A stretch of 64,000 nt of DNA from contig NZ_JANHDK010000001.1 of the NCBI RefSeq assembly GCF_024494725.1, positions 1,178,001-1,242,000 of the forward strand. The letters run 5' to 3'. Shown in pieces: positions 1 through 64,000 of the stretch (its first letter is position 1; each line of letters starts with the position of its first letter). Below the pieces are notes generated by a model. That model ran no database searches. It was given only the letters and a program-made list of their open reading frames with translations, and was not told where the DNA came from. This stretch comes from Haloplanus ruber. Lineage in GTDB: Archaea > Halobacteriota > Halobacteria > Halobacteriales > Haloferacaceae. Both the position numbers and the translations under genes were made by a program.

Positions 1-478
1 CGGTGACCGCCGTCCGTGACACCCCGACCCCGGGGACCGACCGCGAGGATCAGGGTCGTCCAGCGGGGTTCCGCGAACCGGCGGGACATGGTCGACCGGG
101 GCGCTCGGGCACGGCCCGTGCCAGGAGGCGTCCGAGAAGGACGATGACGACCGGGACCGCGGGGTGGAGGAAGACAGCCGGCAGCGCCACGAGACAGGGG
201 TTGGGGAACCGACTCCCGGTGGCGTGGTCGGAGAGACGATCACAGCGGGGACGCGTGCGGGGTGACGTGTGGTACATCTACGGGGGAGGGCCGAAGCGTG
301 CGTCGCGCGGACCACAGGGGAGGAATGGCCCGGTGTCGGTGCGGGGGAGTGAGCCGTCTATTCTGTTTGTTCGGCTCATTCCGAACAACCAGACCGAACA
401 GTTTAATGCTTACGATTCGTCACGTACGGCCGTGAACGAACGGTGGACGGACCCCTCGGTCGGCGACGGGGAGCGACC
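1..478. other. Leader region without a confident gene
   Basis: No reading frame here looks convincingly coding. The plus-strand frame at 3-482 is Arg/Gly/Thr rich with no recognisable domain and overlaps the next gene. On the minus strand, 277-50 encodes 75 residues with one hydrophobic stretch and high G/C at third positions, but almost no acidic residues, no TATA-like box and no domain. It could be a small membrane protein or a gene remnant. The last 120 bases hold the promoter and operator-like palindrome of the GbsR-type gene. Confidence 0.5.
367..408 (+). promoter_or_regulatory. Operator-like palindrome and TATA box before the GbsR-type gene
   Basis: TTGTTCGG (367-374) and CCGAACAA (381-388) form a perfect 8-base inverted repeat with a 6-base spacer. 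A further half-site, CCGAACAG, follows at 394-401. The TATA-like TTTAATG starts at 402, directly after the third half-site, so a bound protein would cover the core promoter. The start codon is at 479, which implies a 5' leader of about 45 bases. Autoregulation by the downstream wHTH protein is an inference from position. Confidence 0.6.
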
Positions 479-988
479 ATGAGCGGGGACGAGGCGGGGA
501 CCGCTCGGGAGGAAGTCATCGAGTCGATGGAGCGGTCGGCGGAGGTGTACGGGTTGAGTCGGAGCGCGGGGCGGGTGTACGGTGTGCTCTACTTCGCCGC
601 CGAACCCCTGTCGATTCCCGAACTGGTCGAGGAGACGGGGTACGCGAAGTCGACGATCAGCAACGTGACCCGACGGTTGACGCGGATCGGCTTGATTCGC
701 CGGCGCTCCTCGGGCGGTGGCGGGCGGCGGGTCCGGTTCGAACCCGAGGCGGACCTGTGGTTCGTCGTCCGTGACGTGTTCCAGCAACACGTCGCTCGGG
801 AGATGGGGACGACCCGGCGAACACTCGACCGGTCCCTGTCCCGCCTCGACGACGAGGACACGACGACACGCGCCCGTATCGAGGCGTTGGCGGCCACATA
901 CGACGAGTTCGAGACGCTCCTCGAACTCGCGATGGACCACTCCGTCACGGAGTTGATCGACGCCATCGAGGCCTACGAGGACGACTGA
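479..988 (+). CDS. GbsR/MarR-family transcriptional regulator
   Basis: A 169-residue protein. Residues about 10-85 form a winged helix-turn-helix: the recognition region reads ELVEETGYAKSTISNVTRRL and is followed by a wing rich in Arg and Gly. The C-terminal half is helical and acidic, consistent with a dimerisation or effector region, as in GbsR-like proteins that respond to osmolytes or other small molecules in bacteria. The ATG at 479 is chosen because it begins the conserved part. An in-frame start at 443 would add 12 residues of low-complexity sequence. The gene ends one base before the convergent gene on the other strand. The palindrome around its promoter suggests that it controls itself. 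The effector and targets cannot be read from the sequence. Confidence 0.78.
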   Translation: MSGDEAGTAREEVIESMERSAEVYGLSRSAGRVYGVLYFAAEPLSIPELVEETGYAKSTISNVTRRLTRIGLIRRRSSGGGGRRVRFEPEADLWFVVRDVFQQHVAREMGTTRRTLDRSLSRLDDEDTTTRARIEALAATYDEFETLLELAMDHSVTELIDAIEAYEDD

Positions 989-1540
989 CTACCAGGAGAC
1001 GGTGTAGACACAGGCGTCGTCGCCGTCGCGGCGACACCGGTCGCCCCGCTCTTCGACGAAGACGAAGGCCTCGACGGGGGCGTGTTTCCTGGCGACGGCC
1101 CGGATCAGGCCCCGGTCGAACGGGCAGGGGTAGGGGGTTCGACAGGTCATCTCGGCCTCGCGGTCACCGACTGCGGCGAACCGGTAGAAGCCGATGTCGC
1201 CGCCGCGGTGGTTTCGGCGGTAGGCGTCGTCGATGGCACGCAGTCCCTCGGGGACCGAATCCGGATCGGCCGGCCACTCGGCGACGTCGGGGATCTGTTC
1301 GCCGAGTCGGTCGAGGATGTGCGGTTCGAGTTCCGCCGCGATGACCTCGAACGTGTTCAACCAGGCCTGCTGGGGATACCACTCGTCCGGCGACGGATCG
1401 TCGATGCCGTTCGCCGCGAGGGCGTCGCGTGCCGTCTCCCGGTAGGCGTCGGCGAACCGAGCGAGTGCGTCGTCGACGACGCGAAGAATCGTCCGCCCGT
1501 GGACGTCCACGTCCTCGTCGAAGGCCTCGTAGGGAGCCAT
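989..1540 (-). CDS. Haloarchaeal protein with V4R-like C-terminus
   Basis: A 183-residue soluble protein. The N-terminal part (YEAFDEDVDVHGRTILRVV) is helical. The C-terminal part has spaced cysteines (CRTPYPCPF, then CRRDGDDACVY) and ends in a Y-T-V-S-W strand, reminiscent of the V4R/heme-NO-binding-like fold, where such cysteines bind metal or small molecules. This is a pattern resemblance only. The ATG at 1540 is preferred to the one at 1588 because a TATA-like CTATATCC lies about 27 bases upstream, which fits a leaderless transcript. It is convergent with the GbsR-type gene, with stops abutting, and divergent from the histidine kinase at 1657. The function is unknown, and a sensory role is plausible given the neighbours. 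Confidence 0.6.
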   Translation of the reverse strand: MAPYEAFDEDVDVHGRTILRVVDDALARFADAYRETARDALAANGIDDPSPDEWYPQQAWLNTFEVIAAELEPHILDRLGEQIPDVAEWPADPDSVPEGLRAIDDAYRRNHRGGDIGFYRFAAVGDREAEMTCRTPYPCPFDRGLIRAVARKHAPVEAFVFVEERGDRCRRDGDDACVYTVSW

Positions 1541-1656
1541 CGACTGTGCCTGTGCGGGGCGTCCGGATATAGCTTGGTGGGACAGCATCGGGTGAGGTTT
1601 TCATCCCTGATACTCACGTCCGAACGGTTATTCGCCCGTCGGTTGTATAGCCGGCG

Positions 1657-4600
1657 ATGAACTGGGAGCCCCCGGATCCCGTTCGCGTCCTGCACGTCGA
1701 CGACGATCCCGATTTCGCCGAACTGACCGCCACCTTTCTCGAACGTGAGAACGACCAGCTGACCGTCGAGACGGCAACCAACGTCGACGAGGCGCTCGAA
1801 CGGCTTCGAGTCGACGAGTACGACTGTGTCGTCTCGGATTACGATATGCCCGGTCGGAACGGCATCGAGTTTCTGGAAGCCGTTCGGAAGACCAACCTCT
1901 CGCTTCCGTTCGTCCTCTTTACCGGGAAAGGCAGCGAGGAAGTCGCCAGCGACGCCATCTCCGCGGGCGTGACCGACTACCTCCAGAAGGAGACCGGGAC
2001 CGACCAGTACGCCGTCTTGGCCAACCGGATCGTCAATGCCGTCGAACACGACCGCTCGCAGCGGCTGGTCGAACGCAGCGAGCGCCGCTTGCGAGAGATT
2101 GTCGACTCGCTCCCGCACTCCCTGTTCGTCGTGGACCGCGAGGGGCGGTATCTGCTCGCGAACGAGACCCTCGCAGAGTTTCACGACACCACCGTCGACG
2201 ACATCGAGGGCACCACCGTCGCCGAAATCCTCGGTGACGAGATGGCCAACCAGGTTCGGAGCGACGTCGAGGAGGTGCTGAAGACGGGCCAGCCAAAGCG
2301 CGTAACTGACGTCGAACTGCCTGACGCAGCGGGCCAGACACACATCCTCGAACCCCGGATGCTCCCGTACGACCTCGCAGAGGGCGACGAGGCGGTGCTC
2401 GGCATCGCGGTCGACGTGACGGAACGCGAGGAACGAAAGCACGAACTCGAACGGGCACAGGAGCGGATGCAACTCGCGCTCGACCGGACGCAATCGGTCA
2501 TCTTCGAGATCGACCTCGACACCGGGGCCGTCGTCCGGCACGGCACTTACGAGCAGTTTTTCGATCACGCTCCCGCAGAGGTGCCGACGTGGGAAGCACA
2601 CTGCGAGACCGTCGTCCACCCGGAGGATCGGGCGGCGTTTCGACGCTTCCACCGAGAGTTGATCGAGGGCGAACGGGAGCGCGGCGAGATCGAATACCGG
2701 ACGACCCCCGACGCCGAGACGGGCGAGCACCGCTGGCTCCGGGCCACCGTCGACACCGACGGGGCGCCGGATCGCCGGGCGGTCGGCATCTCCCGGGACA
2801 TCACCGCGTACAAGAAACGTGAGGCGGAACTCGAACGCAAGGAGCGACGATACCGCGCCGTCTTCGAGGATCCGAACATCTCCGTCGGGCTACTCGACAC
2901 CGACGGGACGGTACTCGACATCAACCGGACGGCGCTGACGTACGTGGACGCCGACCACGCCGACATCGTCGGTCGACGCCTCCCGCGGACGCCGTGGTTC
3001 GACGAGGATGACGACACCGCCTCACGAACCGAGGCGTGGATCGACCGCGCCGCCGACGGGGAGTACGTCAAGTTCGACCTCGAACTCACGCGACCGAACG
3101 GCGACCCCTACTCGATTACTGGCGTCTTCCGCCCCGTTGCGGACGACGACGGCAACGTGACGTCGATCATCGTCTCGACACGCGAGGTCAGCGAACGCGA
3201 GCGCAACCGACGAGCGCTGGAGCGGACGAACACCGTGCTCTCGACGCTCGTCGACACGCTTCCGGTGGGCGTGCTCGTCGAGGACGAGAACAGGCGCGTG
3301 CTGAAGACAAACGAGCAGCTATTCGACCTGTTCGGGATGCAGGGAACGCCCCCCGAGACGGTCGGCGAGGACTGTGAGCGCTTAGCCGAGGCGGTCAGCG
3401 GTCTGTTCGCGGACCCCGAGGCGTTCGTCGACGGCATCGAGGCGACGTTGGCGGGTGACGAGGACGGCCACGAGGAGACGCTGTCTCTTCGGGACGGCCG
3501 AACGTTCACCCGAAAGCACCGCCGAATCGACTTGCTCGACGGCGACGGCCACCTCTGGATGTATCGCGACGTGACCGAGCACGCGCGACGCGAACGGCGC
3601 CTCGAAGCCCTGAACGAGACGACCAGGGAGCTGATGGCCGCGGAGACCCGAGAGGGAATCGCCGAAATCGGCGTCGAGGCGGCACGGACAATCCTCGGCC
3701 TCGATGCGAACTCGGTCCACCTCCGCACCGACGAGGCGGGACTCGCTCCGGTCGCGTACACGGACGCACTCACCGAAATCATCGGCGAGCCGCCGGCGTT
3801 CGACGAGGCGGAGAGCATCGCGTGGCGGAGCTACGAGCAAGGGGAGGCGTTCGCAGTCGACGACGTCCAGACCGATCCGGACATCTACAACCCCGACTCC
3901 GTGATCAGGAGCGAACTCTACCTGCCGCTCGGCGAGGACGGTATCCTGATCGCGGGATCGACCGCCCCCGACGCCTTCGACCATCGGGATCTGGTTCTCG
4001 GGGAGATTCTGGCCGGAAGCCTCACCACGGCGCTCGAACAGGTGTGCCGACGGGAACGGCTCCGCGCCCACGAAGGGGAACTCGCCAGACGGAACGACCA
4101 CCTAGAATCGTTCGCGAGTGTCCTCTCACACGACCTCCGGAGTCCGCTGAACGTGGCCATGGGCCAACTCGAACTGCTGGCCGAGTCGTGTGACAGCGAG
4201 CATCTGCCGACGATCCGGCGGTCGCTCGACCGGATGGAGACGTTGATCGACGACCTCCTGACGCTCGCCCGCGAGGGCACCGAGGTCGGAGAGATGGAAC
4301 CCATCGAACTCGCGACGCTGGTCCAAACCTGCTGGGAGACCGTCGAGACGGGCGCCGCCAGTCTCGATATCCGCACCGATCGGACGGTCGTGGCCGATCG
4401 CAGCCGACTCCGACAACTGATCGAGAATCTGATTCGGAACAGCGTCGAACACGGTTCGACGGGCAGTCGGACGGAGTCCGACGACAGCGTGGAGCACGGC
4501 TCCACGGGTAACCGGACAGAGTCCGGTGACAGCGTCGAACACGGTTCGACAGGCAGTCGGGCGGAGTCCGACGACAGCGTGGAGCACGGCTCCGCTGATC

Positions 4601-4890
4601 GCCGTCCGGAGGGCGGCGGGGCGACGGACGACTCGATCACCGTCACCGTCGGCGACTGCGAGGGCGGATTCTACGTCGCGGACGACGGGTCCGGCGTCCC
4701 CGAGGCGAACCACGAGTCGGTGTTCGAGGCGGGCTACTCGACGTCGCCAGACGGCACGGGGCTGGGCCTTCGGATCGTCGAGGGAATCGCCACCGCACAC
4801 GGGTGGACCGTCTCGGTCACAGAGAGCGCCGACGGCGGGGCTCGCTTCGAGATCGTCGGCGTCGAGGGGCCGACGACGTCGGTGGACTGA
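1657..4890 (+). CDS. Hybrid sensor histidine kinase: REC, four PAS, GAF, HisKA, HATPase
   Basis: A 1077-residue cytoplasmic sensor kinase with no membrane segment. An intact N-terminal receiver (about 1-125) has the acidic cluster HVDDDPD, the phospho-acceptor in VVSDYDMP, Thr in LFTGKG and Lys in YLQKETG. Four PAS domains follow (about 140-260, 265-385, 395-515, 520-650), then GAF (650-805), HisKA with phospho-His about 825 in SHDLRSP, and a HATPase with N-box NLIRNSVEHG and G-box DGTGLGL. Directly after the N-box, residues about 929-982 are a 15-residue tandem repeat (unit SVEHGSTGSRTESDD) absent from ordinary kinases; see the repeat entry. A TATA-like GGTTATT about 28 bases before the ATG supports a leaderless start. 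The partner and the signal are unknown. Confidence 0.9.
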   Translation: MNWEPPDPVRVLHVDDDPDFAELTATFLERENDQLTVETATNVDEALERLRVDEYDCVVSDYDMPGRNGIEFLEAVRKTNLSLPFVLFTGKGSEEVASDAISAGVTDYLQKETGTDQYAVLANRIVNAVEHDRSQRLVERSERRLREIVDSLPHSLFVVDREGRYLLANETLAEFHDTTVDDIEGTTVAEILGDEMANQVRSDVEEVLKTGQPKRVTDVELPDAAGQTHILEPRMLPYDLAEGDEAVLGIAVDVTEREERKHELERAQERMQLALDRTQSVIFEIDLDTGAVVRHGTYEQFFDHAPAEVPTWEAHCETVVHPEDRAAFRRFHRELIEGERERGEIEYRTTPDAETGEHRWLRATVDTDGAPDRRAVGISRDITAYKKREAELERKERRYRAVFEDPNISVGLLDTDGTVLDINRTALTYVDADHADIVGRRLPRTPWFDEDDDTASRTEAWIDRAADGEYVKFDLELTRPNGDPYSITGVFRPVADDDGNVTSIIVSTREVSERERNRRALERTNTVLSTLVDTLPVGVLVEDENRRVLKTNEQLFDLFGMQGTPPETVGEDCERLAEAVSGLFADPEAFVDGIEATLAGDEDGHEETLSLRDGRTFTRKHRRIDLLDGDGHLWMYRDVTEHARRERRLEALNETTRELMAAETREGIAEIGVEAARTILGLDANSVHLRTDEAGLAPVAYTDALTEIIGEPPAFDEAESIAWRSYEQGEAFAVDDVQTDPDIYNPDSVIRSELYLPLGEDGILIAGSTAPDAFDHRDLVLGEILAGSLTTALEQVCRRERLRAHEGELARRNDHLESFASVLSHDLRSPLNVAMGQLELLAESCDSEHLPTIRRSLDRMETLIDDLLTLAREGTEVGEMEPIELATLVQTCWETVETGAASLDIRTDRTVVADRSRLRQLIENLIRNSVEHGSTGSRTESDDSVEHGSTGNRTESGDSVEHGSTGSRAESDDSVEHGSADRRPEGGGATDDSITVTVGDCEGGFYVADDGSGVPEANHESVFEAGYSTSPDGTGLGLRIVEGIATAHGWTVSVTESADGGARFEIVGVEGPTTSVD
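4443..4593. repeat. In-frame array of palindromes in histidine kinase 1
   Basis: Three full 45-base units plus a partial fourth. Each unit holds two 17-base palindromes with 7-base arms and 3-base loops. In order: GTCGAAC/GTTCGAC (4444-4460), GTCGGAC/GTCCGAC (4466-4482), GTGGAGC/GCTCCAC (4489-4505), ACCGGAC/GTCCGGT (4511-4527), the first type again (4534-4550), a one-wobble copy of the second (4556-4572), and a decayed third type from 4579. The period is 45 bases (15 codons) and the full alternating cycle is 90 bases. Arms change in pairs between units, so stems are kept. The array stays in frame and encodes the repeat after the N-box. Confidence 0.92.
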
Positions 4891-4912
4891 CCGCTCCCGG
4901 CGCACCGCCGAC

Positions 4913-5965
4913 TCACGTGCCCGGCGGTTCGTCGGGTGCCACGACGAGTTCGGTCGCCTCGACGTCCTCGAAGGCCGCAGCCTGGCCGCCCACGGCGACC
5001 TCGCCGTCGTCGGTACGGACCGTCAACGATGCCGTCATCCGACTGCGGTCGCCGGCGACGTCGACGATCCGACCCTCGACGGTCCGTGGCTCGCCGGTCT
5101 CCACGTCTCGACCCCGGACGGTGACATACTGAGGGGTGTCCCGACCGCTGAGGTCGTTGACACAGCGTCGGAGCGAGGCGTACCGCCGCGGATAGGGGCG
5201 GCCGTCGGCCCGGTCGAGCAGCGTCGTGGCCGACCCCCAGACGACGGTGTTCAGAAATCCCGAGACCAGCAGGCCGAGATCCGAGCGGTTGAACACGACG
5301 CCGTATCGCTCGGGGCCGGTCCGGACCGCCTCGCGCGCCGTGTAGATGGAGTACTCGCCGTCGGCGACGGCGGCGATAGGCGTCGTCACGCCTCGTCGGG
5401 CGCGGACGCTCGATGCCACGTCCGTGTAGTCGTACGCGTCGGCGTCGGGCACCTCGGCGGCCGGCGAGAGCAGGAGGTCGACGGCGACGCCTTCGGCGCG
5501 TCGCTCGGCCAGTGTCTCCTCGAACCGCGAGAAGAGGTCGGGCGTCAGCGAGATCAGCAGTTCGTACTCCGCGGTCGTGATCACGTCCTCCAGATATCGG
5601 AGGATCGTTCGTCGGGACTTGACGAGCGACGCCGCCTCGGTCCCGCGGCTGGGTGCGGTGTACCGGCGCTCGAGTCCCTCGACGAGGTCGGCGAGGGTCG
5701 TCCGCACGTCGCCGAACGCCTCCGTCGGATCGACCGCGACGATCCGCATCGGTCGGGACTCGTGAACCTCGACGAACCCGTGTTCGGCCAGCCCCCGCAC
5801 CGTGTCGTAGACGCGCGGCTGGGGGATGTCGGTTCGGTCGGCGAGTTCGGTCGCCGTCAACCGCCCGTGTTCGAGCACCGTTACGTATGCCTCAGTCTCG
5901 TACTCGCCGAGGTCGAACGTCTCGCCGACGGTGGTGAGCATCCGGCGGAGGTCGTCGTCGGTCAT
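4913..5965 (-). CDS. trmB: TrmB-family sugar-responsive regulator
   Basis: A 350-residue protein with the TrmB layout. An N-terminal winged helix (about 20-85, with TATELADRTDIPQPRVYDTV) is followed by a helical linker and a C-terminal effector-binding region of about 230 residues with the phospholipase-D-like fold typical of archaeal TrmB proteins. In Halobacterium, TrmB is a glucose-responsive master regulator of gluconeogenesis and glycolysis. Here the gene is last in an operon: its ATG (5965-5963) overlaps the gfcR stop by four bases (ATGA), and gfcR likewise overlaps gdh. Two sugar regulators coupled to glucose dehydrogenase imply feedback control of the Entner-Doudoroff route. The symbol is by family; it could be a paralogue of the global TrmB. 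Confidence 0.85.
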   Translation of the reverse strand: MTDDDLRRMLTTVGETFDLGEYETEAYVTVLEHGRLTATELADRTDIPQPRVYDTVRGLAEHGFVEVHESRPMRIVAVDPTEAFGDVRTTLADLVEGLERRYTAPSRGTEAASLVKSRRTILRYLEDVITTAEYELLISLTPDLFSRFEETLAERRAEGVAVDLLLSPAAEVPDADAYDYTDVASSVRARRGVTTPIAAVADGEYSIYTAREAVRTGPERYGVVFNRSDLGLLVSGFLNTVVWGSATTLLDRADGRPYPRRYASLRRCVNDLSGRDTPQYVTVRGRDVETGEPRTVEGRIVDVAGDRSRMTASLTVRTDDGEVAVGGQAAAFEDVEATELVVAPDEPPGT

Positions 5966-6603
5966 GCGTCGTCACCGACGCGGATCGCCCGCACCAGCGA
6001 GTAGATCGGCACGCCGTCGATGGCGTCGACACCCTGCTTGTCGACGAGGACGACGCAGGCGACCGGGTCGCCGCCGCGTTCGCGGATTGCCTCGACCGTC
6101 TCGGTCATCGTCGTCCCGCTGGTGATGGTGTCGTCGACGACGTAACACGCCCGGTCGCGAATGTCCGCGAAGTTCCGGGAAAACGTGCCCTCGAACTCTC
6201 CGATATCGCCTTCCTCCCACTGGTGTTTGCGAGGGGCATACGCCGCGACATCCGTGTCGAGTTCCTGCGCGACGACCGTCGCCAGCGGGCCGCCGGCCTT
6301 CTCGATGCCGACCGTCAGGTCCACCGCGTCGCCCTGCTTCGAGAGGAGGTCGGCCATCGCCTTCGCGGCGTAGGTCAGTCGGGCCGAGTCGCGTCCGATG
6401 GCGCTCCAGTCGACGTGGATATCGTGTGGCCCGCCGGCGTCGGCGGGCGCCGGTGTCGACGAGGGGTCGGCCCCGCCCGTTCGCTCGACGAGCCACCTCG
6501 CCGTCTCCCGCGAGACGTTCAACTCGTCGGCAATCTCGCCTTTCGAAAAGCCACGCTCTGACAGTGCGCCCGCGCTCTCGATGAGGTCGTCAACGTTTTT
6601 CAT
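5962..6603 (-). CDS. gfcR: GfcR, regulator of glucose and fructose catabolism
   Basis: A 213-residue fusion of an N-terminal helix-turn-helix (about 10-40, FSKGEIADELNVSRETAR) and a phosphoribosyltransferase-like domain with the PRPP-loop motif VVDDTITSGTTM. This architecture is GfcR (formerly annotated PyrE2), shown in Haloferax volcanii to activate semi-phosphorylative Entner-Doudoroff and lower glycolysis genes. The start at 6603 (MKNVDDLIESAG) is chosen because it overlaps the upstream gdh stop by four bases and begins the conserved region; the longer frame to 6702 is basic junk inside gdh. The PRTase-like domain probably senses a sugar metabolite rather than making nucleotides. Its place between gdh and trmB matches the pathway it controls. 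Confidence 0.9.
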   Translation of the reverse strand: MKNVDDLIESAGALSERGFSKGEIADELNVSRETARWLVERTGGADPSSTPAPADAGGPHDIHVDWSAIGRDSARLTYAAKAMADLLSKQGDAVDLTVGIEKAGGPLATVVAQELDTDVAAYAPRKHQWEEGDIGEFEGTFSRNFADIRDRACYVVDDTITSGTTMTETVEAIRERGGDPVACVVLVDKQGVDAIDGVPIYSLVRAIRVGDDA

Positions 6604-7652
6604 ACGGTATCGAACTCCACGGCCGCCTTTATGCTGGCGTCGAACGCCGCCTCGAACCGGTCGACCGGCACGAAATCGGAGACGAATCGGTCGAAAAACC
6701 ACGCGGGAAGCTCACCGAGACGGTCGACGGCCGCGTGAAAGTGCGTCGGGCCGGCGTTGACACTCCCGACGACTGCCTTGTTGTGCATCACGAGACTCTC
6801 GTGGAATCGACCCACGTCGACGGTGAGGTCCTGAGGTCCGGGCAGGCCGAGCAACGCGGCGACGCCGTTGGAGGCAAGCGCGTCGACCGACTCGACGGCG
6901 TGTCGCGGCTCGCCCGTCGCCTCGACGACCAAGTCGGCCGGTTCGTGGACGCGCGGCACCGACTCGACCGGCGTCTGCCGTCCGTCGACGTATGTCGCCC
7001 CCAGCGACTCGACGATATCGATCGTCGGATCGGGTCGGTCGCGTCGCCCGAGGCAGTAGACGTCCATCTCGGGGGCGAGGACGGCGACCGCAAGCAGGCC
7101 CAACGGGCCGTTACCGAGCACCAGCGCTGTCTCCGGGGTCCAGGTGAACGCCGACCGCGAGGCCCGTGCCAGATCGAGTGCCTTCTCCACGACGCTGATG
7201 GGTTCGGCCAGAAACCCCCAGGGTGCGTCCGCCGCGGGGACGGGGACCAGGTACGGCGCCGGACTCGTGAAATACTCGCTCATGAAGCCGTGTGCGCCGT
7301 CGATCCCGCGCTCGACACAGTCCGACGGCGGGGCCATGTCGGGTTCGGCGCGCTCGAAGTAGGCGTTGGTCCCGCTGGGTGGGGGGCGACGCACCATCGG
7401 GACCACCACGTCGCCGCGTTCGAACGCGGTGGTCGTCGGGTCCTCGACGACGCCGACCGCCTCGTGACCGAGGACGAGATACTCCGCGTCCGCGGGAACA
7501 CTGCCGTGGTCGCCGGCGATCACCTCGTGGTCGGTCCCGTCGACGCCGACGCGGAGGGTTCGTACGAGCACCTCCCCCGGCGCCGGGTCCGGACGGGCCA
7601 CGTCGAACAGTCGCGGCCGGTCGCCGCCGGTCTCGATGCCGATGGCTCTCAT
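6600..7652 (-). CDS. gdh: Glucose 1-dehydrogenase
   Basis: A 350-residue zinc-dependent MDR-family enzyme that oxidises glucose to gluconolactone with NAD(P), the first step of the semi-phosphorylative Entner-Doudoroff pathway. Visible features are the catalytic metal region GTDHEVIAG and GHEAVG near the N-terminus, the Rossmann motif LGNGPLGLLAVAVL (about 190-205), and a C-terminal ending typical of haloarchaeal GDH. The start at 7652 (MRAIGIETGG) is chosen because the family begins here and a TATA-like CGATAAAT lies about 30 bases upstream. The longer frame to 7718 runs through that promoter. It is first in the gdh-gfcR-trmB operon, in which each gene overlaps the next by four bases, so translation is probably coupled. 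Confidence 0.92.
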   Translation of the reverse strand: MRAIGIETGGDRPRLFDVARPDPAPGEVLVRTLRVGVDGTDHEVIAGDHGSVPADAEYLVLGHEAVGVVEDPTTTAFERGDVVVPMVRRPPPSGTNAYFERAEPDMAPPSDCVERGIDGAHGFMSEYFTSPAPYLVPVPAADAPWGFLAEPISVVEKALDLARASRSAFTWTPETALVLGNGPLGLLAVAVLAPEMDVYCLGRRDRPDPTIDIVESLGATYVDGRQTPVESVPRVHEPADLVVEATGEPRHAVESVDALASNGVAALLGLPGPQDLTVDVGRFHESLVMHNKAVVGSVNAGPTHFHAAVDRLGELPAWFFDRFVSDFVPVDRFEAAFDASIKAAVEFDTV

Positions 7653-7753
7653 ACTCGTTCGATGGATCGCTGTCGAAAAAGATTTATCGGTTTCCGAGTT
7701 AATGTATTGAACGCGCATCCGACGACCCCTCGGGCGCCGTCTCCGACCGAGCC
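7653..7753. promoter_or_regulatory. Divergent promoter region of gdh and the HAD gene
   Basis: A 101-base spacer between two divergent genes. On the minus strand CGATAAATC lies about 30 bases before the gdh ATG. On the plus strand the AT-rich GTTAATGTATTG lies about 45-50 bases before the HAD start. Between them TCGG (7687-7690) and CCGA (7694-7697) form a short inverted repeat that could be half of a regulator site. GfcR or TrmB binding is plausible but not shown. Confidence 0.5.
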
Positions 7754-8998
7754 ATGGAACGCTACGACCAACTGTACCGGCTGTACGACGAGTTCGACAC
7801 GGAGCGACTGCGCACCTACCAGGAGTTCGTCGACCTGTTCCCCCCGGTAGACTCGCCCGTCGCCCTCGAACACTGGCGGAGCGCGGCGTCGGAACTCCGT
7901 GCGATGCAAGGAGAGATCGGGTCCGCGTACGCCGCCGACGGTGAGGCGTTCGCGACGGTGGCGAGTGTCGCTACCCGGGAGCAGGCGTTCACTGGTCTCG
8001 ACCTCTACACCGCGTACGGCCGCCCGGTGAACGTTCTCGTCCTCGACGTCGACGAGACGCTCCGCTCGGCCGGCAGCACCGACAACGAAATCCCGCGGGA
8101 GACGCTCCACCTCCTCACACGGTTTCACGACGCCGGCGTCCCCATCGTCATCTGCACGGGACAGACCCTCGAAAACGTCAAGGGATTTCTCATCCAGGGG
8201 CTGGGGAACGAACTCGTCCACTCCGGCGACGTGAGCGTTGTCTACGAGGCCGGGACGGGCGTGTTTACCCCCGGTCACGGTGCCCAGACGAAACGGCTGC
8301 TCTACGAAGATCTCGACGACGACATCCGAACGACGTTCCGGGAGCTCCGCTCTCGTGTCCTCTCGGCGGCGCCCGAGCGCCTCCGTCGAAGCTGTCACCT
8401 CCAGGGCAACGAGTTCAACGTCACGCTCAAGCCAAACTTCGAGACGGGGAGTGACCGCGCCCGTGAGGTGATCGACGAGGGGTTGGTCTACCTGCTCGAC
8501 CTGCTCGAGGCAGCTGTGACGAACGTCGCCGACGCGGCCATCGAACCGGACGGGTGGGCGCGGGCCCACTACGCCGCGGCGGACCCGGAGATCGACCGGG
8601 TGCTCGACGCGGCCGACGAGCACCCCGACGCGGACGCGGCGGCCGTCCCCTCGTCGCTGTCGAGGCTCTTCGAGCGGATCGACGTCGCCTACTACGAGGC
8701 CGACGCCGCCGAGGTCGGGAGTCGCGAACTCAACAAGGTCGTCGGCGTCGAGGCAGCACTCGGCGTCCTCGGCGTCGACGACCCGTTCGCACTCGTGATG
8801 GGCGATAGCAAGAGCGACCTCCGGGTGATGGAGTGGGTCGCGACACACGAGGCGGGAATCGCCGCGGCCCCGGAACACGCCTCGGGGGACGTGCTCGATC
8901 ACGTGCGTTCGACCGACGACCTCGTCTTCGGCCGTGGTGATGCCGCCGAGATGCTCCGGACGGCCCTCGCGCTCAACCGGCTGGCCGACCTCGACTGA
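7754..8998 (+). CDS. HAD-superfamily hydrolase next to gdh
   Basis: A 414-residue protein. After a helical N-terminal region of about 90 residues comes the HAD motif I, LVLDVDETL, with both catalytic Asp residues (DxDxT pattern). Motif II is in IVICTGQ, and the C-terminal motif III/IV is GDSKSDLRVM. A large cap region lies between, so it is a phosphatase-type HAD related to the Cof group. It is divergent from gdh and upstream of the KDPG aldolase gene. The position suggests a sugar-phosphate or KDPG/KDG-related substrate, or a role in pathway control, but the substrate cannot be read from sequence. Confidence 0.75.
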   Translation: MERYDQLYRLYDEFDTERLRTYQEFVDLFPPVDSPVALEHWRSAASELRAMQGEIGSAYAADGEAFATVASVATREQAFTGLDLYTAYGRPVNVLVLDVDETLRSAGSTDNEIPRETLHLLTRFHDAGVPIVICTGQTLENVKGFLIQGLGNELVHSGDVSVVYEAGTGVFTPGHGAQTKRLLYEDLDDDIRTTFRELRSRVLSAAPERLRRSCHLQGNEFNVTLKPNFETGSDRAREVIDEGLVYLLDLLEAAVTNVADAAIEPDGWARAHYAAADPEIDRVLDAADEHPDADAAAVPSSLSRLFERIDVAYYEADAAEVGSRELNKVVGVEAALGVLGVDDPFALVMGDSKSDLRVMEWVATHEAGIAAAPEHASGDVLDHVRSTDDLVFGRGDAAEMLRTALALNRLADLD

Positions 8999-9040
8999 GC
9001 TGTCGGCGTCTTTTTCACCGGCGCGGATCGAACGAGGCGT

Positions 9041-9955
9041 ATGCCGAACTCAGCGCCGAGTCCGGGGACGGCCGATCCGCTCGACCTCGACGGTGTCGTT
9101 CCGCCGACGGTGACGGCCTTCGACGAGTCCGGGGCCGTCGACCACGACGCGACCGCCGCACACGCACAGTTCGTCGTCGACGGGGGGGCCAGCGCGGTCT
9201 TTCCGCTGGGGACGAACGGCGAGTTCCCGCTCCTGACCGGCGACGAGCGCCGGGCCGTCGTCGAGACGGTGGTCGACGCCGTCGACGTCCCGGTCATCGC
9301 GGGCGTGGGGACCGAGAGCACGCGCGAGACGGTCGCCAACGCCGAACACGCGGCGGCGGCCGGCGCCGACGGCGTCGTCGTCGTCACGCCGTACTACTAC
9401 CCGCTGGACGGCGACGCCGCGGTCGCCCACTACCGGGCGGTCGCCGACGCCGTCGGCGTCCCGGTGTACGTCTATCACATCCCGAGCAAGACGGGGAACG
9501 AACTGTCGCTTGCGACCCTCGACCGTCTCGCCGCCGTCGACGGGGTCGCCGGTGTCAAAGACTCCTCGAAGGACGTTCCCTGGCTCGGACAGGCCGTCGA
9601 CGCCCATCCCGAGTTGACCTTCCTCGCGGGGTCGGATTCGCTGTTGTTCACGGGGCTGGCGGCCGGCTGTGCCGGGCTGGTGAGCGCCGTCGCCAACGCC
9701 TTCCCGGAACTCGTCGTCGACCTATACGACGCCTACGACGCCGGCGACGAGGCGGAGGCGCGGCGCCTCCAGTCGCGGGTCTTTGCCGTCCGGTCGGCGT
9801 TGAAACGCGGCCCCTACATGGCCGGGGTGAAGACCGCGCTGTCGCTACGGGACCTCTCCTTCGACGCCGGCGGCCTCCGGGCGCCGCTCCGGACGATGGA
9901 CGACGACGAACGGGCAGCCCTGCGGTCGGAGCTTCGCGAACTCGGGATGCTGTAG
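9041..9955 (+). CDS. kdgA: 2-keto-3-deoxy-(6-phospho)gluconate aldolase, DapA superfamily
   Basis: A 304-residue class I aldolase of the dihydrodipicolinate synthase superfamily. Hallmarks are LGTNGEFPLLTGDER, the active-site Tyr region YVYHIPSKTG and the Schiff-base Lys173 in GVKDSSKD. In haloarchaea this family cleaves KDPG to pyruvate and glyceraldehyde 3-phosphate. The assignment to sugar acids rather than lysine synthesis rests on its neighbours, kdgK immediately downstream and gdh nearby. A T-rich TATA-like TCTTTTTCACC about 30 bases before the ATG suggests its own leaderless transcript. A second, more distant DapA-family aldolase lies at 35258-36154. Confidence 0.87.
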   Translation: MPNSAPSPGTADPLDLDGVVPPTVTAFDESGAVDHDATAAHAQFVVDGGASAVFPLGTNGEFPLLTGDERRAVVETVVDAVDVPVIAGVGTESTRETVANAEHAAAAGADGVVVVTPYYYPLDGDAAVAHYRAVADAVGVPVYVYHIPSKTGNELSLATLDRLAAVDGVAGVKDSSKDVPWLGQAVDAHPELTFLAGSDSLLFTGLAAGCAGLVSAVANAFPELVVDLYDAYDAGDEAEARRLQSRVFAVRSALKRGPYMAGVKTALSLRDLSFDAGGLRAPLRTMDDDERAALRSELRELGML

Positions 9956-10006
9956 GCCGCCCGCGGAACCACCGGTATTAACCGCCACAGGGCTTTGGAA
10001 CCGAGT

Positions 10007-10963
10007 ATGTCGGAACTCGTCACGTTCGGTGAAACGATGCTGCGCCTCACGCCACCCCGGGGCCACCGCCTCTCGCGTGTCGACCGCCTCGACGTCCACG
10101 TCGGTGGCGCCGAGAGCAACGTCGCCGTGGGGGCTGCGAACCTCGGTGTCGACGCGGCGTGGGCGTCGCTGTTGCCCGCAACCGACCTGGGCGAACGGAT
10201 CGCCTACGCGCTCCGCGGGGAGGGGGTCGAACCGCTGGTCACGTGGACAGAGATGGGCCGCGTCGGGACGTACTACTTCGAGCGCGGGGGGATGCCCCGC
10301 GGCCGCGACGTGATCTACGACCGCGAGGGGGCGCCGATCAGGGACGCCACACCCGCCGACGCACCGCTCGACCGGGTTCGCGACGCCGAGGTGTTCTTTA
10401 CCACCGGCATCACGCCGGCACTGTCAGAGAAGGTGGCCGAGACAACCGGGACCCTCCTCGAGACGGCCCGCGACGCCGGCGTCCGGACGGCCTTCGACGT
10501 CAACTACCGAGAGAAGCTCTGGTCGCCCGCGGCGGCCCGAACGACGCTCACCAACCTGTTGCCGTCGGTCGACGTTCTGTTCGTCGCCGAACGGGACGCC
10601 CGCGAGGTGCTCGCGCTCGACGGCGACGCCGAGCGGATGGCTCGCGACCTGACCGCCGAGTACGGCTTCGAAACGGTTGTCGTCACGCTCGGCGAGGAGG
10701 GCGCCCTCGCCTTACACGACGGGTCGGTCACCCGGCAGGAGACGTTCCCGGCCGACACCGTCGATCCGCTCGGGTCGGGCGATGCCTTCGCCAGCGGCTT
10801 CCTCGCCGAGCGCATGGACGGCGCGCCCGTCGAGGATGCGCTTGCCTACGGCGCGGCGACCGCCGCCCTGAAGCGAACCGTCGAGGGCGATATGGCCCGC
10901 GTCTCCCCGGACGAGGTTCGCGCCCTCGTCGAGGACGGCGGCAAGACCGATATCGAGCGCTGA
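10007..10963 (+). CDS. kdgK: 2-keto-3-deoxygluconate kinase, PfkB family
   Basis: A 318-residue ribokinase/PfkB-family sugar kinase. The N-terminal signature GGAESNVAVGAANLG and the C-terminal signature DPLGSGDAFASGF, with the catalytic Asp in GSGD, are both intact. It phosphorylates KDG to KDPG, the step before the aldolase encoded just upstream. The start at 10007 (MSELVTFGET) is chosen over the frame start at 9995 because GTATTAACC, a TATA-like box, sits about 33 bases before it. The pair kdgA-kdgK supports the semi-phosphorylative pathway. Activity on 2-keto-3-deoxygalactonate is also possible. Confidence 0.9.
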   Translation: MSELVTFGETMLRLTPPRGHRLSRVDRLDVHVGGAESNVAVGAANLGVDAAWASLLPATDLGERIAYALRGEGVEPLVTWTEMGRVGTYYFERGGMPRGRDVIYDREGAPIRDATPADAPLDRVRDAEVFFTTGITPALSEKVAETTGTLLETARDAGVRTAFDVNYREKLWSPAAARTTLTNLLPSVDVLFVAERDAREVLALDGDAERMARDLTAEYGFETVVVTLGEEGALALHDGSVTRQETFPADTVDPLGSGDAFASGFLAERMDGAPVEDALAYGAATAALKRTVEGDMARVSPDEVRALVEDGGKTDIER

Positions 10964-11026
10964 CGGACGGCCGGAGCGACTTCGTGAGCCTACAGACTTT
11001 TTGCCGACGACGCTAGAGGGTTGGTA

Positions 11027-12712
11027 ATGAATCACGCGAAAGGACCACTACTCAGCATCGATGTCGGAGCACGCGAGGCGTCGACGGTCGACGTCTCGAC
11101 GGAGCTGTCGTCGTTCATCGGGGGACGGGGACTCTGTACGAAGTTGGCACACGACCGGATCCCGTTCGATGCCGACCCGTTCGGTCCGGAGAACCGGATC
11201 TACTTCGCGAGCGGCCCGCTCCAGCAGTCGGGGATGTCGTTTACCGGGCGGATGAACTGCACGGGGCTGTCGCCGCTGACTGACGGCCTCCTGTCGACGA
11301 ACGCCGGCGGCTACCTCTCGCGAAACTTCGTCGAGACGGGGAACGCGGCCGTCGAAATCACGGGCGCGTCCGACGAACTCCTCGTCCTCCACGTGACCGA
11401 CGAGGGCGTCGAGTTCGTCGAGGCCCCGGAACTGGCGGGCGCGACGGTGCCCGAGGTGACCGCGTACGTGGACCGCGAACGGGGCCTCGACGCCGAAAAC
11501 ATCCTCTGCATCGGCCCCGCAGGCGAGAACCGCGTCCGGTTTGCCTGCGTGATGACCTACGAGAGTCGGGCCTTCGGCCGGGGTGGGATGGGGGCGATTC
11601 TCGGTGCCAAAAACGTCAAGGCAATCACCTTCGAGGGCGACAGCGAACCGGACGTATCCCTCCCGGAGGACGTCCAACAGGAGGTACACAGCGCCGCCGC
11701 CACCTCCGACGACCTGATGCGCCGGCAGGGGACAACCGGGGGCACGGAGTTCATCAACGACAACTTCGCGCTCCCGACGCGGTACTTCGAGAAGTATCAC
11801 TTCGAGGACGCCGACAAGATCGGTGGCGACGCCGTCGAGGAGAAGAAGTACAAGAAGGGGTCGTGCTCGATGTGTGCGTTCGCCTGCAAACTGCCGACCC
11901 GCGACGAGAAGACGGGTCTCGAGACGGAGGGGCCGGAGTTCGAGACGGTGTTCTCGTTCGGGAGCAACTGCGAGGTGGGCGACATCGTCGACGTGATGCA
12001 GTCGAACGAACTCTGTGACGTCTACGGGATGGACACCATCTCCTGTGGCAACGCCATCGCCGCCTATCTCGCGGCCGAGGACGAGTTCGGCAACGCCGAT
12101 CTGATCCACGAAACCATCGAGCAGATTGCCACCCGCGAGGGAGTCGGTGACCTGCTCGCCGAAGGAATCTCGCGCGCGGCCGACGAACTCGGCGTCCGCA
12201 ACTACACGGTCAAGGACATGGAGTTCGCCGCCCACGACGGCCGCGTCCTCTACGGGCAGGCGCTCAGCTACGCCGTCGCGAACCGCGGCGGCGACCACAT
12301 GTACTCCACCACGCTCCGCGTCGAGTACGACGGCGAGGTCGATCCCGAGACCCTAGAGGGCAAGCCGGAACTCGTGATGCGCCGCGAGAACCACGCCGCC
12401 TTCCGCGACTCGGGGATCGTCTGTGCCTTCGCCGGCGGCACCGGCCACGTGACTGAGGAGACCTTAGAGGCGCTGTTCGAGTGCGACTACGAGGAACTCC
12501 AGCGGATGGGCGCCAAGACGGTCGAACTGGAGCGACACTTCAACAACGAGCGCGGGATGGACCGCGCGGCCGACAGCCTCCCCTACGACATCCCGGGGAT
12601 GGAGGCGGCCATCGAGGAGTACTACTCGCTGCGTGGCTGGAATCCGGACGGCACCGTCTCCGACGACACCGTCGCCGAGTACGCCGCCACCCAGTCGTCG
12701 ACGGCCGACTAA
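11027..12712 (+). CDS. aor: Aldehyde:ferredoxin oxidoreductase family enzyme
   Basis: A 561-residue tungsten/molybdopterin enzyme that would oxidise aldehydes to acids with ferredoxin as acceptor. The N-terminal pterin-binding part has FIGGRGLCTKLAHD. The 4Fe-4S ligands are visible as CSMCAFAC (Cx2Cx3C, about residues 283-290) with the distant fourth Cys in SGIVCAF. The length is close to other AOR-family members. The ATG at 11027 is preferred to the TTG at 11021; GACTTTTTGCC lies about 30 bases upstream as a likely TATA element. It follows the kdgA-kdgK pair, so glyceraldehyde or another sugar-derived aldehyde is a possible substrate. Its stop shares bases with the stop of the convergent MoaD-like gene. 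Confidence 0.85.
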   Translation: MNHAKGPLLSIDVGAREASTVDVSTELSSFIGGRGLCTKLAHDRIPFDADPFGPENRIYFASGPLQQSGMSFTGRMNCTGLSPLTDGLLSTNAGGYLSRNFVETGNAAVEITGASDELLVLHVTDEGVEFVEAPELAGATVPEVTAYVDRERGLDAENILCIGPAGENRVRFACVMTYESRAFGRGGMGAILGAKNVKAITFEGDSEPDVSLPEDVQQEVHSAAATSDDLMRRQGTTGGTEFINDNFALPTRYFEKYHFEDADKIGGDAVEEKKYKKGSCSMCAFACKLPTRDEKTGLETEGPEFETVFSFGSNCEVGDIVDVMQSNELCDVYGMDTISCGNAIAAYLAAEDEFGNADLIHETIEQIATREGVGDLLAEGISRAADELGVRNYTVKDMEFAAHDGRVLYGQALSYAVANRGGDHMYSTTLRVEYDGEVDPETLEGKPELVMRRENHAAFRDSGIVCAFAGGTGHVTEETLEALFECDYEELQRMGAKTVELERHFNNERGMDRAADSLPYDIPGMEAAIEEYYSLRGWNPDGTVSDDTVAEYAATQSSTAD

Positions 12713-12996
12713 CGACCGCCGACGACCGGCGGTGCGAGCCGAATCACGGCGCCGTCCGAAAGGGTCGTCTCGTCGCCGTCCAGTTGGCGGACGTTTCGTC
12801 CGTCGACAGTTACTGTCGCCCGCCGGGACCCATCTTCTGTCCGCAGGTAGTCGTCCAAGCCGTCGAAGGCGTCACAGAGCGCGTCGAGAGCCGCGCCGAC
12901 GGTCGTCCCCGCCTCGAACGTGCGGGTGACGCGCTTTCGGCCGACGGCCTCCCGCAACGGACCGAAGAAGTCGAAGTGAACCTCCATCGTCGGCAC
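12709..12996 (-). CDS. MoaD/SAMP-like ubiquitin-fold protein ending in GGR
   Basis: A 95-residue beta-grasp protein (FFGPLREAVGRKRVTRTF, then VGAALDALCDAF) of the MoaD/ThiS/SAMP type. Archaeal SAMPs are conjugated to proteins or act as sulfur carriers through a C-terminal Gly-Gly. This one ends APPVVGGR, with one Arg after the diglycine, so it would need trimming or may act only in pterin cofactor synthesis. It lies convergent to the aor gene, whose product needs a molybdopterin-type cofactor, which fits a MoaD-like role. A second in-frame ATG at 12987 would remove three residues. Confidence 0.75.
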   Translation of the reverse strand: MPTMEVHFDFFGPLREAVGRKRVTRTFEAGTTVGAALDALCDAFDGLDDYLRTEDGSRRATVTVDGRNVRQLDGDETTLSDGAVIRLAPPVVGGR

Positions 12997-13069
12997 GACG
13001 CCCCGCGCAGTCTTGTAGGTGTCCCTCTCTCCCCCGGGAACTTTTGCCCGCCGAGCGCCCAGTCCGCCC

Positions 13070-13303
13070 GTGCGTGTCGACGTTCGATGTTACGGCGAGG
13101 TGGCGGCGGCGGTCGACGAGGGTGACGGCCCGCGTACTCTCGAAACCGGCGCGACGGTCGACGACCTGCTCGGAACCCTGGGGGCGACGGGGTCGTTCTC
13201 CGGTGGGTTGGTCGTGCTGGTAAACGGCGAGCACGCGGATCGGGACGCGGCACTCGCGGACGGGGACACCGTCGCGCTGTCGCAGTCCCCGATGCGGGAG
13301 TGA
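13070..13303 (+). CDS. Small MoaD/ThiS-like beta-grasp protein without diglycine tail
   Basis: A 77-residue protein with the ubiquitin-like pattern: VDVRCYGEVAAAV strand, acidic turn, TVDDLLGTLG helix, LVVLVNGEHADRDAALADGD, then a final strand and the tail SQSPMRE. It has no terminal Gly-Gly, so a conjugation or sulfur-carrier role is unlikely. A GTG at 13070 is chosen because the conserved strand begins there and ACTTTTGCC lies about 29 bases upstream; the frame start at 13019 would add a Pro-rich stretch. It is divergent from the MoaD/SAMP-like gene, which suggests that the two are functionally linked or derived from each other. The function is unknown. Confidence 0.62.
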   Translation: MRVDVRCYGEVAAAVDEGDGPRTLETGATVDDLLGTLGATGSFSGGLVVLVNGEHADRDAALADGDTVALSQSPMRE

Positions 13304-13350
13304 GGTTCCGCGGTCGGAAGGCATCTACGTCCCCACCTCGAAGCCGATCC

Positions 13351-14391
13351 ATGCGCGATTCGAACCGCCGATGGCACCTCGCCGCGCGACCCGAGGGTGA
13401 ACCGGAGCTGGACTGTTTCGAGATGCGCGAGGGCGAGCGGCCGACGCCGAACGACGGCGAACTCCTCGTGTCCGTCCACTACCTCTCGGTCGACCCGTAC
13501 ATGCGCGGCCGAATGCGTGATACGGCGTCGTACGCGGAGCCGTGGGCCGTCGGCGACCCGCTTTCGGGCGGCGTCGTCGGCGAAGTCGTCGAGAGCGAAC
13601 ACGACGGATACGCGGTCGGCGATCTTGTCACCGGTCGAGGGTCGTGGGCCGACTACACCGTCCTCGACGGCGACGACGTGACCGAGGTTGACCCGTCGGT
13701 CGCCGACCTCCCGGCTTACCTCGGCGTTCTCGGGATGCCGGGCCGGACGGCCTACTTCGGGCTGTTCGACGTCGCCGAGCCGCGGGCTGGCGAGACGGTC
13801 GTCGTCTCCGGGGCCGCGGGCGCCGTCGGCTCGACTGTCGGCCAACTCGCGAAGCTCCAAGGCTGTCGGGTCGTCGGCTTCGCCGGCACCGACGAGAAGG
13901 TCGACTGGCTCGTCGACGACCTGGGGTTCGACGCCGCGATCAACTACGCGACGACCGACGACTACCGGGCGGCTCTCGACGATGCCGCGCCGGACGGGGT
14001 TGACGTCTACTTCGACAACGTCGGCGGGCCGATCACCGACGCGGTGTTCACGCGCCTCGAAGTCGACGCTCGCGTCGCAGTCTGCGGACAGATCGCCCAC
14101 TACAACGACGAGGCGGTGCCGACGGGACCGCGGAAGCTCCCACAGCTCATCGCGCCGCGGGCGACGGTGCAGGGCTTGCTCGTGAGCGACTACACGCCCC
14201 GCTTCGACCGAGCGGCCGAGCGCCTCGCGGGGTGGGTGGCGGACGGCGACCTCCGGCACCGCGAGACGGTCGTCGAGGGTCTAGAGCACGCCCCGGAGGC
14301 ATTCCTCGGCCTGTTCAGCGGCGACAACATCGGCAAGCAGGTGGTGCGGGTCGCCGAGGCGGCACAGTCGGGCGAGAACACCGAGAATTAA
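13351..14391 (+). CDS. NADP-dependent MDR oxidoreductase, leukotriene B4 dehydrogenase-like
   Basis: A 346-residue zinc-independent medium-chain dehydrogenase/reductase. It starts with NRRWHLAARPEG and has SVDPYMRGRMRD, typical of the CurA/LTB4 12-hydroxydehydrogenase branch. The Rossmann motif is SGAAGAVGSTVGQLAK (about 155-170) and the conserved VYFDNVGG follows. Members reduce alpha,beta-unsaturated ketones or aldehydes with NADPH. The start at 13351 is chosen because the family begins at RRWHLA; the longer frame to 13300 is Arg/Ser-rich and overlaps the previous gene. The substrate is unknown; detoxification of reactive carbonyls is the usual role. Confidence 0.85.
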   Translation: MRDSNRRWHLAARPEGEPELDCFEMREGERPTPNDGELLVSVHYLSVDPYMRGRMRDTASYAEPWAVGDPLSGGVVGEVVESEHDGYAVGDLVTGRGSWADYTVLDGDDVTEVDPSVADLPAYLGVLGMPGRTAYFGLFDVAEPRAGETVVVSGAAGAVGSTVGQLAKLQGCRVVGFAGTDEKVDWLVDDLGFDAAINYATTDDYRAALDDAAPDGVDVYFDNVGGPITDAVFTRLEVDARVAVCGQIAHYNDEAVPTGPRKLPQLIAPRATVQGLLVSDYTPRFDRAAERLAGWVADGDLRHRETVVEGLEHAPEAFLGLFSGDNIGKQVVRVAEAAQSGENTEN

Positions 14392-14416
14392 TCACGACCG
14401 ACGGCGAGAGACCCGT

Positions 14417-16078
14417 ATGGCCGTTCAGCGAAGTGACGACGCCCGCCTCAACGACCGGGACCGAAGCGACTGGACGATCCGCGACGAGGACGCCCGCGAG
14501 TACGTCCGGGGGGCCGTCGACGCGACGGTCGCCCTCGTCGAGTCGACGTACGGACCGGCAGGGATGGAGAAACTCGTCGATACGGCCGACCCGCAGAACC
14601 GCGCGGCTCTGCGCCGGATCGACGACGCCGGACGGCTCTTCGACGCCATCGAGAACGGCGACGGGTTCGGCCACCCGGTCGCGGCGCTGTTCGTCGACGG
14701 CGTCGACGGGATGCGGAGCCGCCTGCACGATGGGACCACGGCGTCGGTGCTCATCGCGGGCGCGCTGATGGACGAAGGGTTCGACCTCGTCGAGCGGGGA
14801 CTCGCACCCAGTGACGTCGTCGTCGGGTACGGCATCGCTCGCTCCCACGCCGGCGAGGTGCTCGACGGCCTCGCCCGCCCCGTCGACGCCGACGACGAGG
14901 TGATGCTCGCGAACGTCGCCGCGACGACGATGACGACGGCACTCGACCGGGACGTGCGGCGGGACCTGTCCGAACGCGTCGCCGCGACCGTCCGCCGTCT
15001 CGGTGACGCGGGCGACGACGACTGGATCAACACCGACCACGCGAAGGTGCTCGCGGCCCGTGGCGTCGAGACGAAAACGTACGACGGATTGGTGTTGTCC
15101 CGTCCGGCGGATGCCGACCCGAACGGACAGGGCGTCACCGCGCCGATCACGGACGCCAAGGTGGCGGTCGTCGACCGGGAGATCGACTTCGAGGAGACCG
15201 CGAGCGTCCTCGACGGTGGCGAGGGCGTTCACCTCTCCTCGCCGCAGGCGGCGACCCGCTACCGGACCGAACTGGAGGCCCGGATCGACGCCGCGGCCGA
15301 ACGCCTCGTCGAGGCGGGCGTCGACGTGCTCGTCGCACTGGAGAAACTCGACGCGTCGGTCGTCACGTCGTTCGAGCGGGCGGGTCTCGCAGTCGTAGAC
15401 AAGGCGACCTATCCAAAGGAGGACGTCTATCGGCTCGCGACGGCGACCGGGGGAACGGTCGTCTCGAACCTCGACGACCTGACGACGGATCACCTGGGAC
15501 GGGCCGACCGGGTCGTGGAGCGGCGGGCCGACGGCGAGGTCTGGACCGCCTTCGAGGGCTGTCCGGGGACCGTCAACACCATCGTCACCGGTGGGGCGAC
15601 CGAGGCGGAGGTACAACGGCGAGAGGCGGCAGTCACGGACGCACTCGAAACGGCCGCCACGGCCGCCATCGACGGCCAAGTATTGCCGGGGGCGGGCGCG
15701 CCGGCCGCGGCGGTCGCTGCCTCACTCCGCGAGGGCGCGACGACGGTGAGCGGCCGTGAGCAACTCGCCGTCCGTGCCTTCGCCGACGCCCTCGAACGGC
15801 TCCCGGCCGTGCTCGCTCGCAACGCCGGCTACGATCCCGTCACCGCCGTGACCGACCTGCGGGCGGCACACGCGTCCGGGCCGACGGCGACGGGCCTGAG
15901 CGCCGACACGGGCGAGCGGATCGACGCGTGGACAGCCGGAATCGTCGAACCACGGCGGGTGTTTTCTCAGGCCATCGAGACGGCGGCCGCCATCGTCGAG
16001 CAACTGCTCACCATCGACGCAGTGCTGTATCCGAACGTCGAACTGTACGGCTACACGCCGCGATCCGAACGCGAGTAG
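14417..16078 (+). CDS. Divergent group II chaperonin (TCP-1/Cpn60) paralogue A
   Basis: A 553-residue protein of the thermosome fold family. STYGPAGMEKLVD matches the conserved GP-GM-K region. The ATP-binding motif reads HDGTTASVL instead of GDGTT. The NDGATIL phosphate motif is replaced (RRIDDAGRLF), and the usual VPGGGA loop is LPGAGAPAA. The C-terminal region, ending in a conserved Glu-Pro segment GIVEPRRVFSQAIETAA, is chaperonin-like. It is therefore a paralogue of the main thermosome subunits with altered ATPase features. It faces paralogue B with about 43 bases between the stops. GAATTAATC about 30 bases before the ATG is a likely TATA box. Whether it assembles with itself, with B or with normal thermosomes is unknown. 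Confidence 0.8.
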   Translation: MAVQRSDDARLNDRDRSDWTIRDEDAREYVRGAVDATVALVESTYGPAGMEKLVDTADPQNRAALRRIDDAGRLFDAIENGDGFGHPVAALFVDGVDGMRSRLHDGTTASVLIAGALMDEGFDLVERGLAPSDVVVGYGIARSHAGEVLDGLARPVDADDEVMLANVAATTMTTALDRDVRRDLSERVAATVRRLGDAGDDDWINTDHAKVLAARGVETKTYDGLVLSRPADADPNGQGVTAPITDAKVAVVDREIDFEETASVLDGGEGVHLSSPQAATRYRTELEARIDAAAERLVEAGVDVLVALEKLDASVVTSFERAGLAVVDKATYPKEDVYRLATATGGTVVSNLDDLTTDHLGRADRVVERRADGEVWTAFEGCPGTVNTIVTGGATEAEVQRREAAVTDALETAATAAIDGQVLPGAGAPAAAVAASLREGATTVSGREQLAVRAFADALERLPAVLARNAGYDPVTAVTDLRAAHASGPTATGLSADTGERIDAWTAGIVEPRRVFSQAIETAAAIVEQLLTIDAVLYPNVELYGYTPRSERE

Positions 16079-16121
16079 CCGTCCGCCGCCGGTGTGCTCC
16101 GACGGCCGGCGACCACCGGAC

Positions 16122-17699
16122 TCAGGCCGCCTCTGTGTCGGCGTCGGACGCCTCGGGGGCCGGCTCTCGTTCCTCCTCGTCGCCGAGGTCGGTCGCGTCG
16201 AGTCGCTCGTCGATCCGTACTAGCTGGATCGCCGCCTCGGCGGCCGTCGTCAACACGGCGGCTTTCAGCGACGCGGGTTCGACGACCGGCGACTCGCCGA
16301 GGATGTCGCCGGTCGTCCCCCCGAGGACGTCGATGCCGACCGCGTCCCGCCCCTCGGCGCGGGCGACGCGCAGTCGGACCTCCGCTCGCCCGGCGTCCAC
16401 GCCGGCCGTGGCCGCGAGCGCCCGGGGGACGGCGAGCAGGGCGTTTCCGAACCCGTCGGCGGCGAGTTGGTGACGGCCGGCGAGCGATCTGGCAGCCCGG
16501 TCGACGGCTCGGGCGGCGGTGGCTTCGACGGCCCCGCCGCCGGGGACGATTCGTTCGTCGCGGGTCGCCGCGGCCGTCGCCGCGACAGCCGCCTCGACCG
16601 AACGCTCGAAGGCACCGACCGTCCGCGGGTCGGGCGCCCGACAGAACAGGGTGTGGGTCGGCTCGCCGGCCTCGGACGTGACGAACGTCATGTCCCGGCC
16701 GGCCTTGCGGCGGACGTCCACGTCGCCGGTGCCGAGCGTCGCCGCCGAGACCTGATCGAGCGTCGGGACGACCGTCGCGCCGGTCGCCCGTGCCACCCGG
16801 TCGGCCACGTCGGCGTCGACGCGGTTGATACCGAGAACTCCCGCCGCGGCGAGTGCCGATTCGACGCGTTCGTTGATCGCTCGCTCGGTGACGACGACAC
16901 CACAGCCGGCGTCGACCGCCGCCTGTAACTGTGCGGCGAACGCATCGGACTCGTGTTCGCGGAGCGCCTCGCGGTCCGCAAAGGAGTTGGCGTCGAGCGT
17001 GACGCGGCGGCTGACCCGACCGAGTTGGCTCCCCGCGTGGGGGACGTCGACCGTCGAGGAGAGGACGGCAATCCCCGTCTCGCCTTTCGACCGGGGCATG
17101 GATTCGAGCACCGGTCCCCGCTGGATCACGACCCCCGGAACGAGATTCGTCTCGGCTGTCGCACCGCCGGCCCGGGAGACGACCTGGATGCGTTCGCGGG
17201 CGTCGGGACCGGCCTCGGCGACGGCGTCGGCAATCTGTGCCGCGACGGATCGGCGGACCTGTGGGTTCCGGGTCGCCGTGAGAGTGGTCCGGGCGACGGC
17301 GGCCGGTCCGTACTCCGAGAGTGGACGGGCCGCGCCGTCGACGGCGTCGAGTGCGACGTCGAGTCCCTCGCGAAACCCCCGTTCTATCGCGGTCGGGTGA
17401 AGGCCACGCTCGGCGAGGCGGTCTGCCTCGCGGAGGAGGGCACCAACCAGCGTCACGACAGTCCCGGTGCCGTCCCCGTACACATCGTGGAAGTCCGAGG
17501 CAGCCGTATCGAGGAGTGTGACCGCCGGATCGGACACGTCGAGCCGGTCGAGTAGCTCTGCCGACGAGGCGGTCGCCGTCACGGTGCCGTCCCGCTGTAT
17601 CAGCAGTTTGTTCGCCCCGAACGGACCGAGAGCGGTTTCGACGACGTCACAGACGGTGCGGACGCCGGTGACCAGCTCCTCGTTGACCATGCACGCCAT
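16122..17699 (-). CDS. Divergent group II chaperonin (TCP-1/Cpn60) paralogue B
   Basis: A 525-residue chaperonin-fold protein. LGPFGANKLLI corresponds to the conserved LGP-GM-K region. The ATP motif reads GDGTGTVV, with Gly for the second Thr, and the NDGATIL motif is replaced by ATASSAELL. The VPGGGAVEA loop is retained, unlike in paralogue A. The tail is acidic and disordered. The start at 17699 (MACMVNEEL) has CATTATTC about 25 bases upstream; an ATG three codons later is also possible. A and B are more similar to each other in layout than either is to a canonical thermosome subunit, and their altered motifs are complementary, so a mixed complex is a reasonable hypothesis. Confidence 0.8.
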   Translation of the reverse strand: MACMVNEELVTGVRTVCDVVETALGPFGANKLLIQRDGTVTATASSAELLDRLDVSDPAVTLLDTAASDFHDVYGDGTGTVVTLVGALLREADRLAERGLHPTAIERGFREGLDVALDAVDGAARPLSEYGPAAVARTTLTATRNPQVRRSVAAQIADAVAEAGPDARERIQVVSRAGGATAETNLVPGVVIQRGPVLESMPRSKGETGIAVLSSTVDVPHAGSQLGRVSRRVTLDANSFADREALREHESDAFAAQLQAAVDAGCGVVVTERAINERVESALAAAGVLGINRVDADVADRVARATGATVVPTLDQVSAATLGTGDVDVRRKAGRDMTFVTSEAGEPTHTLFCRAPDPRTVGAFERSVEAAVAATAAATRDERIVPGGGAVEATAARAVDRAARSLAGRHQLAADGFGNALLAVPRALAATAGVDAGRAEVRLRVARAEGRDAVGIDVLGGTTGDILGESPVVEPASLKAAVLTTAAEAAIQLVRIDERLDATDLGDEEEREPAPEASDADTEAA

Positions 17700-17804
17700 C
17701 GTATCCCGTGGGATGAATAATGTGTCGTATCGGTCAGCCGGGCCGTCCCCGACGCCGCCGACGTGACACGTGAAGCTTTACCGCACGGCTGTCAACCGAG
17801 CGTC

Positions 17805-18473
17805 ATGGAACAGTGGACTGACCTGACACAGCCCATCACGGAGGACGTCGCGACCCACCCACCCGGACACACACTCCCGGAGTTCGAGGACGTCGCCACG
17901 TACGACGACGACGGCGTCAACATCACACGGCTCCATCTGGAGACACACTGTGGCACGCATATGGATGCCCCGACACACTTCTTCCCGGCCGCGGAGTACG
18001 ACACCATCGACGACGTCTCGCCGGCGGAGATGCTTACCGAGGGCGTCGTCGTCGACTGTCGGGATGTCGACCGCGGGACGGCCATCTCCCGCGAGCGAAT
18101 CGCGAGCGCAGTCGAGTCGGTTCGGCTCGACCCCGGTGACTTCGTCATCCTCGATACGGGAACGGACCCGACCGAAACGCCCCCGGAGGTGTATCTCCAC
18201 GAGTACGCCTACCCCTCGATGGCGGCCGTGGAGTTCCTCCTCGACCGGGAGGTGTCGGTGATCGCAACCGACGCGCTCGGGGTTGACGCCCCCGGTGCGA
18301 GCATCGACGACCACGAGATCCACCGGCGGCTCCTCGGAAACGGCGTGCGCATCGTCGAGGGTGTCGCGAACCTCGGAGCACTCGACCCCGGGCGGTACGA
18401 CGTCGTCTGCACGCCGCTCCCGTACGAGGGGCGCGACGGCTCGCAGGTACGGTTGCTCGTTCGGGCACAGTGA
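17805..18473 (+). CDS. Cyclase family protein, kynurenine formamidase-like
   Basis: A 222-residue metal-dependent hydrolase. The family motif HxGTHxDxPxH is present as HCGTHMDAPTH (about residues 48-58), with the N-terminal DLTQPITEDVATHPPGH and the conserved GVDAPGA near residue 160. Relatives include arylformamidase (KynB) and various amidohydrolases, so the substrate remains open. The start at 17805 (MEQWTDLTQPI) is used because the family begins at this point; 14 extra residues from 17763 would include the promoter. It is not obviously linked to the chaperonin or ABC genes around it. Confidence 0.82.
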   Translation: MEQWTDLTQPITEDVATHPPGHTLPEFEDVATYDDDGVNITRLHLETHCGTHMDAPTHFFPAAEYDTIDDVSPAEMLTEGVVVDCRDVDRGTAISRERIASAVESVRLDPGDFVILDTGTDPTETPPEVYLHEYAYPSMAAVEFLLDREVSVIATDALGVDAPGASIDDHEIHRRLLGNGVRIVEGVANLGALDPGRYDVVCTPLPYEGRDGSQVRLLVRAQ

Positions 18474-18558
18474 CGGCGCCCGTCGTCCGCGGTCAGTATG
18501 CCGCGGCCGACACGGGGCGGACAGCGTCGGGACCCCGGGGGTGAGCCGGGGTGATAGC

Positions 18559-19566
18559 TCACTTCACGATGTCGATCTTGCGGCGGTCCATCGACATCGC
18601 GACGGCAATGATGACGACGAACCCGAGAACGATTTCCTGCACGAACGACTGGATGCCAACCAGGTTCATGCCGTTCGCGAGAACGCCGATGACGAGGACG
18701 CCGAGGAGAGTCCGATGGGGGCCGCCGACGCCGCCGGTGAGAGCGGTCCCGCCCATCACGATGGCGGCGATGGACTGGAGGAGCAGTCCGGTGCCCATGC
18801 CGGGGGAGGCGGAGGACGTCCGGGCGGCCAGAAGCGCGCCGGCGACGCCACAGAGCAGCCCCGAGACGACGAAGGCGCCGATCTTGTATCGGTCGACGCG
18901 GACACCCGAGAGGTCGGCGACCTCCTCGTTCTCGCCGAGGGCGTAACAGTACCTGCCGAAGGGCGTCTTGAACGCGATGAACGTCATCAGCAGGTAGAAC
19001 AACAGCCCCCAGATAACGATATTCGGAATCGAAAAGATGAGTTCACCCGTCGATACCCACCGAACGCTCGGGTCCCGGTAGGGGACGGACGTGCCGCCGG
19101 TCAACAGCAGGGCCGACCCCGAGAGAATCGAGAGCGATCCAAGGGTGACGAGAAAGGAGGGGATCTTGAGTTTCGCGAATACGATGCCGTTGAGCGCGCC
19201 GAAGACGGTTCCGGCGATGACCGCCACGAGGAGCGCGAGCACTCCCAACTGGTAGTCGGAGATCAGCATGGCGGCGATGACGCCCGTGATCCCGACCATC
19301 GATTCAATCGAGAGGTCGATACTCTGCTGGAGGATCGGGAAGGTCCCGGCCAGCGAGACCAGAAGGAGGATCGTGCTGTTCCGGAGGACGTTGTCGACCA
19401 GGTTGGACACGGTGAAGAAGTTCGGCGACGCGATGCTGAACGCGATGACGAGCAAGAACAGTAGGACGAACGGACCGAGGTCGATCACCCAGTCCTGTGG
19501 CGTCCGTTCCGCCCGTATCTTCGTGAGCCGTGCACCCGCTCTGTCGAGTAGCGTTCCGTCCGCCAT
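18559..19566 (-). CDS. Sugar ABC transporter permease, RbsC type
   Basis: A 335-residue inner membrane protein with about ten hydrophobic segments, belonging to the BPD_transp_2 (CUT2) group of pentose, ribose and galactose permeases. FPILQQSIDLSIESMVG is the typical QSIDLSV-like segment, and GTALTGGVG occurs near the C-terminus. It is one base downstream of the ATPase gene and is the last gene of the substrate-binding protein, ATPase, permease order. A single RbsC subunit suggests a homodimeric channel. The sugar is not evident; ribose, xylose, arabinose, glucose and nucleosides are all carried by this class. Confidence 0.88.
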   Translation of the reverse strand: MADGTLLDRAGARLTKIRAERTPQDWVIDLGPFVLLFLLVIAFSIASPNFFTVSNLVDNVLRNSTILLLVSLAGTFPILQQSIDLSIESMVGITGVIAAMLISDYQLGVLALLVAVIAGTVFGALNGIVFAKLKIPSFLVTLGSLSILSGSALLLTGGTSVPYRDPSVRWVSTGELIFSIPNIVIWGLLFYLLMTFIAFKTPFGRYCYALGENEEVADLSGVRVDRYKIGAFVVSGLLCGVAGALLAARTSSASPGMGTGLLLQSIAAIVMGGTALTGGVGGPHRTLLGVLVIGVLANGMNLVGIQSFVQEIVLGFVVIIAVAMSMDRRKIDIVK

Positions 19567-19567
19567 A

Positions 19568-21175
19568 TCAGATCATCATCTCGATAAGCGCTTCTTCGGT
19601 CGGTTTGTCGCCGACCGGTGCGTCGACGGCGTCGACGAGGCGACCCTTCTTCATCACGCCGATGCGGTTCGACATGCCGATGACCTCGGGGAGTTCGTCG
19701 CCGATGAACACCATCGACACCCCGTCCTCGGCGAGTTCGCGGCAGACGCGATACACTTCCTCTTTGGCCGCGACGTCGATGCCGCGGGTGACGTTGTCCA
19801 TGACGAGCACGTCGCTCTGGCGTTGCAGCCACTTCGCGAGGACGACCTTCTGCTGGTTGCCGCCGCTGAGTTGGTAGACCAGCGAGTCGAGTCTGGGCGT
19901 CTTGATGTCGAGTTGTTCGACCGACTCGGCGGCCATCTCGCGCTCTTTCCCGCCGTCGATGAGCGACAGAAGCGAGCCGACCCCGCCGAGGCTGTGACTG
20001 GTCCGTTCGGTCCCGATGCTGGGAAGGGAGACGTTCATCGTGAGGGGCTGATAGAGAAGCAATCCCTCGGCCTTCCGGTCCTTCGGGACGTATCCCATCC
20101 CCGTCTCGACCATCCGGCCCAGCGACGTTGGGTCGACTGGGTCGCCGTGGACGTGGACAGTACCGCCGTCGGGCGGGTCGACGCCACAGAGCGCTCGCCC
20201 CAGCGTGTTCTTGCCACAGCCCTCGACGCCAACGATGCCAAATATCTCCCCGTCTCGTACTGAAAAGGAGACGTCGTCGACGTCCCCAGCCACCGTGAGA
20301 CCGTCAGCGCGGAGCGCAACGTCCGCCGTCGAAGGGATCGAGGGTTGGCGGCTGGTCCGGTAGTACTCGTCGGCGGTTTCGCGGCCGACCATGGCGCGCT
20401 GGAGCATCGACTCGTCGGCCGTGGCGGCGTCGAACTCGTCGACGAGCGAGCCGTCCTTGAGGACGTAGATCCGGTCGCTGACTTCGAGTACCTCGTCGAG
20501 TTCGTGGGAGACGAACACGAACGAGGCGCGCTCGCGGAGTTCGTCGATCCGGTTGAACAGGAGTTCGCGGCCGTCTTCGTCCAGTCCGGCGGTCGGTTCG
20601 TCGAGGAGGATGATCGGATGATCGGTGTCGATCGATTCGCTGAACGCCTTCGAAACCTCGAGCATCTGCCGTTCGGTGAACGAGTACGACGAGACGGGCG
20701 CGGCCAGGTCGAGTTCGATACCGAGTTCCTCGATCACCTGTTCGGCTCGGGACCGCATCCGATCGGTGTTGACGATCCCGAACCGTGTGAAGTCGGGAAT
20801 CTGGTCCAGATAGAGGTTCTCGTAGCCGGTGAGGTTCGGAACGACGTCCTGTTCCTGTTTGACGATGGCGATGCCGCGATGGGCGGCGTCCCGCGGGCCG
20901 TCGATCTGTACGGGGCTGCCGTTGAGGACGATCCGTCCGGAATCGGGCCGGTGGATGCCGGTCAGCAGCTTCAAGAGCGTACTCTTTCCGGCGCCGTTCT
21001 CACCGACGAGGCCGACAACCTCTCCGGTCTCGATGGCGATGGACACGTCACTCAGTGCGTCGACGCTACGAAACGACTTGGAGATGGACTCGATTTCGAG
21101 TCTCGGCGCGGCCGTGTCAGCCGCGTCCTCGTCACGCTCGGAGAGGGATCGGTCGCCGGATATCGTGCCTATCAT
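19568..21175 (-). CDS. Sugar ABC transporter ATPase with two nucleotide-binding domains, RbsA type
   Basis: A 535-residue protein with two tandem ATPase domains, as in RbsA/MglA. Domain 1 has Walker A GENGAGKSTLLKLL and Walker B IILLDEPTAGLD. Its signature region is degenerate (YSFTERQMLEV). Domain 2 has GVEGCGKNTLG, where Asn replaces the Ser/Thr after Lys, an intact LSGGNQQKV signature, and VLVMDNVTRGID, where Asn replaces the catalytic Glu of DEPTRG. One composite ATP site is therefore probably weak, a trend seen in CUT2 ATPases but with different substitutions here. It lies between the substrate-binding protein gene and the permease gene, six bases after the former. Confidence 0.88.
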   Translation of the reverse strand: MIGTISGDRSLSERDEDAADTAAPRLEIESISKSFRSVDALSDVSIAIETGEVVGLVGENGAGKSTLLKLLTGIHRPDSGRIVLNGSPVQIDGPRDAAHRGIAIVKQEQDVVPNLTGYENLYLDQIPDFTRFGIVNTDRMRSRAEQVIEELGIELDLAAPVSSYSFTERQMLEVSKAFSESIDTDHPIILLDEPTAGLDEDGRELLFNRIDELRERASFVFVSHELDEVLEVSDRIYVLKDGSLVDEFDAATADESMLQRAMVGRETADEYYRTSRQPSIPSTADVALRADGLTVAGDVDDVSFSVRDGEIFGIVGVEGCGKNTLGRALCGVDPPDGGTVHVHGDPVDPTSLGRMVETGMGYVPKDRKAEGLLLYQPLTMNVSLPSIGTERTSHSLGGVGSLLSLIDGGKEREMAAESVEQLDIKTPRLDSLVYQLSGGNQQKVVLAKWLQRQSDVLVMDNVTRGIDVAAKEEVYRVCRELAEDGVSMVFIGDELPEVIGMSNRIGVMKKGRLVDAVDAPVGDKPTEEALIEMMI

Positions 21176-21181
21176 CCTCGG

Positions 21182-22537
21182 CTATGCGTACGGGTCGTTC
21201 CCGTTCTCGAACCGGTCTCGGTAGTCCTGCTCGATTTCGTCGAAGAGTTCGGTATCGGCGTACGCGTCGGGGACTTCGTAGTTCGAGGGCCTGTTTTCCT
21301 CCGTCCACAGCAACTGGCTGAAGTCCTCCTGTCTGATCGGACTCAAGAGGTTCTGGGGGTCCCAGCTGTCGCCGCTCTCCTCGATGGACATCGCCTCCCA
21401 GTCGTATGGGGAGGACCCATCGGAGAAGGCGACGTCGAGATACTTCTGAGGGCTGGTAAAGGACACATCGAGGTCGCTGAAGGTGTCCTGTGACAGCGCG
21501 TCGTTGATGATCATCGCGCCACCGCCGAACATCATCCGCTCGGGAACCTCCGGCCGCCAGCCGTGCAGCCAATCGTATCCCCTGACCACGGCCCAGCCGC
21601 CCTGCCAGAACGGCTGTGCCGCGAACACGCCCGCGAGCCAGGGCTGACCGTCGCCGCCGGTCCGGTCGCGGATGAGTTCGACCGACTCCTGGAAGCCGTC
21701 GTAGCCGACGACCGGAACCTCCATGTCGTTCTCCTCGAGCACCGAGATGGCGCCCAGTGCCACGCCGTCGTTCTGTCCGTACACGCCGTCGATATCGTCG
21801 CCGTACTGCGAGATGAAGTCGGACATGGCCTGGCGGCCCGTAGACCGGGTCCAGTCGCTCGGGATCGGGTCGCCAAGCCGTTCGATATCGGGATAGTCTT
21901 CCATCGCGACCTGTACGCCCTCGTTTCGGTGGGACCCGACGTGTCCCGGGACGCCGGTGATGTGGACGAAGTTACCCGACCCGCCCATCGCTTCGAAGAG
22001 GACGCGAGCCGTGGCGGCCCCCGTGCGGACGACTTCCGGGATCTGGTACTGGAGGAACTCCGGTCCCGAGTCCATCGGCGTCCACCACGTGGCCATCGTC
22101 CAGTAGCCGATGAACGGCACGCCGGCCTCCGCGGCCGTCTCGGCGATCGATCGAACGCCGGAGTTCTGATACGCCGTGCCGGTGATGATGTCGGAACCGC
22201 TGGTGGTCGCGGACTGAAGCTGGGAGATTTGCTGGGACTCCTGGCCGCCGTGTGCCTGATAATCCACCGTGAGATCGAGCGCCGACGCGGCCTCCCGGGC
22301 ACCCGCGAGAAACACCTGCCAGATGTCGTTTTCGAGGTTGTCCGGGGAGACGAACGCGCTATCGATTTCGCCGTCGTACGTGAATTCGCCGCCCCCGCCA
22401 CCACCGTCGCCGCCATCGCCGCCGTCGCCTCCGTCGCCACCCATGCAACCGGCGACACCCGCGGTGATGCCAGCCCCGATACCCGCGAGGTATCGGCGCC
22501 GATCTACCGGGGCCCCCAATTCGTTATCATCTATCAT
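21182..22537 (-). CDS. Sugar-binding lipoprotein of an RbsB-type ABC importer
   Basis: A 451-residue secreted protein. The start at 22537 gives a twin-arginine signal (RRRYLAGIGAG) and a lipobox GVAGC, so the mature protein is anchored by lipid-modified Cys. A Gly-Asp linker of about 18 residues follows, typical of haloarchaeal lipoproteins, then a periplasmic-binding-protein fold (peripla_BP_4, galactose/ribose type) with LQSATTSGSDIITGTAY and GVYGQNDGVALGAISVLEEN. The leaderless start is supported by GTTTATGCC about 32 bases upstream. It is first in an operon with the ATPase and permease. The sugar is unknown. Confidence 0.88.
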   Translation of the reverse strand: MIDDNELGAPVDRRRYLAGIGAGITAGVAGCMGGDGGDGGDGGDGGGGGGEFTYDGEIDSAFVSPDNLENDIWQVFLAGAREAASALDLTVDYQAHGGQESQQISQLQSATTSGSDIITGTAYQNSGVRSIAETAAEAGVPFIGYWTMATWWTPMDSGPEFLQYQIPEVVRTGAATARVLFEAMGGSGNFVHITGVPGHVGSHRNEGVQVAMEDYPDIERLGDPIPSDWTRSTGRQAMSDFISQYGDDIDGVYGQNDGVALGAISVLEENDMEVPVVGYDGFQESVELIRDRTGGDGQPWLAGVFAAQPFWQGGWAVVRGYDWLHGWRPEVPERMMFGGGAMIINDALSQDTFSDLDVSFTSPQKYLDVAFSDGSSPYDWEAMSIEESGDSWDPQNLLSPIRQEDFSQLLWTEENRPSNYEVPDAYADTELFDEIEQDYRDRFENGNDPYA

Positions 22538-22741
22538 GCATATAAATAATCGGAACAGATTGGCATAAACATTTTGAATATTCCTGTTCTCCAAGTAGAC
22601 AGTCGAACAGACATGTCAGCACGAATATCGCGGCAAAATTCGATGACTCTGTCGTGTTCGTTGACTAACGTATCCGCTGCCTGTCGATGGCGGTGGTGGC
22701 CCGGCGAAAGAATTTATGAACGGCGAGGAGGTGATTGATGT
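22538..22741. promoter_or_regulatory. AT-rich divergent promoter region of the sugar transporter and UlaG-like gene
   Basis: A 204-base AT-richer spacer. It carries TATA-like elements for both directions (GTTTATGCC for the minus strand, AATTTATGAA at 22711-22720 for the plus strand), a GAATATTC palindrome near 22576, and scattered CGAAC/GTTCG half-sites, including CGAACA near 22612 and TGTTCG near 22655. No clear regulator site can be assigned. Confidence 0.5.
22727..22735 (+). promoter_or_regulatory. Strong Shine-Dalgarno site that fixes a GTG start
   Basis: GGAGGTGAT at 22727-22735 lies about six bases before the GTG at 22742. It is a near-perfect match to the anti-SD of haloarchaeal 16S rRNA and decides this start over the nearby out-of-frame ATG codons. 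Most genes in this window have no such site. Confidence 0.7.
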
Positions 22742-23605
22742 GTGATTCACTCAACATGGGGCGACTGGTTCATCCGCGAAGAGGTCGAGGGCGCCGTCCC
22801 CGACGAACTGACCCTGTGGTATCTCGGGTGTAACGGGTTCGTCCTCCGGAGCCCCGAGACCACCGTCTACGTCGATCCGTACTTCGCCGACGGGGAACCA
22901 CCGAACCTGATTCGGATGCTCCCCGTTCCGCTCGATCCGGCGGACGCGACCGAGTGTGATGCGGTGTTGGCGACCCACGAACACATCGACCACATGCATC
23001 CGCCGTCATACGGCCCGCTGGTCGAGAATCTGGGTGCCGACGTGTACGCGACCACGGCGTGTTACGAGGAGGCCGACTACGACGGAGCGATGCGGGTGCC
23101 GAGCGAGCGAAAACACGTCGTCGAACCCGGGCAGACGTTCACGGTTGGCGACCTCACGATTCACGCGGTAGCGACCAACGACCCGGACGCACTCGGCGAG
23201 GTCGGCTACGTGGTCGAACACGCCTCAGGGACGTTCTTCCACGGCGGAGACAGTCGCCCTGCACCCGACGCCTTCGGAGCCGTCGCCGACGCGTTCGACA
23301 TCGACGTCGGCGCACTCGCACTCGGTTCCGTCGGGACCGTCTACGACCCCGAGACCGGCGCCGGCGAGCGAAACCGCTGGTATATGGACGAAAACCAGGT
23401 GATCGAGGCAGCCAACCAACTCGAACTCGACCGCCTCCTCCCGACACATTACGACATGTGGCGCGGACTCGGCGCCGATCCGAACGTCCTCAGCCACCAC
23501 GCCGCCTCGTTCACCTACCCTCAGGTGATCGAACACGCGGTCATCGGCGACCGCTTCAGCATCGCCGAACCCGGACCGAAGCGGGCGCGGTGCCTACGGG
23601 AGTGA
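22742..23605 (+). CDS. MBL-fold hydrolase, UlaG-like lactonase family
   Basis: A 287-residue metallo-beta-lactamase-fold protein. Metal motifs are THEHIDHMH (about residues 79-87), HGGDS (about 167) and PTHYDMW (about 235). The arrangement and the opening WLGHNG-like segment (LWYLGCNGFVL) resemble UlaG, the L-ascorbate 6-phosphate lactonase. In this sugar-acid setting it could open a sugar lactone. It begins with GTG at 22742, preceded by a perfect SD. It lies between two ABC importers, divergent from one and upstream of the other, so its substrate probably derives from an imported sugar or sugar acid. Confidence 0.82.
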   Translation: MIHSTWGDWFIREEVEGAVPDELTLWYLGCNGFVLRSPETTVYVDPYFADGEPPNLIRMLPVPLDPADATECDAVLATHEHIDHMHPPSYGPLVENLGADVYATTACYEEADYDGAMRVPSERKHVVEPGQTFTVGDLTIHAVATNDPDALGEVGYVVEHASGTFFHGGDSRPAPDAFGAVADAFDIDVGALALGSVGTVYDPETGAGERNRWYMDENQVIEAANQLELDRLLPTHYDMWRGLGADPNVLSHHAASFTYPQVIEHAVIGDRFSIAEPGPKRARCLRE

Positions 23606-23641
23606 GGCCCGCGAGGCCACAATCGTGTGATCGCAAGCCGG

Positions 23642-23695
23642 TCGAGAAAAATGAGTGGTTAATTATTTATATTACTAACTGACAACGATAGTCGT
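23642..23695 (+). promoter_or_regulatory. Promoter of the CUT1 sugar importer
   Basis: The very AT-rich TTAATTATTTATATTAC (about 23656-23672) supplies the TATA element, about 28 bases before the ATG at 23696. GTTA and TAAC flank it as an imperfect inverted repeat, which could be an operator centred on the core promoter. Confidence 0.5.
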
Positions 23696-25294
23696 ATGTC
23701 ATCCCGAGACACGAACGACGGGTCCAGTGGCGCAAATCTGGACACTGACGACGAGGAGACAACTCGGCGTGACTTCGTCAAGATCACGACGGGAGCGGCG
23801 AGTGCAGGTGCCATGGGCGCTCTCGCCGGTTGTGGTGGCGGCGGAGGCGGCGACGGGGGCGACGGGGGCGACGAGGGCGACGGCGGTGACGGGGGCGGTG
23901 GCGGCGGTGACGGTGGCGACGGCGGTGACGACAGCGGCGGAAGCGAAACCGTCACCGTCGACTTCCTCTCCGCGAACGCCGTCGAGAACGGCGACATCCA
24001 GAGTCACTACCAGTCGTCGATGGAGGACTTCGCGTCCAAGAACGGCGGCTACGAGGTCAACCTCCAGACCGCCTCGTACGGCGACGTTCAGCAGGCGCTG
24101 TCCTCGCGTGTCCAGAGCGGGAACCCACCGGCACTGGCCGAGTCCGGCGGCCTCGGTCTCCAGTTCTTCCGCAACGACCAGTTGGCCGACCACACCTCGT
24201 TCATGGAGGGAACCGACACCCTCCCCGACAACCTGACGAACGCCGGTCAACAGGTCTCAGAGTTCCGTGGGGACTACTGGTCGATGGGCGCCATGCGCAA
24301 CACGAACAGTAACCTCGGCATCCGGCCCAAGACGTTCTCGCAGGCCGGTGTCGAGAATCCGATGGAGGATCTGGCGACGTGGAGTCAGTTCTACGAGACC
24401 CTCCAGACAATCGACGAGGAACAGGACATCATCGCCTACGAGGAAACCGGCGTCCCGGGCGACCTCGAATCGTACTGGGGCTACGCCCGCACGGCGTACA
24501 CCGAGGGAACGGACCCGTGGATCCGGGGTGACGGCGCCGACCCGACCGTCGTGATCAACAACGAGGAGATGGAAGAGGACCGACAGAAGACCGACGGGAT
24601 GATCAAGGCGTGTATCAACCTCGCCGACGAGTTCAGCAGCGCAGAGGCCGCGTCCCGCGGCGACGAGGACATCCCGGCGCTGATGCTCAGCGGCCGCGTC
24701 GCCTCGTTCAACTACGCGCTGGCGACGGCGAACCGGTGGTACTCCGTCGACGAGAACGCCCAGATTGGCTGGAACGACGGTGAGGGCGACTTCATGCTGC
24801 TGCCCCACCCGCGACTGGACGAGGACTTCGGCAACGCCATCGGCATCGACGACCTCAGCGGTCACTCTGGCGAGCACGGCGGCCACGTCTGGGGCCTAGA
24901 GCAGTGTCACACCATCTTCAACGAGGTGAACGACCAACAGCAGGAGGGAGCCTTCACGCTCGGTCGCTACCTGCTCGAGGACGACGACTTCGTCCTCCCC
25001 GCGTGGGGCGAGTACTACGAGGCTATCCCGGGGCTGGCGCCCAAACTCGACGCGTTGCGCGACGAGTACGACCTGCCGCAGAACTTCGAACAGTCGCTCA
25101 CCAACCAGGTCGAATACGGCAGCCAGTACAGCAACACGGGCGGCCCGTGGGACGTCTGGCCGACCGACCCGGTCCGCTGGACCGACATCAACGAGACGAT
25201 CAGCCAGGCCATCGCCGGCCAACACAGCGTTCAGGAGACGCCCTCTATCGTTCGCGACCGAGTTCTCACGCGACTCGAAGAGGAGAACAACTGA
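23696..25294 (+). CDS. Extracellular sugar-binding lipoprotein, family 1
   Basis: A 532-residue secreted solute-binding protein. The signal has twin Arg (TTRRDFVKITTG) and the lipobox ALAGC; a Gly/Asp-rich linker of about 35 residues follows (DNA repeats of a 9-base unit). The remainder is an SBP_bac_1 fold with IRPKTFSQAGVENP and DLATWSQFYETL, as in maltose/multiple-sugar binding proteins. It binds the sugar outside the cell and delivers it to the permease pair encoded downstream. The long length matches CUT1 binding proteins of haloarchaea. The substrate is unknown. Confidence 0.88.
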   Translation: MSSRDTNDGSSGANLDTDDEETTRRDFVKITTGAASAGAMGALAGCGGGGGGDGGDGGDEGDGGDGGGGGGDGGDGGDDSGGSETVTVDFLSANAVENGDIQSHYQSSMEDFASKNGGYEVNLQTASYGDVQQALSSRVQSGNPPALAESGGLGLQFFRNDQLADHTSFMEGTDTLPDNLTNAGQQVSEFRGDYWSMGAMRNTNSNLGIRPKTFSQAGVENPMEDLATWSQFYETLQTIDEEQDIIAYEETGVPGDLESYWGYARTAYTEGTDPWIRGDGADPTVVINNEEMEEDRQKTDGMIKACINLADEFSSAEAASRGDEDIPALMLSGRVASFNYALATANRWYSVDENAQIGWNDGEGDFMLLPHPRLDEDFGNAIGIDDLSGHSGEHGGHVWGLEQCHTIFNEVNDQQQEGAFTLGRYLLEDDDFVLPAWGEYYEAIPGLAPKLDALRDEYDLPQNFEQSLTNQVEYGSQYSNTGGPWDVWPTDPVRWTDINETISQAIAGQHSVQETPSIVRDRVLTRLEEENN

Positions 25295-25396
25295 ACGAGA
25301 ATCCCCGTCACGTCGGGTGATCGACACCCGTCGGCGGGCTGTGTGGCGACGAAGCGGACGGAAAACTTTATCACCCTATTATTGATGATTGAGACC

Positions 25397-26344
25397 ATGG
25401 CACAGAGACAAGGACGCACCCGGGAGGAGATCCGTGAGCAGTACGGACTCGACGAGCGGACGCTCACGGATCGCCTCCGCGAGAACTGGACGGGGTACGT
25501 GTTCATCGTCCCCACGTTCGTCGCCTTCACGGCGCTGTTCTACTATCCGATGGTGCGCGGAATCATGATGACCTTTACCGACACCAGGCTGGGCGAACCT
25601 GGTCAGTTCATCGGCCTCGCGAACTACCAGTGGCTCGTGACGAACGACCTGTTCGTCTACGCCTTCGGGTGGTCTATCGCGTTCGTCGCGGGGACGACGT
25701 TCCTCCAGTTGGTGCTCGGACTGCTCGCCGCGCTACTGTTGAACGAACTCGGCGACGCCGCGAAAGACTGGATCGGGGCCCTGATCATGTCGCCGTACTT
25801 CGCCGCGCCGCTGGCGGGCGGTGTGATCTGGATGTGGTTTCTCGACAACAGCTTCGGCTTTATGTCCAAGGCCTTCGCCGTCTTCGGCGCCGACGCCCCG
25901 GCCTTCCTCTCGACGGGAATCTGGCCGTTCCTCTCGCTGATCGTCGCCCAGACGTGGCACGACTACGCGTACTCGGCGATCATCTACGCGGCCGCCATCG
26001 CGAGCATCCCGAAAGAGCAGTACGAGGCGGCGGCCCAGTCCGGTGCCAACCGCCTCCAGCGATTCCGTGACGTGACGCTGCCGCGACTCCTGATCCCGAC
26101 TATCGTCATTCTCTCCTTGCGGACCGCCTGGAACATCGCCGAATTCTCCCAGCCGTTCGCACTGACCGGCGGCGGTCCAGGGACCAAGACGATGCTTCTC
26201 AGCATCCTCACGTACCGCGTCGCGTTCGTGAATAACAACTTCGCCCGCGCGTACACGGTGGGCATGGCGATGGTCCTGCTGTCGATGACCGCCGCCGTCA
26301 TCTACGTGAAGGCGATCAGCGAAGAGGAGAATCTGTACGTCTAA
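25397..26344 (+). CDS. Sugar ABC permease, MalF type
   Basis: A 315-residue integral membrane protein with six hydrophobic segments and the cytoplasmic EAA loop (EQYEAAAQSGANRLQRF, about residue 210). The N-terminal 35 residues are charged, with the first membrane segment at YVFIVPTFVAFTALFYY. The start at 25397 is chosen because CTTTATC lies 29-30 bases upstream, which fits a leaderless mRNA with its own promoter; the frame start at 25343 overlaps that promoter. It pairs with the MalG-type gene two bases downstream to form the channel of the CUT1 importer. Confidence 0.88.
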   Translation: MAQRQGRTREEIREQYGLDERTLTDRLRENWTGYVFIVPTFVAFTALFYYPMVRGIMMTFTDTRLGEPGQFIGLANYQWLVTNDLFVYAFGWSIAFVAGTTFLQLVLGLLAALLLNELGDAAKDWIGALIMSPYFAAPLAGGVIWMWFLDNSFGFMSKAFAVFGADAPAFLSTGIWPFLSLIVAQTWHDYAYSAIIYAAAIASIPKEQYEAAAQSGANRLQRFRDVTLPRLLIPTIVILSLRTAWNIAEFSQPFALTGGGPGTKTMLLSILTYRVAFVNNNFARAYTVGMAMVLLSMTAAVIYVKAISEEENLYV

Positions 26345-26346
26345 CC

Positions 26347-27186
26347 ATGCTCAACGACAACAAACGAAGCCGTGCGCTCCTGTATGTCGGCATCGTCGCG
26401 TTCGCGCTATTCGCCGTCGTCCCGTACTACTGGGTAATCCGAACCTCGTTCCTAACCAACATCGCCGCGATCAGCCCCGATACGGGGTTCATTCCGGCAC
26501 TCGGAAAACTCACCGTCGAATCGTACACGCAGATCTGGGATCGATTCGCCTTCGTGACGTTCTTCCGGAACAGCGTCATCGTCTCCGTCGCCGCGACGGT
26601 CATCTCGCTGTTTTTCGCGATTCCGGGGGCGTACGCCTTCGCCCGACTCGACTTCCCGGGCCGGAAGGCGCTGTTCTACACCGCGGTGTTTACCATCATG
26701 TTCCCGTGGATCGTGCTGACGATTCCGGTCTACGAGGTGTTTTACTTCCTCGATCTCGTGAACACCATCGTGGGCGTGATCGTCGCCCTCTCGATTTTCG
26801 TCCTGCCACAGAACATCTGGCTCCTCCAGGGGTTCTTCAGACAGGGCATCCCGGAAAACATCGAGGAGGCGGCGCTCATCGACGGCCACAACGAACTCAC
26901 GGCATTCCTCCGGATCGTGTTGCCGCTGAGTTGGCCGGCCGTCGCGGCGGCCGCGCTCTTTGCCTTCCTGACCGCGTGGAACAACTTCCTCTGGGTGTTC
27001 GTCCTCACGACCGACGAGGAGGTTAGGACGGCGACGGTCGCCATCTACTACATCTTGGGAAGCGACGTGCTCCGGGAGTGGAACGTCCTGATGGCGTCGC
27101 TCGTCTTGCTGGTCGCCCCGCCCGTGATCTTCTACGGGCTATCGCGACGGTACGTCGGCGAAGGGCTGGGGGGAACGCCGGGATAG
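26347..27186 (+). CDS. Sugar ABC permease, MalG type
   Basis: A 279-residue integral membrane protein with six membrane segments and the EAA motif EEAALIDGHNELTAFLRIVLP-like loop near residue 180, the contact site for the ATPase. It starts two bases after the stop of the MalF-type gene, so the two are translated from one transcript. The family spans from YYWVIRTSFL at the N-terminus to YVGEGLGG at the C-terminus. It forms a heterodimeric channel with the upstream permease. Confidence 0.88.
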   Translation: MLNDNKRSRALLYVGIVAFALFAVVPYYWVIRTSFLTNIAAISPDTGFIPALGKLTVESYTQIWDRFAFVTFFRNSVIVSVAATVISLFFAIPGAYAFARLDFPGRKALFYTAVFTIMFPWIVLTIPVYEVFYFLDLVNTIVGVIVALSIFVLPQNIWLLQGFFRQGIPENIEEAALIDGHNELTAFLRIVLPLSWPAVAAAALFAFLTAWNNFLWVFVLTTDEEVRTATVAIYYILGSDVLREWNVLMASLVLLVAPPVIFYGLSRRYVGEGLGGTPG

Positions 27187-27240
27187 CGCGTCTCCGGCCG
27201 TCTCGGCCCGTGTTTCCGAACCGCCGTGACGAACCGAGAG

Positions 27241-27283
27241 CCAAATAATAAATGCTGTGAAATAGAATCCGAGTACAACAACC
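27241..27283 (+). promoter_or_regulatory. Promoter of the sugar ABC ATPase gene
   Basis: CCAAATAATAAATGC, near 27241-27253, is a clear AT-rich TATA element about 35 bases before the ATG at 27284. The ATPase gene therefore probably has its own transcript in addition to read-through from the permeases. Confidence 0.5.
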
Positions 27284-28450
27284 ATGGCACGCCTCGAACT
27301 AGACGACGTTACGAAAGTATTCGACACGAGCGCTGAGACCATCATCGCGGTCGAAGAGCTCAATCTGGACATCAAAGACGGGGAGTTTATCGTCGTCGTC
27401 GGTCCCTCCGGCTGTGGAAAATCGACGACACTCCGAATGATCGCTGGACTGGAGACGGTCACCGATGGCGAGATTCGACTGGGTGACGAGCGGATCAACG
27501 AAAAGTCGCCCAAGGATCGGGACATCGCGATGGTGTTCCAGTCGTACGCGCTGTACCCGCACAAGACGGTGCGGGAGAATATGGCCTACGGCCTCCATCT
27601 GAGCACCGACCTCGACGGCGAGGAGATCAGCCGCCGCGTACAGGAGGCCGCCGAGATGATGGGCATCGAGGATCTGCTCGATAAGAAGCCGTCCTCGCTG
27701 TCCGGCGGCCAGCAGCAACGCGTCGCGACCGGACGAGCCATCGTCCGGGAACCCTCGCTGTTCCTCTTCGACGAACCCCTCTCGAACCTCGACGCGAAGC
27801 TCCGCAAGCACATGCGGACCGAACTCTCACGAATCCACGCCGAGGTTGGGATCACGACCGTCTACGTCACCCACGATCAGGAGGAAGCGATGACGATGGC
27901 CGACCGCATCGTCATCCTCGATCAGGGGAAACTCCAGCAGATCGGTGAGCCGAAAGAGGTGTACCACGAACCGGTGAACCGCTTTGTCGCGAACTTTATC
28001 GGCTCGCCGTCGATGAACTTCGTCGACGTCGAACTGGAGCGCAATTCGGACGGCTCCGGTACACTCGTGGGCGAGGACTTCAGCTACGACGTGAGCAGTC
28101 GTCTGCTCCAGCCGCTCGATTCCGGCACCACCGAAGTCGAGTTCGGCATCCGGCCCGAAAACGTCACTATCGACCCCGACGCGCCGACCGAGAAAAGCAT
28201 CGAAACGACCGTCGACGTCGTCGAAATCGTCGGCTCCGATAACTTCATCTATCTGGACCTCGCCGGCGAGGAGTTCCGCGTGCGGACCCCCTCGGAAATC
28301 GAACCGTCGGAGGGGGAGACGGTCCGCCTCACGTTCGACGAGGACGACGTTCACCTGTTCGATAGCGCGTCCGGCGAGTCACTCGTCCACGGTCTCCCCG
28401 GCGCGGACGTCAGCGCAACCGCGGAGCAGTCGGACACGACCGCGGACTGA
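27284..28450 (+). CDS. Sugar ABC ATPase, UgpC/MsmK type
   Basis: A 388-residue ATPase. Walker A is GPSGCGKSTTLRMIAG (about residues 38-53), the signature LSGGQQQRVATGRAI, Walker B LFLFDEPLSNLD, and the switch His in VYVTHDQEEA. The C-terminal 140 residues form a TOBE-type regulatory domain (FGIRPENVTI). This class powers CUT1 importers and can serve several transporters. It follows the binding protein and two permeases after 97 bases that carry a separate promoter. Confidence 0.92.
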   Translation: MARLELDDVTKVFDTSAETIIAVEELNLDIKDGEFIVVVGPSGCGKSTTLRMIAGLETVTDGEIRLGDERINEKSPKDRDIAMVFQSYALYPHKTVRENMAYGLHLSTDLDGEEISRRVQEAAEMMGIEDLLDKKPSSLSGGQQQRVATGRAIVREPSLFLFDEPLSNLDAKLRKHMRTELSRIHAEVGITTVYVTHDQEEAMTMADRIVILDQGKLQQIGEPKEVYHEPVNRFVANFIGSPSMNFVDVELERNSDGSGTLVGEDFSYDVSSRLLQPLDSGTTEVEFGIRPENVTIDPDAPTEKSIETTVDVVEIVGSDNFIYLDLAGEEFRVRTPSEIEPSEGETVRLTFDEDDVHLFDSASGESLVHGLPGADVSATAEQSDTTAD

Positions 28451-28531
28451 CGCCCACACACCGCCCGACCGCGTTGGGCGTATGCGTCGGTCGTTCGCAA
28501 CACGACACGACCGCTCTGTCTACCGGCCGGC

Positions 28532-28551
28532 GACTCCCCGTCGAAGGAGTC
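28532..28551. terminator. Hairpin between convergent genes
   Basis: GACTCC (28532-28537) and GGAGTC (28546-28551) are perfect inverted arms with an 8-base loop. The site lies in the 118-base gap between the convergent sugar ATPase and membrane protein genes, so it could mark a bidirectional transcript end. There is no long T-run next to it, so this is tentative. Confidence 0.35.
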
Positions 28552-28568
28552 AGACGGCCACTCGTCGG

Positions 28569-29606
28569 TCAGGACGACGACGGCGCGGCCCGCAGTCGCT
28601 CGACGACCAGTCGCATGTCGGCGGTTTCGTTCACCGATCCGTTCTCCACCCGTTCGGTCATCGCCGCCGCGACGGCGGTCCGTGCATCAAGGAGTCGTCG
28701 TTCCAACCGGGTCGCCCGCTCGGCCTGTGCCGGCGTGAGCGAATCGTTTCGCGTCGCGGCCAAGAGCGCCGCCGCGTCGCGGGAGACCCGCAACGCTTGT
28801 CGGCCGTGTTCGGTGACGCGTTCGCTGTCGTTTTGCACCCACGTCACCTCTCGTGCCTCCTCGTCGACGATGTCGACGAGAAACGCCGCCTTCGACAGAC
28901 GGGTCGCGGATTGATCGGTTCCGGGGTCGACGTCCCCGCGGGCGTCGATGCCGACGATGACCGTCCGTTCGGCGGGGTTGTACGCGTCCGACGGGTACGC
29001 GGCGGCGCCGATGGTGCCGGCTCCCACCAACAGGAGGACGACCACGAAGACGCCGAGAAACACCCGCGGGGCGCCGCGGATCGGCTCTACCCCCGAGAAG
29101 GGGTTGTTTCGCGTGCGGTCAAAGGAGAGGGCACACGCCTCGGCGACGGTATCGGCGAGGTCGTGTGTGTGTTCGGAGGTGCCGGTCACGACGACCCGCC
29201 CGGCCTCGGTGATCCGGACGAAGGAGTTGTGAAAGCCCGTGTACATCACCATCAGTCCCGGTCCTTCCTCGAAGGACTCCCGTTGTACGTCGTCGTAGTC
29301 GTCGTCGGTCCGAACCGCCGCACGGATCGCTTCGAGACAGTCGACCGGGTCGTCAATGGCAGTCTGCGAGACGAAGATCGACCCCTTCTCGGCGCTGAGG
29401 CCCGCGTCGACATCGGCGAAACGCCGCCGAAGCGACGTGGCCGCGCTCTTGGCGGACACGATGCCGAAAGGGAGCACGGCCGCGACGATACCGATGAGAG
29501 CTGTCGGCAGGAATCGGCCGGGGTCGCCGTAGTGCAGCGTCGCCCAGACGGCCGAGAGAACCACGAGGCCGCCGCCTCCCCAGGCCACCGTCCGGAGCTT
29601 GTTCAT
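28569..29606 (-). CDS. Haloarchaeal membrane protein of unknown function
   Basis: A 345-residue protein. Two hydrophobic segments near the N-terminus (GGLVVLSAVWATL and ALIGIVAAVLPFGIV) are followed by a soluble region of about 120 residues, a third segment (VFLGVFVVVLLLVGAGTIG, about 185-205) and an outside C-terminal region rich in charged helices. No enzyme motif is visible. It overlaps the upstream gene by four bases (ATGA), so the two are coupled. It is convergent with the sugar ATPase and not obviously part of sugar metabolism. Confidence 0.65.
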   Translation of the reverse strand: MNKLRTVAWGGGGLVVLSAVWATLHYGDPGRFLPTALIGIVAAVLPFGIVSAKSAATSLRRRFADVDAGLSAEKGSIFVSQTAIDDPVDCLEAIRAAVRTDDDYDDVQRESFEEGPGLMVMYTGFHNSFVRITEAGRVVVTGTSEHTHDLADTVAEACALSFDRTRNNPFSGVEPIRGAPRVFLGVFVVVLLLVGAGTIGAAAYPSDAYNPAERTVIVGIDARGDVDPGTDQSATRLSKAAFLVDIVDEEAREVTWVQNDSERVTEHGRQALRVSRDAAALLAATRNDSLTPAQAERATRLERRLLDARTAVAAAMTERVENGSVNETADMRLVVERLRAAPSSS

Positions 29607-29884
29607 CCCAGGAACGTCCGCTTGAGTCGGCCGACGATGCTCGACTGCCGGGCCGCGCTCTCGGCCTCACAAACCGGCCGAAGCTTCCGTTCGAGATCCT
29701 CCCGGCTCTCGAAGCGTTCGACGTCGGCCTCGCTGAGGAACTCGACGAGCATCATGGAGTTGCCGTCCTCGTCGAGGGTGATGTTCTCGAGCGGCATGTT
29801 CCGCTCCAAGCGTCGCGAGGACACGGGATAGGACCACCCGGACTCGACGATGAGTTCGTGTACTGCGTCGGGTCCGACCGTCAT
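29603..29884 (-). CDS. Small haloarchaeal protein coupled to a membrane protein gene
   Basis: A 93-residue soluble, acidic protein (TVGPDAVHELIVESGW start). No domain is recognised. The ATG at 29884 is chosen over 29920 because CTTTATCT lies about 31 bases upstream, which supports leaderless transcription. Its stop overlaps the start of the downstream membrane protein gene (ATGA), so the two products probably work together. The C-terminal half is rich in charged helices (EADVERFESREDLERKL), with a basic end (GRLKRTFLG). Confidence 0.6.
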   Translation of the reverse strand: MTVGPDAVHELIVESGWSYPVSSRRLERNMPLENITLDEDGNSMMLVEFLSEADVERFESREDLERKLRPVCEAESAARQSSIVGRLKRTFLG

Positions 29885-29968
29885 ACGCCAACCGTCGGTG
29901 ACCGTGATAGATAAAGACATCGTCGGCGGGCGACAGGGCAGGAGCAGGCCGCGACGGGCCTTACGTCG

Positions 29969-31144
29969 TCACTCGTAGACGTGCAGGGAGCCGGTCGCGT
30001 TGCGCTCGATGTAGTCCCAGTCGTACTCGACACCCAGGCCGGGGCCGTCGGGAACCGGCACGGTCCCGTCGTCGTCGACGGCGTCGATCATGTCGGAGTA
30101 GCCACCCTCGTAGACAGGGGGCTGTGTGTTCTGACACTCGGGGTGAACGAGCGCCATCTCGTAGTAGTTGGTGTTGCGGGTGGCGGCGATGCAGTGACGC
30201 TGGGCCGGGCCGGGGGCGTGAAACTCCACGTCCAGGCCGAACGCCTCGGCGGTTCGCGCCACCTTCATCGCGCCGGTGATCCCCGCGTCGTACTCCGGGT
30301 CGGCGCGCAGGAAGTCGGTCGCGTCGCCGGCCGCGAAATCGGATTTCATCTCCAAGCCACGGACGTGTTCGGTCTGAAGGATCGGCGTATCGAGCTTTTC
30401 GCCGAGTTTCCGGTGGGCGTGTTGGGAGATGCCGCCGTCGCGGAACGGGTCCTCGTACCAGAAAAAGCCCTGTTCGTCGAGCGCGCGGCCGAGCTTCAGA
30501 GCGTCAGCGAACGTCTCCAGTTCGCAGGCTGGATCGTGCATGAGGTCCATCTCCGAGCCGACGCGTTCACCGACGGCGCGGACGGCCTCGATCTCGCGCC
30601 GAAGGTCGCGGGTGTCGTCGCCGCCACCCCAGCCGTGGATCTTGAACCCGTCGAAGCCAGCGTCGCGACACTCCTCGGCGAAGTCGGCGAAGGCCACCGG
30701 TGAGTCGAGTCCCCCTGCCTCGTCGCCGTGATACGTCGAGGCGTACGCCGGAATCCGCTCGCGATAGGTCCCGAGAAGTTCGTGGATCGGGGCGTCGTAA
30801 TGCTTGCCCGCGAGGTCCCAGAGGGCGATGTCGACCGGACCCATCCCCATCCGGTCGTACTTTCGGAGTGCGCGTTTGATCTCCGACCAGTGTTTCTCGC
30901 GTTTGAGCGGGTCCTTCCCGATCAGATAGTCGGCGAACGTGTTGATCTGGGCCGCCCCCGGCGAGTTCCCGCCCACGTACTCCCCGGTGATCCCCGCGTC
31001 CGTGTGGATCTGCAGGCCGAACAGTTTCCGGTAGGTCGTCTCACCGGGGTCGTAGACGAGATTGAAGCCGTGTTCGTCGGTACCCACGTCCGCCAGCGGG
31101 TACTCGAACTCGCGGCTCTCAATGTTCGTGATTGTCAACGCCAT
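29969..31144 (-). CDS. Enolase-superfamily sugar-acid dehydratase, paralogue 1
   Basis: A 391-residue mandelate racemase/muconate lactonising-type enzyme. The N-terminal cap domain is followed by a barrel with a Lys-x-His motif (FKIHGWG, about residue 170), metal ligands in DLMHDPACE and FWYEDPFRDG, a Gln-Thr-Glu-His strand and the HAPGPAQRH strand with the proton-acceptor His. Members dehydrate acid sugars, giving 2-keto-3-deoxy acids. The paralogue at 31827-32999 is very similar, with blocks of near-identical DNA in the N-terminal half. CTTATTACG lies about 29 bases before the start. It is near the gluconate/galactonate dehydratase, KDG-type aldolase and AKR genes. The sugar acid is unknown. 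Confidence 0.85.
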   Translation of the reverse strand: MALTITNIESREFEYPLADVGTDEHGFNLVYDPGETTYRKLFGLQIHTDAGITGEYVGGNSPGAAQINTFADYLIGKDPLKREKHWSEIKRALRKYDRMGMGPVDIALWDLAGKHYDAPIHELLGTYRERIPAYASTYHGDEAGGLDSPVAFADFAEECRDAGFDGFKIHGWGGGDDTRDLRREIEAVRAVGERVGSEMDLMHDPACELETFADALKLGRALDEQGFFWYEDPFRDGGISQHAHRKLGEKLDTPILQTEHVRGLEMKSDFAAGDATDFLRADPEYDAGITGAMKVARTAEAFGLDVEFHAPGPAQRHCIAATRNTNYYEMALVHPECQNTQPPVYEGGYSDMIDAVDDDGTVPVPDGPGLGVEYDWDYIERNATGSLHVYE

Positions 31145-31321
31145 ACCCCCGAAATCCGTCGACCGCGTAATAAGTATGTCTCCCGGCGGCGGCGAGGGTG
31201 GCGCCCGCCTCGGCCCGTGGGCGGCCGGCAGTCCGATCCCGGTATCTGGCCCTCGTGACCGTCCAGAGCCACGGCGATAGGGTGGTGGGGTTTTTCAACT
31301 CCATGGGCGTACGGACAGTCG

Positions 31322-31786
31322 ATGTTCGAGCCACTGGAAACGATGCTCCTCACCGTTGGACCGAACGACAAAAATCGCCTCGACGAGCTATCGGAGACGG
31401 TGGTACAGGTCGCGAAACCGGCCGACGCCACGGTCGTGATCACGCACGTCTTCACCCCGGACCAGTTCCAGGAGATCGCGGAGGATCTCGGGATGACCGA
31501 CCTCGCCGAGACGGAGGTCGACAAGGTTCTGGAGCGCCACGAGTCGGTTCGACACTTCGAGGAGGTCTTCGACGAACACGGCGTCGACTACGAGGTCAAA
31601 GGCGTCGTCGGCGACATCAGCGACGGCATCATCGACATCGCGGAGCGAACCCAGAGCGACCGCGTCATCGTCTCCGGACGGACGCGCTCGGCGGTCGGCA
31701 AGGCGGTCTTCGGCAGCACGGCCCAGGACGTGTTGCTAAACGCCCCGTGTCCCGTGACATACGTGAAGGCAGCGGAGACGGAGTAA
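31322..31786 (+). CDS. Universal stress protein UspA family
   Basis: A 154-residue single-domain Usp. The ATP-binding motif is SGRTRSAVGKAVFGSTAQ (G-2x-G-9x-G-S/T pattern, about residues 118-135). The N-terminal strand MLLTVG lacks the usual Asp at the end, so nucleotide binding may differ. It sits between the two enolase-superfamily paralogues, on the opposite strand. GGTTTTTCAAC about 30 bases before the ATG is a likely TATA element. Its role in this sugar-acid region is not evident. Confidence 0.87.
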   Translation: MFEPLETMLLTVGPNDKNRLDELSETVVQVAKPADATVVITHVFTPDQFQEIAEDLGMTDLAETEVDKVLERHESVRHFEEVFDEHGVDYEVKGVVGDISDGIIDIAERTQSDRVIVSGRTRSAVGKAVFGSTAQDVLLNAPCPVTYVKAAETE

Positions 31787-31826
31787 GCGGGACGCTCCGG
31801 CCGCGGTGGGGATGCGCGGCGCGGAC

Positions 31827-32999
31827 TCAGTCGTAGACGTGCAGATCGCCCGTGCGGTTGTTCTTGATGTAGTCCCAGTCGTACTCGACTCCCAAGCCGG
31901 GATCCTCGGGTACCGACACGGTCCCGTCGTCGTCGACAGTGTCGAGGTAGTCCGAGTAGCCGCCTTCGTAGACGGGCGGGATGGGATTTGCGACCTCGGG
32001 ATGAACCAAGGCGAGTTCGTAGTAGTTGGTGTTGCGGGTGGCGGCCATGCAGTGTCGCTGGGCCGGGCCGGGAGCGTGAAATTCCACGTCCAAGCCGAAC
32101 GCCTCGGTCATGCGGGCGATCTTTATCGCGCCGGTAATCCCCGCGTCGTACTCCGGATCGGCGCGAACGAAGTCGGTCGCATCGGCCTGCACGAAATCCG
32201 AGTGAGGTTCAAGCCCGCGGACGTGTTCGGTCTGGAGGATCGGCGTGTCGAGTTTCTCCCGGAGCTTTCGGTGGGCGTGTTGGGAGATGCCGCCGTCGCG
32301 GTACGGGTCCTCGTACCAGAAAAACTCCGCCTCGTCGCAGGCCCGCCCGACCTTCAGCGCGTCGGCGAACGTCTCGTACTGACAGGCCGGATCGAGCATG
32401 AGATCCATCTCCGAACCGACGCGTTCGCCAAGGGCGTGGACCGTCTCAATCTCACGGTCGATGTCGCGCCACTCGTCGGCGCCCCAGACGTGCATCTTGA
32501 AGGCGGGGTACCCAAGGTCCAGACACTCCTCGGCGAAGTCGGCGTACGCCTCCGGGGAGTCGAGGCCGCCGTTCTCGTCGGCCTCGTACGTCGAGGCGTA
32601 TGCCGGCAGACGTGTCCGGTAGGTGCCGAGGAGTTCGTGGATCGGGGCGTCGTAGTACTTGCCAGCGAAGTCCCAGAGGGCGATATCGACCGGACCCATC
32701 CCCATCCGGTCGTACTTTCGGAGCGCGCGTTTGATCTCCGACCAGTGTTTCTCGCGCTTGAGTGGGTCCTTCCCGATCAGATAGTCGGCGAACGTGTTGA
32801 TCTGGGCCGCCCCCGGCGAGTTCCCGCCCACGTACTCCCCGGTGATCCCCACGTCGGTGTAGATACGGAGCGCGAACTGTTTCCGGTGGGTCGTCTCACC
32901 GGGGTCGTAGACGAGGCTGAAGCCGTCGGGATTCTGCCCGACGTCCGCCAGCGGATAGGAGAACTCCGTGCTCTCGATTTTCGTGATCGTTGGCGACAT
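31827..32999 (-). CDS. Enolase-superfamily sugar-acid dehydratase, paralogue 2
   Basis: A 390-residue close paralogue of the protein at 29969-31144, with the same barrel motifs. The second-strand Lys is in FKMHVWG, the ligands are in DLMLDPACQ and FWYEDPYRDG, and the HAPGPAQRH strand is retained. The middle of the barrel differs (GADEWRD instead of GGGDDTRD), so substrate range may differ. The 5' parts of the two genes share blocks with very few differences. Such uneven identity could reflect gene conversion or a recent tandem duplication. A TATA-like AACTTATCC lies about 27 bases upstream. It may be a specialised or redundant copy. Confidence 0.83.
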   Translation of the reverse strand: MSPTITKIESTEFSYPLADVGQNPDGFSLVYDPGETTHRKQFALRIYTDVGITGEYVGGNSPGAAQINTFADYLIGKDPLKREKHWSEIKRALRKYDRMGMGPVDIALWDFAGKYYDAPIHELLGTYRTRLPAYASTYEADENGGLDSPEAYADFAEECLDLGYPAFKMHVWGADEWRDIDREIETVHALGERVGSEMDLMLDPACQYETFADALKVGRACDEAEFFWYEDPYRDGGISQHAHRKLREKLDTPILQTEHVRGLEPHSDFVQADATDFVRADPEYDAGITGAIKIARMTEAFGLDVEFHAPGPAQRHCMAATRNTNYYELALVHPEVANPIPPVYEGGYSDYLDTVDDDGTVSVPEDPGLGVEYDWDYIKNNRTGDLHVYD

Positions 33000-33140
33000 A
33001 CCTCGTCATCCCGGGTCAGCGGGATAAGTTTGCGGGACGGCGCGGGGCCGACACAGCGGGCAGGCAGCGGCGTCGAAGGTGTACGCCGGCACGCGAATGT
33101 GACACATCGACACGCTTAAGCACGTCCCTTCGGCAGGCGT

Positions 33141-34322
33141 ATGCACATGTCAGACGTGAGTATTTCGGGGGTAGAGACGTATCTGGTGGCGAATCCGTGG
33201 AAGCCGTGGGTGTTCGTTGAGGTAGAGACGGACGCCGGCGTCACCGGGGTTGCCGAGGCGACGGCCCACGACAAGCCACGGACGGTCGCCGCAGCCATCG
33301 AGGAGATGTCGGATTACTTCGTCGGGAAAGACCCCTTCGACACCGAGCAGATCTGGCTGGAGATGTACCGCGACGAGTGGTTCTCGAAGGGTGTCGTGAA
33401 CACGACGGTCTGTTCGGCGGTCGATATGGCCTGCTGGGACATCAAGGGAAAACTCCTCGAGAAGCCGGTCTACGAACTGCTCGGCGGGAAGGTCCACGGC
33501 GACCGACTGCGAGCGTACGCCAACGGCTGGTACACGGACACGGACGGCGATCCCGAGGGGTTCGCGGAGGCCGCCGAGCGGGTGGTCGACGACGGCTACG
33601 ACGCGATGAAGTTCGACCCGTTCGGCACGGCGTGGCAGCGCATGTCGAAGAAGGATCTCAACCACTCGGTCGACATCGTCCGCGCGGTGCGGGAGGCGGT
33701 CGGTCCCGACGTGGACCTGCTCATCGAGGGGCACGGCCGGTTCACCGCCGGACAGGCCCTCGACATCGCCCGCAAACTCGACGAGTTCGAGCCGACGTGG
33801 TTCGAGGAGCCGTGCCCACCGGACTCGATCAACAGCCTCGCGGAGGTGGCGGATAAGTCGCCGATCCCCATCGCGACCGGCGAGCGCCACATGACCAAAC
33901 ACGACTTCTACGAACTGGTCACTCGGACGGACGTCGACGTCTTCCAGCCGGACCTGATGAACACCGGCGGGATCACCGAGGGCACGAAGATTGCGGGCCT
34001 CGCGGAGGCCGATCACGTCAGTATCGCCCCGCACAACCCGCAGGGGCCGGTTGCGGGAGCGATCTACTCGCACTTCTGTACCTCGACGCCGAACTTCATG
34101 ATCCAGGAGATGTTCCAGACCTACGACGTGGACTGGGTCGACAACCTGCTCGTCGATCCGTTGGAGGTCGAGGACGGCTACGTCACGGTCCCCGAGGGGC
34201 CGGGCTTCGGAATCGAACTCGATCACGACGTGATCGCGGACCACGCCTACACCGAGGACAAGGTCCACACGATCAACCTCTTCGAGAAAGACTGGGAAAA
34301 GCGGGCGGTCGAGAAGCGGTAG
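33141..34322 (+). CDS. Gluconate/galactonate dehydratase-like enolase-superfamily enzyme
   Basis: A 393-residue enzyme with the gluconate/galactonate dehydratase pattern: KFDPFG strand, LIEGHGRF and WFEEPCPPD metal ligands, ATGER, FQPDLMNTGGI and IAPHNPQGP with the catalytic His. It would dehydrate D-gluconate or D-galactonate to 2-keto-3-deoxygluconate or -galactonate, the step between gdh and kdgK. This enzyme is on a different scaffold from the two paralogues upstream. Two start ATGs occur at 33141 and 33147; the first has GCTTAAGC about 27 bases upstream. Its gene neighbours, an aldo-keto reductase and KDG-type aldolase on the minus strand, support sugar-acid breakdown. Confidence 0.85.
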   Translation: MHMSDVSISGVETYLVANPWKPWVFVEVETDAGVTGVAEATAHDKPRTVAAAIEEMSDYFVGKDPFDTEQIWLEMYRDEWFSKGVVNTTVCSAVDMACWDIKGKLLEKPVYELLGGKVHGDRLRAYANGWYTDTDGDPEGFAEAAERVVDDGYDAMKFDPFGTAWQRMSKKDLNHSVDIVRAVREAVGPDVDLLIEGHGRFTAGQALDIARKLDEFEPTWFEEPCPPDSINSLAEVADKSPIPIATGERHMTKHDFYELVTRTDVDVFQPDLMNTGGITEGTKIAGLAEADHVSIAPHNPQGPVAGAIYSHFCTSTPNFMIQEMFQTYDVDWVDNLLVDPLEVEDGYVTVPEGPGFGIELDHDVIADHAYTEDKVHTINLFEKDWEKRAVEKR

Positions 34323-34334
34323 GCGGCCAGCGAC

Positions 34335-35174
34335 TCACTCCGGAACGCCGTACACGTCCCGCGACCAGTCCCGCGTGAGGGTGTCGTACACCGGCTCACC
34401 TCGGTCGAGGTCGTCGATCCGCCGGTGGTCCTCGGGGTCCAGTTCCCACCCGAAGAGGTCGATATTCTCCGCGACGTGGGTGGCCGAACTCGACTTCGGG
34501 AGGACGACGATATCCTTCTCGACGGCCCACCGGAGCACGATCTGTGCGGGCGTCCGGTCGTACGTCTCGGCGAGTTCGAGAACGGTGTCGTCGTCGAGAC
34601 ACGCTGTGCGGGCCAGCGGGGCGGCAGCCTCGACGGTGACGCCCTCGGACTGGCAGTACTCGACGAGGTCGTGTCGCTGGAACTGGGGATTGAACTCGAT
34701 CTGGTTGACGGCGATCGGAACGTCGCTGATATGCAGAGCGTTGCTGAGCTGGTAGCCGGTGAAGTTCGACACGCCGACGTTGCGGATCTTCCCCTGGTCG
34801 TGGAGGGTCGCCATCGCGTCCAGCGTCTCGCGCAGCGAGATGGCGGGGTTCGGCCAGTGGATCAGGTAGAGGTCGAGGTAGTCGGTGCCGAGTCGGTCGA
34901 GAGTACGCTCGCAGGCCCGGATCACTCCACCGTAGCTGAGGTTCTTGGGCAGGACCTTCGAGGTGAGAAACAGATCGTCACGGTTCGCGTCGGTCAACGC
35001 CTCGCCGATGGCAGTCTCGTTGTGGTAGCCCTCGGCCGTATCGACGTGCGTGTAGTCGCCGTCGAGGGCCGCACGGACGGACCCACGGACGGCGTCGTCG
35101 TCGAGGTCCCACGTGCCGAGACCGACGACGGGCAGTTCGTCTCCGCTCGGGAGGGGCAGCGATGGTACGGACAT
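34335..35174 (-). CDS. Aldo/keto reductase
   Basis: A 279-residue (beta/alpha)8 NADPH-dependent oxidoreductase. The catalytic tetrad is visible: Asp in YTHVDTAEGY, Tyr in the same segment (GYHNE), Lys in FLTSKV and His in LIHWPNP. The length and the compact C-terminal loop are like bacterial 2,5-diketo-gluconate reductase. Substrates of the class are aldoses, keto-sugars or semialdehydes. Given neighbouring sugar-acid enzymes, a role in reducing an aldehyde produced by the pathway is possible. It is convergent with the dehydratase gene, with 12 bases between stops. Confidence 0.87.
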   Translation of the reverse strand: MSVPSLPLPSGDELPVVGLGTWDLDDDAVRGSVRAALDGDYTHVDTAEGYHNETAIGEALTDANRDDLFLTSKVLPKNLSYGGVIRACERTLDRLGTDYLDLYLIHWPNPAISLRETLDAMATLHDQGKIRNVGVSNFTGYQLSNALHISDVPIAVNQIEFNPQFQRHDLVEYCQSEGVTVEAAAPLARTACLDDDTVLELAETYDRTPAQIVLRWAVEKDIVVLPKSSSATHVAENIDLFGWELDPEDHRRIDDLDRGEPVYDTLTRDWSRDVYGVPE

Positions 35175-35257
35175 CCGTTCGGCGTCTCGCCGGCGGGGAC
35201 ATTAATCGTGCGGGACGCGGCACACGGCGGTGTCGGGCGCGCTCAGTCGACCGCCCG

Positions 35258-36154
35258 CTACGCCGACGCCAGCAGGTCGAGGTCGGCCATCACCGCACGC
35301 AACGACTCCCGTTCGGCCTCCGAGAACCCACGGATCGGCGGTCGGGGCACGCCAAGATCCCGCCCGGCGAGTCGGGCGCCCTCCTTGAACCCGGCGGGGA
35401 AGGTCCCACCCATGAGCGCATCGGCAAGCGGCGTGACCGTCTCGACCTGGGTCGTGCGGGCGCGATCAAGGTCGCCGGCCCGGTAGGCGTCGTAGACCTC
35501 GAGCAGAGGGTCAGGCGCGACGTTCGCCGTCCCGGTGACGCCGCCGTCGGCTCCGAGGACGAGACTGGGCAAGAGGAGAGAGCCGAGTCCCTGGAGGTAG
35601 GCGAACTCGTCGGGCGTGGCTCCGATGACGCGAGACCCCCACGTGAGGTCACCGCTGCTATCCTTCAGTCCAACCACGTTGTCGAGCGTGGTAGCCAACT
35701 CGGCCACGGTGTCGACCGTGAGCGTCTGTCCCGTCATATCGGGGAGGTGATAGAGGATAACCGGGAGGTCGGTCGCGTCGGCGACCCGGGCGTAGTGGTC
35801 GCGCATGCCGGCCTGATCCGTTTCGAGGAAGAAGGGGGTGATGGCGACGAGTCCGTCGGCCCCGGCGGCGGCGGCCCGTCGCGCCCGTTCGACGGCTTCG
35901 AGCGTCCCGCTGGCGCCGACGCCGGCGTAGACCGGTACCGCTCCGTCGGCTCGGTCGACGACGGCCTCGGTGACCCGTTCGAGTTCGTCGGTGTTCAGAT
36001 TCGACAGTTCGCCGATAGACGCGCCCGGAAAGAGGCCGTGAACGCCCGCCTCGATCAGGAAGTCGACGTGCTCGCGGAGTCGCTCGTCGGCGATGCTGCC
36101 GTCCTCGGCAAACGGCGTCAGAAGTGGGGGAATAATCCCTCGGACGTCGGTCAT
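35258..36154 (-). CDS. DapA-superfamily aldolase, sugar-acid type
   Basis: A 298-residue class I aldolase. The motif GASIGELSNL replaces the GTTGE loop of true DapA, the Tyr region is LYHLPDMTGQ, and the Schiff-base Lys is in VGLKDSSGD. Such proteins cleave 2-keto-3-deoxy sugar acids or act as dehydratases. The start at 36154 (MTDVRGIIPPLL) is chosen as the family begins there. It is a second copy in the window: the one at 9041 lies with kdgK, whereas this one lies with enolase-type dehydratases and an MFS transporter, so it may serve a different sugar acid. Confidence 0.83.
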   Translation of the reverse strand: MTDVRGIIPPLLTPFAEDGSIADERLREHVDFLIEAGVHGLFPGASIGELSNLNTDELERVTEAVVDRADGAVPVYAGVGASGTLEAVERARRAAAAGADGLVAITPFFLETDQAGMRDHYARVADATDLPVILYHLPDMTGQTLTVDTVAELATTLDNVVGLKDSSGDLTWGSRVIGATPDEFAYLQGLGSLLLPSLVLGADGGVTGTANVAPDPLLEVYDAYRAGDLDRARTTQVETVTPLADALMGGTFPAGFKEGARLAGRDLGVPRPPIRGFSEAERESLRAVMADLDLLASA

Positions 36155-36206
36155 GGGTGCGCCAATCCATCCCCGCACCGATCATAAACCTTAGGTCGAC
36201 GGTGGC

Positions 36207-37451
36207 TCACAGCCGCGGCGTCCGCGGCGTCAACCCGGCGTAGCAGACGACGGCGACGGCGGTGATACCGCCGAGAGCGAGAAACGCGGCGTCGAATCGG
36301 TCGGCGTCGGCCATCGCCCCGACGAACACGGAGCCGGTCGAGCCGACGAGAAACAGGCAGGTTCGGAGGAGGCCCCAAGCGGCCCCCCGAACGTCCGGTG
36401 GGAGTCGTGCCACGACGTAGGCGTTCGTGACGGGAGCGATGGCCATGCGGGTGCCAAGCAGGAAGACGAGTCCCACCCAGACGGGGCGGCCGTCGGCGAC
36501 GGGGACGGCAAGCAGGGTGAGGACGCCGACAGCCGCCACGACGACGAGCGTGGGCCGGGCGCCGTACCGGTCGGCGGCCGACCCGACCGCGAGTTGGCTG
36601 ACCGCCCCGCCTACGAACAGCACCGCGAAGATGCCGCCGGCGACGCTCTGGTCGATTCCCTCCTGTGCCACGAGGTAGGTGGGGAGAAAGGCGGTCAGTC
36701 CCTGAAACGCGAACAGGTAGAAGGTGAGGCCCAGGCCAGCGAGGATGACGTTCCGGTTCCGGAGCGCACGGGGGAGTCCACGGAGCACCTCGGGGAGCGA
36801 CAGTGACCGCTCGGTCGCCGGGTCGCCGCCGTCGGGGCTGACTCCCGCGTCGATGGGATCGGGCAGCGTCGTCCACGCGAGGGCGGCAACAAACAGGAAC
36901 GCGGGAATCGTGCCGCCGACGAGGAGGCGCCACCCGACGACACCGACGGCGGTGCCCGCGACGAGCGGAATGACCGCGGAGCCGAGACTTCCAGCGGCGA
37001 GCGTGATTCCGAAGGCGGCCCCGTCGTTCCGGGGGAACGCCTTCGAGAGCGACGTACCGCGGGCGGGACCGTAGAGACCGGACCCGATGCCGAAGGCGGC
37101 GGCACCGGCGAGAAAGACGACGAACAGCGGCGCGACGGCGAGAAGCGCGAGGCTCCCCGCGCTGAGCGCGAGGCTCGCAGCGAGGACGGTTCGCTCCCCA
37201 ACCCGGTCGGCGAGCAGTCCCGCGGGAAACTGCATCAGCGCGTAACACCCCCAGATGACCGTCACCGCGAGGCCGGCGCCGGCGTTGTCGAGGTGGAACG
37301 TGTCCTTGACCTGTGGGAGCAAGGCGGGGACGAGAAAGCGCAGACCGAGCGTGAACAGCCAGCCAACCGCGACGGTCAGGAGGACCCACCCACGGCCGCC
37401 GCCCCGCAGTGGTGCGACGGCGTCGGCGAGCGCGCGGCGAAGACGGGTCAC
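36207..37451 (-). CDS. Major facilitator superfamily transporter
   Basis: A 414-residue transporter with twelve predicted membrane segments. The loop after segments 2-3 contains LADRVGERT (matching the GxxxDRxGRR-type motif), and another DRYGARPT occurs in the second half. Its place next to a DapA-type aldolase, aldo-keto reductase and acid-sugar dehydratase suggests import of an organic or sugar acid, possibly an alternative to the ABC importers. The N-terminus is Arg-rich and cytoplasmic. The substrate and direction are unknown. Confidence 0.85.
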   Translation of the reverse strand: MTRLRRALADAVAPLRGGGRGWVLLTVAVGWLFTLGLRFLVPALLPQVKDTFHLDNAGAGLAVTVIWGCYALMQFPAGLLADRVGERTVLAASLALSAGSLALLAVAPLFVVFLAGAAAFGIGSGLYGPARGTSLSKAFPRNDGAAFGITLAAGSLGSAVIPLVAGTAVGVVGWRLLVGGTIPAFLFVAALAWTTLPDPIDAGVSPDGGDPATERSLSLPEVLRGLPRALRNRNVILAGLGLTFYLFAFQGLTAFLPTYLVAQEGIDQSVAGGIFAVLFVGGAVSQLAVGSAADRYGARPTLVVVAAVGVLTLLAVPVADGRPVWVGLVFLLGTRMAIAPVTNAYVVARLPPDVRGAAWGLLRTCLFLVGSTGSVFVGAMADADRFDAAFLALGGITAVAVVCYAGLTPRTPRL

Positions 37452-37601
37452 GGTCCAACTCGATAGGAGAACGGATAAGAACGGCGCGGAGGGCGGCGCG
37501 TTTGCCGGTTGCTCGACGCAGATAGCGTGACCAGGGGTGCGGTTACCAACACCGATAATTTGATCGGGAGTATCAAAACTCGTCGTGAGTAACAGTCAGT
37601 A

Positions 37602-37606
37602 GGAGG
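37602..37606 (+). promoter_or_regulatory. Shine-Dalgarno before the 33-residue zinc protein
   Basis: GGAGG at 37602-37606, five bases before the ATG at 37611. It supports this very short frame as a translated gene. Confidence 0.65.
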
Positions 37607-37610
37607 ATAT

Positions 37611-37712
37611 ATGCGAACCCAATGCCCGTTCTGTGGAAACCGCGTCGAAACCCTCCCCGAACATCTCGAAGAGTGTCAGGAGGCGCCCCGTGACGACCCA
37701 CGGACAGACTGA
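37611..37712 (+). CDS. 33-residue zinc-finger micro-protein
   Basis: A very short gene. The protein starts RTQCPFCGNRVETLPEHLEE and contains two ligand pairs, CPFC (residues 5-8) and His18-x3-Cys22, so a single zinc site of C2HC type is likely. The tail is polar. Haloarchaea have many such CPxCG-type small proteins, mostly of unknown function. A GGAGG sequence is placed properly before the ATG, and the DICT sensor gene starts 87 bases downstream. The upstream 160-base gap holds an AT-rich promoter (GATAATTTGATC and GAGTATCAAAAC). Confidence 0.75.
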   Translation: MRTQCPFCGNRVETLPEHLEECQEAPRDDPRTD

Positions 37713-37799
37713 GGACAGCGTGGGGAGCGGCGCGCTTCCGTCGGCCGACACACGTCGAATAGCGCCTGTTATCAACCCGCTTGCCGTACACCGCGACGG

Positions 37800-38573
37800 A
37801 TGACCGACCTGCCGGACTCGCTCGTGTCGTTCATCGAGAAGGAAGCAGTCGCGGATCGGTCGCTGGCAGTCGTGAACCGGACGCGTCCACGGCCCATCCA
37901 GGATATGCTGGAGGAGTTGTTCGCCGAACAGTCCGTCGAGATCAGGGAATTCGACGTGCCGGGCACCGAGGAGGACATGGTGTTGCTGCTCAACGGCGAG
38001 GGCGAGGTGATCGCTTCGTCGCCGCTACGGGAACTCGAAGAGGAGTTGCTTCTGGTCAACTCCGACCTCTACGTGACGGGCGCGAAGGGACTCGACGACG
38101 TGAGCCTACCGGCGGTCCTCGAAGGACTCTCGGAGACGCCGTTCAGGGTTCGTGGCTATCCGGCCGCACACTCGGAGAAACTACCGCTCATCGCGATGTC
38201 GCGGTATATCGAGCGACTCGCCTGGGAGCACGGCTCCGGCCGACTTCGGTCGTCGTTCCAGCGACTCTCCAGACTCGACGACGAGCGGGGAACTCGGGAG
38301 GTGTATCGTCAACTGGGAGCGACCGACGTCGACGTCCACGTCTACGGCGTGCCGGACTGGCTCCCGCCGGAGTCGTTCTCCGGCATCGTCCACGCGGGGT
38401 ACACCGGGGAGTTTCGGACCTCCTGGTTCGTCGTCCACCACACGGACGAAGCGGACACGGCGGGGGCGGCGCTCGTTGCCGAACGAGTCGACGACGGCGC
38501 GTGGGAGGCGGTCTGGACGTTCCGCCAGGAGCGTGTGCGTGCGGTCAACCGGTACATCGAGCGCACTCTGTGA
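37800..38573 (+). CDS. DICT sensory-domain protein
   Basis: A 257-residue soluble protein matching the haloarchaeal DICT proteins. The N-terminal region (SLVSFIEKEAVADRSLAVVN) and the middle FDVPGTEEDMVLLLN-type strands form a sensor fold associated with two-component systems and light- or redox-linked signalling. No kinase or HTH is present. It is upstream of the second large histidine kinase, after a small membrane protein on the opposite strand, so the two may share a signal pathway. The start at 37800 has GTTATCAACC about 32 bases upstream. Confidence 0.75.
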   Translation: MTDLPDSLVSFIEKEAVADRSLAVVNRTRPRPIQDMLEELFAEQSVEIREFDVPGTEEDMVLLLNGEGEVIASSPLRELEEELLLVNSDLYVTGAKGLDDVSLPAVLEGLSETPFRVRGYPAAHSEKLPLIAMSRYIERLAWEHGSGRLRSSFQRLSRLDDERGTREVYRQLGATDVDVHVYGVPDWLPPESFSGIVHAGYTGEFRTSWFVVHHTDEADTAGAALVAERVDDGAWEAVWTFRQERVRAVNRYIERTL

Positions 38574-38599
38574 GTCGGCACCGCCGGGCGGACGGCCGC

Positions 38600-38956
38600 T
38601 CACCGTCCCCGGACATACCCATCGAGCGCCACGCCACCGCTCAGACAGGCCAACAGTCCGGCGTACCAGACCAGGTGAACCGGGCTGTCGGGCGCGGAGA
38701 CGACACGGATTGCCACCATCCCAACGACGTACGCTGGGACCCCACCGCCGAGGAACCGCCGAACACCGATCCGCGTCACGTGGCCGAAGGCGGTACCGAG
38801 GGCGACAGCCGAGAACACGACCAGTCCAATTGTGGGGGCCTCACCGACGGCCGCCGCTACACCGGTCCAGTAGACGGCGCCGGGCGGCCACAGCACCACT
38901 CCCGACAGCAGCGCGAACGCGCCGCTGGCGGCGACATCGCGAGGACGTCGTGTCAT
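38600..38956 (-). CDS. Small four-helix membrane protein
   Basis: A 118-residue hydrophobic protein with about four membrane segments (for example FALLSGVVLWPPGAVYW and TIGLVVFSAVALG). The ATG at 38956 (MTRRPRDVAASG) is preferred because the N-terminus then starts just before the first helix; the frame start at 39037 adds a Cys/Arg-rich stretch lying over the promoter of the kinase on the other strand. It is convergent with the DICT gene and divergent from the histidine kinase gene. The function is unknown. Confidence 0.6.
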   Translation of the reverse strand: MTRRPRDVAASGAFALLSGVVLWPPGAVYWTGVAAAVGEAPTIGLVVFSAVALGTAFGHVTRIGVRRFLGGGVPAYVVGMVAIRVVSAPDSPVHLVWYAGLLACLSGGVALDGYVRGR

Positions 38957-39087
38957 CGCGAAGCGTTCCGCCCGCCCGGCGCAAAAGTGTGGTGACCGGT
39001 CCGACTCTCCGGTTGCCGACAGCCGAATCGTCGCCACTCGTCGGGAACATGCGAGGGCTATTTATCTCGGCTGAACCATCCGACGGC

Positions 39088-41820
39088 ATGAGCGAGACGA
39101 CCGAACCTGGTCGTATCCTTCACGTCGCCGCCGGCGACTCGTCGACCCGGTTCGAGGCCCTGGCCGACTGGACGGTCGAAAGGGTCGCGAACAGCGCGGA
39201 CGCCCGCGCCCGACTCGGCCAGTCGACGTTCGACTGCCTCGTCGTCGAGGGTGACGACTCCGCGTCCCTGACGACGGTGCGAGCGGCGCCGGACAGCCTC
39301 CCCGTGCTCGTCCTCTCGGCGACGCCGTCGGGCACCGTCGCGGACGGGACGGCCACCGACGTCGATTACGTCCGAACGGACCCGTCGGACCCGGACGTGG
39401 CGTCGCTCGCCGCCCGGGTGGGTGGCGCCGTCGGGCGACGACAGGCGGCGCGGCAGGCGGCAAGCGCAGAACGAGCCTGTCGGCTCGTCGAATCCGTCGG
39501 CCGGGCGGTCGCGGCGGCCGAGACGCGGGCAGCAGTCGAACGCCGCGTCTGCGACACCGTCGCGGACGTCGGTCCGTACGATGCCGTCGGGATCGACGAC
39601 TACGACGCCGACCGGGGCGTCGTCACACGGCGGGCCGCGGCTGGCGACGCCCCGGGCGACCCCGAAGAGGAGATGTCGGCCACCGGAGCGGCCGAGCGGG
39701 CGCTCCGAACCGGCGACGTCACGGTCACGTGTGACGGCGAGAGCGCGTGGAGCGACGACCGTGCGGCCGCAGCCGTTCCCCTGTGCGACGACGGCGCGAT
39801 GGTGGGCGTCCTCCACGTGGCCACCGACCGGACGGACGCCTTCGACGAGCGGGTGATCGAGGCCCTGACGGCGGTAGGGACCGTCGTTGCCGACGCCGTC
39901 ACGCGGGCCGAGACCCGAAGCCAGTGCGCGCGCCGCCACCGCCAGTTCCGGAGCGCTGTCGAACACGCCGGCCACGTCGTGTTGCTCACCGACGCCGACG
40001 GCCGGATAACCTACGTCAACGACGCCTTCGAGTCCGTTACCGGCTACACAGAAGCGGAGGCGCTTGGCCACAGTCCGGCGCTGCTCCAGTCTGGAACCCA
40101 CGACGGGACGTTCTATCGTGACCTCTGGGAGACGATTTCGTCGGGGGAGACCTGGGAAGGCGAAGTCGTCAACGAGCGCAAGGACGGAACCGAGTACATC
40201 ATCGACCAGACCATCGCCCCGATCAGCGACGACGACGGAATCGTCGGCTACATCGCGATCAACCGGGACATCACGGAGCGCAAGGAGCGCGAACTGAACC
40301 TCGCATTTCTCAAGCGCGCCATCGACCAAGCCGGAATCGGCATCGGGACCTACGGCTCCGACGGCTACGCGACCTACGTCAACGAACGCCTCGCCGAACA
40401 GTTCGGAACGAGTCGTGACGACCTCCGGGAACGGCACATGTGTTCGCTGGATCCAACGCTCGAGAAGTCACGCTTCCCGTCGTACTGGTCGTCCTTCGAG
40501 GACGGCGAGCGGCGGATCCGCGACGCGCGGATCGAGCGCCTCGACACCGGAGAGTGCGTGCCCGTCGAAGTCGTCTCCTCACGGGTCCGTATCGACGGCG
40601 ACCCCTATCAGGTGAACACGCTCCGTGACGCGACCGAGCGCAAGCGACAGGAGCGGGACCTCGAACGCTTCCGGAGCGCGGTGGACCACGCGGGACACAG
40701 CGTCCTCATCACCGACGCCGAGGGGCGGATCGAGTACGTCAACGACGCCTTCGAATCCACCACCGGCTACTCGGCAGCGGAAGCCATCGGCCAAACGCCC
40801 GCGCTGCTTCGCTCCGACGAACACGACGAGACGTTCTACGACGACCTCTGGGAGACGATCCTCGACGGCGACGTCTGGCAGGGTGAGGTCGTCAACGAGC
40901 GCAAGGACGGGGAGCAGTACGTCGTCGATCAGACCATCGCCCCGATCAGCGACGGCGACAGTGACGGCGACGGCGGGATCACCGGCTTCGTCGCGGTCAA
41001 CCGCGACGTGAGCGAGCTCAGGGCCTACGAGCGCGAACTGGAGGCACAGAACGATCGGCTCAAGCAGTACGGAGAGACGGTCGCCCACGACCTTCGAAAC
41101 CCGCTTGCCGCGCTCGATGCCGACCTCAAGCGGTTCCGTGCGGCCATCGACTGCGGCGAGTCGCCGGCCGGCGACGCCCCCGCGGACACGGTCGACGCCG
41201 AGGCCGTCCGAACGCTCTGTACGAGCATCGACGACACCGTCGACCGGATGGAGGCGCTGATCGAGGACCTGCTGACGATGGCCGAACATGGGCGGCGAGT
41301 GATCGACGCTCAGCCTGTCTCCATAGCGGCGGTCGCGGCCGAGGCGTGGGAGGGCATCGACACTCCGGACGCCGAACTGTCGGTGCAGGACATAACGGTT
41401 GACGCCGATCCCGACCGAGTCCGGGAACTGCTCGCCAACCTGTTTCGGAACAGCGTGGAGCATGGCTCCACGAGAAACCGGACGCAGTCCGGTGACAGCG
41501 TCGAACACGGTTCGACGGGCAGTCGGACTCAGTCCGACGACAGCGTGGAGCATGGCTCCACCGACGAGTCCGGCGTCCACGTGCGTGTCAGCCCGCTCGA
41601 TTTCTCCCCCGGCTTCGCCGTCGAGGACGACGGTCCCGGCATCCCCGAGGACGAACGCGACGACGTCTTCGAACGCGGGTTCACCACCGCCGCGGACGGC
41701 ACCGGCTTCGGACTGGCCATCGTCGAACGGATCGCCGACGCACACGGCTGGTCCGTCTCCGTGACGGAGAGTCGGGCGGGCGGGGCGCGCTTCGAGTTCC
41801 GGACGGACGCGGGCGCGTAA
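39088..41820 (+). CDS. Sensor histidine kinase: pseudo-receiver, GAF, three PAS, HisKA, HATPase
   Basis: A 910-residue cytoplasmic kinase. The N-terminal region (1-110) is a receiver-like domain lacking the key residues: the acidic pair is replaced (HVAAGD) and the phospho-acceptor position has Glu (LVVEGDD). GAF follows (about 125-285), then PAS at 288-400, 403-525 and 527-655. PAS 1 and 3 are close internal repeats sharing VVNERKDG. HisKA has HDLRNP with His about 668, and HATPase has N-box NLFRNSVEHG (about 785) and G-box DGTGFGL. A palindromic repeat follows the N-box, as in the kinase at 1657. The start at 39088 has TTTATC 27 bases upstream. The frame extending to 38152 overlaps the DICT gene and was rejected. 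Confidence 0.88.
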   Translation: MSETTEPGRILHVAAGDSSTRFEALADWTVERVANSADARARLGQSTFDCLVVEGDDSASLTTVRAAPDSLPVLVLSATPSGTVADGTATDVDYVRTDPSDPDVASLAARVGGAVGRRQAARQAASAERACRLVESVGRAVAAAETRAAVERRVCDTVADVGPYDAVGIDDYDADRGVVTRRAAAGDAPGDPEEEMSATGAAERALRTGDVTVTCDGESAWSDDRAAAAVPLCDDGAMVGVLHVATDRTDAFDERVIEALTAVGTVVADAVTRAETRSQCARRHRQFRSAVEHAGHVVLLTDADGRITYVNDAFESVTGYTEAEALGHSPALLQSGTHDGTFYRDLWETISSGETWEGEVVNERKDGTEYIIDQTIAPISDDDGIVGYIAINRDITERKERELNLAFLKRAIDQAGIGIGTYGSDGYATYVNERLAEQFGTSRDDLRERHMCSLDPTLEKSRFPSYWSSFEDGERRIRDARIERLDTGECVPVEVVSSRVRIDGDPYQVNTLRDATERKRQERDLERFRSAVDHAGHSVLITDAEGRIEYVNDAFESTTGYSAAEAIGQTPALLRSDEHDETFYDDLWETILDGDVWQGEVVNERKDGEQYVVDQTIAPISDGDSDGDGGITGFVAVNRDVSELRAYERELEAQNDRLKQYGETVAHDLRNPLAALDADLKRFRAAIDCGESPAGDAPADTVDAEAVRTLCTSIDDTVDRMEALIEDLLTMAEHGRRVIDAQPVSIAAVAAEAWEGIDTPDAELSVQDITVDADPDRVRELLANLFRNSVEHGSTRNRTQSGDSVEHGSTGSRTQSDDSVEHGSTDESGVHVRVSPLDFSPGFAVEDDGPGIPEDERDDVFERGFTTAADGTGFGLAIVERIADAHGWSVSVTESRAGGARFEFRTDAGA
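41454..41561. repeat. In-frame array of palindromes in histidine kinase 2
   Basis: Five perfect palindromes with 7-base arms and 3-base loops. In order: GTGGAGC/GCTCCAC (41455-41471), ACCGGAC/GTCCGGT (41477-41493), GTCGAAC/GTTCGAC (41500-41516), GTCGGAC/GTCCGAC (41522-41538), GTGGAGC/GCTCCAC (41545-41561). This is the same cyclic order and 45-base period as the array in the kinase at 1657-4890, and the same place after the N-box. The loops are ATG, GCA, ACG and TCA. It encodes repeats of SVEHGSTxxRTQSxD. Confidence 0.92.
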
Positions 41821-41862
41821 CCTGATCGAAGCCGCACTGCTCACGAGGCTGTGCCAGCAGAA

Positions 41863-41967
41863 TAGTCCCGGGCGGATTCGAACCGCCGTCCTGGGCTGTC
41901 TTTCACCCGGGGCGATCCCCGAACGGTGTCCAAAGGCCCAGATGATTGGCCACTACACCACGGGACT
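41863..41967 (-). tRNA. tRNA-Gln(UUG) with an intron
   Basis: The minus strand gives acceptor 5' arm AGTCCCG and 3' arm CGGGACT with discriminator A. The T arm is GGCGG, TTCGAAT, CCGCC and the anticodon stem TGGGC/GCCCA. The anticodon loop CTTTGGA contains TTG, for Gln. A stretch of about 32 bases interrupts the loop after position 37 (41898-41929), and the mature tRNA is about 73 bases without CCA. Introns in tRNA-Gln(UUG) are known in haloarchaea such as Haloferax volcanii. A TATA-like TTAGTTAT lies about 28 bases upstream (41993-42000). CCA is not encoded. Confidence 0.92.
41898..41929 (-). other. Intron of tRNA-Gln
   Basis: About 32 bases (exact ends uncertain by one base) in the anticodon loop 3' of position 37. 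It would be removed by the archaeal bulge-helix-bulge endonuclease EndA. It is too short to carry a gene. Confidence 0.8.
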
Positions 41968-42015
41968 CCGATCCAACGTTCCGCATCGTGGCATAACTAA
42001 CCGACGTACAATAAC

Positions 42016-42765
42016 TTATCCCTCTGTCGCCGGCGTCGGAACCGGCAGACTACCCTCCTCGACGCGCCGATGACAGGAACGGCAGAGTGTGACGACGTTG
42101 GAGAGCCGGTGGGCCTCTTCAGGCTCTTCGAAGTCGCGGACACGTTCGATGTGGTGGACATCGGGGTTACGGCCCAGTTGCGCCCGAGACAGACCGCACT
42201 GTTGACACCGGTAGTCGTCACGAGCCAGTGCCGCCTCACGTACCTGCCACCACGAGCCACCGTATTCGATCGTTCCACCCTCCCACTGGTGGTGATTCGA
42301 GCCGACGACGTGTTCCGAGAGCCATTCCCCGTGGCAGGTTCGTGAACAGAAGACACCATGCTCTCGATCGGTCAATCGAGAGGGGACGACACGCATCGTC
42401 AACCCGCAGTGAGTACACTCCGTTTCGACACGCTTCTTCTCCGCGGGGTTCTCCGGGAGAAGACCATCAGCCTCGGTGACGCACGCGTCACAGTAGACGC
42501 CGTCCTTGTTCGACGGGTAGTACTCGAACTCGGACCCGCAGGTTCGACAGGCCGCGGTTTCCATCGCATCGCTCCAGTTTCCGTTGTTTCGGCCGGCATT
42601 CGGGTTGCACGAGTCACAGTACTTTCGCCGTGACTTCGGATCGTAGAACTCGGACCCACAGTCGACACAGGTCCGGTTCGGAAGAGGCCGGTCGTGTGCC
42701 ATCGCGTGGTGCTGGCGGACGCCCCGCTCCGAAGAGAAGGCCCGCTCACACGTCGGACAATCCAT
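42016..42765 (-). CDS. Zinc-rich HNH endonuclease-like protein
   Basis: A 249-residue protein with a series of zinc modules. An N-terminal C2H2-like finger (CPTCERAF, then HHAMAH) is followed by CVDCGSEF with CDSC, CRTCGSEF with YCDAC, and CTHCGL with CSRTC. The C-terminus is an HNH nuclease (CQQCG, DVHHIERVRDF, LCRSCH). Such proteins occur in viruses, mobile elements and stand-alone homing endonucleases. It is 49 bases upstream of the intron-containing tRNA-Gln gene, on the same strand. The base composition is a little AT-richer than its neighbours, which fits acquisition by transfer. TATA-like ACTTTACC lies about 30 bases before the ATG. Its target is unknown. Confidence 0.82.
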   Translation of the reverse strand: MDCPTCERAFSSERGVRQHHAMAHDRPLPNRTCVDCGSEFYDPKSRRKYCDSCNPNAGRNNGNWSDAMETAACRTCGSEFEYYPSNKDGVYCDACVTEADGLLPENPAEKKRVETECTHCGLTMRVVPSRLTDREHGVFCSRTCHGEWLSEHVVGSNHHQWEGGTIEYGGSWWQVREAALARDDYRCQQCGLSRAQLGRNPDVHHIERVRDFEEPEEAHRLSNVVTLCRSCHRRVEEGSLPVPTPATEG

Positions 42766-42824
42766 GTGGATGACACACTCGGACTAGGTAAAGTCTTGAC
42801 AGAAGTGCCCCCAATGAAGGGTCG

Positions 42825-43259
42825 TCAGTCCGCCGTGGGTTCGCACTCGACTTCGAGTTCCCGACAGGCGTCGGTGTCGGCGTCGAAGCAGTCCGGACAG
42901 TTGGGGTTGCGGTTGATGATGGTGTCGAGGCGGTCGGCCACCGTGTCGTCGATGACGGCTTCGAGTTCGCGGGCCTCGCCGCGGAAGTCCTCGACGTCGA
43001 GGACGTTCGCGAGAAATCGCTCGATGATGCAGTAGGTCTGGATGGCGTCGCGGGCGCGGGTGATCCCCTCGTCGGTGAGACGGACGCCCTTGTACTTCTC
43101 GTGTTCTGCGAGCCCCCGGCTCTCGAGTTTGCCGATCATCTCGTTGGCGCTGGCGGGGCTCACGTCGAGCATGTCCGCGAGCGCCCCCGTCGCCGCCGGG
43201 CCGTCCTCCATCTCCTGGATCAGGTAGATTGCCTTGAGATACTGGTCTGCCGTATTCAT
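42825..43259 (-). CDS. DtxR/SirR-family metal-dependent regulator
   Basis: A 144-residue DtxR-type repressor. The winged helix (about 8-60, ATGALADMLDVSPASANEM) and metal-binding/dimerisation domain (about 65-120, with YCIIERFLANVLDV) are clear. The C-terminal tail has CPDC and two further Cys. This family senses Fe(II) or Mn(II). It is directly downstream of a ferritin-like gene (two bases between) and next to sufDBC, which suggests control of iron or Fe-S homeostasis. Confidence 0.85.
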   Translation of the reverse strand: MNTADQYLKAIYLIQEMEDGPAATGALADMLDVSPASANEMIGKLESRGLAEHEKYKGVRLTDEGITRARDAIQTYCIIERFLANVLDVEDFRGEARELEAVIDDTVADRLDTIINRNPNCPDCFDADTDACRELEVECEPTAD

Positions 43260-43261
43260 CG

Positions 43262-43756
43262 CTAATCGCGTGTCTCCATGATCTTCGTTACGTCCTCGAC
43301 GCCGTCTGCCTCGTCTTCCTTGATCGACCGCAGGGTGTCGAGAAGTCGGGCACGATCCACCGAAAACCGGGCGTCACTGGCCTCGATTGCCGACACGAGG
43401 TCGTCGTAGAACTTGTACGCCGTCTCCTCGTTGCAGAGCTGATCGTAGAGAACGCCGTCGAAGTCCTCGGGTTTGGTCTGGGCGTACTGGGCCTCGACCA
43501 GCGTCTCGATGTCCTCGAAGGGAATCGACTCGGCGTCGAGGTCGGCGATCACCGCCTCGAGTCGCTCTCGGTGGGCCGCCGACTCCTCGGCGGCGTCGGC
43601 CAGCAACGCCTCGATTTCAGGATCGAGATCGCGCTCCGCGTCGAGTGACTGGTAGTGGTGGTGTGCTCGCGCCTCGACGACCTCCTCGAGGACGATCCCG
43701 ATCTGAAGGAGGCGGGCGAGTTGGTGGTCGGAGCCGACCCGATGGCTGACGCTCAT
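43262..43756 (-). CDS. Ferritin-like domain protein
   Basis: A 164-residue all-helical protein. The N-terminal helix EEVVEARAHHHYQSL and the second helix EESAAHRERLEAVI give the Glu/His spacing of a ferritin-like or rubrerythrin-like di-iron four-helix bundle. It begins two bases upstream of the SirR-type gene's ATG on the same strand, so the two are one operon. The start at 43756 (MSVSHRVG) is used; a GTG at 43771 is an alternative. It is probably an iron or oxidative-stress protein. The lack of a rubredoxin-type Cys cluster argues against rubrerythrin itself. Confidence 0.72.
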   Translation of the reverse strand: MSVSHRVGSDHQLARLLQIGIVLEEVVEARAHHHYQSLDAERDLDPEIEALLADAAEESAAHRERLEAVIADLDAESIPFEDIETLVEAQYAQTKPEDFDGVLYDQLCNEETAYKFYDDLVSAIEASDARFSVDRARLLDTLRSIKEDEADGVEDVTKIMETRD

Positions 43757-43854
43757 CGGAACGACTGCCACCTCCGAACGCGCGTGGTCGGGACGGTCAT
43801 ACGATCAAGTCGGGGCGAGGGGAACTTAAGGCGTTCCCTGCGACCTGCGGTCGC

Positions 43855-45066
43855 CTACTCGCGCAGACGGGCCGTGACCTGTGCCTCGAGATCCTCGCGG
43901 AGTTCGTCGACCGCGATTTCCTCGAGGACGGGCACGAAGAAGCCCTCGACGAGCATGTTCCGGGCGTCCCGTTCCGAAATTGTGCGCGACGTGAGGTAGA
44001 ACAGATCCTCGCGGTCGACCTGTCCGACTGTCGCGGAGTGGGAGGCCTCGGTGTCGTGGTTGTTGATGATGAGCTTCGGCGAGGCGTCGGCCTCGCTGTC
44101 GTCGCTCAGCATGAGCGTGTTCTCGCGCTGGTAGGAGTTGGTGTCCCACGCCTCACGACCCACGTCTTGGACGCCCTCGTACACCGACCGCGCGGTGTCG
44201 TCGAGGACGCCGCGGGTGACGAGGTCGGCCGTCGTGTGTTCGGCGTTGTGCCAGACTCGCGCGTTCACGTCGAAGTGCTGGTCGTCGTGTCCGAAGAAGG
44301 CGCCGACGATCTGACTCTCGGAGCTGTCGCCGTTGAGTTCCGTCTCGATGTCCGAGCGGGTGAGCCGGGAGCCAATGTTGCCCTCGATCCAGTCAATCGT
44401 CGAGTAGACACCCGCGTCACCACGCTTGAGCGTGACGTTGTAGGTGTCCTCGTCGAGCGTCTGGAGCGAGCCGTACTGGACGTAGCTGTTCTCGCCGGCG
44501 TCGACCTCGACGAGGTTGCTGTAGTAGCGCGCGCCCTCGACGGAGTCGCCGGAGTCGATCCGTTCGAGAATCGTCACCGACGAGGAATCCTCGGTGACGA
44601 CGAGGGTCTGACTGAACAGCGACCGGGAGTTCATCTCCGTCCGGATCGTCACGTCCTCGGCGTCGACACCCTCGGGCACGTAGACGAACGTACCGGTGGT
44701 GAACAGGGCCACCGACAGCGCCGTCAGATAGTTGCTCTCGGGGTCGACGACCGAGCCGAACTTCGATTCGAGGAGCTCCGGGTGCTCCGCCACCGCTTCG
44801 GTGAACGAGAGCACTTCGACGCCCTCGTCGGTGACCCGCTCGGTGTCGTCGGACTGGGTCAACGGATCGGCCAGTTCCGCGAAGTCGAGCTGTTCGAGGT
44901 CGGTCCACCGGCGCCCGGGTGTCTGGATAACATCGGGCATTTCGAGGTGGTCGAGGGCCTTGAGCGCCTTCAGGCGCGTCTCGCGGAGCCAGTCCGGTTC
45001 GTCTCGGCTGTCGGCTATCTCGTGGACTGTCGCCTCCGAGAGATCTGCTGGTACCTGTGCACTCAT
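43855..45066 (-). CDS. sufD: SufD, Fe-S cluster assembly scaffold subunit
   Basis: A 403-residue protein of the SufB/SufD family with a beta-helix core (repeats such as VDAGENSYVQYGSLQTLDE and FGHDDQHFDVNARVWHN). The C-terminal region (HSATVGQVDREDLFYL, then EIAVDELREDLEAQVTARL) is the SufC-binding helix region. It lacks the conserved Cys of SufB. It is third in the order sufC-sufB-sufD, two bases after sufB, as usual in archaea. With SufB and SufC it builds Fe-S clusters. The DtxR-type gene lies on the same strand just downstream. Confidence 0.9.
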   Translation of the reverse strand: MSAQVPADLSEATVHEIADSRDEPDWLRETRLKALKALDHLEMPDVIQTPGRRWTDLEQLDFAELADPLTQSDDTERVTDEGVEVLSFTEAVAEHPELLESKFGSVVDPESNYLTALSVALFTTGTFVYVPEGVDAEDVTIRTEMNSRSLFSQTLVVTEDSSSVTILERIDSGDSVEGARYYSNLVEVDAGENSYVQYGSLQTLDEDTYNVTLKRGDAGVYSTIDWIEGNIGSRLTRSDIETELNGDSSESQIVGAFFGHDDQHFDVNARVWHNAEHTTADLVTRGVLDDTARSVYEGVQDVGREAWDTNSYQRENTLMLSDDSEADASPKLIINNHDTEASHSATVGQVDREDLFYLTSRTISERDARNMLVEGFFVPVLEEIAVDELREDLEAQVTARLRE

Positions 45067-45068
45067 GA

Positions 45069-46499
45069 TTATCCGAGGCTCCCCTCCATCTCGAGTTCGA
45101 CGAGACGGTTGAGTTCGACCGCGTACTCGATGGGCAGTTCCTCCGTGATCGGTTCGATGAAGCCGGAGACGATCATCTGCTTGGCGTCGTCGTCGTCGAG
45201 GCCACGGCTCTGGAGGTAGAACACGTCCTCGTCACCGATCTTGCCGACTGTCGCCTCGTGGGCCACGTCCACCGCCGACTCGTTGATCTCCATGTACGGC
45301 ATGGTGTCGCTGGTGGACTCGTTGTCGAACATCAGCGCGTCACACTCGACACTGGTCGAGGAGTTTGCCGCGCCGTCGGCGATGTGGACCAAGCCGCGGT
45401 AGTTCGTGCGGCCGCCGTCCTTGCTGATCGACTTGGACTCGATAGTCGATTTCGTGTCCGGCGCGTTGTGGTAGACCTTCGCGCCGGTGTCGATGTCCTG
45501 ACCCTCGCCCGCGAAGGCGATGGTGATGTGATTGTCGGAGGCGCCACGACCCTTGAGCACCGTCGAGGGGTACAGCATCGTCGCCTTCGACCCCATCGAT
45601 CCGGAAATCCACTCCATCCGGCCGTCGCCTTCGACGAGCGCACGCTTCGTGTTCAGGTTGTAGGTGTTTTTCGACCAGTTCTGTACCGTGGAGTACTGGA
45701 CGTGTGCGTCATCGCCGACGAACACCTCGACGCCACCGGAGTGGAGGTTGAACGCGGAGTATTTGGGCGCCGAACAGCCCTCGATGTAGTGGACCTCCGA
45801 ACTCTCCTCGGCGATGATGAGCGTGTGCTCGAACTGGCCCATCCCCTCGGAGTTCATCCGGAAGTACGCCTGCACCGGCATCTCGACTGTGGTGTCCTCG
45901 GGGACGTAGACGAACGACCCGCCAGACCAGATGGCGCCGTGGAGCGCCGCGAACTTGTTGTCGCTCGGCGGCACGCACTTCGTCATGAAGTGCTCGCGAA
46001 CCAGGTCCTCGTGTTCCTGGATCGCTTCGTCCATGTTACAGAAGATGACGCCTTTCTCCTCCCACTGTTCTTGCATGTTCTGATAGACGACCTCCGACTC
46101 GTACTGAGCGCCGACGCCCGAGAGGGCGTTTTTCTCGGCCTCGGGGATGCCCAGTTTGTCGAAGGTGTCTTTGATGTCGTCGGGCAGGTCCGTCCAGTCG
46201 TCGACGCTCTCCCGCGTCTCGACGTCTGGACGAATGTACGGGACGATCTCGTCGACATCGACCTCGGAGAGGTCCGGCTGGCCCGGCCATTCGGTCGGCA
46301 TGGGCATCTCCTGGAAGTGTTCCAGGGCCCGGAGCCGGCGTTTCAGCATCCACTCGGGTTCACCCTTGTCCTCCGAGATGACGCGGATCGTCTCCTCGGT
46401 CAGGCCTTTCTCGGCCTGGAAGGAGGAGCGCTCCTCCTTCTTGAATTCGAAGCGAGCCTCGGTGTCGGTCTCTTTGAGATGATCTTGATCTGAACTCAT
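45069..46499 (-). CDS. sufB: SufB, Fe-S cluster assembly scaffold
   Basis: A 476-residue SufB. It contains the conserved Cys in HYIEGCSAPKYSAFN and the Cys in SVECDALMFDN, both associated with cluster or persulfide handling, and the C-terminal SufC-interacting region. The beta-helix is visible as IWSGGSFVYVPEDTTVEMP and AKVYHNAPDTKSTIESKS. It is the persulfide-accepting scaffold on which SufC and SufD act. It starts 26 bases after the sufC stop. The length is normal for archaeal SufB. Confidence 0.95.
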   Translation of the reverse strand: MSSDQDHLKETDTEARFEFKKEERSSFQAEKGLTEETIRVISEDKGEPEWMLKRRLRALEHFQEMPMPTEWPGQPDLSEVDVDEIVPYIRPDVETRESVDDWTDLPDDIKDTFDKLGIPEAEKNALSGVGAQYESEVVYQNMQEQWEEKGVIFCNMDEAIQEHEDLVREHFMTKCVPPSDNKFAALHGAIWSGGSFVYVPEDTTVEMPVQAYFRMNSEGMGQFEHTLIIAEESSEVHYIEGCSAPKYSAFNLHSGGVEVFVGDDAHVQYSTVQNWSKNTYNLNTKRALVEGDGRMEWISGSMGSKATMLYPSTVLKGRGASDNHITIAFAGEGQDIDTGAKVYHNAPDTKSTIESKSISKDGGRTNYRGLVHIADGAANSSTSVECDALMFDNESTSDTMPYMEINESAVDVAHEATVGKIGDEDVFYLQSRGLDDDDAKQMIVSGFIEPITEELPIEYAVELNRLVELEMEGSLG

Positions 46500-46525
46500 G
46501 GTATTGTGTTGTGGGTGTAGCCGTA

Positions 46526-47443
46526 TTACGCTGTCCCGTAAACCTGCTCGCGGACCCAGTCGTAGCCCTCGTCCTCAAGCTTCCGGGCCAGGTCCGCACC
46601 GCCGCTCTCGGCAATCTCGCCGTCGATCATCACGTGGACGTGATCCGGCTCGACGTAATCGAGGATGCGCTGGTAGTGTGTGATCTGGAGGATGCCGGTG
46701 CCCTGTTCGTCACGGAGGGCGTTGATCCCCTCGGAGACGTCCTGTAGCCGGTCGATGTCCAGTCCCGAGTCGATTTCGTCGAGCACTGCGACCGACGGCT
46801 CGAGGATCGCCGCCTGAAGCACCTCGTTCTGTTTCTTCTCGCCGCCGGAGAACCCGGCGTTGAGGTAGCGCTGTGCGAACTTCTCGTCCATGTCCAGCAG
46901 GTCCATCTTCTCTTTCAGGAGCTGCTGGAACTCGGCGACACCGATCTCGCCGTCGTCGGCCTCGCCTTCCATCGGCGAAGTGTCGTAGCCGGCGTCGTCC
47001 TCTTCTTCGGCCGCCTCCTCCTCATCGTCCTCGAAGAGTTCCTCGCGCTCCTCGTGTTTGGCGTTGAGCGCCTGTCGGAGGAAGTTCGTCATCGTCACGC
47101 CTTCGATCTCCGCCGGATACTGGAATCCGAGGAAGATGCCGAGCGCGGCGCGTTCGTTGGGCTCGAGATCGAGCAGGTCCCACTCTCGCTTTTCAGCGGG
47201 TACCTCCTCGTCGATGTCGGCGAGGTCCGCGTCGTCGAGGACGAGAGTGATCTCGCCGTCGGTGACCTCGTAGGCCGGATGGCCGGCGATTACCTTCGCC
47301 GTCGTCGACTTGCCAGATCCGTTCGGTCCCATCAGGGCGTGAATCTCGCCCGACTCGACCGTGAGATCGACGCCACGAAGGATACTCTCGCCGCCCTCTT
47401 CTGCGACTTTTGCGTGAAGGTTGTTGATCTGTAGTGTAGCCAT
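46526..47443 (-). CDS. sufC: SufC, Fe-S assembly ATPase with acidic insertion
   Basis: A 305-residue ABC-type ATPase, longer than the bacterial SufC of about 250. Walker A is [16 protein letters not shown], the Q-loop [10 protein letters not shown], the signature [13 protein letters not shown], Walker [13 protein letters not shown]. An insertion of about 35 mostly acidic residues ([14 protein letters not shown] and after) lies between Q-loop and signature, an adaptation to high salt. It is first in the sufCBD operon. The start at 47443 (MATLQINNL) is used; an upstream ATG would add 15 residues. A palindrome overlaps its promoter. Confidence 0.95.
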
Positions 47444-47475
47444 GTCCCTGCCGATGACTAGGGTGTAACACGCAT

Positions 47476-47489
47476 AATGCTTACGCATT
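47476..47489 (-). promoter_or_regulatory. Palindrome overlapping the sufC core promoter
   Basis: AATGC (47476-47480) and GCATT (47485-47489), with a 4-base spacer, plus GCATAATGC (47472-47480) at its edge. On the minus strand the TATA-like CATTATGC overlaps this site, about 32 bases before the sufC ATG. A repressor bound here would block initiation. The DtxR/SirR protein encoded nearby is a candidate on position alone. Confidence 0.45.
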
Positions 47490-47546
47490 CTCCCCCTTCG
47501 AGTTTCGACAACAGCAACTATTGTTTCGAGATATAGAAATCAGCTT

Positions 47547-50500
47547 TCAGAACTGGCCGAGACCGGTCTGTCGCTGCCCACTTTTCACCTCGTCCCACGA
47601 GAGACCGAGCGCCTCGATGATCCGGGCGATGGGACCTTTGAGCGTCTTTTCCAGCATCTTGTCCCAGTCGATTTCGAAGGCATCGGGGATCTGGTCGGCG
47701 TACTCGAAGCAGATCACGTCCGGGTCGCGCTTGAACTCGCCGTAGAGGGCGTCGGTCTGCGGGTCGAACCCCTCCGTCGCCTCCAGCTGCCGGAAGAACT
47801 CGGGATGGACCTTCTTCAGGTAGAGGCGCTTTGGCTTGCTGCCGCGCTGGAAGTTGGTGCCGAGCAGGTGGTTGGCGTACTTCGCCCCTCGGACCTGTGC
47901 GGTGTCGGTGTCGTAGGCGGTCAGGCGCTTGCCGATACCGCCCGGGATTCCCACGTCGTCGAGGTCGACGTTCCCGGCCTCGAAGTCCTCGATGACGTCG
48001 TGGACGTACTCCTCGACGTCGTCGACGTCCTCACCCGTGACGATCATCTCGATGACGCGCCGCTGGACCTTCTTCGTGATCGGGGCGATGTCCGAGCGCT
48101 TGTACTCGAAGCCCGTAATGTCGATGTCGTCGACGTGTTTGCCCTCCTTCCAGACGATGTGGCCGGCGTAGCGTTTCTTCTTGCCGGCCTGGAAGAACCG
48201 GCGGTAGAGTTTCTCGAATTCGATCTGGAAGCGGTGTTCGTGGGCGTTGAGTTCCTCGCGGGCGAACGCGTCGTAGGACTCGTTGATGCTCTCTTCGAGT
48301 TCGTAGCCCGTCTCGATGGCGCCGGCGATTCGGCGGAGGTCCGCGTCGCTCGCCTCCGGGTGGGCCTCACGGACCGCGTCGGGAACCTCGTCGGCCGTCG
48401 TCTCCTCACCCAACTCCAGCATCACGCTGTCGGTGTCGCCGTAGGCCACCTCGTACCCCACGTCGTTGGCCGCGGTCTGGGTGTGTTCGATGACGTCCCG
48501 GCCGGTGGCGGTCACCGCCGCGCCCATCTCCCGGTCGTAGAGGCGGAAGCGATCCCATCCCAGAACGCCGTACAGCGACTGCCCGACGAACTGGAATGTC
48601 CCGTTACGGCCCGCGAGGAGCGTGTGGTTGTCCGCGACGGTGACACAGTACGCGCCGTCGTCCGCGGTGTTTTGGCCACCGGAACGATGCATCCGGAAAC
48701 TGTTCTTGCCGTCTTCGGTGCAGTAGATGCGCCACGAGCCACTGTCCCGATTGTAGTTGGCCGTCAGTCCAAGGTGAGCACAGAGTCGAAGCACGTCGTC
48801 GCGTAGTTGGTCGCTCGAGGTAGAGTAGCGCCAACTTCCAGTCTGTCGATCACCGTCGCCCGCGATCAGCGTGTCGAGGAATCGCTTCTTCTGTTCGCGG
48901 CTAGCCTCGAATACGAAGTCGGGAATCCGCTTCTCGAAGCTGTTCTCGCCACACGTCTCCTCAAGCCAGCGACCGAGCAGGCGCGAAGTGAACTGATAGC
49001 ACCGGTCGTCGACGTAGTAATCGACGCCGAGTCGATCCAACAGATCACCGATGGCGACGTGGTCGCCACCCTCGCCGCCATCGGTACTCGCTTCCTGGGC
49101 AAGTTGAATCATCGTGGCCGAGCCACGGAAGTTCTCACCGAACTGCTTGTCCTCGGACGTGTACACCGAACCTTCCGTGATGTACCACGCGAGCAGATCG
49201 AGGAAGTCGTCGCCGTCGTAGAAGCGCGGAATCCACTTCCGGCCCCGTTCGGCGTGGACGTAGAACTCGGAGCAGTGTTCGTCGAGGTAGTCACGGTGTG
49301 TCTCGAACTCGGTCGCCGAAAAGACATAGCCCGTCCCGTCGGAACCCTGCTTCTGCATCTTGTCCGGGTAGTAGCCGACTTCGTCGGCCAAGCTGTGGCC
49401 GTGAACGTCGTTGTTCGCCCACACCTCGTAGTCGTCACCGAGGAGTTCGGTCAGGTCGACCGTCTCCAACGACTCACCTTCGGGTCCGTCCCAGTCGTAT
49501 GGGAGTTCGTAATGTGACGCCTCGTTCAGGTCGCCGGCCTCGACGAACCGGAACTCGTCCCACGAGACGCCGTTGGTGTCGTTCTTCCGGACGAGCATCC
49601 GGTGGTTGGGCGTGACGCTGAAGTCGATCTTGCTCGTCTGGATGTCGACGAGGTCACCACGGTAGTCCGGATACGCGTGGGTGTCGGTCACCGGCTTCAC
49701 CTCCAGACACATCGTGTCGGGGTCGAGCGAGTACACCTCGTCGCCGACGTCGAGGTCCCGGATGTTTCGGACACCCTCGGGCGTCAGCACGTCGGTATCG
49801 GACGTGAAGCAGTTCATGATGACCTTGACTGCCTGTTGCTGTCGGTCGTACTGCTCGTAGGCCTGACTGTCGGGGTCGTGGTCGTTTCGCTCGGCTTTCT
49901 TCTGTTCGCGTTCGTCGAGCAGTTCGTCGACCATCTCCCGGATGACGCCGTCGGGTTCCTTCCGGAAGTGGGTGCCATTCGGCGCGTGGTAGGTGTTGCC
50001 CTCGTAGTCCTCGGGGTCGACCTTCGTCTCCGGCGACGCGTTGATCGTCACCATGCACATCGGATAGAGCGACTTCAGGTCGAGAACGCTGACGTTCTCT
50101 TTGATCCCCGTGATCGGGTCGAACACCGCGCCGCCCTCGTAATCCTCGGCGTCGGCCCGCCCCTTCGAGGGGAGCGCGAAGTCGCCGTGGACCTTGTGCA
50201 GGACGTAGACGTCGACGGCGTCGCCGGGTGTCGGGGCGTCCTCCAACTTGCAGCCGACGAACGTCCGCACCTCGTCCCAGAAGGAGATAATGTCGCGCTT
50301 GCGGTCGAGTTCCACGCAGAGTTCCACGTCGCGGAGATTGTACTCCAGCAAGCGCTCGGGGTCGTCCTCCCAGAGGTCGCCGATGTCGCCCGCGTAGCGT
50401 TCCTTGCCTGCGCCGAGTTCCATCTCGCCGACGGCGTCCAGCCGGTAGGACTCCAGTTCGGTGAACTGGGTCCGCTTGTAGGCATAGAGCAGGTCGAAGA

Positions 50501-51536
50501 CGGCCCGTCCCTTGATCGTGGGACCGCCCCAGTCGCTCCGCCAGACCTCACCGATCCGCGAGAGGCGGTCGGGGTTCAGATTCCGGTCCACGTCCGGTCG
50601 CTTGCCTACCGTCTCTAGGCGGTCGATGAGATATGGTGCGTCGAAGTCCTCGAAGTTCCACCCCGTGAGCACGTCTGGGTCCGTCTCCTCGATGTAGGTG
50701 AGGAAGGCATCGAGCATCGCCGCCTCGGATTCGAAGGCCCGAATCTCGGCGTGCAGGTCGTCCGCCAGCCCGTCGTAGTCGTCGAAGGACGCCGGACCCG
50801 TCTCCGATCCGTCCGGTGCCTCGTACAGCCACGCGATATACTCGTCACGGCGGGAGTCGTGGCTCGTGAGACAGACGACCGGCTCCTCGCCGTCCTCCGG
50901 GAAGCCGGAGCGGTCGTCCACCTCGATGTCGAAGGTGTTCACCCGCAGATCCGTCGGAACGTCGACGGGGGCGAGTTCGTCGTGTGGGACCTGAATCGCC
51001 CCGCTCTCCAGTCGGCGGGCGGGCACGCGGACGCCGCTCCCGATGTCCTTGTCGATCAGCAACCGGTTGGGAAAGAGAATGTCCGCCTCGTAGTGGTCGA
51101 ACTCGTCGCGGATCGCCCCCACGTCGCGGGGTGTCCGCGTACAGATCTTCGTCAGGTCCTCGCCGCGGATGCTCTCGTAGCCCGTCTCGGTGCGCGTGAT
51201 CACGTCCCGATCCAGGTCGCCGTCGTCGAGGCTCGCCGTCGGCGCGTAGAAGTACGGCTCGAACCCGAGGACGCGGACGTGTTCGGGGTCGCCGTCCGGC
51301 GTCCGGCCGAACACGTGCACCACGGGATACTCGTCGGCACCCTGGCCCTCGATTGTGTAGTCGACCTGGGTGACCGCAAGATCGACCGCCCCGTCGGGGT
51401 CCGGAAACTTCAGGTCCGCGGCGTCGACGACTTCGGTGACCGACTGGCCGACGTCGCCGGCGACAGCCATCGCCTCCGCCTCCGGCCGATCGGCGTCATC
51501 GGTCCCCCAAGCCCCTGTAAGCTCCGCCTGTTCCAT
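47547..51536 (-). CDS. polB: DNA polymerase B with an intein
   Basis: A precursor of 1329 residues: 918 of replicative family B polymerase plus a 411-residue intein. Exonuclease motifs are FDIEVD (ExoI), LTGWNFEDFDAPYL (ExoII) and YNLRDVEL (ExoIII). The polymerase motifs are LDLKSLYPM (A), the split KVIMN/SLYGVLG (B) and YGDTDSV (C). The intein interrupts motif B before Ser, so the unspliced protein should be inactive. The start at 51536 (MEQAELTGAW) is used because TTTTTACC lies about 28 bases upstream; the frame start at 51575 is within that promoter. It ends in GQRQTGLGQF, a PCNA-binding (PIP) motif. Confidence 0.95.
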   Translation of the reverse strand: MEQAELTGAWGTDDADRPEAEAMAVAGDVGQSVTEVVDAADLKFPDPDGAVDLAVTQVDYTIEGQGADEYPVVHVFGRTPDGDPEHVRVLGFEPYFYAPTASLDDGDLDRDVITRTETGYESIRGEDLTKICTRTPRDVGAIRDEFDHYEADILFPNRLLIDKDIGSGVRVPARRLESGAIQVPHDELAPVDVPTDLRVNTFDIEVDDRSGFPEDGEEPVVCLTSHDSRRDEYIAWLYEAPDGSETGPASFDDYDGLADDLHAEIRAFESEAAMLDAFLTYIEETDPDVLTGWNFEDFDAPYLIDRLETVGKRPDVDRNLNPDRLSRIGEVWRSDWGGPTIKGRAVFDLLYAYKRTQFTELESYRLDAVGEMELGAGKERYAGDIGDLWEDDPERLLEYNLRDVELCVELDRKRDIISFWDEVRTFVGCKLEDAPTPGDAVDVYVLHKVHGDFALPSKGRADAEDYEGGAVFDPITGIKENVSVLDLKSLYPMCMVTINASPETKVDPEDYEGNTYHAPNGTHFRKEPDGVIREMVDELLDEREQKKAERNDHDPDSQAYEQYDRQQQAVKVIMNCFTSDTDVLTPEGVRNIRDLDVGDEVYSLDPDTMCLEVKPVTDTHAYPDYRGDLVDIQTSKIDFSVTPNHRMLVRKNDTNGVSWDEFRFVEAGDLNEASHYELPYDWDGPEGESLETVDLTELLGDDYEVWANNDVHGHSLADEVGYYPDKMQKQGSDGTGYVFSATEFETHRDYLDEHCSEFYVHAERGRKWIPRFYDGDDFLDLLAWYITEGSVYTSEDKQFGENFRGSATMIQLAQEASTDGGEGGDHVAIGDLLDRLGVDYYVDDRCYQFTSRLLGRWLEETCGENSFEKRIPDFVFEASREQKKRFLDTLIAGDGDRQTGSWRYSTSSDQLRDDVLRLCAHLGLTANYNRDSGSWRIYCTEDGKNSFRMHRSGGQNTADDGAYCVTVADNHTLLAGRNGTFQFVGQSLYGVLGWDRFRLYDREMGAAVTATGRDVIEHTQTAANDVGYEVAYGDTDSVMLELGEETTADEVPDAVREAHPEASDADLRRIAGAIETGYELEESINESYDAFAREELNAHEHRFQIEFEKLYRRFFQAGKKKRYAGHIVWKEGKHVDDIDITGFEYKRSDIAPITKKVQRRVIEMIVTGEDVDDVEEYVHDVIEDFEAGNVDLDDVGIPGGIGKRLTAYDTDTAQVRGAKYANHLLGTNFQRGSKPKRLYLKKVHPEFFRQLEATEGFDPQTDALYGEFKRDPDVICFEYADQIPDAFEIDWDKMLEKTLKGPIARIIEALGLSWDEVKSGQRQTGLGQF
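48579..49811 (-). mobile_element. PolB intein with LAGLIDADG homing endonuclease
   Basis: 411 residues in frame in polB. It begins with Cys1 (CFTSDTDVLTPEGVRNI), the next block has TPNHRMLV with the conserved His, and it ends VTVADNHTLLAG then FQFVGQ before Ser. The C-terminal residue is Gln, not the usual Asn, a variant known in some inteins. The endonuclease has two LAGLIDADG-type motifs: LLAWYITEGS and LDTLIAGDGD. The insertion is in polymerase motif B (KxxxN/SxYG), a highly conserved site, which is typical of intein homing. Confidence 0.92.
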
Positions 51537-51643
51537 GCCGCTCACTTCGGGACTTCCCGGTAAAAACCCAGCCACTCCGGAGCGGAAACTCTGCCACGAC
51601 GGAAAGACCTATACCATGTGATTGCTTACCAAGCGGCGTGACG

Positions 51644-51823
51644 ATGTCCGACCACGTCGACGCAGGCCGGTGGGACAGTGCGGCCGAACGCCGTCCGGAT
51701 CCCGACGGGATCGATACCGTCGAGGCGTACGAAATCGAGGACGGGACAGTGCTCTACGACGCGGAAAACCCGCTCGCGTGGGTAGAATCGTCGACAGCCG
51801 TCCCGCTCAACGAACTCGCCTGA
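51644..51823 (+). CDS. Small acidic haloarchaeal protein
   Basis: A 59-residue acidic protein (SDHVDAGRWDSAAERRPDPD start, AYEIEDGTVLYDAENPLAWV middle). No domain is recognised; such small proteins are conserved next to polB in haloarchaea. It is divergent from polB. The ATG at 51644 is used over the GTG at 51638. Because it is short it could be missed by automatic annotation. The function is unknown. Confidence 0.6.
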   Translation: MSDHVDAGRWDSAAERRPDPDGIDTVEAYEIEDGTVLYDAENPLAWVESSTAVPLNELA

Positions 51824-51868
51824 TCAGACAAACGAACCCTTTTGTCGCCACGTTCGCTCTCTGAGAGC

Positions 51869-52246
51869 GTGCCGTCCGATCCGTGGGACGACGACGACGC
51901 GTGGGACGACGACGCCGAGAAGGCACCCGCCGAGAAGCGCGCGTCGAATCTCGGTCCCGACCCGCCGACTGCGCCGGCCGCGCCGACGCCGGATATCGAT
52001 CCGAGCGACGTCGACCCCGAGGTCCAGGGGCTGTTCTGGCGGAGCGTCCTCATGGCCAACGTGGCGGTGTTCTGTCTCGCCTTCGGTCCCATGCTCATTG
52101 GCTTTCGGGGGCAGTGGCGAACCGGTCTCGGCCTCGTCCTGGTCGGGGCCGTCGCCGGACTGCGCGTCTATCACCTGTATCGGACCTTCCAGCGGCGAAG
52201 CGACGCTGACAGCTCGGACACCGGGACCGACGAACACAACCCCTAA
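51869..52246 (+). CDS. Small haloarchaeal membrane protein, acidic N-terminus
   Basis: A 125-residue protein. An acidic, Pro/Ala-rich N-terminal half of about 60 residues (Asp-rich at the start) is followed by two membrane segments, VLMANVAVFCLAFGPMLIG and LGLVLVGAVAGL. The likely start is GTG at 51869, with CCTTTTTGTC about 30 bases upstream; the TTG at 51842 is a poor start. No domain is recognised. Confidence 0.55.
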   Translation: MPSDPWDDDDAWDDDAEKAPAEKRASNLGPDPPTAPAAPTPDIDPSDVDPEVQGLFWRSVLMANVAVFCLAFGPMLIGFRGQWRTGLGLVLVGAVAGLRVYHLYRTFQRRSDADSSDTGTDEHNP

Positions 52247-52271
52247 CCCCGGTGGTCGCCTCGTACGAACC

Positions 52272-52700
52272 ATGCGAAGCGTCCGCGACGACGAGGGCAA
52301 CGAATATCTGCTCGTAAAGCGGTCGGCCGAGTCGAGTCTCGTCCGCGATCCGGCGACCGGGACGGAGCGCTACCTCCCCAACGCCGACCTGCACGCCGCG
52401 GGCGAGACCGACCCCCTCCGGACCGCCGCCGAGGCGGTGCCCGCGCCGGTCCGACGCGTCCTCACCGCGGCGCCGAACGACCAAGCACTCGGTCTACTCG
52501 TCGAATTCGTGGACCGCGGCCCCCTCACGGTCCGGACGCTCCTCGACGCCTACGACCTCTGTGAGAGCGACCTCCACGGCCTGCTCGCGGAGTTCCGGGC
52601 GGCGGGGCTGATCGCCGAGGAACGCGTCGCCGGCGAGCGTGGCTACGGGGCGACCGAGACGACCCGCGAGGCGGTGCGAGCACTCCGCGGGACGGACTGA
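52272..52700 (+). CDS. Haloarchaeal winged-helix-like protein near rad50
   Basis: A 142-residue acidic protein. The C-terminal part (RGPLTVRTLLDAYDLCESDL, then LLAEFRAAGLIAEERV) has the length and pattern of a winged helix. The N-terminal part (VRDDEGNEYLLVKRSAESSL) looks like a small beta domain. It is convergent with rad50, 26 bases from its stop. The start at 52272 is used because the longer frame runs into the previous gene. The function is unknown. Confidence 0.6.
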   Translation: MRSVRDDEGNEYLLVKRSAESSLVRDPATGTERYLPNADLHAAGETDPLRTAAEAVPAPVRRVLTAAPNDQALGLLVEFVDRGPLTVRTLLDAYDLCESDLHGLLAEFRAAGLIAEERVAGERGYGATETTREAVRALRGTD

Positions 52701-52726
52701 CGATTAAGACGGGACACTAGTCCGTC

Positions 52727-55393
52727 TCACTCCCCGAGGACGGCCGCCGGTTGCGACCGCGACACCGTCGAGCGGTTGGTCCGGGGGTCCTTCTCGACGC
52801 GGACGAGGTCGTCGGCCGCACCGACGAGTTCCTCGTCGTGGCTGACGATCACGATCTGGGCCACGCCCATCCCGCGCATCTCCTCGACAAGGTCGACCAG
52901 CCGCGAGACGTGTCCCGCATCGAGGAAGACGGTGGGTTCATCCAGGATGAGCGGCGGCATCGGCGCCGCGCCGTCGATGCCCTCCGCCAGTAGTCGGTAG
53001 ATGGCACAGCGCAGGCTGAGGTTGAACAGTGCCCGCTCGCCGCCCGACAGTTGGGCGGGATCGAGTTCGCTCCCGTCCTTCTGGACGACCGAGAGTTCGT
53101 AATCGCCGTCGAGACGCAGGTGTGCGTAGGCGTCGTTGCCGTAGACGAGGTCGAAGGTCTCGTTCAGGAGTCGTTCGAGCGTCTCGACGTTTCGCTGGCG
53201 GAGTTCCGCCCGCAGGTCGCCGTACATGGCCTCCAGTCGCTCGGCCTCCGCGTGGAGGTCGTCTAGCGCCGCCACCCGCTCGGCGAGGGCGTCACGCTCC
53301 GCTCGGAGCGCCTCCAGCGCGTCGAGTTCGGTTCGCACCCCGCCGATGTTCGTCTGCAGGTCGTCGCGTCGCTCCGCCAGTTGACCGAGTTCCTCGTCGA
53401 CCTCCGCGAGATACGACTCGGCGTGTTCCTTGTTCTCCCGGGCTGCCTCGATGGCCGCCTCGTCGACCGCCTCGCGCAACTCGTCGCGACGTTCTCGCTT
53501 CTCGACCATCCGTTCCCGGCGCTCGTCGTTTGTCTCTTCGATCCGCGTGGCCTCGCTACGCAGGCGCTCAATCTCGTCCTCGTGGTCGGCGATGCGGTCG
53601 AGTCGGGAGGCCACAGCGTCGACAGCCGCCCGCGTCTCGGCGACGGCTGCCAGTTCGGTACGGGCCTCTTCGACGCGCTCCTCGGCCTCGGCGGCCTCCT
53701 CGCGTTTCTCGGTCGCCACCTCTCGGGTCTCGGACGCCTGCGTCCGCAGGTCGGCCGCTTCGGACGCGTGCTCGTCGGCCGCCTCGCGTCGCTCCGCTGC
53801 CGCCTCGCGTTTCTCGGCCGCACGGTCGGCGAGGCGTTCGCGCTTCTCGGCAATCTCGTCGAGTCGCGTCTCCGCCTCGGTGAGGTCCGAAAGCGCCTCG
53901 ATCCGGTCGTCCAACTCCGCGACCCGCTCGCGGGCGGTCGCCAGTTCGTCGTCCAACGTCGCGACACGCTCGCGGTCCGCGTCGATCCGGTCGGCGTGGG
54001 GTGACTCCTCGACCGGCTGTCCACACTCGGGGCATTTGCCGGCCGCCAGCAGTTCCTCCGCCTCGGCGACCCGTTCTGCGGTCGCCTCGCGTTTGGCTTC
54101 GAGTTCGGCGATCCGCTCCCGAACCTCGCCGCGCCGGTCGCGAAGCGCCGACCGGCGGTCGGCCGCCTCACCCTCGTCGACTGGCGCGTCCGTGAACCGC
54201 GCGCGAAGGTCGGCCGCCTCGTCGTCCAGTTGCTCGATGTTCGCCTCGTGGTCCGCTGCCGCCTCTGTGGCCGCGTCCGCCGCCTCACGGTGCTCCGTGG
54301 CCCGCTCCTCGGCGCGGTCGGCTCGGTCGGCCAGGTCGTCGGCCTTCTCCGCGAGGTTCGTCGCCTGATTTCGCAACCCCGTCGCCGCCGCGTTCGCCTC
54401 GCTTTTGGCCTCGCGGATCGACGTCTCACGCTCGTCGAGTTCGTCCCGCCGCTGTTCGACCGCGTCCGCCGTCGCCTCGTCCAGCCCCGCGGCGTCGAGG
54501 TGCTCCTCAACCTCGGCTTCGAGGTCGGCGATCCGTTCGCGTGCCTCGCGGATCGACTCCCGAATCGACTCGCGTTCGTCCTCGGCCGCCGTGATCGCCG
54601 CTTCGAGGTCCGCGATGTCCCCCTCGACGGCGTCGAGTCGCTCCTGCTTTTCCTCGTGTTCTTCGAGGACCGCGGTCGCCTCGCTTTTCGTCTGTTCGGC
54701 CTTCTCGCGCTGGCGCTCGTAATGTTCGATCCGCTCGGTCACGTCGGCGAGTTCGCCCTCTAGGTCGTCGAGGCGAGCGTGGAGGTTCCGGGCTTCCTTC
54801 TGTTCGATCTGTGATTCTACCTTCTCGAGTTCGCCTCGCTTGCCCGAACGGACGTCCTCGACGCCCAAACGGGCGGTCGCGGCGCGCTCGCGGTACTCCT
54901 CTAGCCGCCCCAGTTGCAGGAGGTCGTCGATGACGTCCCGCCGCTGGTCCGGGGAGGCGTTGATGAGTTGGTTCACCTCGCCCTGTCGGACGTACGCGCA
55001 GTTGACGAACGCCTCGGCGTCCATGCGGAGCAGGTCGGCGACGAAGCCGCGAACGTCGCGTGCGCCCTCGACGGTCACGTCGGGACCGTCCAAGGTACAG
55101 TCCGCGGTCGAAGTTCGGTCGCCGGACTGTCGGAGTCGGCGATGGACGTGATAGGCGGCGTCGTCGTGGGTGAACCACAGGTCGATCTCCGCGTCCGTCT
55201 CGCCGTTTCGCACCACCTCGTCGAGGGTTCCCTCCAGGGCCTTCGACCCGTAGAGCGCGAAGAAACACGCCTCCAGCAGCGAGGACTTCCCGCTCCCGTT
55301 GAGACCGTGGATCACCGTCACGCCGTCCCGGAGGTCGAGGTCGGCGTCGGCGTAGGGACGAAAGTTTCGCAGGCGGACCCGGTCGAATCTCAT
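52727..55393 (-). CDS. rad50: Rad50, double-strand-break repair ATPase
   Basis: An 888-residue SMC-like ATPase. Walker A is [20 protein letters not shown] at the N-terminus, followed by long Glu/Arg/Ala-rich coiled coils. The zinc hook is CPECGQP at Cys454 and Cys457 in the centre. The C-terminal ATPase lobe has the signature [14 protein letters not shown] and Walker [13 protein letters not shown]. With Mre11 it processes DNA double-strand breaks. It overlaps mre11 by four bases (ATGA), so the two are coupled. The length is near the archaeal norm. Confidence 0.95.
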
Positions 55394-56628
55394 CGGAAGT
55401 CCTCCATGGAAACCTGATCGTCGGGCGTGTTCTCGGCGTCGGGGGCTTCCGCCCCGTCGTCGCCACCCTCGCTCGCGTTCTCGCCGTCGGGAAGTGCGCC
55501 CTCGTCGACGGCGTCCGCGACGAGCGAGGCGACACGGTCGCGGACGTTCGAGTCCGGGAGCCCGCCGTCACGAACCGTCTCGTCGAGGCGGCGGGCGGTC
55601 GTCGAGAGGTCCATCTCGCGGACGCGCTCTCGGACGGCGGCGTCGGGGTCCCCGAACTCCACGTCGGTGTCGGCCGCGTCGGCGTCGCCGCCGACGGCGC
55701 GGTGGTCGGTGACCCGAGCGAGGAGGGCGCCCCCCGCCAGTGCCGCCTCCTCGACCGCGGCGGGGGTGACGGGGTCGCCCTCGCCGGTGATCGACACCAC
55801 GACGACGGCGTCGGTCAGGTCGTGTTGGCGTACCTGCTCGCGGACCCGGTCGACCCCCTCGCCGGGGGCGAGTTCGACGTCGACGAAGACGAACGGGCGG
55901 GTATCGAGCGAGCGCCGGCGGATGTCGACGACGGCGTCGCCCCCTGCATCGGCCCCGAACTCGACGAGGTTGTAACCGCGGGCGTCGCGTTCGTCGGCGC
56001 TGGCCCGCTCGGTCGATCCGCAGTAGGTCACCCACGTCCCGTCGACGCGCGCGGTGTCGGCGACGTGATTGTCGCCGAGCAACACGGCGTCGAAGTCGGT
56101 CGTCGCCTCGTCGAGGAGCGTCTCGGTGTCCCAGTCGGCGTGTGGGAACGGAGTGAACAGCCCGTGAGCCACCAGCGCGGCCGCGTCGGCGTCGTGTGGC
56201 GCGAAGTCGTAGTCGAGTTCGTCGCGTCGGGACCGGGGGACGTGATCGAGGCCGTAAAACGCCGTGTCGCCGACGACGGTCGGCTCGGAGCCCAGACGAG
56301 TCGCCAACCCGAGATCCGAGAAGAGATCGAGCCACTGGCTTCCGCGGGTTGCCTCGTGGTTGCCGACGACGGCGAGGAAGGGTACGTCGGCGGCCGCGAG
56401 GCGGCGGAGCGCGGAGAGGACGCCGAGGAGGTCGGGGAGGTCGGGCCGGCGGTCGTGAAAGAGGTCGCCGGCGTGGAGCACGGCGTCGACGTTGCCGTCC
56501 CCTGACTGTGGGTCGACGGCGTCGTCGATCACCGCCTCGAAGGCGTCGAGGAAGTCCTGCCGGCGTTCCGGCGAGTGGTACTGGCGGTAACCGACGTGGG
56601 TGTCGCCGGTGTGGATCACCCGTGTCAT
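55390..56628 (-). CDS. mre11: Mre11, double-strand-break nuclease
   Basis: A 412-residue metallophosphoesterase. Motifs are [37 protein letters not shown], then [11 protein letters not shown] and LLGDNHVA, all metal-ligand blocks of the Mre11/SbcD nuclease. The C-terminal tail is acidic, with capacity to contact Rad50. It lies between a small gene (ATGA overlap at its start) and rad50 (ATGA overlap at its stop), so three genes are translationally linked. Confidence 0.95.
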
Positions 56629-56936
56629 CGCTCCGGAGGTTGATCGTCGGCACTCAAAACCGTTCCGTGACCGGAGTGAAAGTGTTCCGCCGCGGCCGTC
56701 CGACAGCGGTCGATGGCCGCGAGCGTCCGCCGCCCCCGGCGAGCGGTCACGGTGTCCCCGTCCCGTTCCGCGGCCGCGACCGCCCGACGGAGCCGTTCGG
56801 GTCCGTCGTCGTCGACGAACGCCGCGAGGGTGCGCACGTCCTCGAGTGCCTCCGTGGCCTCGTCGACCGTCGCCGTCGGGGCGGCGGACTCGTCGGTCGC
56901 CAGCGAACGAAGCGCATCGCGAATCTCCTCGGTCAC
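56625..56936 (-). CDS. Small protein coupled to mre11-rad50
   Basis: A 103-residue all-helical acidic protein (TEEIRDALRSLATDESAAPT start, later EALEDVRTLAAFVDDDGPER). No domain is known. A GTG at 56936 is chosen because GGTTTAAGG lies about 29 bases upstream, a good TATA element, whereas the longer frame to 57179 overlaps the next gene. Its stop overlaps the mre11 start by four bases (ATGA). Conservation upstream of mre11-rad50 would suggest a repair-related role; this is inferred from position. Confidence 0.62.
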   Translation of the reverse strand: MTEEIRDALRSLATDESAAPTATVDEATEALEDVRTLAAFVDDDGPERLRRAVAAAERDGDTVTARRGRRTLAAIDRCRTAAAEHFHSGHGTVLSADDQPPER

Positions 56937-56962
56937 GGGCGGCGGTTGGCGCCCACTCGGCC

Positions 56963-57223
56963 TTAAACCTTCAGCGAGTAGAGGCGCTTTCGCGCGTCGG
57001 AAAAGGAGAACCGCGACTCGACGACGTCCGCGTCCTCGAGTCGCGTGAGTGCGTAGCGAACCGTCCGCGGTGGGAGAAGCGTCTCCTCGGCCAGTTGACT
57101 CTGACTCAGCGTCTCGTTGTAATCCAGCACCTTCGCGACGAGTTTCGCACTCGGCGGCAGATCGCGGACGTCCGCCCACCGATCCGACTCCGCGTCACGG
57201 GTGACTGCCTCGGTCGTACTCAT
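56963..57223 (-). CDS. Winged-helix transcriptional regulator
   Basis: An 86-residue protein that is nearly all a winged helix: PPSAKLVAKVLDYNETLSQS, then LPPRTVRYALTRLEDADVVE and a short wing. It is of the MarR/TrmB-like archaeal type. It is 26 bases upstream of the small mre11-linked gene on the same strand. Its promoter carries an AT-rich palindrome overlapping the TATA region, and the PAN gene lies divergently, so it may regulate itself, PAN or the repair operon. Confidence 0.75.
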   Translation of the reverse strand: MSTTEAVTRDAESDRWADVRDLPPSAKLVAKVLDYNETLSQSQLAEETLLPPRTVRYALTRLEDADVVESRFSFSDARKRLYSLKV

Positions 57224-57249
57224 CTTGATTCACATTGTGGCATACAGGG

Positions 57250-57267
57250 TGATAATATTTGTTATCA
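57250..57267 (-). promoter_or_regulatory. Palindrome on the TATA region of the winged-helix gene
   Basis: TGATAA (57250-57255) and TTATCA (57262-57267) are perfect inverted repeats with a 6-base spacer. On the minus strand AATATTATC within it serves as the TATA box, about 32 bases before the ATG at 57223. A bound dimer would block this promoter, which suggests autoregulation. Confidence 0.5.
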
Positions 57268-57385
57268 AGAGTAATTTCTGCGAGTAATATACCGAGGCCG
57301 AAGAGAGCGGTCGTTTCGGTGTCGAGTCACGGCGAAGCCCGCACGCACCCGAAGTCTCTTATGAGTCAGTGCCTTAAATGAGGTG

Positions 57386-58600
57386 ATGACCGACACTGTG
57401 GACGATGTCGACCTCCCGTACGAGGAGGAGGCGGCGTCGCAGCAGGAAAAAATAGCGGCCCTCCGCGAGCGCCTCGACGTATTGGAGGGTCAAAACGAGG
57501 AGATGCGCGACAAGCTGCTGGACGCGAACGCCGAGAACAACAAGTACCAGCAGAAACTGGAGCGACTGACCCACGAGAACAAGAAGCTCAAGCAGTCGCC
57601 GCTGTTCGTCGCGACGGTACAGGAACTGACCGACGAGGGCATCATCATCAAACAGCACGGCAACAATCAGGAAGCCTTGACCGAGGTCACCGACGAGATG
57701 CGGTCGGATCTGGAACCCGACTCGCGGGTCGCGGTGAACAACTCGCTGTCCGTCGTCAAGCGCCTCGACAAGGAGACCGACGTTCGGGCCCGCGTGATGC
57801 AGGTCGATCACAGCCCGGACGTGACCTACGAGGACATCGGCGGCCTCGAAAAACAGATGCAGGAGGTCCGCGAGACGGTCGAGATGCCGCTCGACCGCCC
57901 CGAGATGTTCCAGCAGGTGGGCATCGAGCCTCCGTCGGGTGTGCTCCTCCACGGGCCGCCGGGCACCGGGAAGACGATGCTCGCCAAGGCCGTCGCCAAC
58001 CAGACCGACGCGACCTTCATCAAGATGGCGGGGTCGGAACTCGTCCACAAGTTCATCGGCGAGGGGGCGAAACTCGTCCGCGACCTCTTCGAGGTGGCCC
58101 GCGAGAACGAACCCGCGGTACTCTTCATCGACGAGATCGACGCCATCGCCTCGAAGCGGACGGACTCGAAGACCTCCGGCGACGCCGAGGTCCAGCGGAC
58201 GATGATGCAGTTGCTCTCCGAGATGGACGGCTTCGAGGAGCGCGGCGACATCCGCATCATCGCGGCGACCAACCGCTTCGACATGCTCGATCCCGCGATC
58301 CTGCGTCCCGGCCGGTTCGACCGCCTCATCGAGGTGCCGAAGCCCGACGACGCGGGCCGCGAGATCATCTTCAAGATCCACACCCGCGACATGAACGTCG
58401 CCGCCGACGTCGACTTCGCGGAACTCGCGGAGATGGCGGCCGACGCCTCCGGGGCCGACATCAAGGCGGTCTGTACCGAGGCCGGTATGTTCGCCATCCG
58501 CGACGACCGCACCGAGATCTACATGGACGACTTCGTGTCCGCGTGGGAGAAGATCAGCGCCGAGACGACCGACGAGAGCGTTTCGCGGGCGTTCGCCTGA
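57386..58600 (+). CDS. pan: Proteasome-activating nucleotidase (PAN)
   Basis: A 404-residue AAA+ ATPase. The N-terminal coiled coil (about 15-70, with LRERLDVLEGQNEEMRDKL) precedes the OB-like domain and the AAA+ module with Walker A GPPGTGKTMLAKAV, Walker B AVLFIDEIDAIA and AATNRFDMLDPAILRPGRFD. It unfolds substrates for the 20S proteasome. The extreme C-terminus is Ala-Phe-Ala, which does not match the usual HbYX (hydrophobic-Tyr-any) gate-opening motif; Phe stands where Tyr is expected. The start at 57386 is used; a GTG three bases upstream would add one residue. Confidence 0.93.
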   Translation: MTDTVDDVDLPYEEEAASQQEKIAALRERLDVLEGQNEEMRDKLLDANAENNKYQQKLERLTHENKKLKQSPLFVATVQELTDEGIIIKQHGNNQEALTEVTDEMRSDLEPDSRVAVNNSLSVVKRLDKETDVRARVMQVDHSPDVTYEDIGGLEKQMQEVRETVEMPLDRPEMFQQVGIEPPSGVLLHGPPGTGKTMLAKAVANQTDATFIKMAGSELVHKFIGEGAKLVRDLFEVARENEPAVLFIDEIDAIASKRTDSKTSGDAEVQRTMMQLLSEMDGFEERGDIRIIAATNRFDMLDPAILRPGRFDRLIEVPKPDDAGREIIFKIHTRDMNVAADVDFAELAEMAADASGADIKAVCTEAGMFAIRDDRTEIYMDDFVSAWEKISAETTDESVSRAFA

Positions 58601-58668
58601 TCGCGGCGACGGCCACCACGGCGCGGACGTGACGCGACGTTTTTGCCCGGGCACCCGTTACGAACAGT

Positions 58669-59106
58669 ATGACCATTCGCACCGACGTCGCTCCGAGCAC
58701 CTTGCCCGTGACCCTCGAAGAGGGGGGCGTCGAAGTGGAGTATCTCGACGGACGGACGGCGTTCTATCGCGGCGTCCCCGAGAAGGTCCCGGAGACGCTC
58801 TCGGCAGCGCCGGGGAAGGCGGTCCACGTCCTCGTGACTGATCCCGACGGGGCGGAAGGTGTGTTGATGTACGTCAACGACCGCAAGACCCACGAGGATA
58901 TCCTCGAATCGACCGGCGTCGGCCGGATCGTCCTCGACGGTGGAGAGACAGAAGAGCTGTTCCCGGGCGTGACCGTCGGCACACCCGACGGGATGCGATG
59001 TCGGGTCCAGGCCGACCCGTCGGTGGCGCGTGGGCGGGTGTTCGTCTTCGTCGAGGACGACTGGGGCGAGGAGTCCTACGAACTGGTCGCGGAGTCGGAC
59101 GCGTAG
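58669..59106 (+). CDS. Conserved haloarchaeal protein, resembles DUF5796
   Basis: A 145-residue acidic beta-rich protein (TLPVTLEEGGVEVEYLDGRT start; VFVFVEDDWGEESYELVAE end). It resembles haloarchaeal proteins of the DUF5796 group; I rely on pattern memory. It lies downstream of PAN in the same direction. Its stop codon abuts the stop of the convergent gene. The function is unknown. Confidence 0.65.
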   Translation: MTIRTDVAPSTLPVTLEEGGVEVEYLDGRTAFYRGVPEKVPETLSAAPGKAVHVLVTDPDGAEGVLMYVNDRKTHEDILESTGVGRIVLDGGETEELFPGVTVGTPDGMRCRVQADPSVARGRVFVFVEDDWGEESYELVAESDA

Positions 59107-59247
59107 CTACTGGAGATAGGAGGGGTCGGCGCTGTCGCTGTCGCAGTTGTCCTCGTGCTGTCGGGCGTCCTCCCGGTCGTCGAACAACATGCCACAGGTC
59201 TCGCACTCGTACCACGTCATACCGTCCCGCTCGGTCGTGGTTACCAT
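59107..59247 (-). CDS. Small C2H2-like zinc-finger protein
   Basis: A 46-residue protein. The zinc motif is YECETCGMLFDDREDARQHE with C-x2-C and a His plus a later Cys (HEDNC), so C2HC type. The start at 59247 has ATTTTATCG about 30 bases upstream. Such small zinc proteins are frequent in haloarchaea. Its function is unknown; nucleic-acid or protein binding is likely. Confidence 0.72.
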   Translation of the reverse strand: MVTTTERDGMTWYECETCGMLFDDREDARQHEDNCDSDSADPSYLQ

Positions 59248-59312
59248 ACGTACACGTGCGCGAGGTGGCGATAAAATCGTTGCCCCGACGAACCGTGTCG
59301 CGACGCCCGCTC

Positions 59313-59651
59313 TCACTGGTCAAGCGTCGATACGTCGGCGATGGTGACAGCCATGCCGAACAGCATGAGGCCGAATCCGACCGCCCCGACCGGGACAGAG
59401 ACTCGAAACAGCGACGACATGGCGAACGCGCCGACGCCGCCGCCGATTGCCCCGAGCTTTCGTGACGGATCGGGTTGGCGGCTCAAGGAAACCCACGTTT
59501 GCCAGTGAGCGAGTACGAGTGCGGTCGTGGGACCGTAGACGATAGGCACCGAGAGGAGGGTAAGACCGGTCGAATCGGCGGTGACCGCGGTGAGGGCGGC
59601 GATCCCGACGGCGACGGCGGTGGCGACGAGGTAGCGGAGGGAACGGCGCAT
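59313..59651 (-). CDS. Small membrane protein
   Basis: A 112-residue hydrophobic protein with about four membrane segments, starting RRSLRYLVATAVAVGIAALT and containing GAIGGGVGAFAMSSL and GAVGFGLMLFGMAVTIADV. No family is recognised. The ATG at 59651 (MRRSLRYL) is preferred to 59690, which adds an Arg-rich stretch. It lies between the zinc-finger gene and purA on the same strand. Confidence 0.55.
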   Translation of the reverse strand: MRRSLRYLVATAVAVGIAALTAVTADSTGLTLLSVPIVYGPTTALVLAHWQTWVSLSRQPDPSRKLGAIGGGVGAFAMSSLFRVSVPVGAVGFGLMLFGMAVTIADVSTLDQ

Positions 59652-59714
59652 GGAACCGACTCGCCGCGAGGGGTAAAAGGACTCTCGCACCGTCGCCGGC
59701 CGTGCAACGCCCCG

Positions 59715-61037
59715 TTATGCGAACGGATCGACGAGTTCGACGGTGTCCGCGCGGTCCGGGCCGACGCCGACAGCGTAGATGGGGGCGCCGACCTCGTCGC
59801 TCAGATACTCCAGGTACGTGCGAGCGTTCGCCGGGAGCGCATCGTAGCCGTCCTCGGCGACGGTGGACCAGTCGACCTCCGGCCACGGGTCGAACTCCTT
59901 CAGAATGGGGTCACACTCCGCCCAGCGTTCGGTCGTCGCTGGCATCGTCTCCAGTCGCTCGCCGTCGAGGTCGTAGGCGTGGCCGACCTTCACCTCGTCC
60001 AGACCGGCCAACACGTCCAGGTGGTTGACGGCGATGCCGGTGAACCCGCTCGCCCGGGCCGCGTGACGGAGCATCGGCACGTCGAGCCAACCGATGCGGC
60101 GCGGGCGGCCGGTGACGGTGCCGAACTCGCCGCCTTTCTCGCGGATGTAGTCTGCGAGGTCCTCGTCGTCGCCGTCGAGTTCCGTCGGGAGCGGCCCGGT
60201 CCCGACACGCGAGAGGTAGGCCTTCACGATGCCGACTACCTCGCCGCGGCCAATGACCGTCGGGCCGACGCCCGACCCCGTCGACGCCCCGCCAGCCGTC
60301 GGGTTCGAGGACGTAACGTACGGGTAGATACCGTGGTCGATGTCGATAGAAGTCCCCTGTGCGCCCTCGAACAGCAGTTCCGCACCGTCGTCGAGTTTCC
60401 GTCCGAGGAAGTCACCGGCGTTCACCGTCATGTCCTCCTCGGCGAGTCGGCGGCCGACGGCGGCGTACTCCTCGTGGAGGGCGTCGATGTCGAACTCCTC
60501 GCCGGCCTTCAGGCCGAACACCTCCTCCACGACCGCGCGCTTTTGCGGGACGACGTACTCCAGTCGGTCCCGGAGCACGTCGGAGTCGAGTAGGTCGCCG
60601 ACGCGGATGCCCCGGCGGCCGACCTTGTCCTCGTAGGTGGGGCCGATGCCGCGACCCGTGGTGCCGGCTTCGAGGTCGTCGTCGCTTTTCGCCTCCTCCT
60701 CGATGCCGTCGAGAACGCGGTGGTACGGCATGATGACGTGGGCACGGCGTGCGACCCGGACGTCGGGGTCGAGTCCCCGCTCTCGGAGGGCGTCGATCTC
60801 GTCGAACAGCGTGCGCGGGTTAACGACACAGCCGTTGCCGAGGATGCCGGTCTTGTCGCGGACGGCGCCACTCGGCACCAGCGACAGCTTGTACTCCTCG
60901 CCATCCTCGACGACGGTGTGGCCGGCATTGTCCCCGCCCTGGTACCGGACCACGATGTCGGCGTTCCCACCCCACAGGTCGACGAGGGCACCCTTGCCCT
61001 CGTCTCCGAGCTGGGACCCGACGATGGTGACAGTCAT
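59715..61037 (-). CDS. purA: Adenylosuccinate synthetase
   Basis: A 440-residue enzyme that converts IMP and Asp to adenylosuccinate with GTP, the first committed step from IMP to AMP. The N-terminal P-loop is GSQLGDEGKGALVDLWG; IMP and Asp contacts follow in GGDNAGHTVV. The central GRGIGPTYEDK and the C-terminal TVTGRPRRIGWLDV are all canonical. The length is normal. A TATA-like GGTTTAGCG lies about 25 bases upstream. It is not linked to neighbours by function. Confidence 0.95.
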   Translation of the reverse strand: MTVTIVGSQLGDEGKGALVDLWGGNADIVVRYQGGDNAGHTVVEDGEEYKLSLVPSGAVRDKTGILGNGCVVNPRTLFDEIDALRERGLDPDVRVARRAHVIMPYHRVLDGIEEEAKSDDDLEAGTTGRGIGPTYEDKVGRRGIRVGDLLDSDVLRDRLEYVVPQKRAVVEEVFGLKAGEEFDIDALHEEYAAVGRRLAEEDMTVNAGDFLGRKLDDGAELLFEGAQGTSIDIDHGIYPYVTSSNPTAGGASTGSGVGPTVIGRGEVVGIVKAYLSRVGTGPLPTELDGDDEDLADYIREKGGEFGTVTGRPRRIGWLDVPMLRHAARASGFTGIAVNHLDVLAGLDEVKVGHAYDLDGERLETMPATTERWAECDPILKEFDPWPEVDWSTVAEDGYDALPANARTYLEYLSDEVGAPIYAVGVGPDRADTVELVDPFA

Positions 61038-61248
61038 GTCCGTCCGGAGATTTCAGCCCCCTCGCTAAACCGATTACGATACGCTCACGCCGGGCGACAC
61101 GAGTCGAGGTGAGCGGAACCGACACCGGGAACGGCGGCCGCGACCCGAAGCGTTAACTACTCTCACCGCGCACCTCTTAGCATTCAGTTCCGAGACGTCG
61201 GGTCTCACAGCAACTTTTAAAACCCGCAACGACGAGTTAACAAGTGTC

Positions 61249-61554
61249 ATGATAGACAGGCTCGAGAAAGAAGTCGACATGCTCGAACGCCATCTTCAGG
61301 TGTTGAAGATGGTCATCGGCAACGAACCTATCGGTATCGTGAAGATGTCCAACGAGACGGGCTACCCGCATCACAAGGTCCGGTACTCCCTGCGAGTCCT
61401 CGAAGAGGAGAACCTCATCGAGCCATCGAGCCAGGGAGCGATCACCACCGAGGACACCGCGGACTTCGTCGACGAACTCGACGAGAAGATCGACTCCATC
61501 GTCGACAAGCTCGACTCGATGAAAATCGAGGAGACCGCCGAGATCCAGAGTTAA
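61249..61554 (+). CDS. Winged-helix protein of unknown targets
   Basis: A 101-residue protein. The first half is a helix plus winged helix (HLQVLKMVIGNEPIGIVKMS, then TGYPHHKVRYSLRVLEEENL), and the C-terminal half is a coiled coil rich in Asp, Glu and Lys (VDELDEKIDSIVDKLDSMK). It looks like a dimeric DNA-binding protein. TATA-like ACTTTTAAAACC lies about 33 bases upstream. Its stop codon overlaps the stop of the convergent long gene by two bases. The targets are unknown. Confidence 0.72.
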   Translation: MIDRLEKEVDMLERHLQVLKMVIGNEPIGIVKMSNETGYPHHKVRYSLRVLEEENLIEPSSQGAITTEDTADFVDELDEKIDSIVDKLDSMKIEETAEIQS

Positions 61555-63611
61555 AGCTCCGGAACAGTCAAAAAGAACTCGTCGTCTCGTGCCTCGACCA
61601 GACACAGGTGGAATCCGGCCTTCCGCGAAATCTTCACGTAACTCCGCCGTGAACTCCGGCTGAAGAGGCCACCGCGGGTGGCGTCGACTGCGGTCTTCAT
61701 CGCCTCCGAATCGAAGAAACTCGCCGACACGAAGAAGGCCGCCGCGAGCGTCCCAACCCGTTCGCTCACGCGACTCGCACCGTCGATCAGTTCCTCGACT
61801 ACCGGCGCCGCGGTCGGATCGCGGCCCTCGTCGAACGCGGCGACGAACAGCGGGTCGCCCATCTTGTCCCGGAAGATCACGTCGAACGACTCGGACACCG
61901 ACTCCGGCCGGTTTTCGGCCGTCACGTCCACGGTCCCGTCGAGGTCGATGCGGTCGATGCGCTCGACTGCCTCGTACAGTTTCGAGAGCGCCGGCCGCGT
62001 GTCGGTCTGCCTGATCTCGTAGGTCAGCGCGGTCAACAGCCACTCCGCGAACCGGTATTCGGTCGTCTCACGGAGGAAGGCCTCAAACGGCCGGCCGTCG
62101 ACGGACAGCCCACCCGTCTCGAACTCCGTGTGGTGGGCGAGCCGCAGGTTATCACGAAGCGTCGACTCGTCGATACGGCCCTGTGCGGCGCGTTCGAGCG
62201 TCCCCGCGGTCTTGTCCTCGTACCGGACGAACAGGTTCGTTCCTGCGAGCGCCTCTGCGGGCGCGAGACTCCGCGACGCAGCCGGGGGGTCGTCGCTCTC
62301 CAGACGCTCGATCTCCGCCTCTAATTCGGCTACCCGTTCCTCCAGACGCTCGGCGGCGGCACGATGCTCGTCGCGCTCGGTCGCGATCCGGTCGCGTTCG
62401 GCCTCGACCTCCGATTTCGCCTTGCGAACGGTGTCGAGTTCCCGACGCAACCGCGCGGCCTCGTTGTCGGTCACCGGTTCGGCCGCCGACGCCGCGTCGT
62501 CGACCTCGTCGGCCGGCGTGGACTCGACGCCGTCGGCCGCTCCGGTGGCCGCCATCCGATCACTCGTGTTCCCGTCGTCCGACTCCGTGTCGTCCGCCGG
62601 ATCGGCTCCGGACTCTTCGACGGGGTCGACCGCCACATCCTCCGTGGTCACCGTCCCCGCGTCCGCCGCCGTCACCGTTCCGTCCGCGTCGACTCCGCCG
62701 GACTCCGGGTCGTCCGTCGTCGCGGAGGCTTCGGTCGCCGTGTCGCCGGTCGTCGTCTCGGTGGGTGTGTCGGCATCGTCGTCCGCGTCGTCGCCATCCG
62801 TGTCGGCGTCGTCTGCGACCACCTCGGGAGTCACCCAGTCGGGGGCTATCGCGTCAGCGTCGTCTCCGGCGCTGTCGTCCGTCGGCGTCCGGTCGGTCGA
62901 CGCGGCGGCGAACGCCTCGTCCGTGGCGTCGTCGTCCGTGCCGTCGCCGGTGTCGACGTCGTCAAATGCGGCGTCGGCCCGATCCGTCTCGGGGTCTGGG
63001 TCTGTGGTCGCGGTGTCGGGACCTGCCCCGGTGACGGGGGATGCCCCGCTCTCGTCTCCGCCACGTGGATCCGGTTTCGGCAACTCGACGACGTCGATAT
63101 CGGCATCGACGACGGAGTAGATGCCCACCTCGTCGGCCGCGCGTTCGAACGCCTCGTCGCCGGTCAGGAGGCGCCGACTGTTGCCCACGTAGGCGACCGG
63201 GAGTGACCGGCCGCCGTAGTAGACGACGTAGTAATCGCCCGAGAGGACGTTCTCCGAGAGTTCGACGTAGCCGACGAAGTTCCCCGAGGAGAGCGTGCCG
63301 TCGATTTCGGTCAGCGGCGTCTCGTTGGAGTAGTACTGACCGCGAGTCTGACCCCCGCCGGCCCGCATCGCGTAGAGGAGCGGCAGAGAGCTGTCGGGCG
63401 CCGTGTAGGCCGTCAGCGACGCGTCCTCGAAGTCGTCGATGTCGCCGTCGAACACCCCCAGATACCGGCCGTTGAGGACGAACGTCCACGCGGCACCGTC
63501 GGTGACGGCGCCCGAGAACTCCGCGTCAGCGAGGTCGTACAGCCCGACGACGCCGTCGGAGACGGGGTGGTCTCCCCACTCGGTCACCGCGTCTAGAATC
63601 TCGCTGTCCAT
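61551..63611 (-). CDS. Large haloarchaeal protein with disordered acidic centre and coiled coil
   Basis: A 686-residue protein. The N-terminal about 190 residues are globular and beta-rich (YDLADAEFSGAVTD, YVVYYGGRSLPVAYVGNS). A very acidic, Thr/Asp/Ala-rich segment of about 190 residues is probably disordered. A coiled coil (RRELDTVRKAKSEVEAERDR) precedes a C-terminal domain of about 230 residues (NLFVRYEDKTAGTLERAAQG start, GFHLCLVEARDDEFFLTVPE end). No enzyme motif is visible. The start at 63611 (MDSEILDAVTEW) is preferred to 63788, whose extra residues are in the upstream promoter. Confidence 0.7.
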   Translation of the reverse strand: MDSEILDAVTEWGDHPVSDGVVGLYDLADAEFSGAVTDGAAWTFVLNGRYLGVFDGDIDDFEDASLTAYTAPDSSLPLLYAMRAGGGQTRGQYYSNETPLTEIDGTLSSGNFVGYVELSENVLSGDYYVVYYGGRSLPVAYVGNSRRLLTGDEAFERAADEVGIYSVVDADIDVVELPKPDPRGGDESGASPVTGAGPDTATTDPDPETDRADAAFDDVDTGDGTDDDATDEAFAAASTDRTPTDDSAGDDADAIAPDWVTPEVVADDADTDGDDADDDADTPTETTTGDTATEASATTDDPESGGVDADGTVTAADAGTVTTEDVAVDPVEESGADPADDTESDDGNTSDRMAATGAADGVESTPADEVDDAASAAEPVTDNEAARLRRELDTVRKAKSEVEAERDRIATERDEHRAAAERLEERVAELEAEIERLESDDPPAASRSLAPAEALAGTNLFVRYEDKTAGTLERAAQGRIDESTLRDNLRLAHHTEFETGGLSVDGRPFEAFLRETTEYRFAEWLLTALTYEIRQTDTRPALSKLYEAVERIDRIDLDGTVDVTAENRPESVSESFDVIFRDKMGDPLFVAAFDEGRDPTAAPVVEELIDGASRVSERVGTLAAAFFVSASFFDSEAMKTAVDATRGGLFSRSSRRSYVKISRKAGFHLCLVEARDDEFFLTVPEL

Positions 63612-63684
63612 TACCGGATATGCCTCCGAGCGATGCAAATACCTTCCGGCAACCGACGGCGGCGACGCCGTGTTTCCGGCGACA

Positions 63685-63909
63685 CTACTCCTCGCGGAAC
63701 TCGACAGCGACGCGACGGCGTTCCCCGTCGACGTACTTGTAGCGCTCGTCCGGGTCCTCTTCCTCGGTCCGGCGGTGGGAGCCGTCACAGAAGGGGTACT
63801 CCTCGCTCAGGCCACAGAGGCAGACCGCCACGTCCCCCTTCTCCGCGTCGATGTCCGCCGGCGTGATGATCTTCGGTCCCGTCGCGGTGTGGGTCACTTC
63901 CCGTGCCAT
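63685..63909 (-). CDS. CDGSH-type iron-sulfur protein
   Basis: A 74-residue protein with one CDGSH motif: CLCGLSEEYPFCDGSHRR, giving the C-x-C-x8-C-D-G-S-H pattern of a 2Fe-2S site with three Cys and one His. The start at 63909 (MAREVTHTATGPKI) is used. Members are soluble in prokaryotes and are thought to act in electron transfer or redox sensing. A TATA-like TTAAGG lies upstream on the minus strand. Confidence 0.88.
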   Translation of the reverse strand: MAREVTHTATGPKIITPADIDAEKGDVAVCLCGLSEEYPFCDGSHRRTEEEDPDERYKYVDGERRRVAVEFREE

Positions 63910-63970
63910 ACCACGCGGTCGGGTGGCCGTCACCTTAACCGCGGTGCCGGGAGTGGCGCCGTCGCCGCGG

Positions 63971-64000
63971 TCAGTGCTTGTGCGTGAACAGCAGCGGACT
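63971..64000 (-). CDS. Possible 3' end of a gene running off the window
   Basis: A minus-strand frame enters from the window edge and ends at a TGA (63973-63971), giving the C-terminal peptide SPLLFTHKH. The rest of the gene lies outside, so no function can be given. It may also be noncoding. Confidence 0.3.
   Translation of the reverse strand, partial: SPLLFTHKH

Follow-up and report, generated by a model that had tools for sequence, protein, structure and literature searches.

An AOR-linked MoaD/SAMP1-type protein with an arginine after its diglycine and a divergent MoaD-fold neighbour lacking the diglycine in a haloarchaeal genome

Which role can a pair of ubiquitin-like (Ubl) genes have when neither encodes the free C-terminal Gly-Gly (GG) through which Ubl proteins are thought to act? 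The question is raised by two small divergent genes in the analysed window, a stretch of 64,000 nucleotides (positions 1178001-1242000 of contig C1) of a haloarchaeal genome (G000). The first gene, P1 (12709..12987, minus strand), encodes a Ubl protein of the MoaD/SAMP1 type linked to aldehyde ferredoxin oxidoreductase (AOR), with 92 aa and the tail PPVVGGR. It runs from an ATG at 12987, with an alternative in-frame GTG at 12996, to the end APPVVGGR and a TAG stop at 12711-12709, and as encoded it has no C-terminal GG, which stands one residue inside. The second gene, P2 (13070..13303, plus strand), encodes a GG-less MoaD-fold protein of 77 aa with the tail SPMRE, starting with a GTG at 13070 (a longer in-frame GTG lies at 13019) and ending in LSQSPMRE before a stop that closes at 13303. 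The gap of 82 bp between the divergent starts (12988..13069) is presumed to be a shared promoter region. Both small genes and their encoded tails were confirmed, and the first-pass annotation had thus correctly described a divergent Ubl pair of which one member ends in GGR and the other has no diglycine.

The gene lying tail to tail with P1 (11030..12712, plus strand) overlaps it by 4 nt at the 3' ends and can be assigned by its sequence to the tungsten AOR family. Its product matched both Pfam domains (AFOR_N with 202.2 bits, AFOR_C with 269.3 bits), and the cluster cysteines C287, C290, C294 and C494 (alignment numbering) were invariant with three bacterial AORs. Upstream of AOR, genes for a DHDPS-family aldolase and a PfkB-family kinase were found (window 9041-10963), possibly belonging to a keto-deoxy sugar acid pathway; dihydrodipicolinate synthase family genes lie near AOR on Haladaptatus plasmids, too. 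The window also holds two convergent TCP-1/cpn60 chaperonin-family genes (14417-17699), each of which has about 30% identity with the relatives' counterparts of the other.

P1 belongs to a known kind of protein, and its tail is specific to its lineage. It passed the Pfam ThiS model (PF02597) with 43.7 bits (cut-off 22.5) and the NCBIfam SAMP1 model with 67.4 bits (cut-off 60), and narrowly missed the archaeal moaD model TIGR01687 (46.2 versus 49.5). The best PDB sequence match was 2m19 (HVO 2177; E 1.7e-11) and the AF2 model reached a pLDDT of 90.9, so that a beta-grasp fold is predicted from the matches to solved SAMP1/MoaD chains and from the model. A DNA comparison of the 3' ends with the nearest orthologue (L056) identified the Arg codon CGT before the stop TAG (together 12709..12714, minus strand) as a clean in-frame insertion of 3 nt that keeps the overlap of P1 and AOR. 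Since the five closest orthologues (L056-L060) end in bare GG, the Arg is a change of a single lineage among the genomes read. The same five orthologues ruled out the Arg as a conserved maturation signal; the first-pass annotation had itself named orthologues ending in GG as a refutation. A scan of genome contigs for close relatives, with P1 as query, gave no match. The ratio pN/pS was 0.06-0.55 over 15 P1 pairs, with 0.27-0.42 against the five orthologues, and as it stayed below 1 in every P1 and P2 pair compared, both genes look to be under purifying selection.

Across haloarchaea, 73 AOR loci were read, of which 35 have P1 near AOR and 38 do not; it must be noted that the Ubl models used at AOR loci were built partly from those loci's own sequences and that such matches arise by construction. 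The tail is GG in 28 of these 35 P1 genes, and the other seven continue beyond it (GGR here, GGAR, GGGR, GGRE, GGGG, GGENR and one long extension). As no P1 gene read in another genome has the exact GGR end, the Arg codon might be suspected to be an error of sequencing or assembly, but the probability of this is close to negligible: the difference is a clean in-frame one of 3 nt that leaves both reading frames intact, GGR is also the end of a second Ubl in this genome, and P1 proteins of other genera end in GGAR, GGGR and GGRE, the last of which recurs on a plasmid of Halomarina sp. BND7. Another possibility is that the Arg blocks P1 and marks the onset of its decay, AOR being served by other SAMPs. 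The bare GG of the five closest orthologues and the many AOR loci lacking a P1 nearby would agree with this, whereas the otherwise intact P1, its pN/pS against these orthologues and the frequent residues after GG in other Ubl families of the genus speak against it and make it improbable.

The linkage of MoaD to AOR was already known (Iyer 2006; Makarova & Koonin 2010), and it was read as tungsten cofactor synthesis by Iyer 2006 (PMC1779556). At 80 AOR loci outside haloarchaea, which are the best 80 of at least 586 relatives, have record titles naming no haloarchaeon and do not include Aromatoleum, a MoaD-like protein was present at 65 within the stretch covered, which spans up to 5 kb on either side of AOR; among the 67 MoaD-like proteins of these best 80 loci, 62 end in GG and five carry more residues. 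Instead of carrying sulfur, P1 might mainly modify proteins by sampylation, with AOR as one possible target. It passed the SAMP1 model, and SAMP1 both modifies proteins and acts in Moco synthesis (PMC4443979); however, the linked gene encodes a pterin-type enzyme, and with the published reading of AOR-linked MoaD this leaves the modifier role rather unlikely.

P2 is a more distant member of the family. It passed the Pfam ThiS model PF02597 with 35.1 bits (cut-off 22.5) and missed the NCBIfam SAMP1 and moaD models by a wide margin, and a comparison of its sequence with solved structures gave nothing meaningful. Its AF2 model (mean pLDDT 87) found Haloferax SAMP1 (3po0) as best Foldseek match (E 7.6e-5, TMq 0.71), with MoaD chains also leading, which predicts a ThiS/MoaD family member by fold. 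When aligned by eye, the terminal RE of P2 falls on the GG of P1, and since the chain ends there, P2 should not be activatable. A GG tail is missing from all 24 distinct P2-type sequences, two of which end in PEG. In 15 of 16 P2 proteins adjacent to AOR, the tail holds P-[MV] (SPMRE, APMRE, SPVRD, SPMRD, PPMPEG, SPMPEG, PPMVED or NPVGRE); the exception is L072 with the tail TIDE, which the P2 of Haladaptatus caseinilyticus shares. Over 17 sequences including L210, the mean majority identity was 0.72 in the last six P2 columns versus 0.58 elsewhere. Judged from these alignments, the P2 tail is a conserved alternative and more than an absence of GG, and this end hints at a helper role that has not been described. 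The notion of the first-pass annotation that P2 had simply lost the motif did not survive, as P2 proteins form a separate GG-less clade that mostly has its own P-[MV] tail. The absent GG could also mark a decaying MoaD gene, which is very improbable given a pN/pS of 0.33-0.78 over 21 pairs (0.44 versus the nearest orthologue) and a tail and position that are conserved at loci of four families; on these grounds, a pseudogene was ruled out.

In a tree, the 24 P2-type rows formed one clade against 65 GG-type rows (support 100/99), of which L051 and L037 (labelled as without AOR) and five rows labelled as other duplicate AOR-linked loci. P2 lies near AOR in 13 of the 73 haloarchaeal AOR loci, and three more such loci from three further families came from 12 loci fetched for matches to the P2 profile, which makes a total of 16 loci in four haloarchaeal families. 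The order and orientation AOR> <P1 P2> is kept in 12 of the 16. Spacing varies: AOR and P1 are about 0.7 kb apart in L063, which has the standard order, and P1 and P2 about 0.9 kb apart in L075; the arrangement is changed in L064 and L073, and L061 (G024) retains AOR and P2, with P1 absent from the 12 kb covered. Named records agree, namely plasmids of Haladaptatus sp. QDMS2 (the same place as G388) and Haladaptatus caseinilyticus, and on the Halomarina sp. BND7 plasmid P1 (tail GGRE) and P2 (tail PPMPEG) are separated by another gene. No P2 was found at the 60 other haloarchaeal AOR loci (L118-L177; read for about 3 kb to either side of AOR, with three ending early at contig ends), nor within 3 kb of AOR in the incomplete gene tables of Haladaptatus salinisoli, Haladaptatus halobius and Halostagnicola larsenii, which list AOR and P1. 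Likewise, the best 80 of at least 586 AOR relatives outside haloarchaea yielded no P2-like protein, and for every Ubl there the GG-type model scored at least as high as the P2 model. A weak P2 match was seen in G037 (E 5e-4). With orthologues of both genes beside AOR elsewhere, pN/pS below 1 and the MoaD-like fold of P2, the pair goes beyond chance, and the first-pass suggestion that the two are a local MoaD-like pair linked to the adjacent pterin-type enzyme is supported.

P2 might nevertheless function independently of AOR and owe its place to an inherited neighbourhood. Eight P2-like loci (L065-L071 and L210) lack an AOR within the stretch that was read, and for three of them the genome as a whole gave no AOR at E 1e-30 (G063, G075 and G084), and P2 is kept without a nearby P1 in G024. 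Seven of the eight (L065-L071) come from seven genomes of two other genera (g8 and g25); by eye, no enzyme is common to all their neighbourhoods, and a gene seen by eye near P2 in L066, L067, L069, L070 and L071 is one that we take to be MATE-type transporter-like. These seven, however, form a separate subclade within P2 with different tails such as SERSAEE. The P-[MV] tail is missing from seven of the eight loci without AOR, so that it occurs in 15/16 AOR-adjacent versus 1/8 other P2 proteins (Fisher p 1.8e-4, calculated from related and not independent rows with H. caseinilyticus excluded), and the trio of AOR, P1 and P2 recurs in four families. A function apart from AOR thus appears unlikely, though it is the strongest of the alternatives. 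The trio seems to travel as a unit. In an AOR tree of 81 rows built by a quick method, the 16 P2-linked AORs needed three label changes, where shuffling gave a mean of 14.8. AORs of the families f3, f8 and f9 grouped there with those of f1, which suggests a transfer of the module. Flanking genes are seldom shared: of the 15 other P2 loci, L056 alone has all five genes that flank the trio in the window near its P2, L061 has four of them, and the other 13 contained just a distant aldolase match in L204. As far as the searches go, the P2 clade is an undescribed GG-less variant. The sections covered of the literature on SAMP precursors, AOR with MoaD, C-terminal extension and SAMP3 describe no GG-less AOR-linked MoaD, and the main text of a 2026 classification of tungsten oxidoreductases mentions neither MoaD nor ubiquitin, Halobacteria or haloarchaea.

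If the GG of P1 is to be activated, its C-terminus would need trimming, as the first-pass annotation had recognised, and candidate proteins for this step are encoded elsewhere in the genome. The peptidase search it had proposed found two JAB-domain proteins above the cut-off (L106 1456-1899 and L107 1444-2004), and by eye, the metal motif HxHx7SxxD is complete in both; one E1 above the cut-off and one MoaE were also present. HvJAMM1 is reported to cleave a fusion of SAMP1 and MoaE precisely behind the final Gly (PMC4443979), and CsJAMM to cleave SAMP precursors (PMC6043591). By analogy with these reports, the two JAMM-motif proteins make a trimming of Ubls plausible here.

The Arg of P1 is not an isolated case in this genome, where four GG-type Ubls were found and none of them has a bare GG end: P1 (GGR), a SAMP-type protein (L001, GGR), a SAMP3-like protein (L002, GGA) and a SAMP2 that is fused in frame, after GG, to a GNAT acetyltransferase domain (L215 1501-2085; G000:C2, near 188248). 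Because the ThiS search of the own genome missed P2, a P1 profile, a P2 profile and a SAMP2 model were added, and these searches are not exhaustive. The SAMP2-GNAT fusion occurs in 12/12 genomes of the genus (with Pfam confirmation of GNAT in the own genome only); the parts of the literature covered contain no description of it, and SAMP2-family and GNAT genes are known as adjacent (PMC2948915). In 10 of the 12 genomes, the L002 type (orthologues L254-L264) has one extra Ala or Thr after GG, and its stop overlaps an ATG (ATGA), also in the two genomes with bare GG. The L001 type carries between one and five additional residues in 11 of the 12, and P1 is extended in two of the seven genus genomes where it was read; further Ubl matches in G046 and G111 are left out of this tally. 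Five genomes (the own one, G024, G074, G096 and G101) contain no bare-GG member of these four kinds, a count that leaves out one further match each in G024 and G074 and may miss other kinds everywhere. Outside the genus, 12 of 17 SAMP2 matches end in GG, one is fused, three are extended (by 2, 6 and 17 residues) and one is partial. Going by the encoded ends, this genus habitually has residues beyond GG in its Ubls. A Ubl related to the L002 type extends 102-143 residues past GG in seven genomes from two other genera (L038, L042, L048, L049, L050, L053 and L054). The own genome further encodes a Ubl-like protein with a CC end (L004, G000:C1:1264841-1265110, minus strand), which fits by sequence the CC family of haloarchaeal Ubl-like proteins named in PMC2948915.

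From the genes, predicted folds, recurring module and tail conservation computed here, together with the one E1, the one MoaE and the two JAMM-motif proteins, it appears somewhat more probable than its opposite that P1 is an AOR-dedicated sulfur carrier in need of trimming and P2 a non-activatable partner in AOR maturation. P1 would be made as a one-residue precursor of a MoaD/SAMP1-type sulfur carrier for AOR, and its Arg would be removed proteolytically, most likely by one of the two JAMM-motif proteins. The exposed Gly would then be adenylated by the single, UbaA-like E1 and loaded with sulfur, as expected from the family, and the resulting thiocarboxylate would serve the single MoaE in forming the pterin dithiolene from which the neighbouring AOR obtains its tungsten or molybdenum cofactor. 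P2 would most likely be a non-catalytic partner in the insertion of the AOR cofactor or in its control, with the P-M-x-E tail as a putative docking peptide. Considerably more tentative is a wider version: the GG-less P2 clade would be a MoaD paralogue turned non-activatable partner and paired with a true carrier, whose P-M-x-E/D tail docks on AOR or on the pterin machinery and steers or gates cofactor insertion, and in up to five of the 12 genus genomes, every GG-type Ubl would be encoded as a precursor, with one protease step gating all Ubl functions.

A conserved GG-less clade with the MoaD fold, mostly beside one enzyme family, offers a testable case for the reuse of a fold without its chemistry. 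The most useful by-product is that Ubls with residues encoded beyond GG occur throughout the genus. Where most GG-type Ubls of a genus are extended or fused, a JAMM-type protease would gate sulfur transfer together with protein modification, and the extended Ubls are a natural comparison with eukaryotic ubiquitin precursors. These precursors, like QbsE, have residues after GG that can be removed by a JAMM protease.

Among known systems, P1 fits the MoaD/SAMP1-type genes that lie beside AOR (Iyer 2006; Makarova & Koonin 2010; Thermococcus TK1065 UblC) and differs from them by the residue after GG and by the divergent GG-less MoaD-fold gene. In Thermococcus, ublB without its last two Gly did not restore growth that needs a tungsten cofactor enzyme (PMC11323500). 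The aor operon of Aromatoleum likewise holds two MoaD-like genes for putative maturation factors, aorD and aorE (PMC6365974), which are bacterial genes of the same operon, unlike the divergent P1 and P2. Their co-expression raised the activity of recombinant AOR from 4.5 to 16 U/mg, and to 85 with tungstate, and without added tungstate the tungsten content was 0.39 with aorDE versus 1.06 without (PMC9295118). By these published values, the gain in activity is not simply due to more tungsten, since the content was lower with aorDE when no tungstate was added. With SAMP1/SAMP3, UbaA and HvJAMM1 of Haloferax, the present system shares the family model (for P1), the MoaD-like fold, the E1 and the JAMM-motif proteins. 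Unlike in Haloferax, the Ubls of this genus are mostly encoded with residues after GG and SAMP2 is fused to GNAT. Residues after GG are also found in the CsUb and CsSAMP precursors of Caldiarchaeum, which are cut by CsRpn11 and CsJAMM; there, processing of the precursors was demonstrated, whereas for this genome we infer it.

Follow-up and report, generated by a model that had tools for sequence, protein, structure and literature searches.

Tandem coding hairpins at the N-box of haloarchaeal histidine kinases, with signs of DNA-level pairing and apparent concerted evolution between paralogues

The window, as we call the whole stretch of DNA analyzed here, comprises 64,000 nt of Haloplanus ruber (assembly GCF_024494725.1, contig NZ_JANHDK010000001.1, positions 1,178,001-1,242,000, forward strand) and encodes two histidine kinases on the + strand that carry arrays of short palindromes. 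In the domain search, kinase 1 (P0002, 1657-4890) has the architecture response regulator-PAS-GAF-HisKA-HATPase_c, and kinase 2 (P0001, 39088-41820) has the architecture GAF-PAS-PAS-PAS-HisKA-HATPase_c, with Pfam HisKA at 664-733 and HATPase_c at 774-907; the HisKA and HATPase_c domains as well as the N- and G-boxes are present in the host genes of the arrays. The original prediction treated the two kinases as unrelated, which the domain search contradicts: they are paralogues of the PAS/GAF-HisKA-HATPase_c type that differ at their N-termini. The frame of kinase 2 remains open for 936 nt further upstream of the ATG at 39088 (38152-39087), overlapping another ORF (37781-38995), and the true start is inferred only. 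Just downstream of kinase 2, a tRNA gene was identified by Rfam on the − strand (41863-41967, ~105 nt, E = 7 × 10−8), probably an intron-containing one given its length; ARAGORN at default settings reported no tRNA in the window.

Directly after the N-box of kinase 2, five perfect hairpins are arranged back to back and in frame (41454-41561). The SVEHGST codons of the N-box itself (ANLFRNSVEHG, 41434-41466, + strand, with N, E and H as invariant columns) constitute the first palindrome of the array, namely, hairpin A1 of unit 1 (VEHGST; CGTGGAGC ATG GCTCCACG, 41454-41472, arms 41454-41461 and 41465-41472). It is followed on the same strand by A2, within the linker NRTQSG (ACCGGAC GCA GTCCGGT, a C(GNA)G triloop, 41477-41493, arms 41477-41483 and 41487-41493), by B1 of unit 2, again encoding VEHGST (CGTCGAAC ACG GTTCGACG, 41499-41517, arms 41499-41506 and 41510-41517), by B2, within the linker SRTQSD (GTCGGAC TCA GTCCGAC, 41522-41538, arms 41522-41528 and 41532-41538), and by a second A1 in unit 3 (GTGGAGC ATG GCTCCAC, 41545-41561, arms 41545-41551 and 41555-41561). 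A unit, 45 nt long in the window, consists of two hairpins, one formed by the VEHGST codons and the other by the linker (xNRTxSG or xSRTxSD); in type A, GTGGAGC..GCTCCAC precedes ACCGGAC..GTCCGGT, and in type B, GTCGAAC..GTTCGAC precedes GTCGGAC..GTCCGAC. Kinase 1 carries approximately four 45-nt units at the same site after its N-box (4443-4595, + strand), in the order B1-B2-A1-A2-B1-B2'-A1. The same four stem types, in the same cyclic order, are indeed found in both kinases, as had been claimed (A1-A2-B1-B2-A1 in kinase 2). The further claim that stems are identical while loops differ holds for most copies; it fails for a B2 copy with one G.T mismatch (4556-4572) and for the last A1 copy in kinase 1 (4579-4595), which ends in ...TCCGC.

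The VEHGST palindrome pattern has seven matches in the window, all inside kinases 1 and 2, compared to 0.05 expected. A blind scan of the 64 kb for at least three hairpins within 130 bp returned exactly two clusters, the kinase 2 array and 4377-4506, and single-strand DNA folding of the kinase 2 array yielded z = −7.0 on either strand. Pattern and family searches were extended to the host genome (3.28 Mb). There, 48 matches to HATPase_c were obtained, of which 47 exceed the Pfam cut-off; approximately 10 kinases bear one to four units, always following RNSVEH.

Scanning 84,980 prokaryote species for the exact pattern yielded 97 stretches, all labelled haloarchaeal except for one that is labelled only as an uncultured archaeon, and of 392 genomes sampled from the order, 78 contain arrays (at least two units 45 nt apart). 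All arrays that were examined lie in histidine-kinase genes, at the N-box. When the element was sought outside kinase genes, none with the VEHGST motif was found in the 84,980-species scan or in ~1.7 Mb of loci, and a hairpin-cluster scan gave unrelated intergenic arrays. Hairpin-rich intergenic stretches of ~100-450 bp were observed in Halorubrum and another haloarchaeon (L133:590-1050, L110:1680-1810, L096:3250-3390 and L142:1060-1180); their perfect hairpins are numerous and unrelated, one of the triloops C(GAA)G, C(TTC)G, C(TAC)G or C(GGA)G often being present, and the stretches may represent a relative of the kinase arrays that does not encode protein.

Units are 45, 48 or 51 nt long (15-17 residues), in frame, with two short hairpins each. 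They were collected by the VEHGST motif, which biases the sample towards intact hairpin 1; the synonymous-site and linker tests are less affected. For the purposes of this analysis, linkers were grouped into class S (10 codons, triloop), class P (11 codons, e.g. SPDSQARQD, loop TCGCANRCTC) and class E (EGSxIPRE). Class E linkers (EGSxIPRE or ESSIPR, in L329 and L229 of G007 and L007 of G000) have stems of 6-8 bp, for example, GAGGGATC..GATCCCTC.

In hairpin 1, Watson-Crick pairing between third codon bases was counted in 429 units: Val pairs with Ser in 383, where column composition predicts 190, and Glu with Gly in 380, where it predicts 208. Among array-less kinases, only 6 of 20 have the Glu-Gly pair (Fisher p = 6 × 10−9 vs. 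array units). For hairpin 2, 76% of the 212 linkers have a perfect stem 6 bp or longer, vs. 10% after synonymous recoding with host codons. In the seven pairs of the class S stem, 889 of the 959 cells are Watson-Crick (summed expectation 624), and the amino acids track the pairing (N..G, S..D, P..A, A..P, S..T, D..P, I..S). Array codons also depart from gene usage: GGT represents 9% of the Gly codons further upstream in the same genes, yet nearly half of the units have T as the third base of this codon. Chance or codon bias as the source of the palindromes was ruled out by the pattern-count, recoding and array-less kinase comparisons. The covariation counts were obtained without a tree, from related sequences and with no phylogeny correction, so that the p-values are not to be taken literally; common descent is insufficient to account for the covariation, given the repeated changes within single arrays and genomes. 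As far as can be judged from sequence, it seems to be the pairing that dictates the amino acids at this site, not the reverse.

Mismatches in the class S stem are depleted to a comparable extent for G.T (18 vs. 89 expected) and A.C (29 vs. 106 expected); in hairpin 1, there are 8 G.T and 42 A.C mismatches, codon preference accounting for part of the A.C excess. Positions 1 and 3 of the triloop are coupled across a codon boundary (n = 124; GNA 55 vs. 40.6 expected, TNC 25 vs. 7.0 expected, p = 4 × 10−23), and GNA as well as TNC, its reverse complement, are mostly closed by C-G. Among other triloop hairpins in the same DNA (stems of 4-8 bp), taken as a control, only ~3-8% are C(GNA)G. A GNA triloop rule applies to stable DNA hairpins. 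The d(GCGAAGC)-type hairpin is a known extra-stable DNA fold (PMC10527192). The class P loop could, by inference, form GAG-NNTG-CGA with tandem G.A pairs on the opposite strand. Because G.T is no better tolerated than A.C and GNA triloops occur on either strand, the pairing signal looks like one at the level of DNA, on either strand, rather than of mRNA.

Neighboring units tend to alternate. Both covarying pairs are different in 126 of the 212 comparisons between adjacent units (permutation expectation 63.7), and units two apart are identical in 52 of 71 (19.5 expected), resulting in an A-B-A-B succession of synonymous stems; simple tandem duplication of one unit would produce the opposite pattern. 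This may reflect the loss of identical neighbors through mispairing or recombination, or else a requirement for each hairpin to fold on its own. Departures from alternation were observed as well. In one array (L281 of G006, G006:C1:249298-249491), adjacent units are near-identical, with a broken Glu-Gly pair GAA..GGC, perhaps the result of recent slippage expansion; two Halarchaeum arrays (L256 and L062 of G149) contain five to six units each, mostly of one stem type and with GPQQEAADS as the linker.

Within the genus, sequence comparison revealed array-less orthologues of both window kinases (NAVEHGGDGVNVRV and similar): in G001 and G008 for both kinases, in G002 for kinase 2, and in G011 and G009 for kinase 1. 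These align with the window kinases over 500-930 residues at 59-74% identity. The G000 and G007 orthologues carry different arrays, and a class E module common to both window-kinase orthologues of G007 is absent from those of G000. In Haloferax, filled and empty syntenic plasmid kinases differ by exactly 90 nt, that is, two units, the direction (gain or loss) being unpolarized; the H. lucentense and H. alexandrinus plasmid kinases read NAVEH[GSTGSRDSPDDAVEHGSTGNQTASGDAVEH]VGDGVTV, and the syntenic plasmid kinase of two H. gibbonsii strains reads NSVEHAGDGVTV. Whole-unit indels are bounded on either side by the VEH portion of the N-box palindrome.

Among 36 orthologous array pairs, the flanks are 89% and 88% identical compared to 77% for the arrays, which differ in length in 33 of the 36. 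Two near-identical strains have identical arrays on their plasmids, which implies that arrays turn over faster than the remainder of the gene but less rapidly than strains diverge. The closest relative of a unit in another gene comes from the same genome in 47.5% of cases vs. 9% with permuted genome labels, and linkers are exchanged between kinases in a cassette-like fashion. Stems are more alike among paralogues within a genome, with matching stem sets in 73% of within-genome pairs vs. 48% of between-genome pairs. The residue before VEH usually agrees between the N-box and the repeats (SS 106, AA 95; SA 23, AS 8), as expected if the two homogenize one another. At the level of sequence, these observations are indicative of concerted evolution between kinase genes. 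The original suggestion of transfer or gene conversion of the element among kinase genes is supported by the array-less orthologues and the within-genome likeness, the molecular route not being shown; likewise, an origin in the kinase's own N-box is supported by the identity of its SVEHGST codons with the first palindrome and by the matching residue before VEH.

An AlphaFold2 model of the kinase core has the N-box helix at residues 116-138 and the following strand of the HATPase domain at 172-177; the array falls within the loop that joins them, which is modelled with low confidence (pLDDT < 50 for 137-154 and 162-166). The loop is inferred from this model to be, probably, a place tolerant of insertions.

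Taken together, we favor, at a probability of roughly 0.55, a coding palindromic repeat, neutral or selfish in nature, that arose out of the N-box and spread by recombination among kinases, its mechanism and function being unproven. A unit would consist of the VEHGST palindrome copied from the N-box and a second, freely varying linker palindrome, and units would be copied between paralogous kinases by recombination through the common N-box palindrome (gene conversion, unequal exchange or slippage). Complementarity of the arms may be kept by template switching at hairpins, whereby one arm is copied onto the other, by favoring of folded hairpins, or by both; within coding DNA, template switching is known to make the two arms alike and to invert the spacer (PMC8604942), and it is also known to preserve hairpins (PMC8794818). 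Since identical neighbors would mispair or recombine away, it would be the tandem copies with unlike stems that persist, and the encoded peptide would be no more than a disordered loop that the protein tolerates on its surface. Among the arrays compared, neither a recombination nor a template-switch event was directly observed. Loop inversion, a signature of template switching, is weakly seen (GAA/TTC, GCA/TGC and ACA/TGT on the same stems, r = 0.29), and a pattern of arm homogenization by multi-base compensatory change is present, with single events unresolved; template switching alone is no explanation for the A-B-A-B succession.

Other explanations account for part of these data. Ordinary vertical inheritance and drift of both window arrays, with the stems agreeing through codon bias, would be compatible with the paralogy of the kinases, their common N-box and the GC-biased codons. 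However, this is highly improbable because the arrays are optional, evolve faster than their flanks and are more alike between paralogues of one genome than between genomes; the array codons are also far from gene usage (GGT). The outcome that would have refuted the original prediction, namely, inheritance of both arrays from an ancestral kinase with independent drift, is thus contradicted by the array-less orthologues and the within-genome homogeneity. A role at the protein level, in which the repeated VEHGST/acidic loop beside the ATP site tunes kinase activity and the repeat number acts as a rheostat, could be advocated given that the arrays are always in frame, keep the VEHGST amino acids in most units and vary in length among species. 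We consider such a role very doubtful in view of linker residues that vary freely while the DNA pairs (159 distinct peptides), covarying synonymous sites, a loop predicted to be disordered and the retention of array-less orthologues. Protein-level or sequence-specific selection on VEHGST itself remains possible: hairpin 1 encodes constant amino acids and the linker variable ones, a difference towards which the search motif biases as well.

The location inside a coding sequence, the strong RNA fold and the marking of some 10 kinases of one genome would also be compatible with mRNA hairpins that pace translation, protect or process the message, or tune expression of the kinase set. This is quite unlikely, considering that sense-strand G.U is no better tolerated than A.C, that it is the opposite strand alone on which TNC triloops and the loops of class P appear structured, that a single genus contains orthologues bearing arrays as well as orthologues lacking them, and that the array matched no Rfam family, the nearby tRNA being the only hit. 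Hairpin cassettes might also be moved by a specialized recombinase or transposase for which the N-box palindrome serves as attachment site, through recombination of folded single strands of the kind found in integrons or REP elements. This could explain the strict site specificity, the indel ends within the N-box palindrome, the cassette-like linker exchange and the stable C(GNA)G DNA hairpins, and Y1/HUH transposases are common in the genus. Nevertheless, we regard it as unlikely: there is no array outside kinases in the species scan and loci described above, and ordinary recombination between kinase paralogues suffices. As for a Y1 (RAYT-like) transposase as the mobilizer, Y1_Tnp is present in G000, but the array-bearing G027 (99% completeness) lacks one, so that it is not required in that genome. 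In a related and rather unlikely version, C(GNA)G hairpins on single-stranded DNA are inserted at the N-box palindrome as the attachment site, deleted or exchanged by a structure-recognizing pathway, and the intergenic Halorubrum arrays are the non-coding form. If this were true, haloarchaeal sensor kinases would contain a hypervariable, genome-wide homogenized coding cassette array in which DNA folding, not protein function, writes the amino acids.

The arrays appear to represent a natural case of DNA folding deciding protein sequence, with dozens of peptides that are alike only in codon pairing. Hundreds of natural replicates in culturable haloarchaea could allow hairpin selection to be separated from template-switch maintenance, and the arrays provide a system for watching concerted evolution among members of a gene family. 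For annotation, such repeats in kinase loops are not, on their own, evidence of protein function, and covariation alone is no proof of a functional RNA.

No earlier description of the element was found in the open-access literature, most subscription journals being outside this coverage. REP/BIME elements are interspersed arrays of short hairpins with mosaic alternation of unit types, and REPs are extragenic and conserved in sequence. By contrast, the kinase arrays are intragenic and coding, with free stem sequence, and all of them lie inside ORFs, so that the extragenic criterion is not met. Rickettsia palindromic elements (RPE), also known from Wolbachia, resemble the arrays in being palindromic, translated, tolerated, variably present and in frame within conserved protein genes (PMC2229807). 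They differ in that RPE are single insertions of 105-146 bp with one long stem-loop, in many unrelated genes and intergenic sites, whereas the arrays are tandem 45-51-nt units of two short hairpins each, in one gene family, at one site and derived from a host motif; moreover, RPE lose repeat identity with time (PMC6649704), whereas pairing in the arrays is kept by compensatory change. Thus, of the RPE criteria, in-frame palindromic insertion is met, and gene range and unit size are not. The coding palindromes of Nematomorpha mitochondria are likewise perfect inverted repeats in conserved coding sequence that use degeneracy for pairing, are gained and lost between species and have been proposed to be maintained by template switching (PMC6649704). 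These palindromes are scattered and reach 284 bp, as opposed to short tandem hairpins with alternating synonymous stems at one site; the criterion of inverted repeats kept perfect through change is met by the arrays, with no sign of homology. PARCEL, finally, are tandem coding repeats with dyad symmetry and variable copy number that spread in and between genomes, with 25-residue amphipathic repeats in many clades (PMC2996958), whereas the arrays have 15-17 residues, are predicted to be disordered and are confined to haloarchaeal kinases. The arrays meet the criterion of a dyad-symmetric tandem coding repeat but not that of a 25-residue DUF285-type repeat, no such family being present in the domain search. 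Although they fail the defining features of RPE and PARCEL, the arrays fit the known class of coding palindromic repeats.
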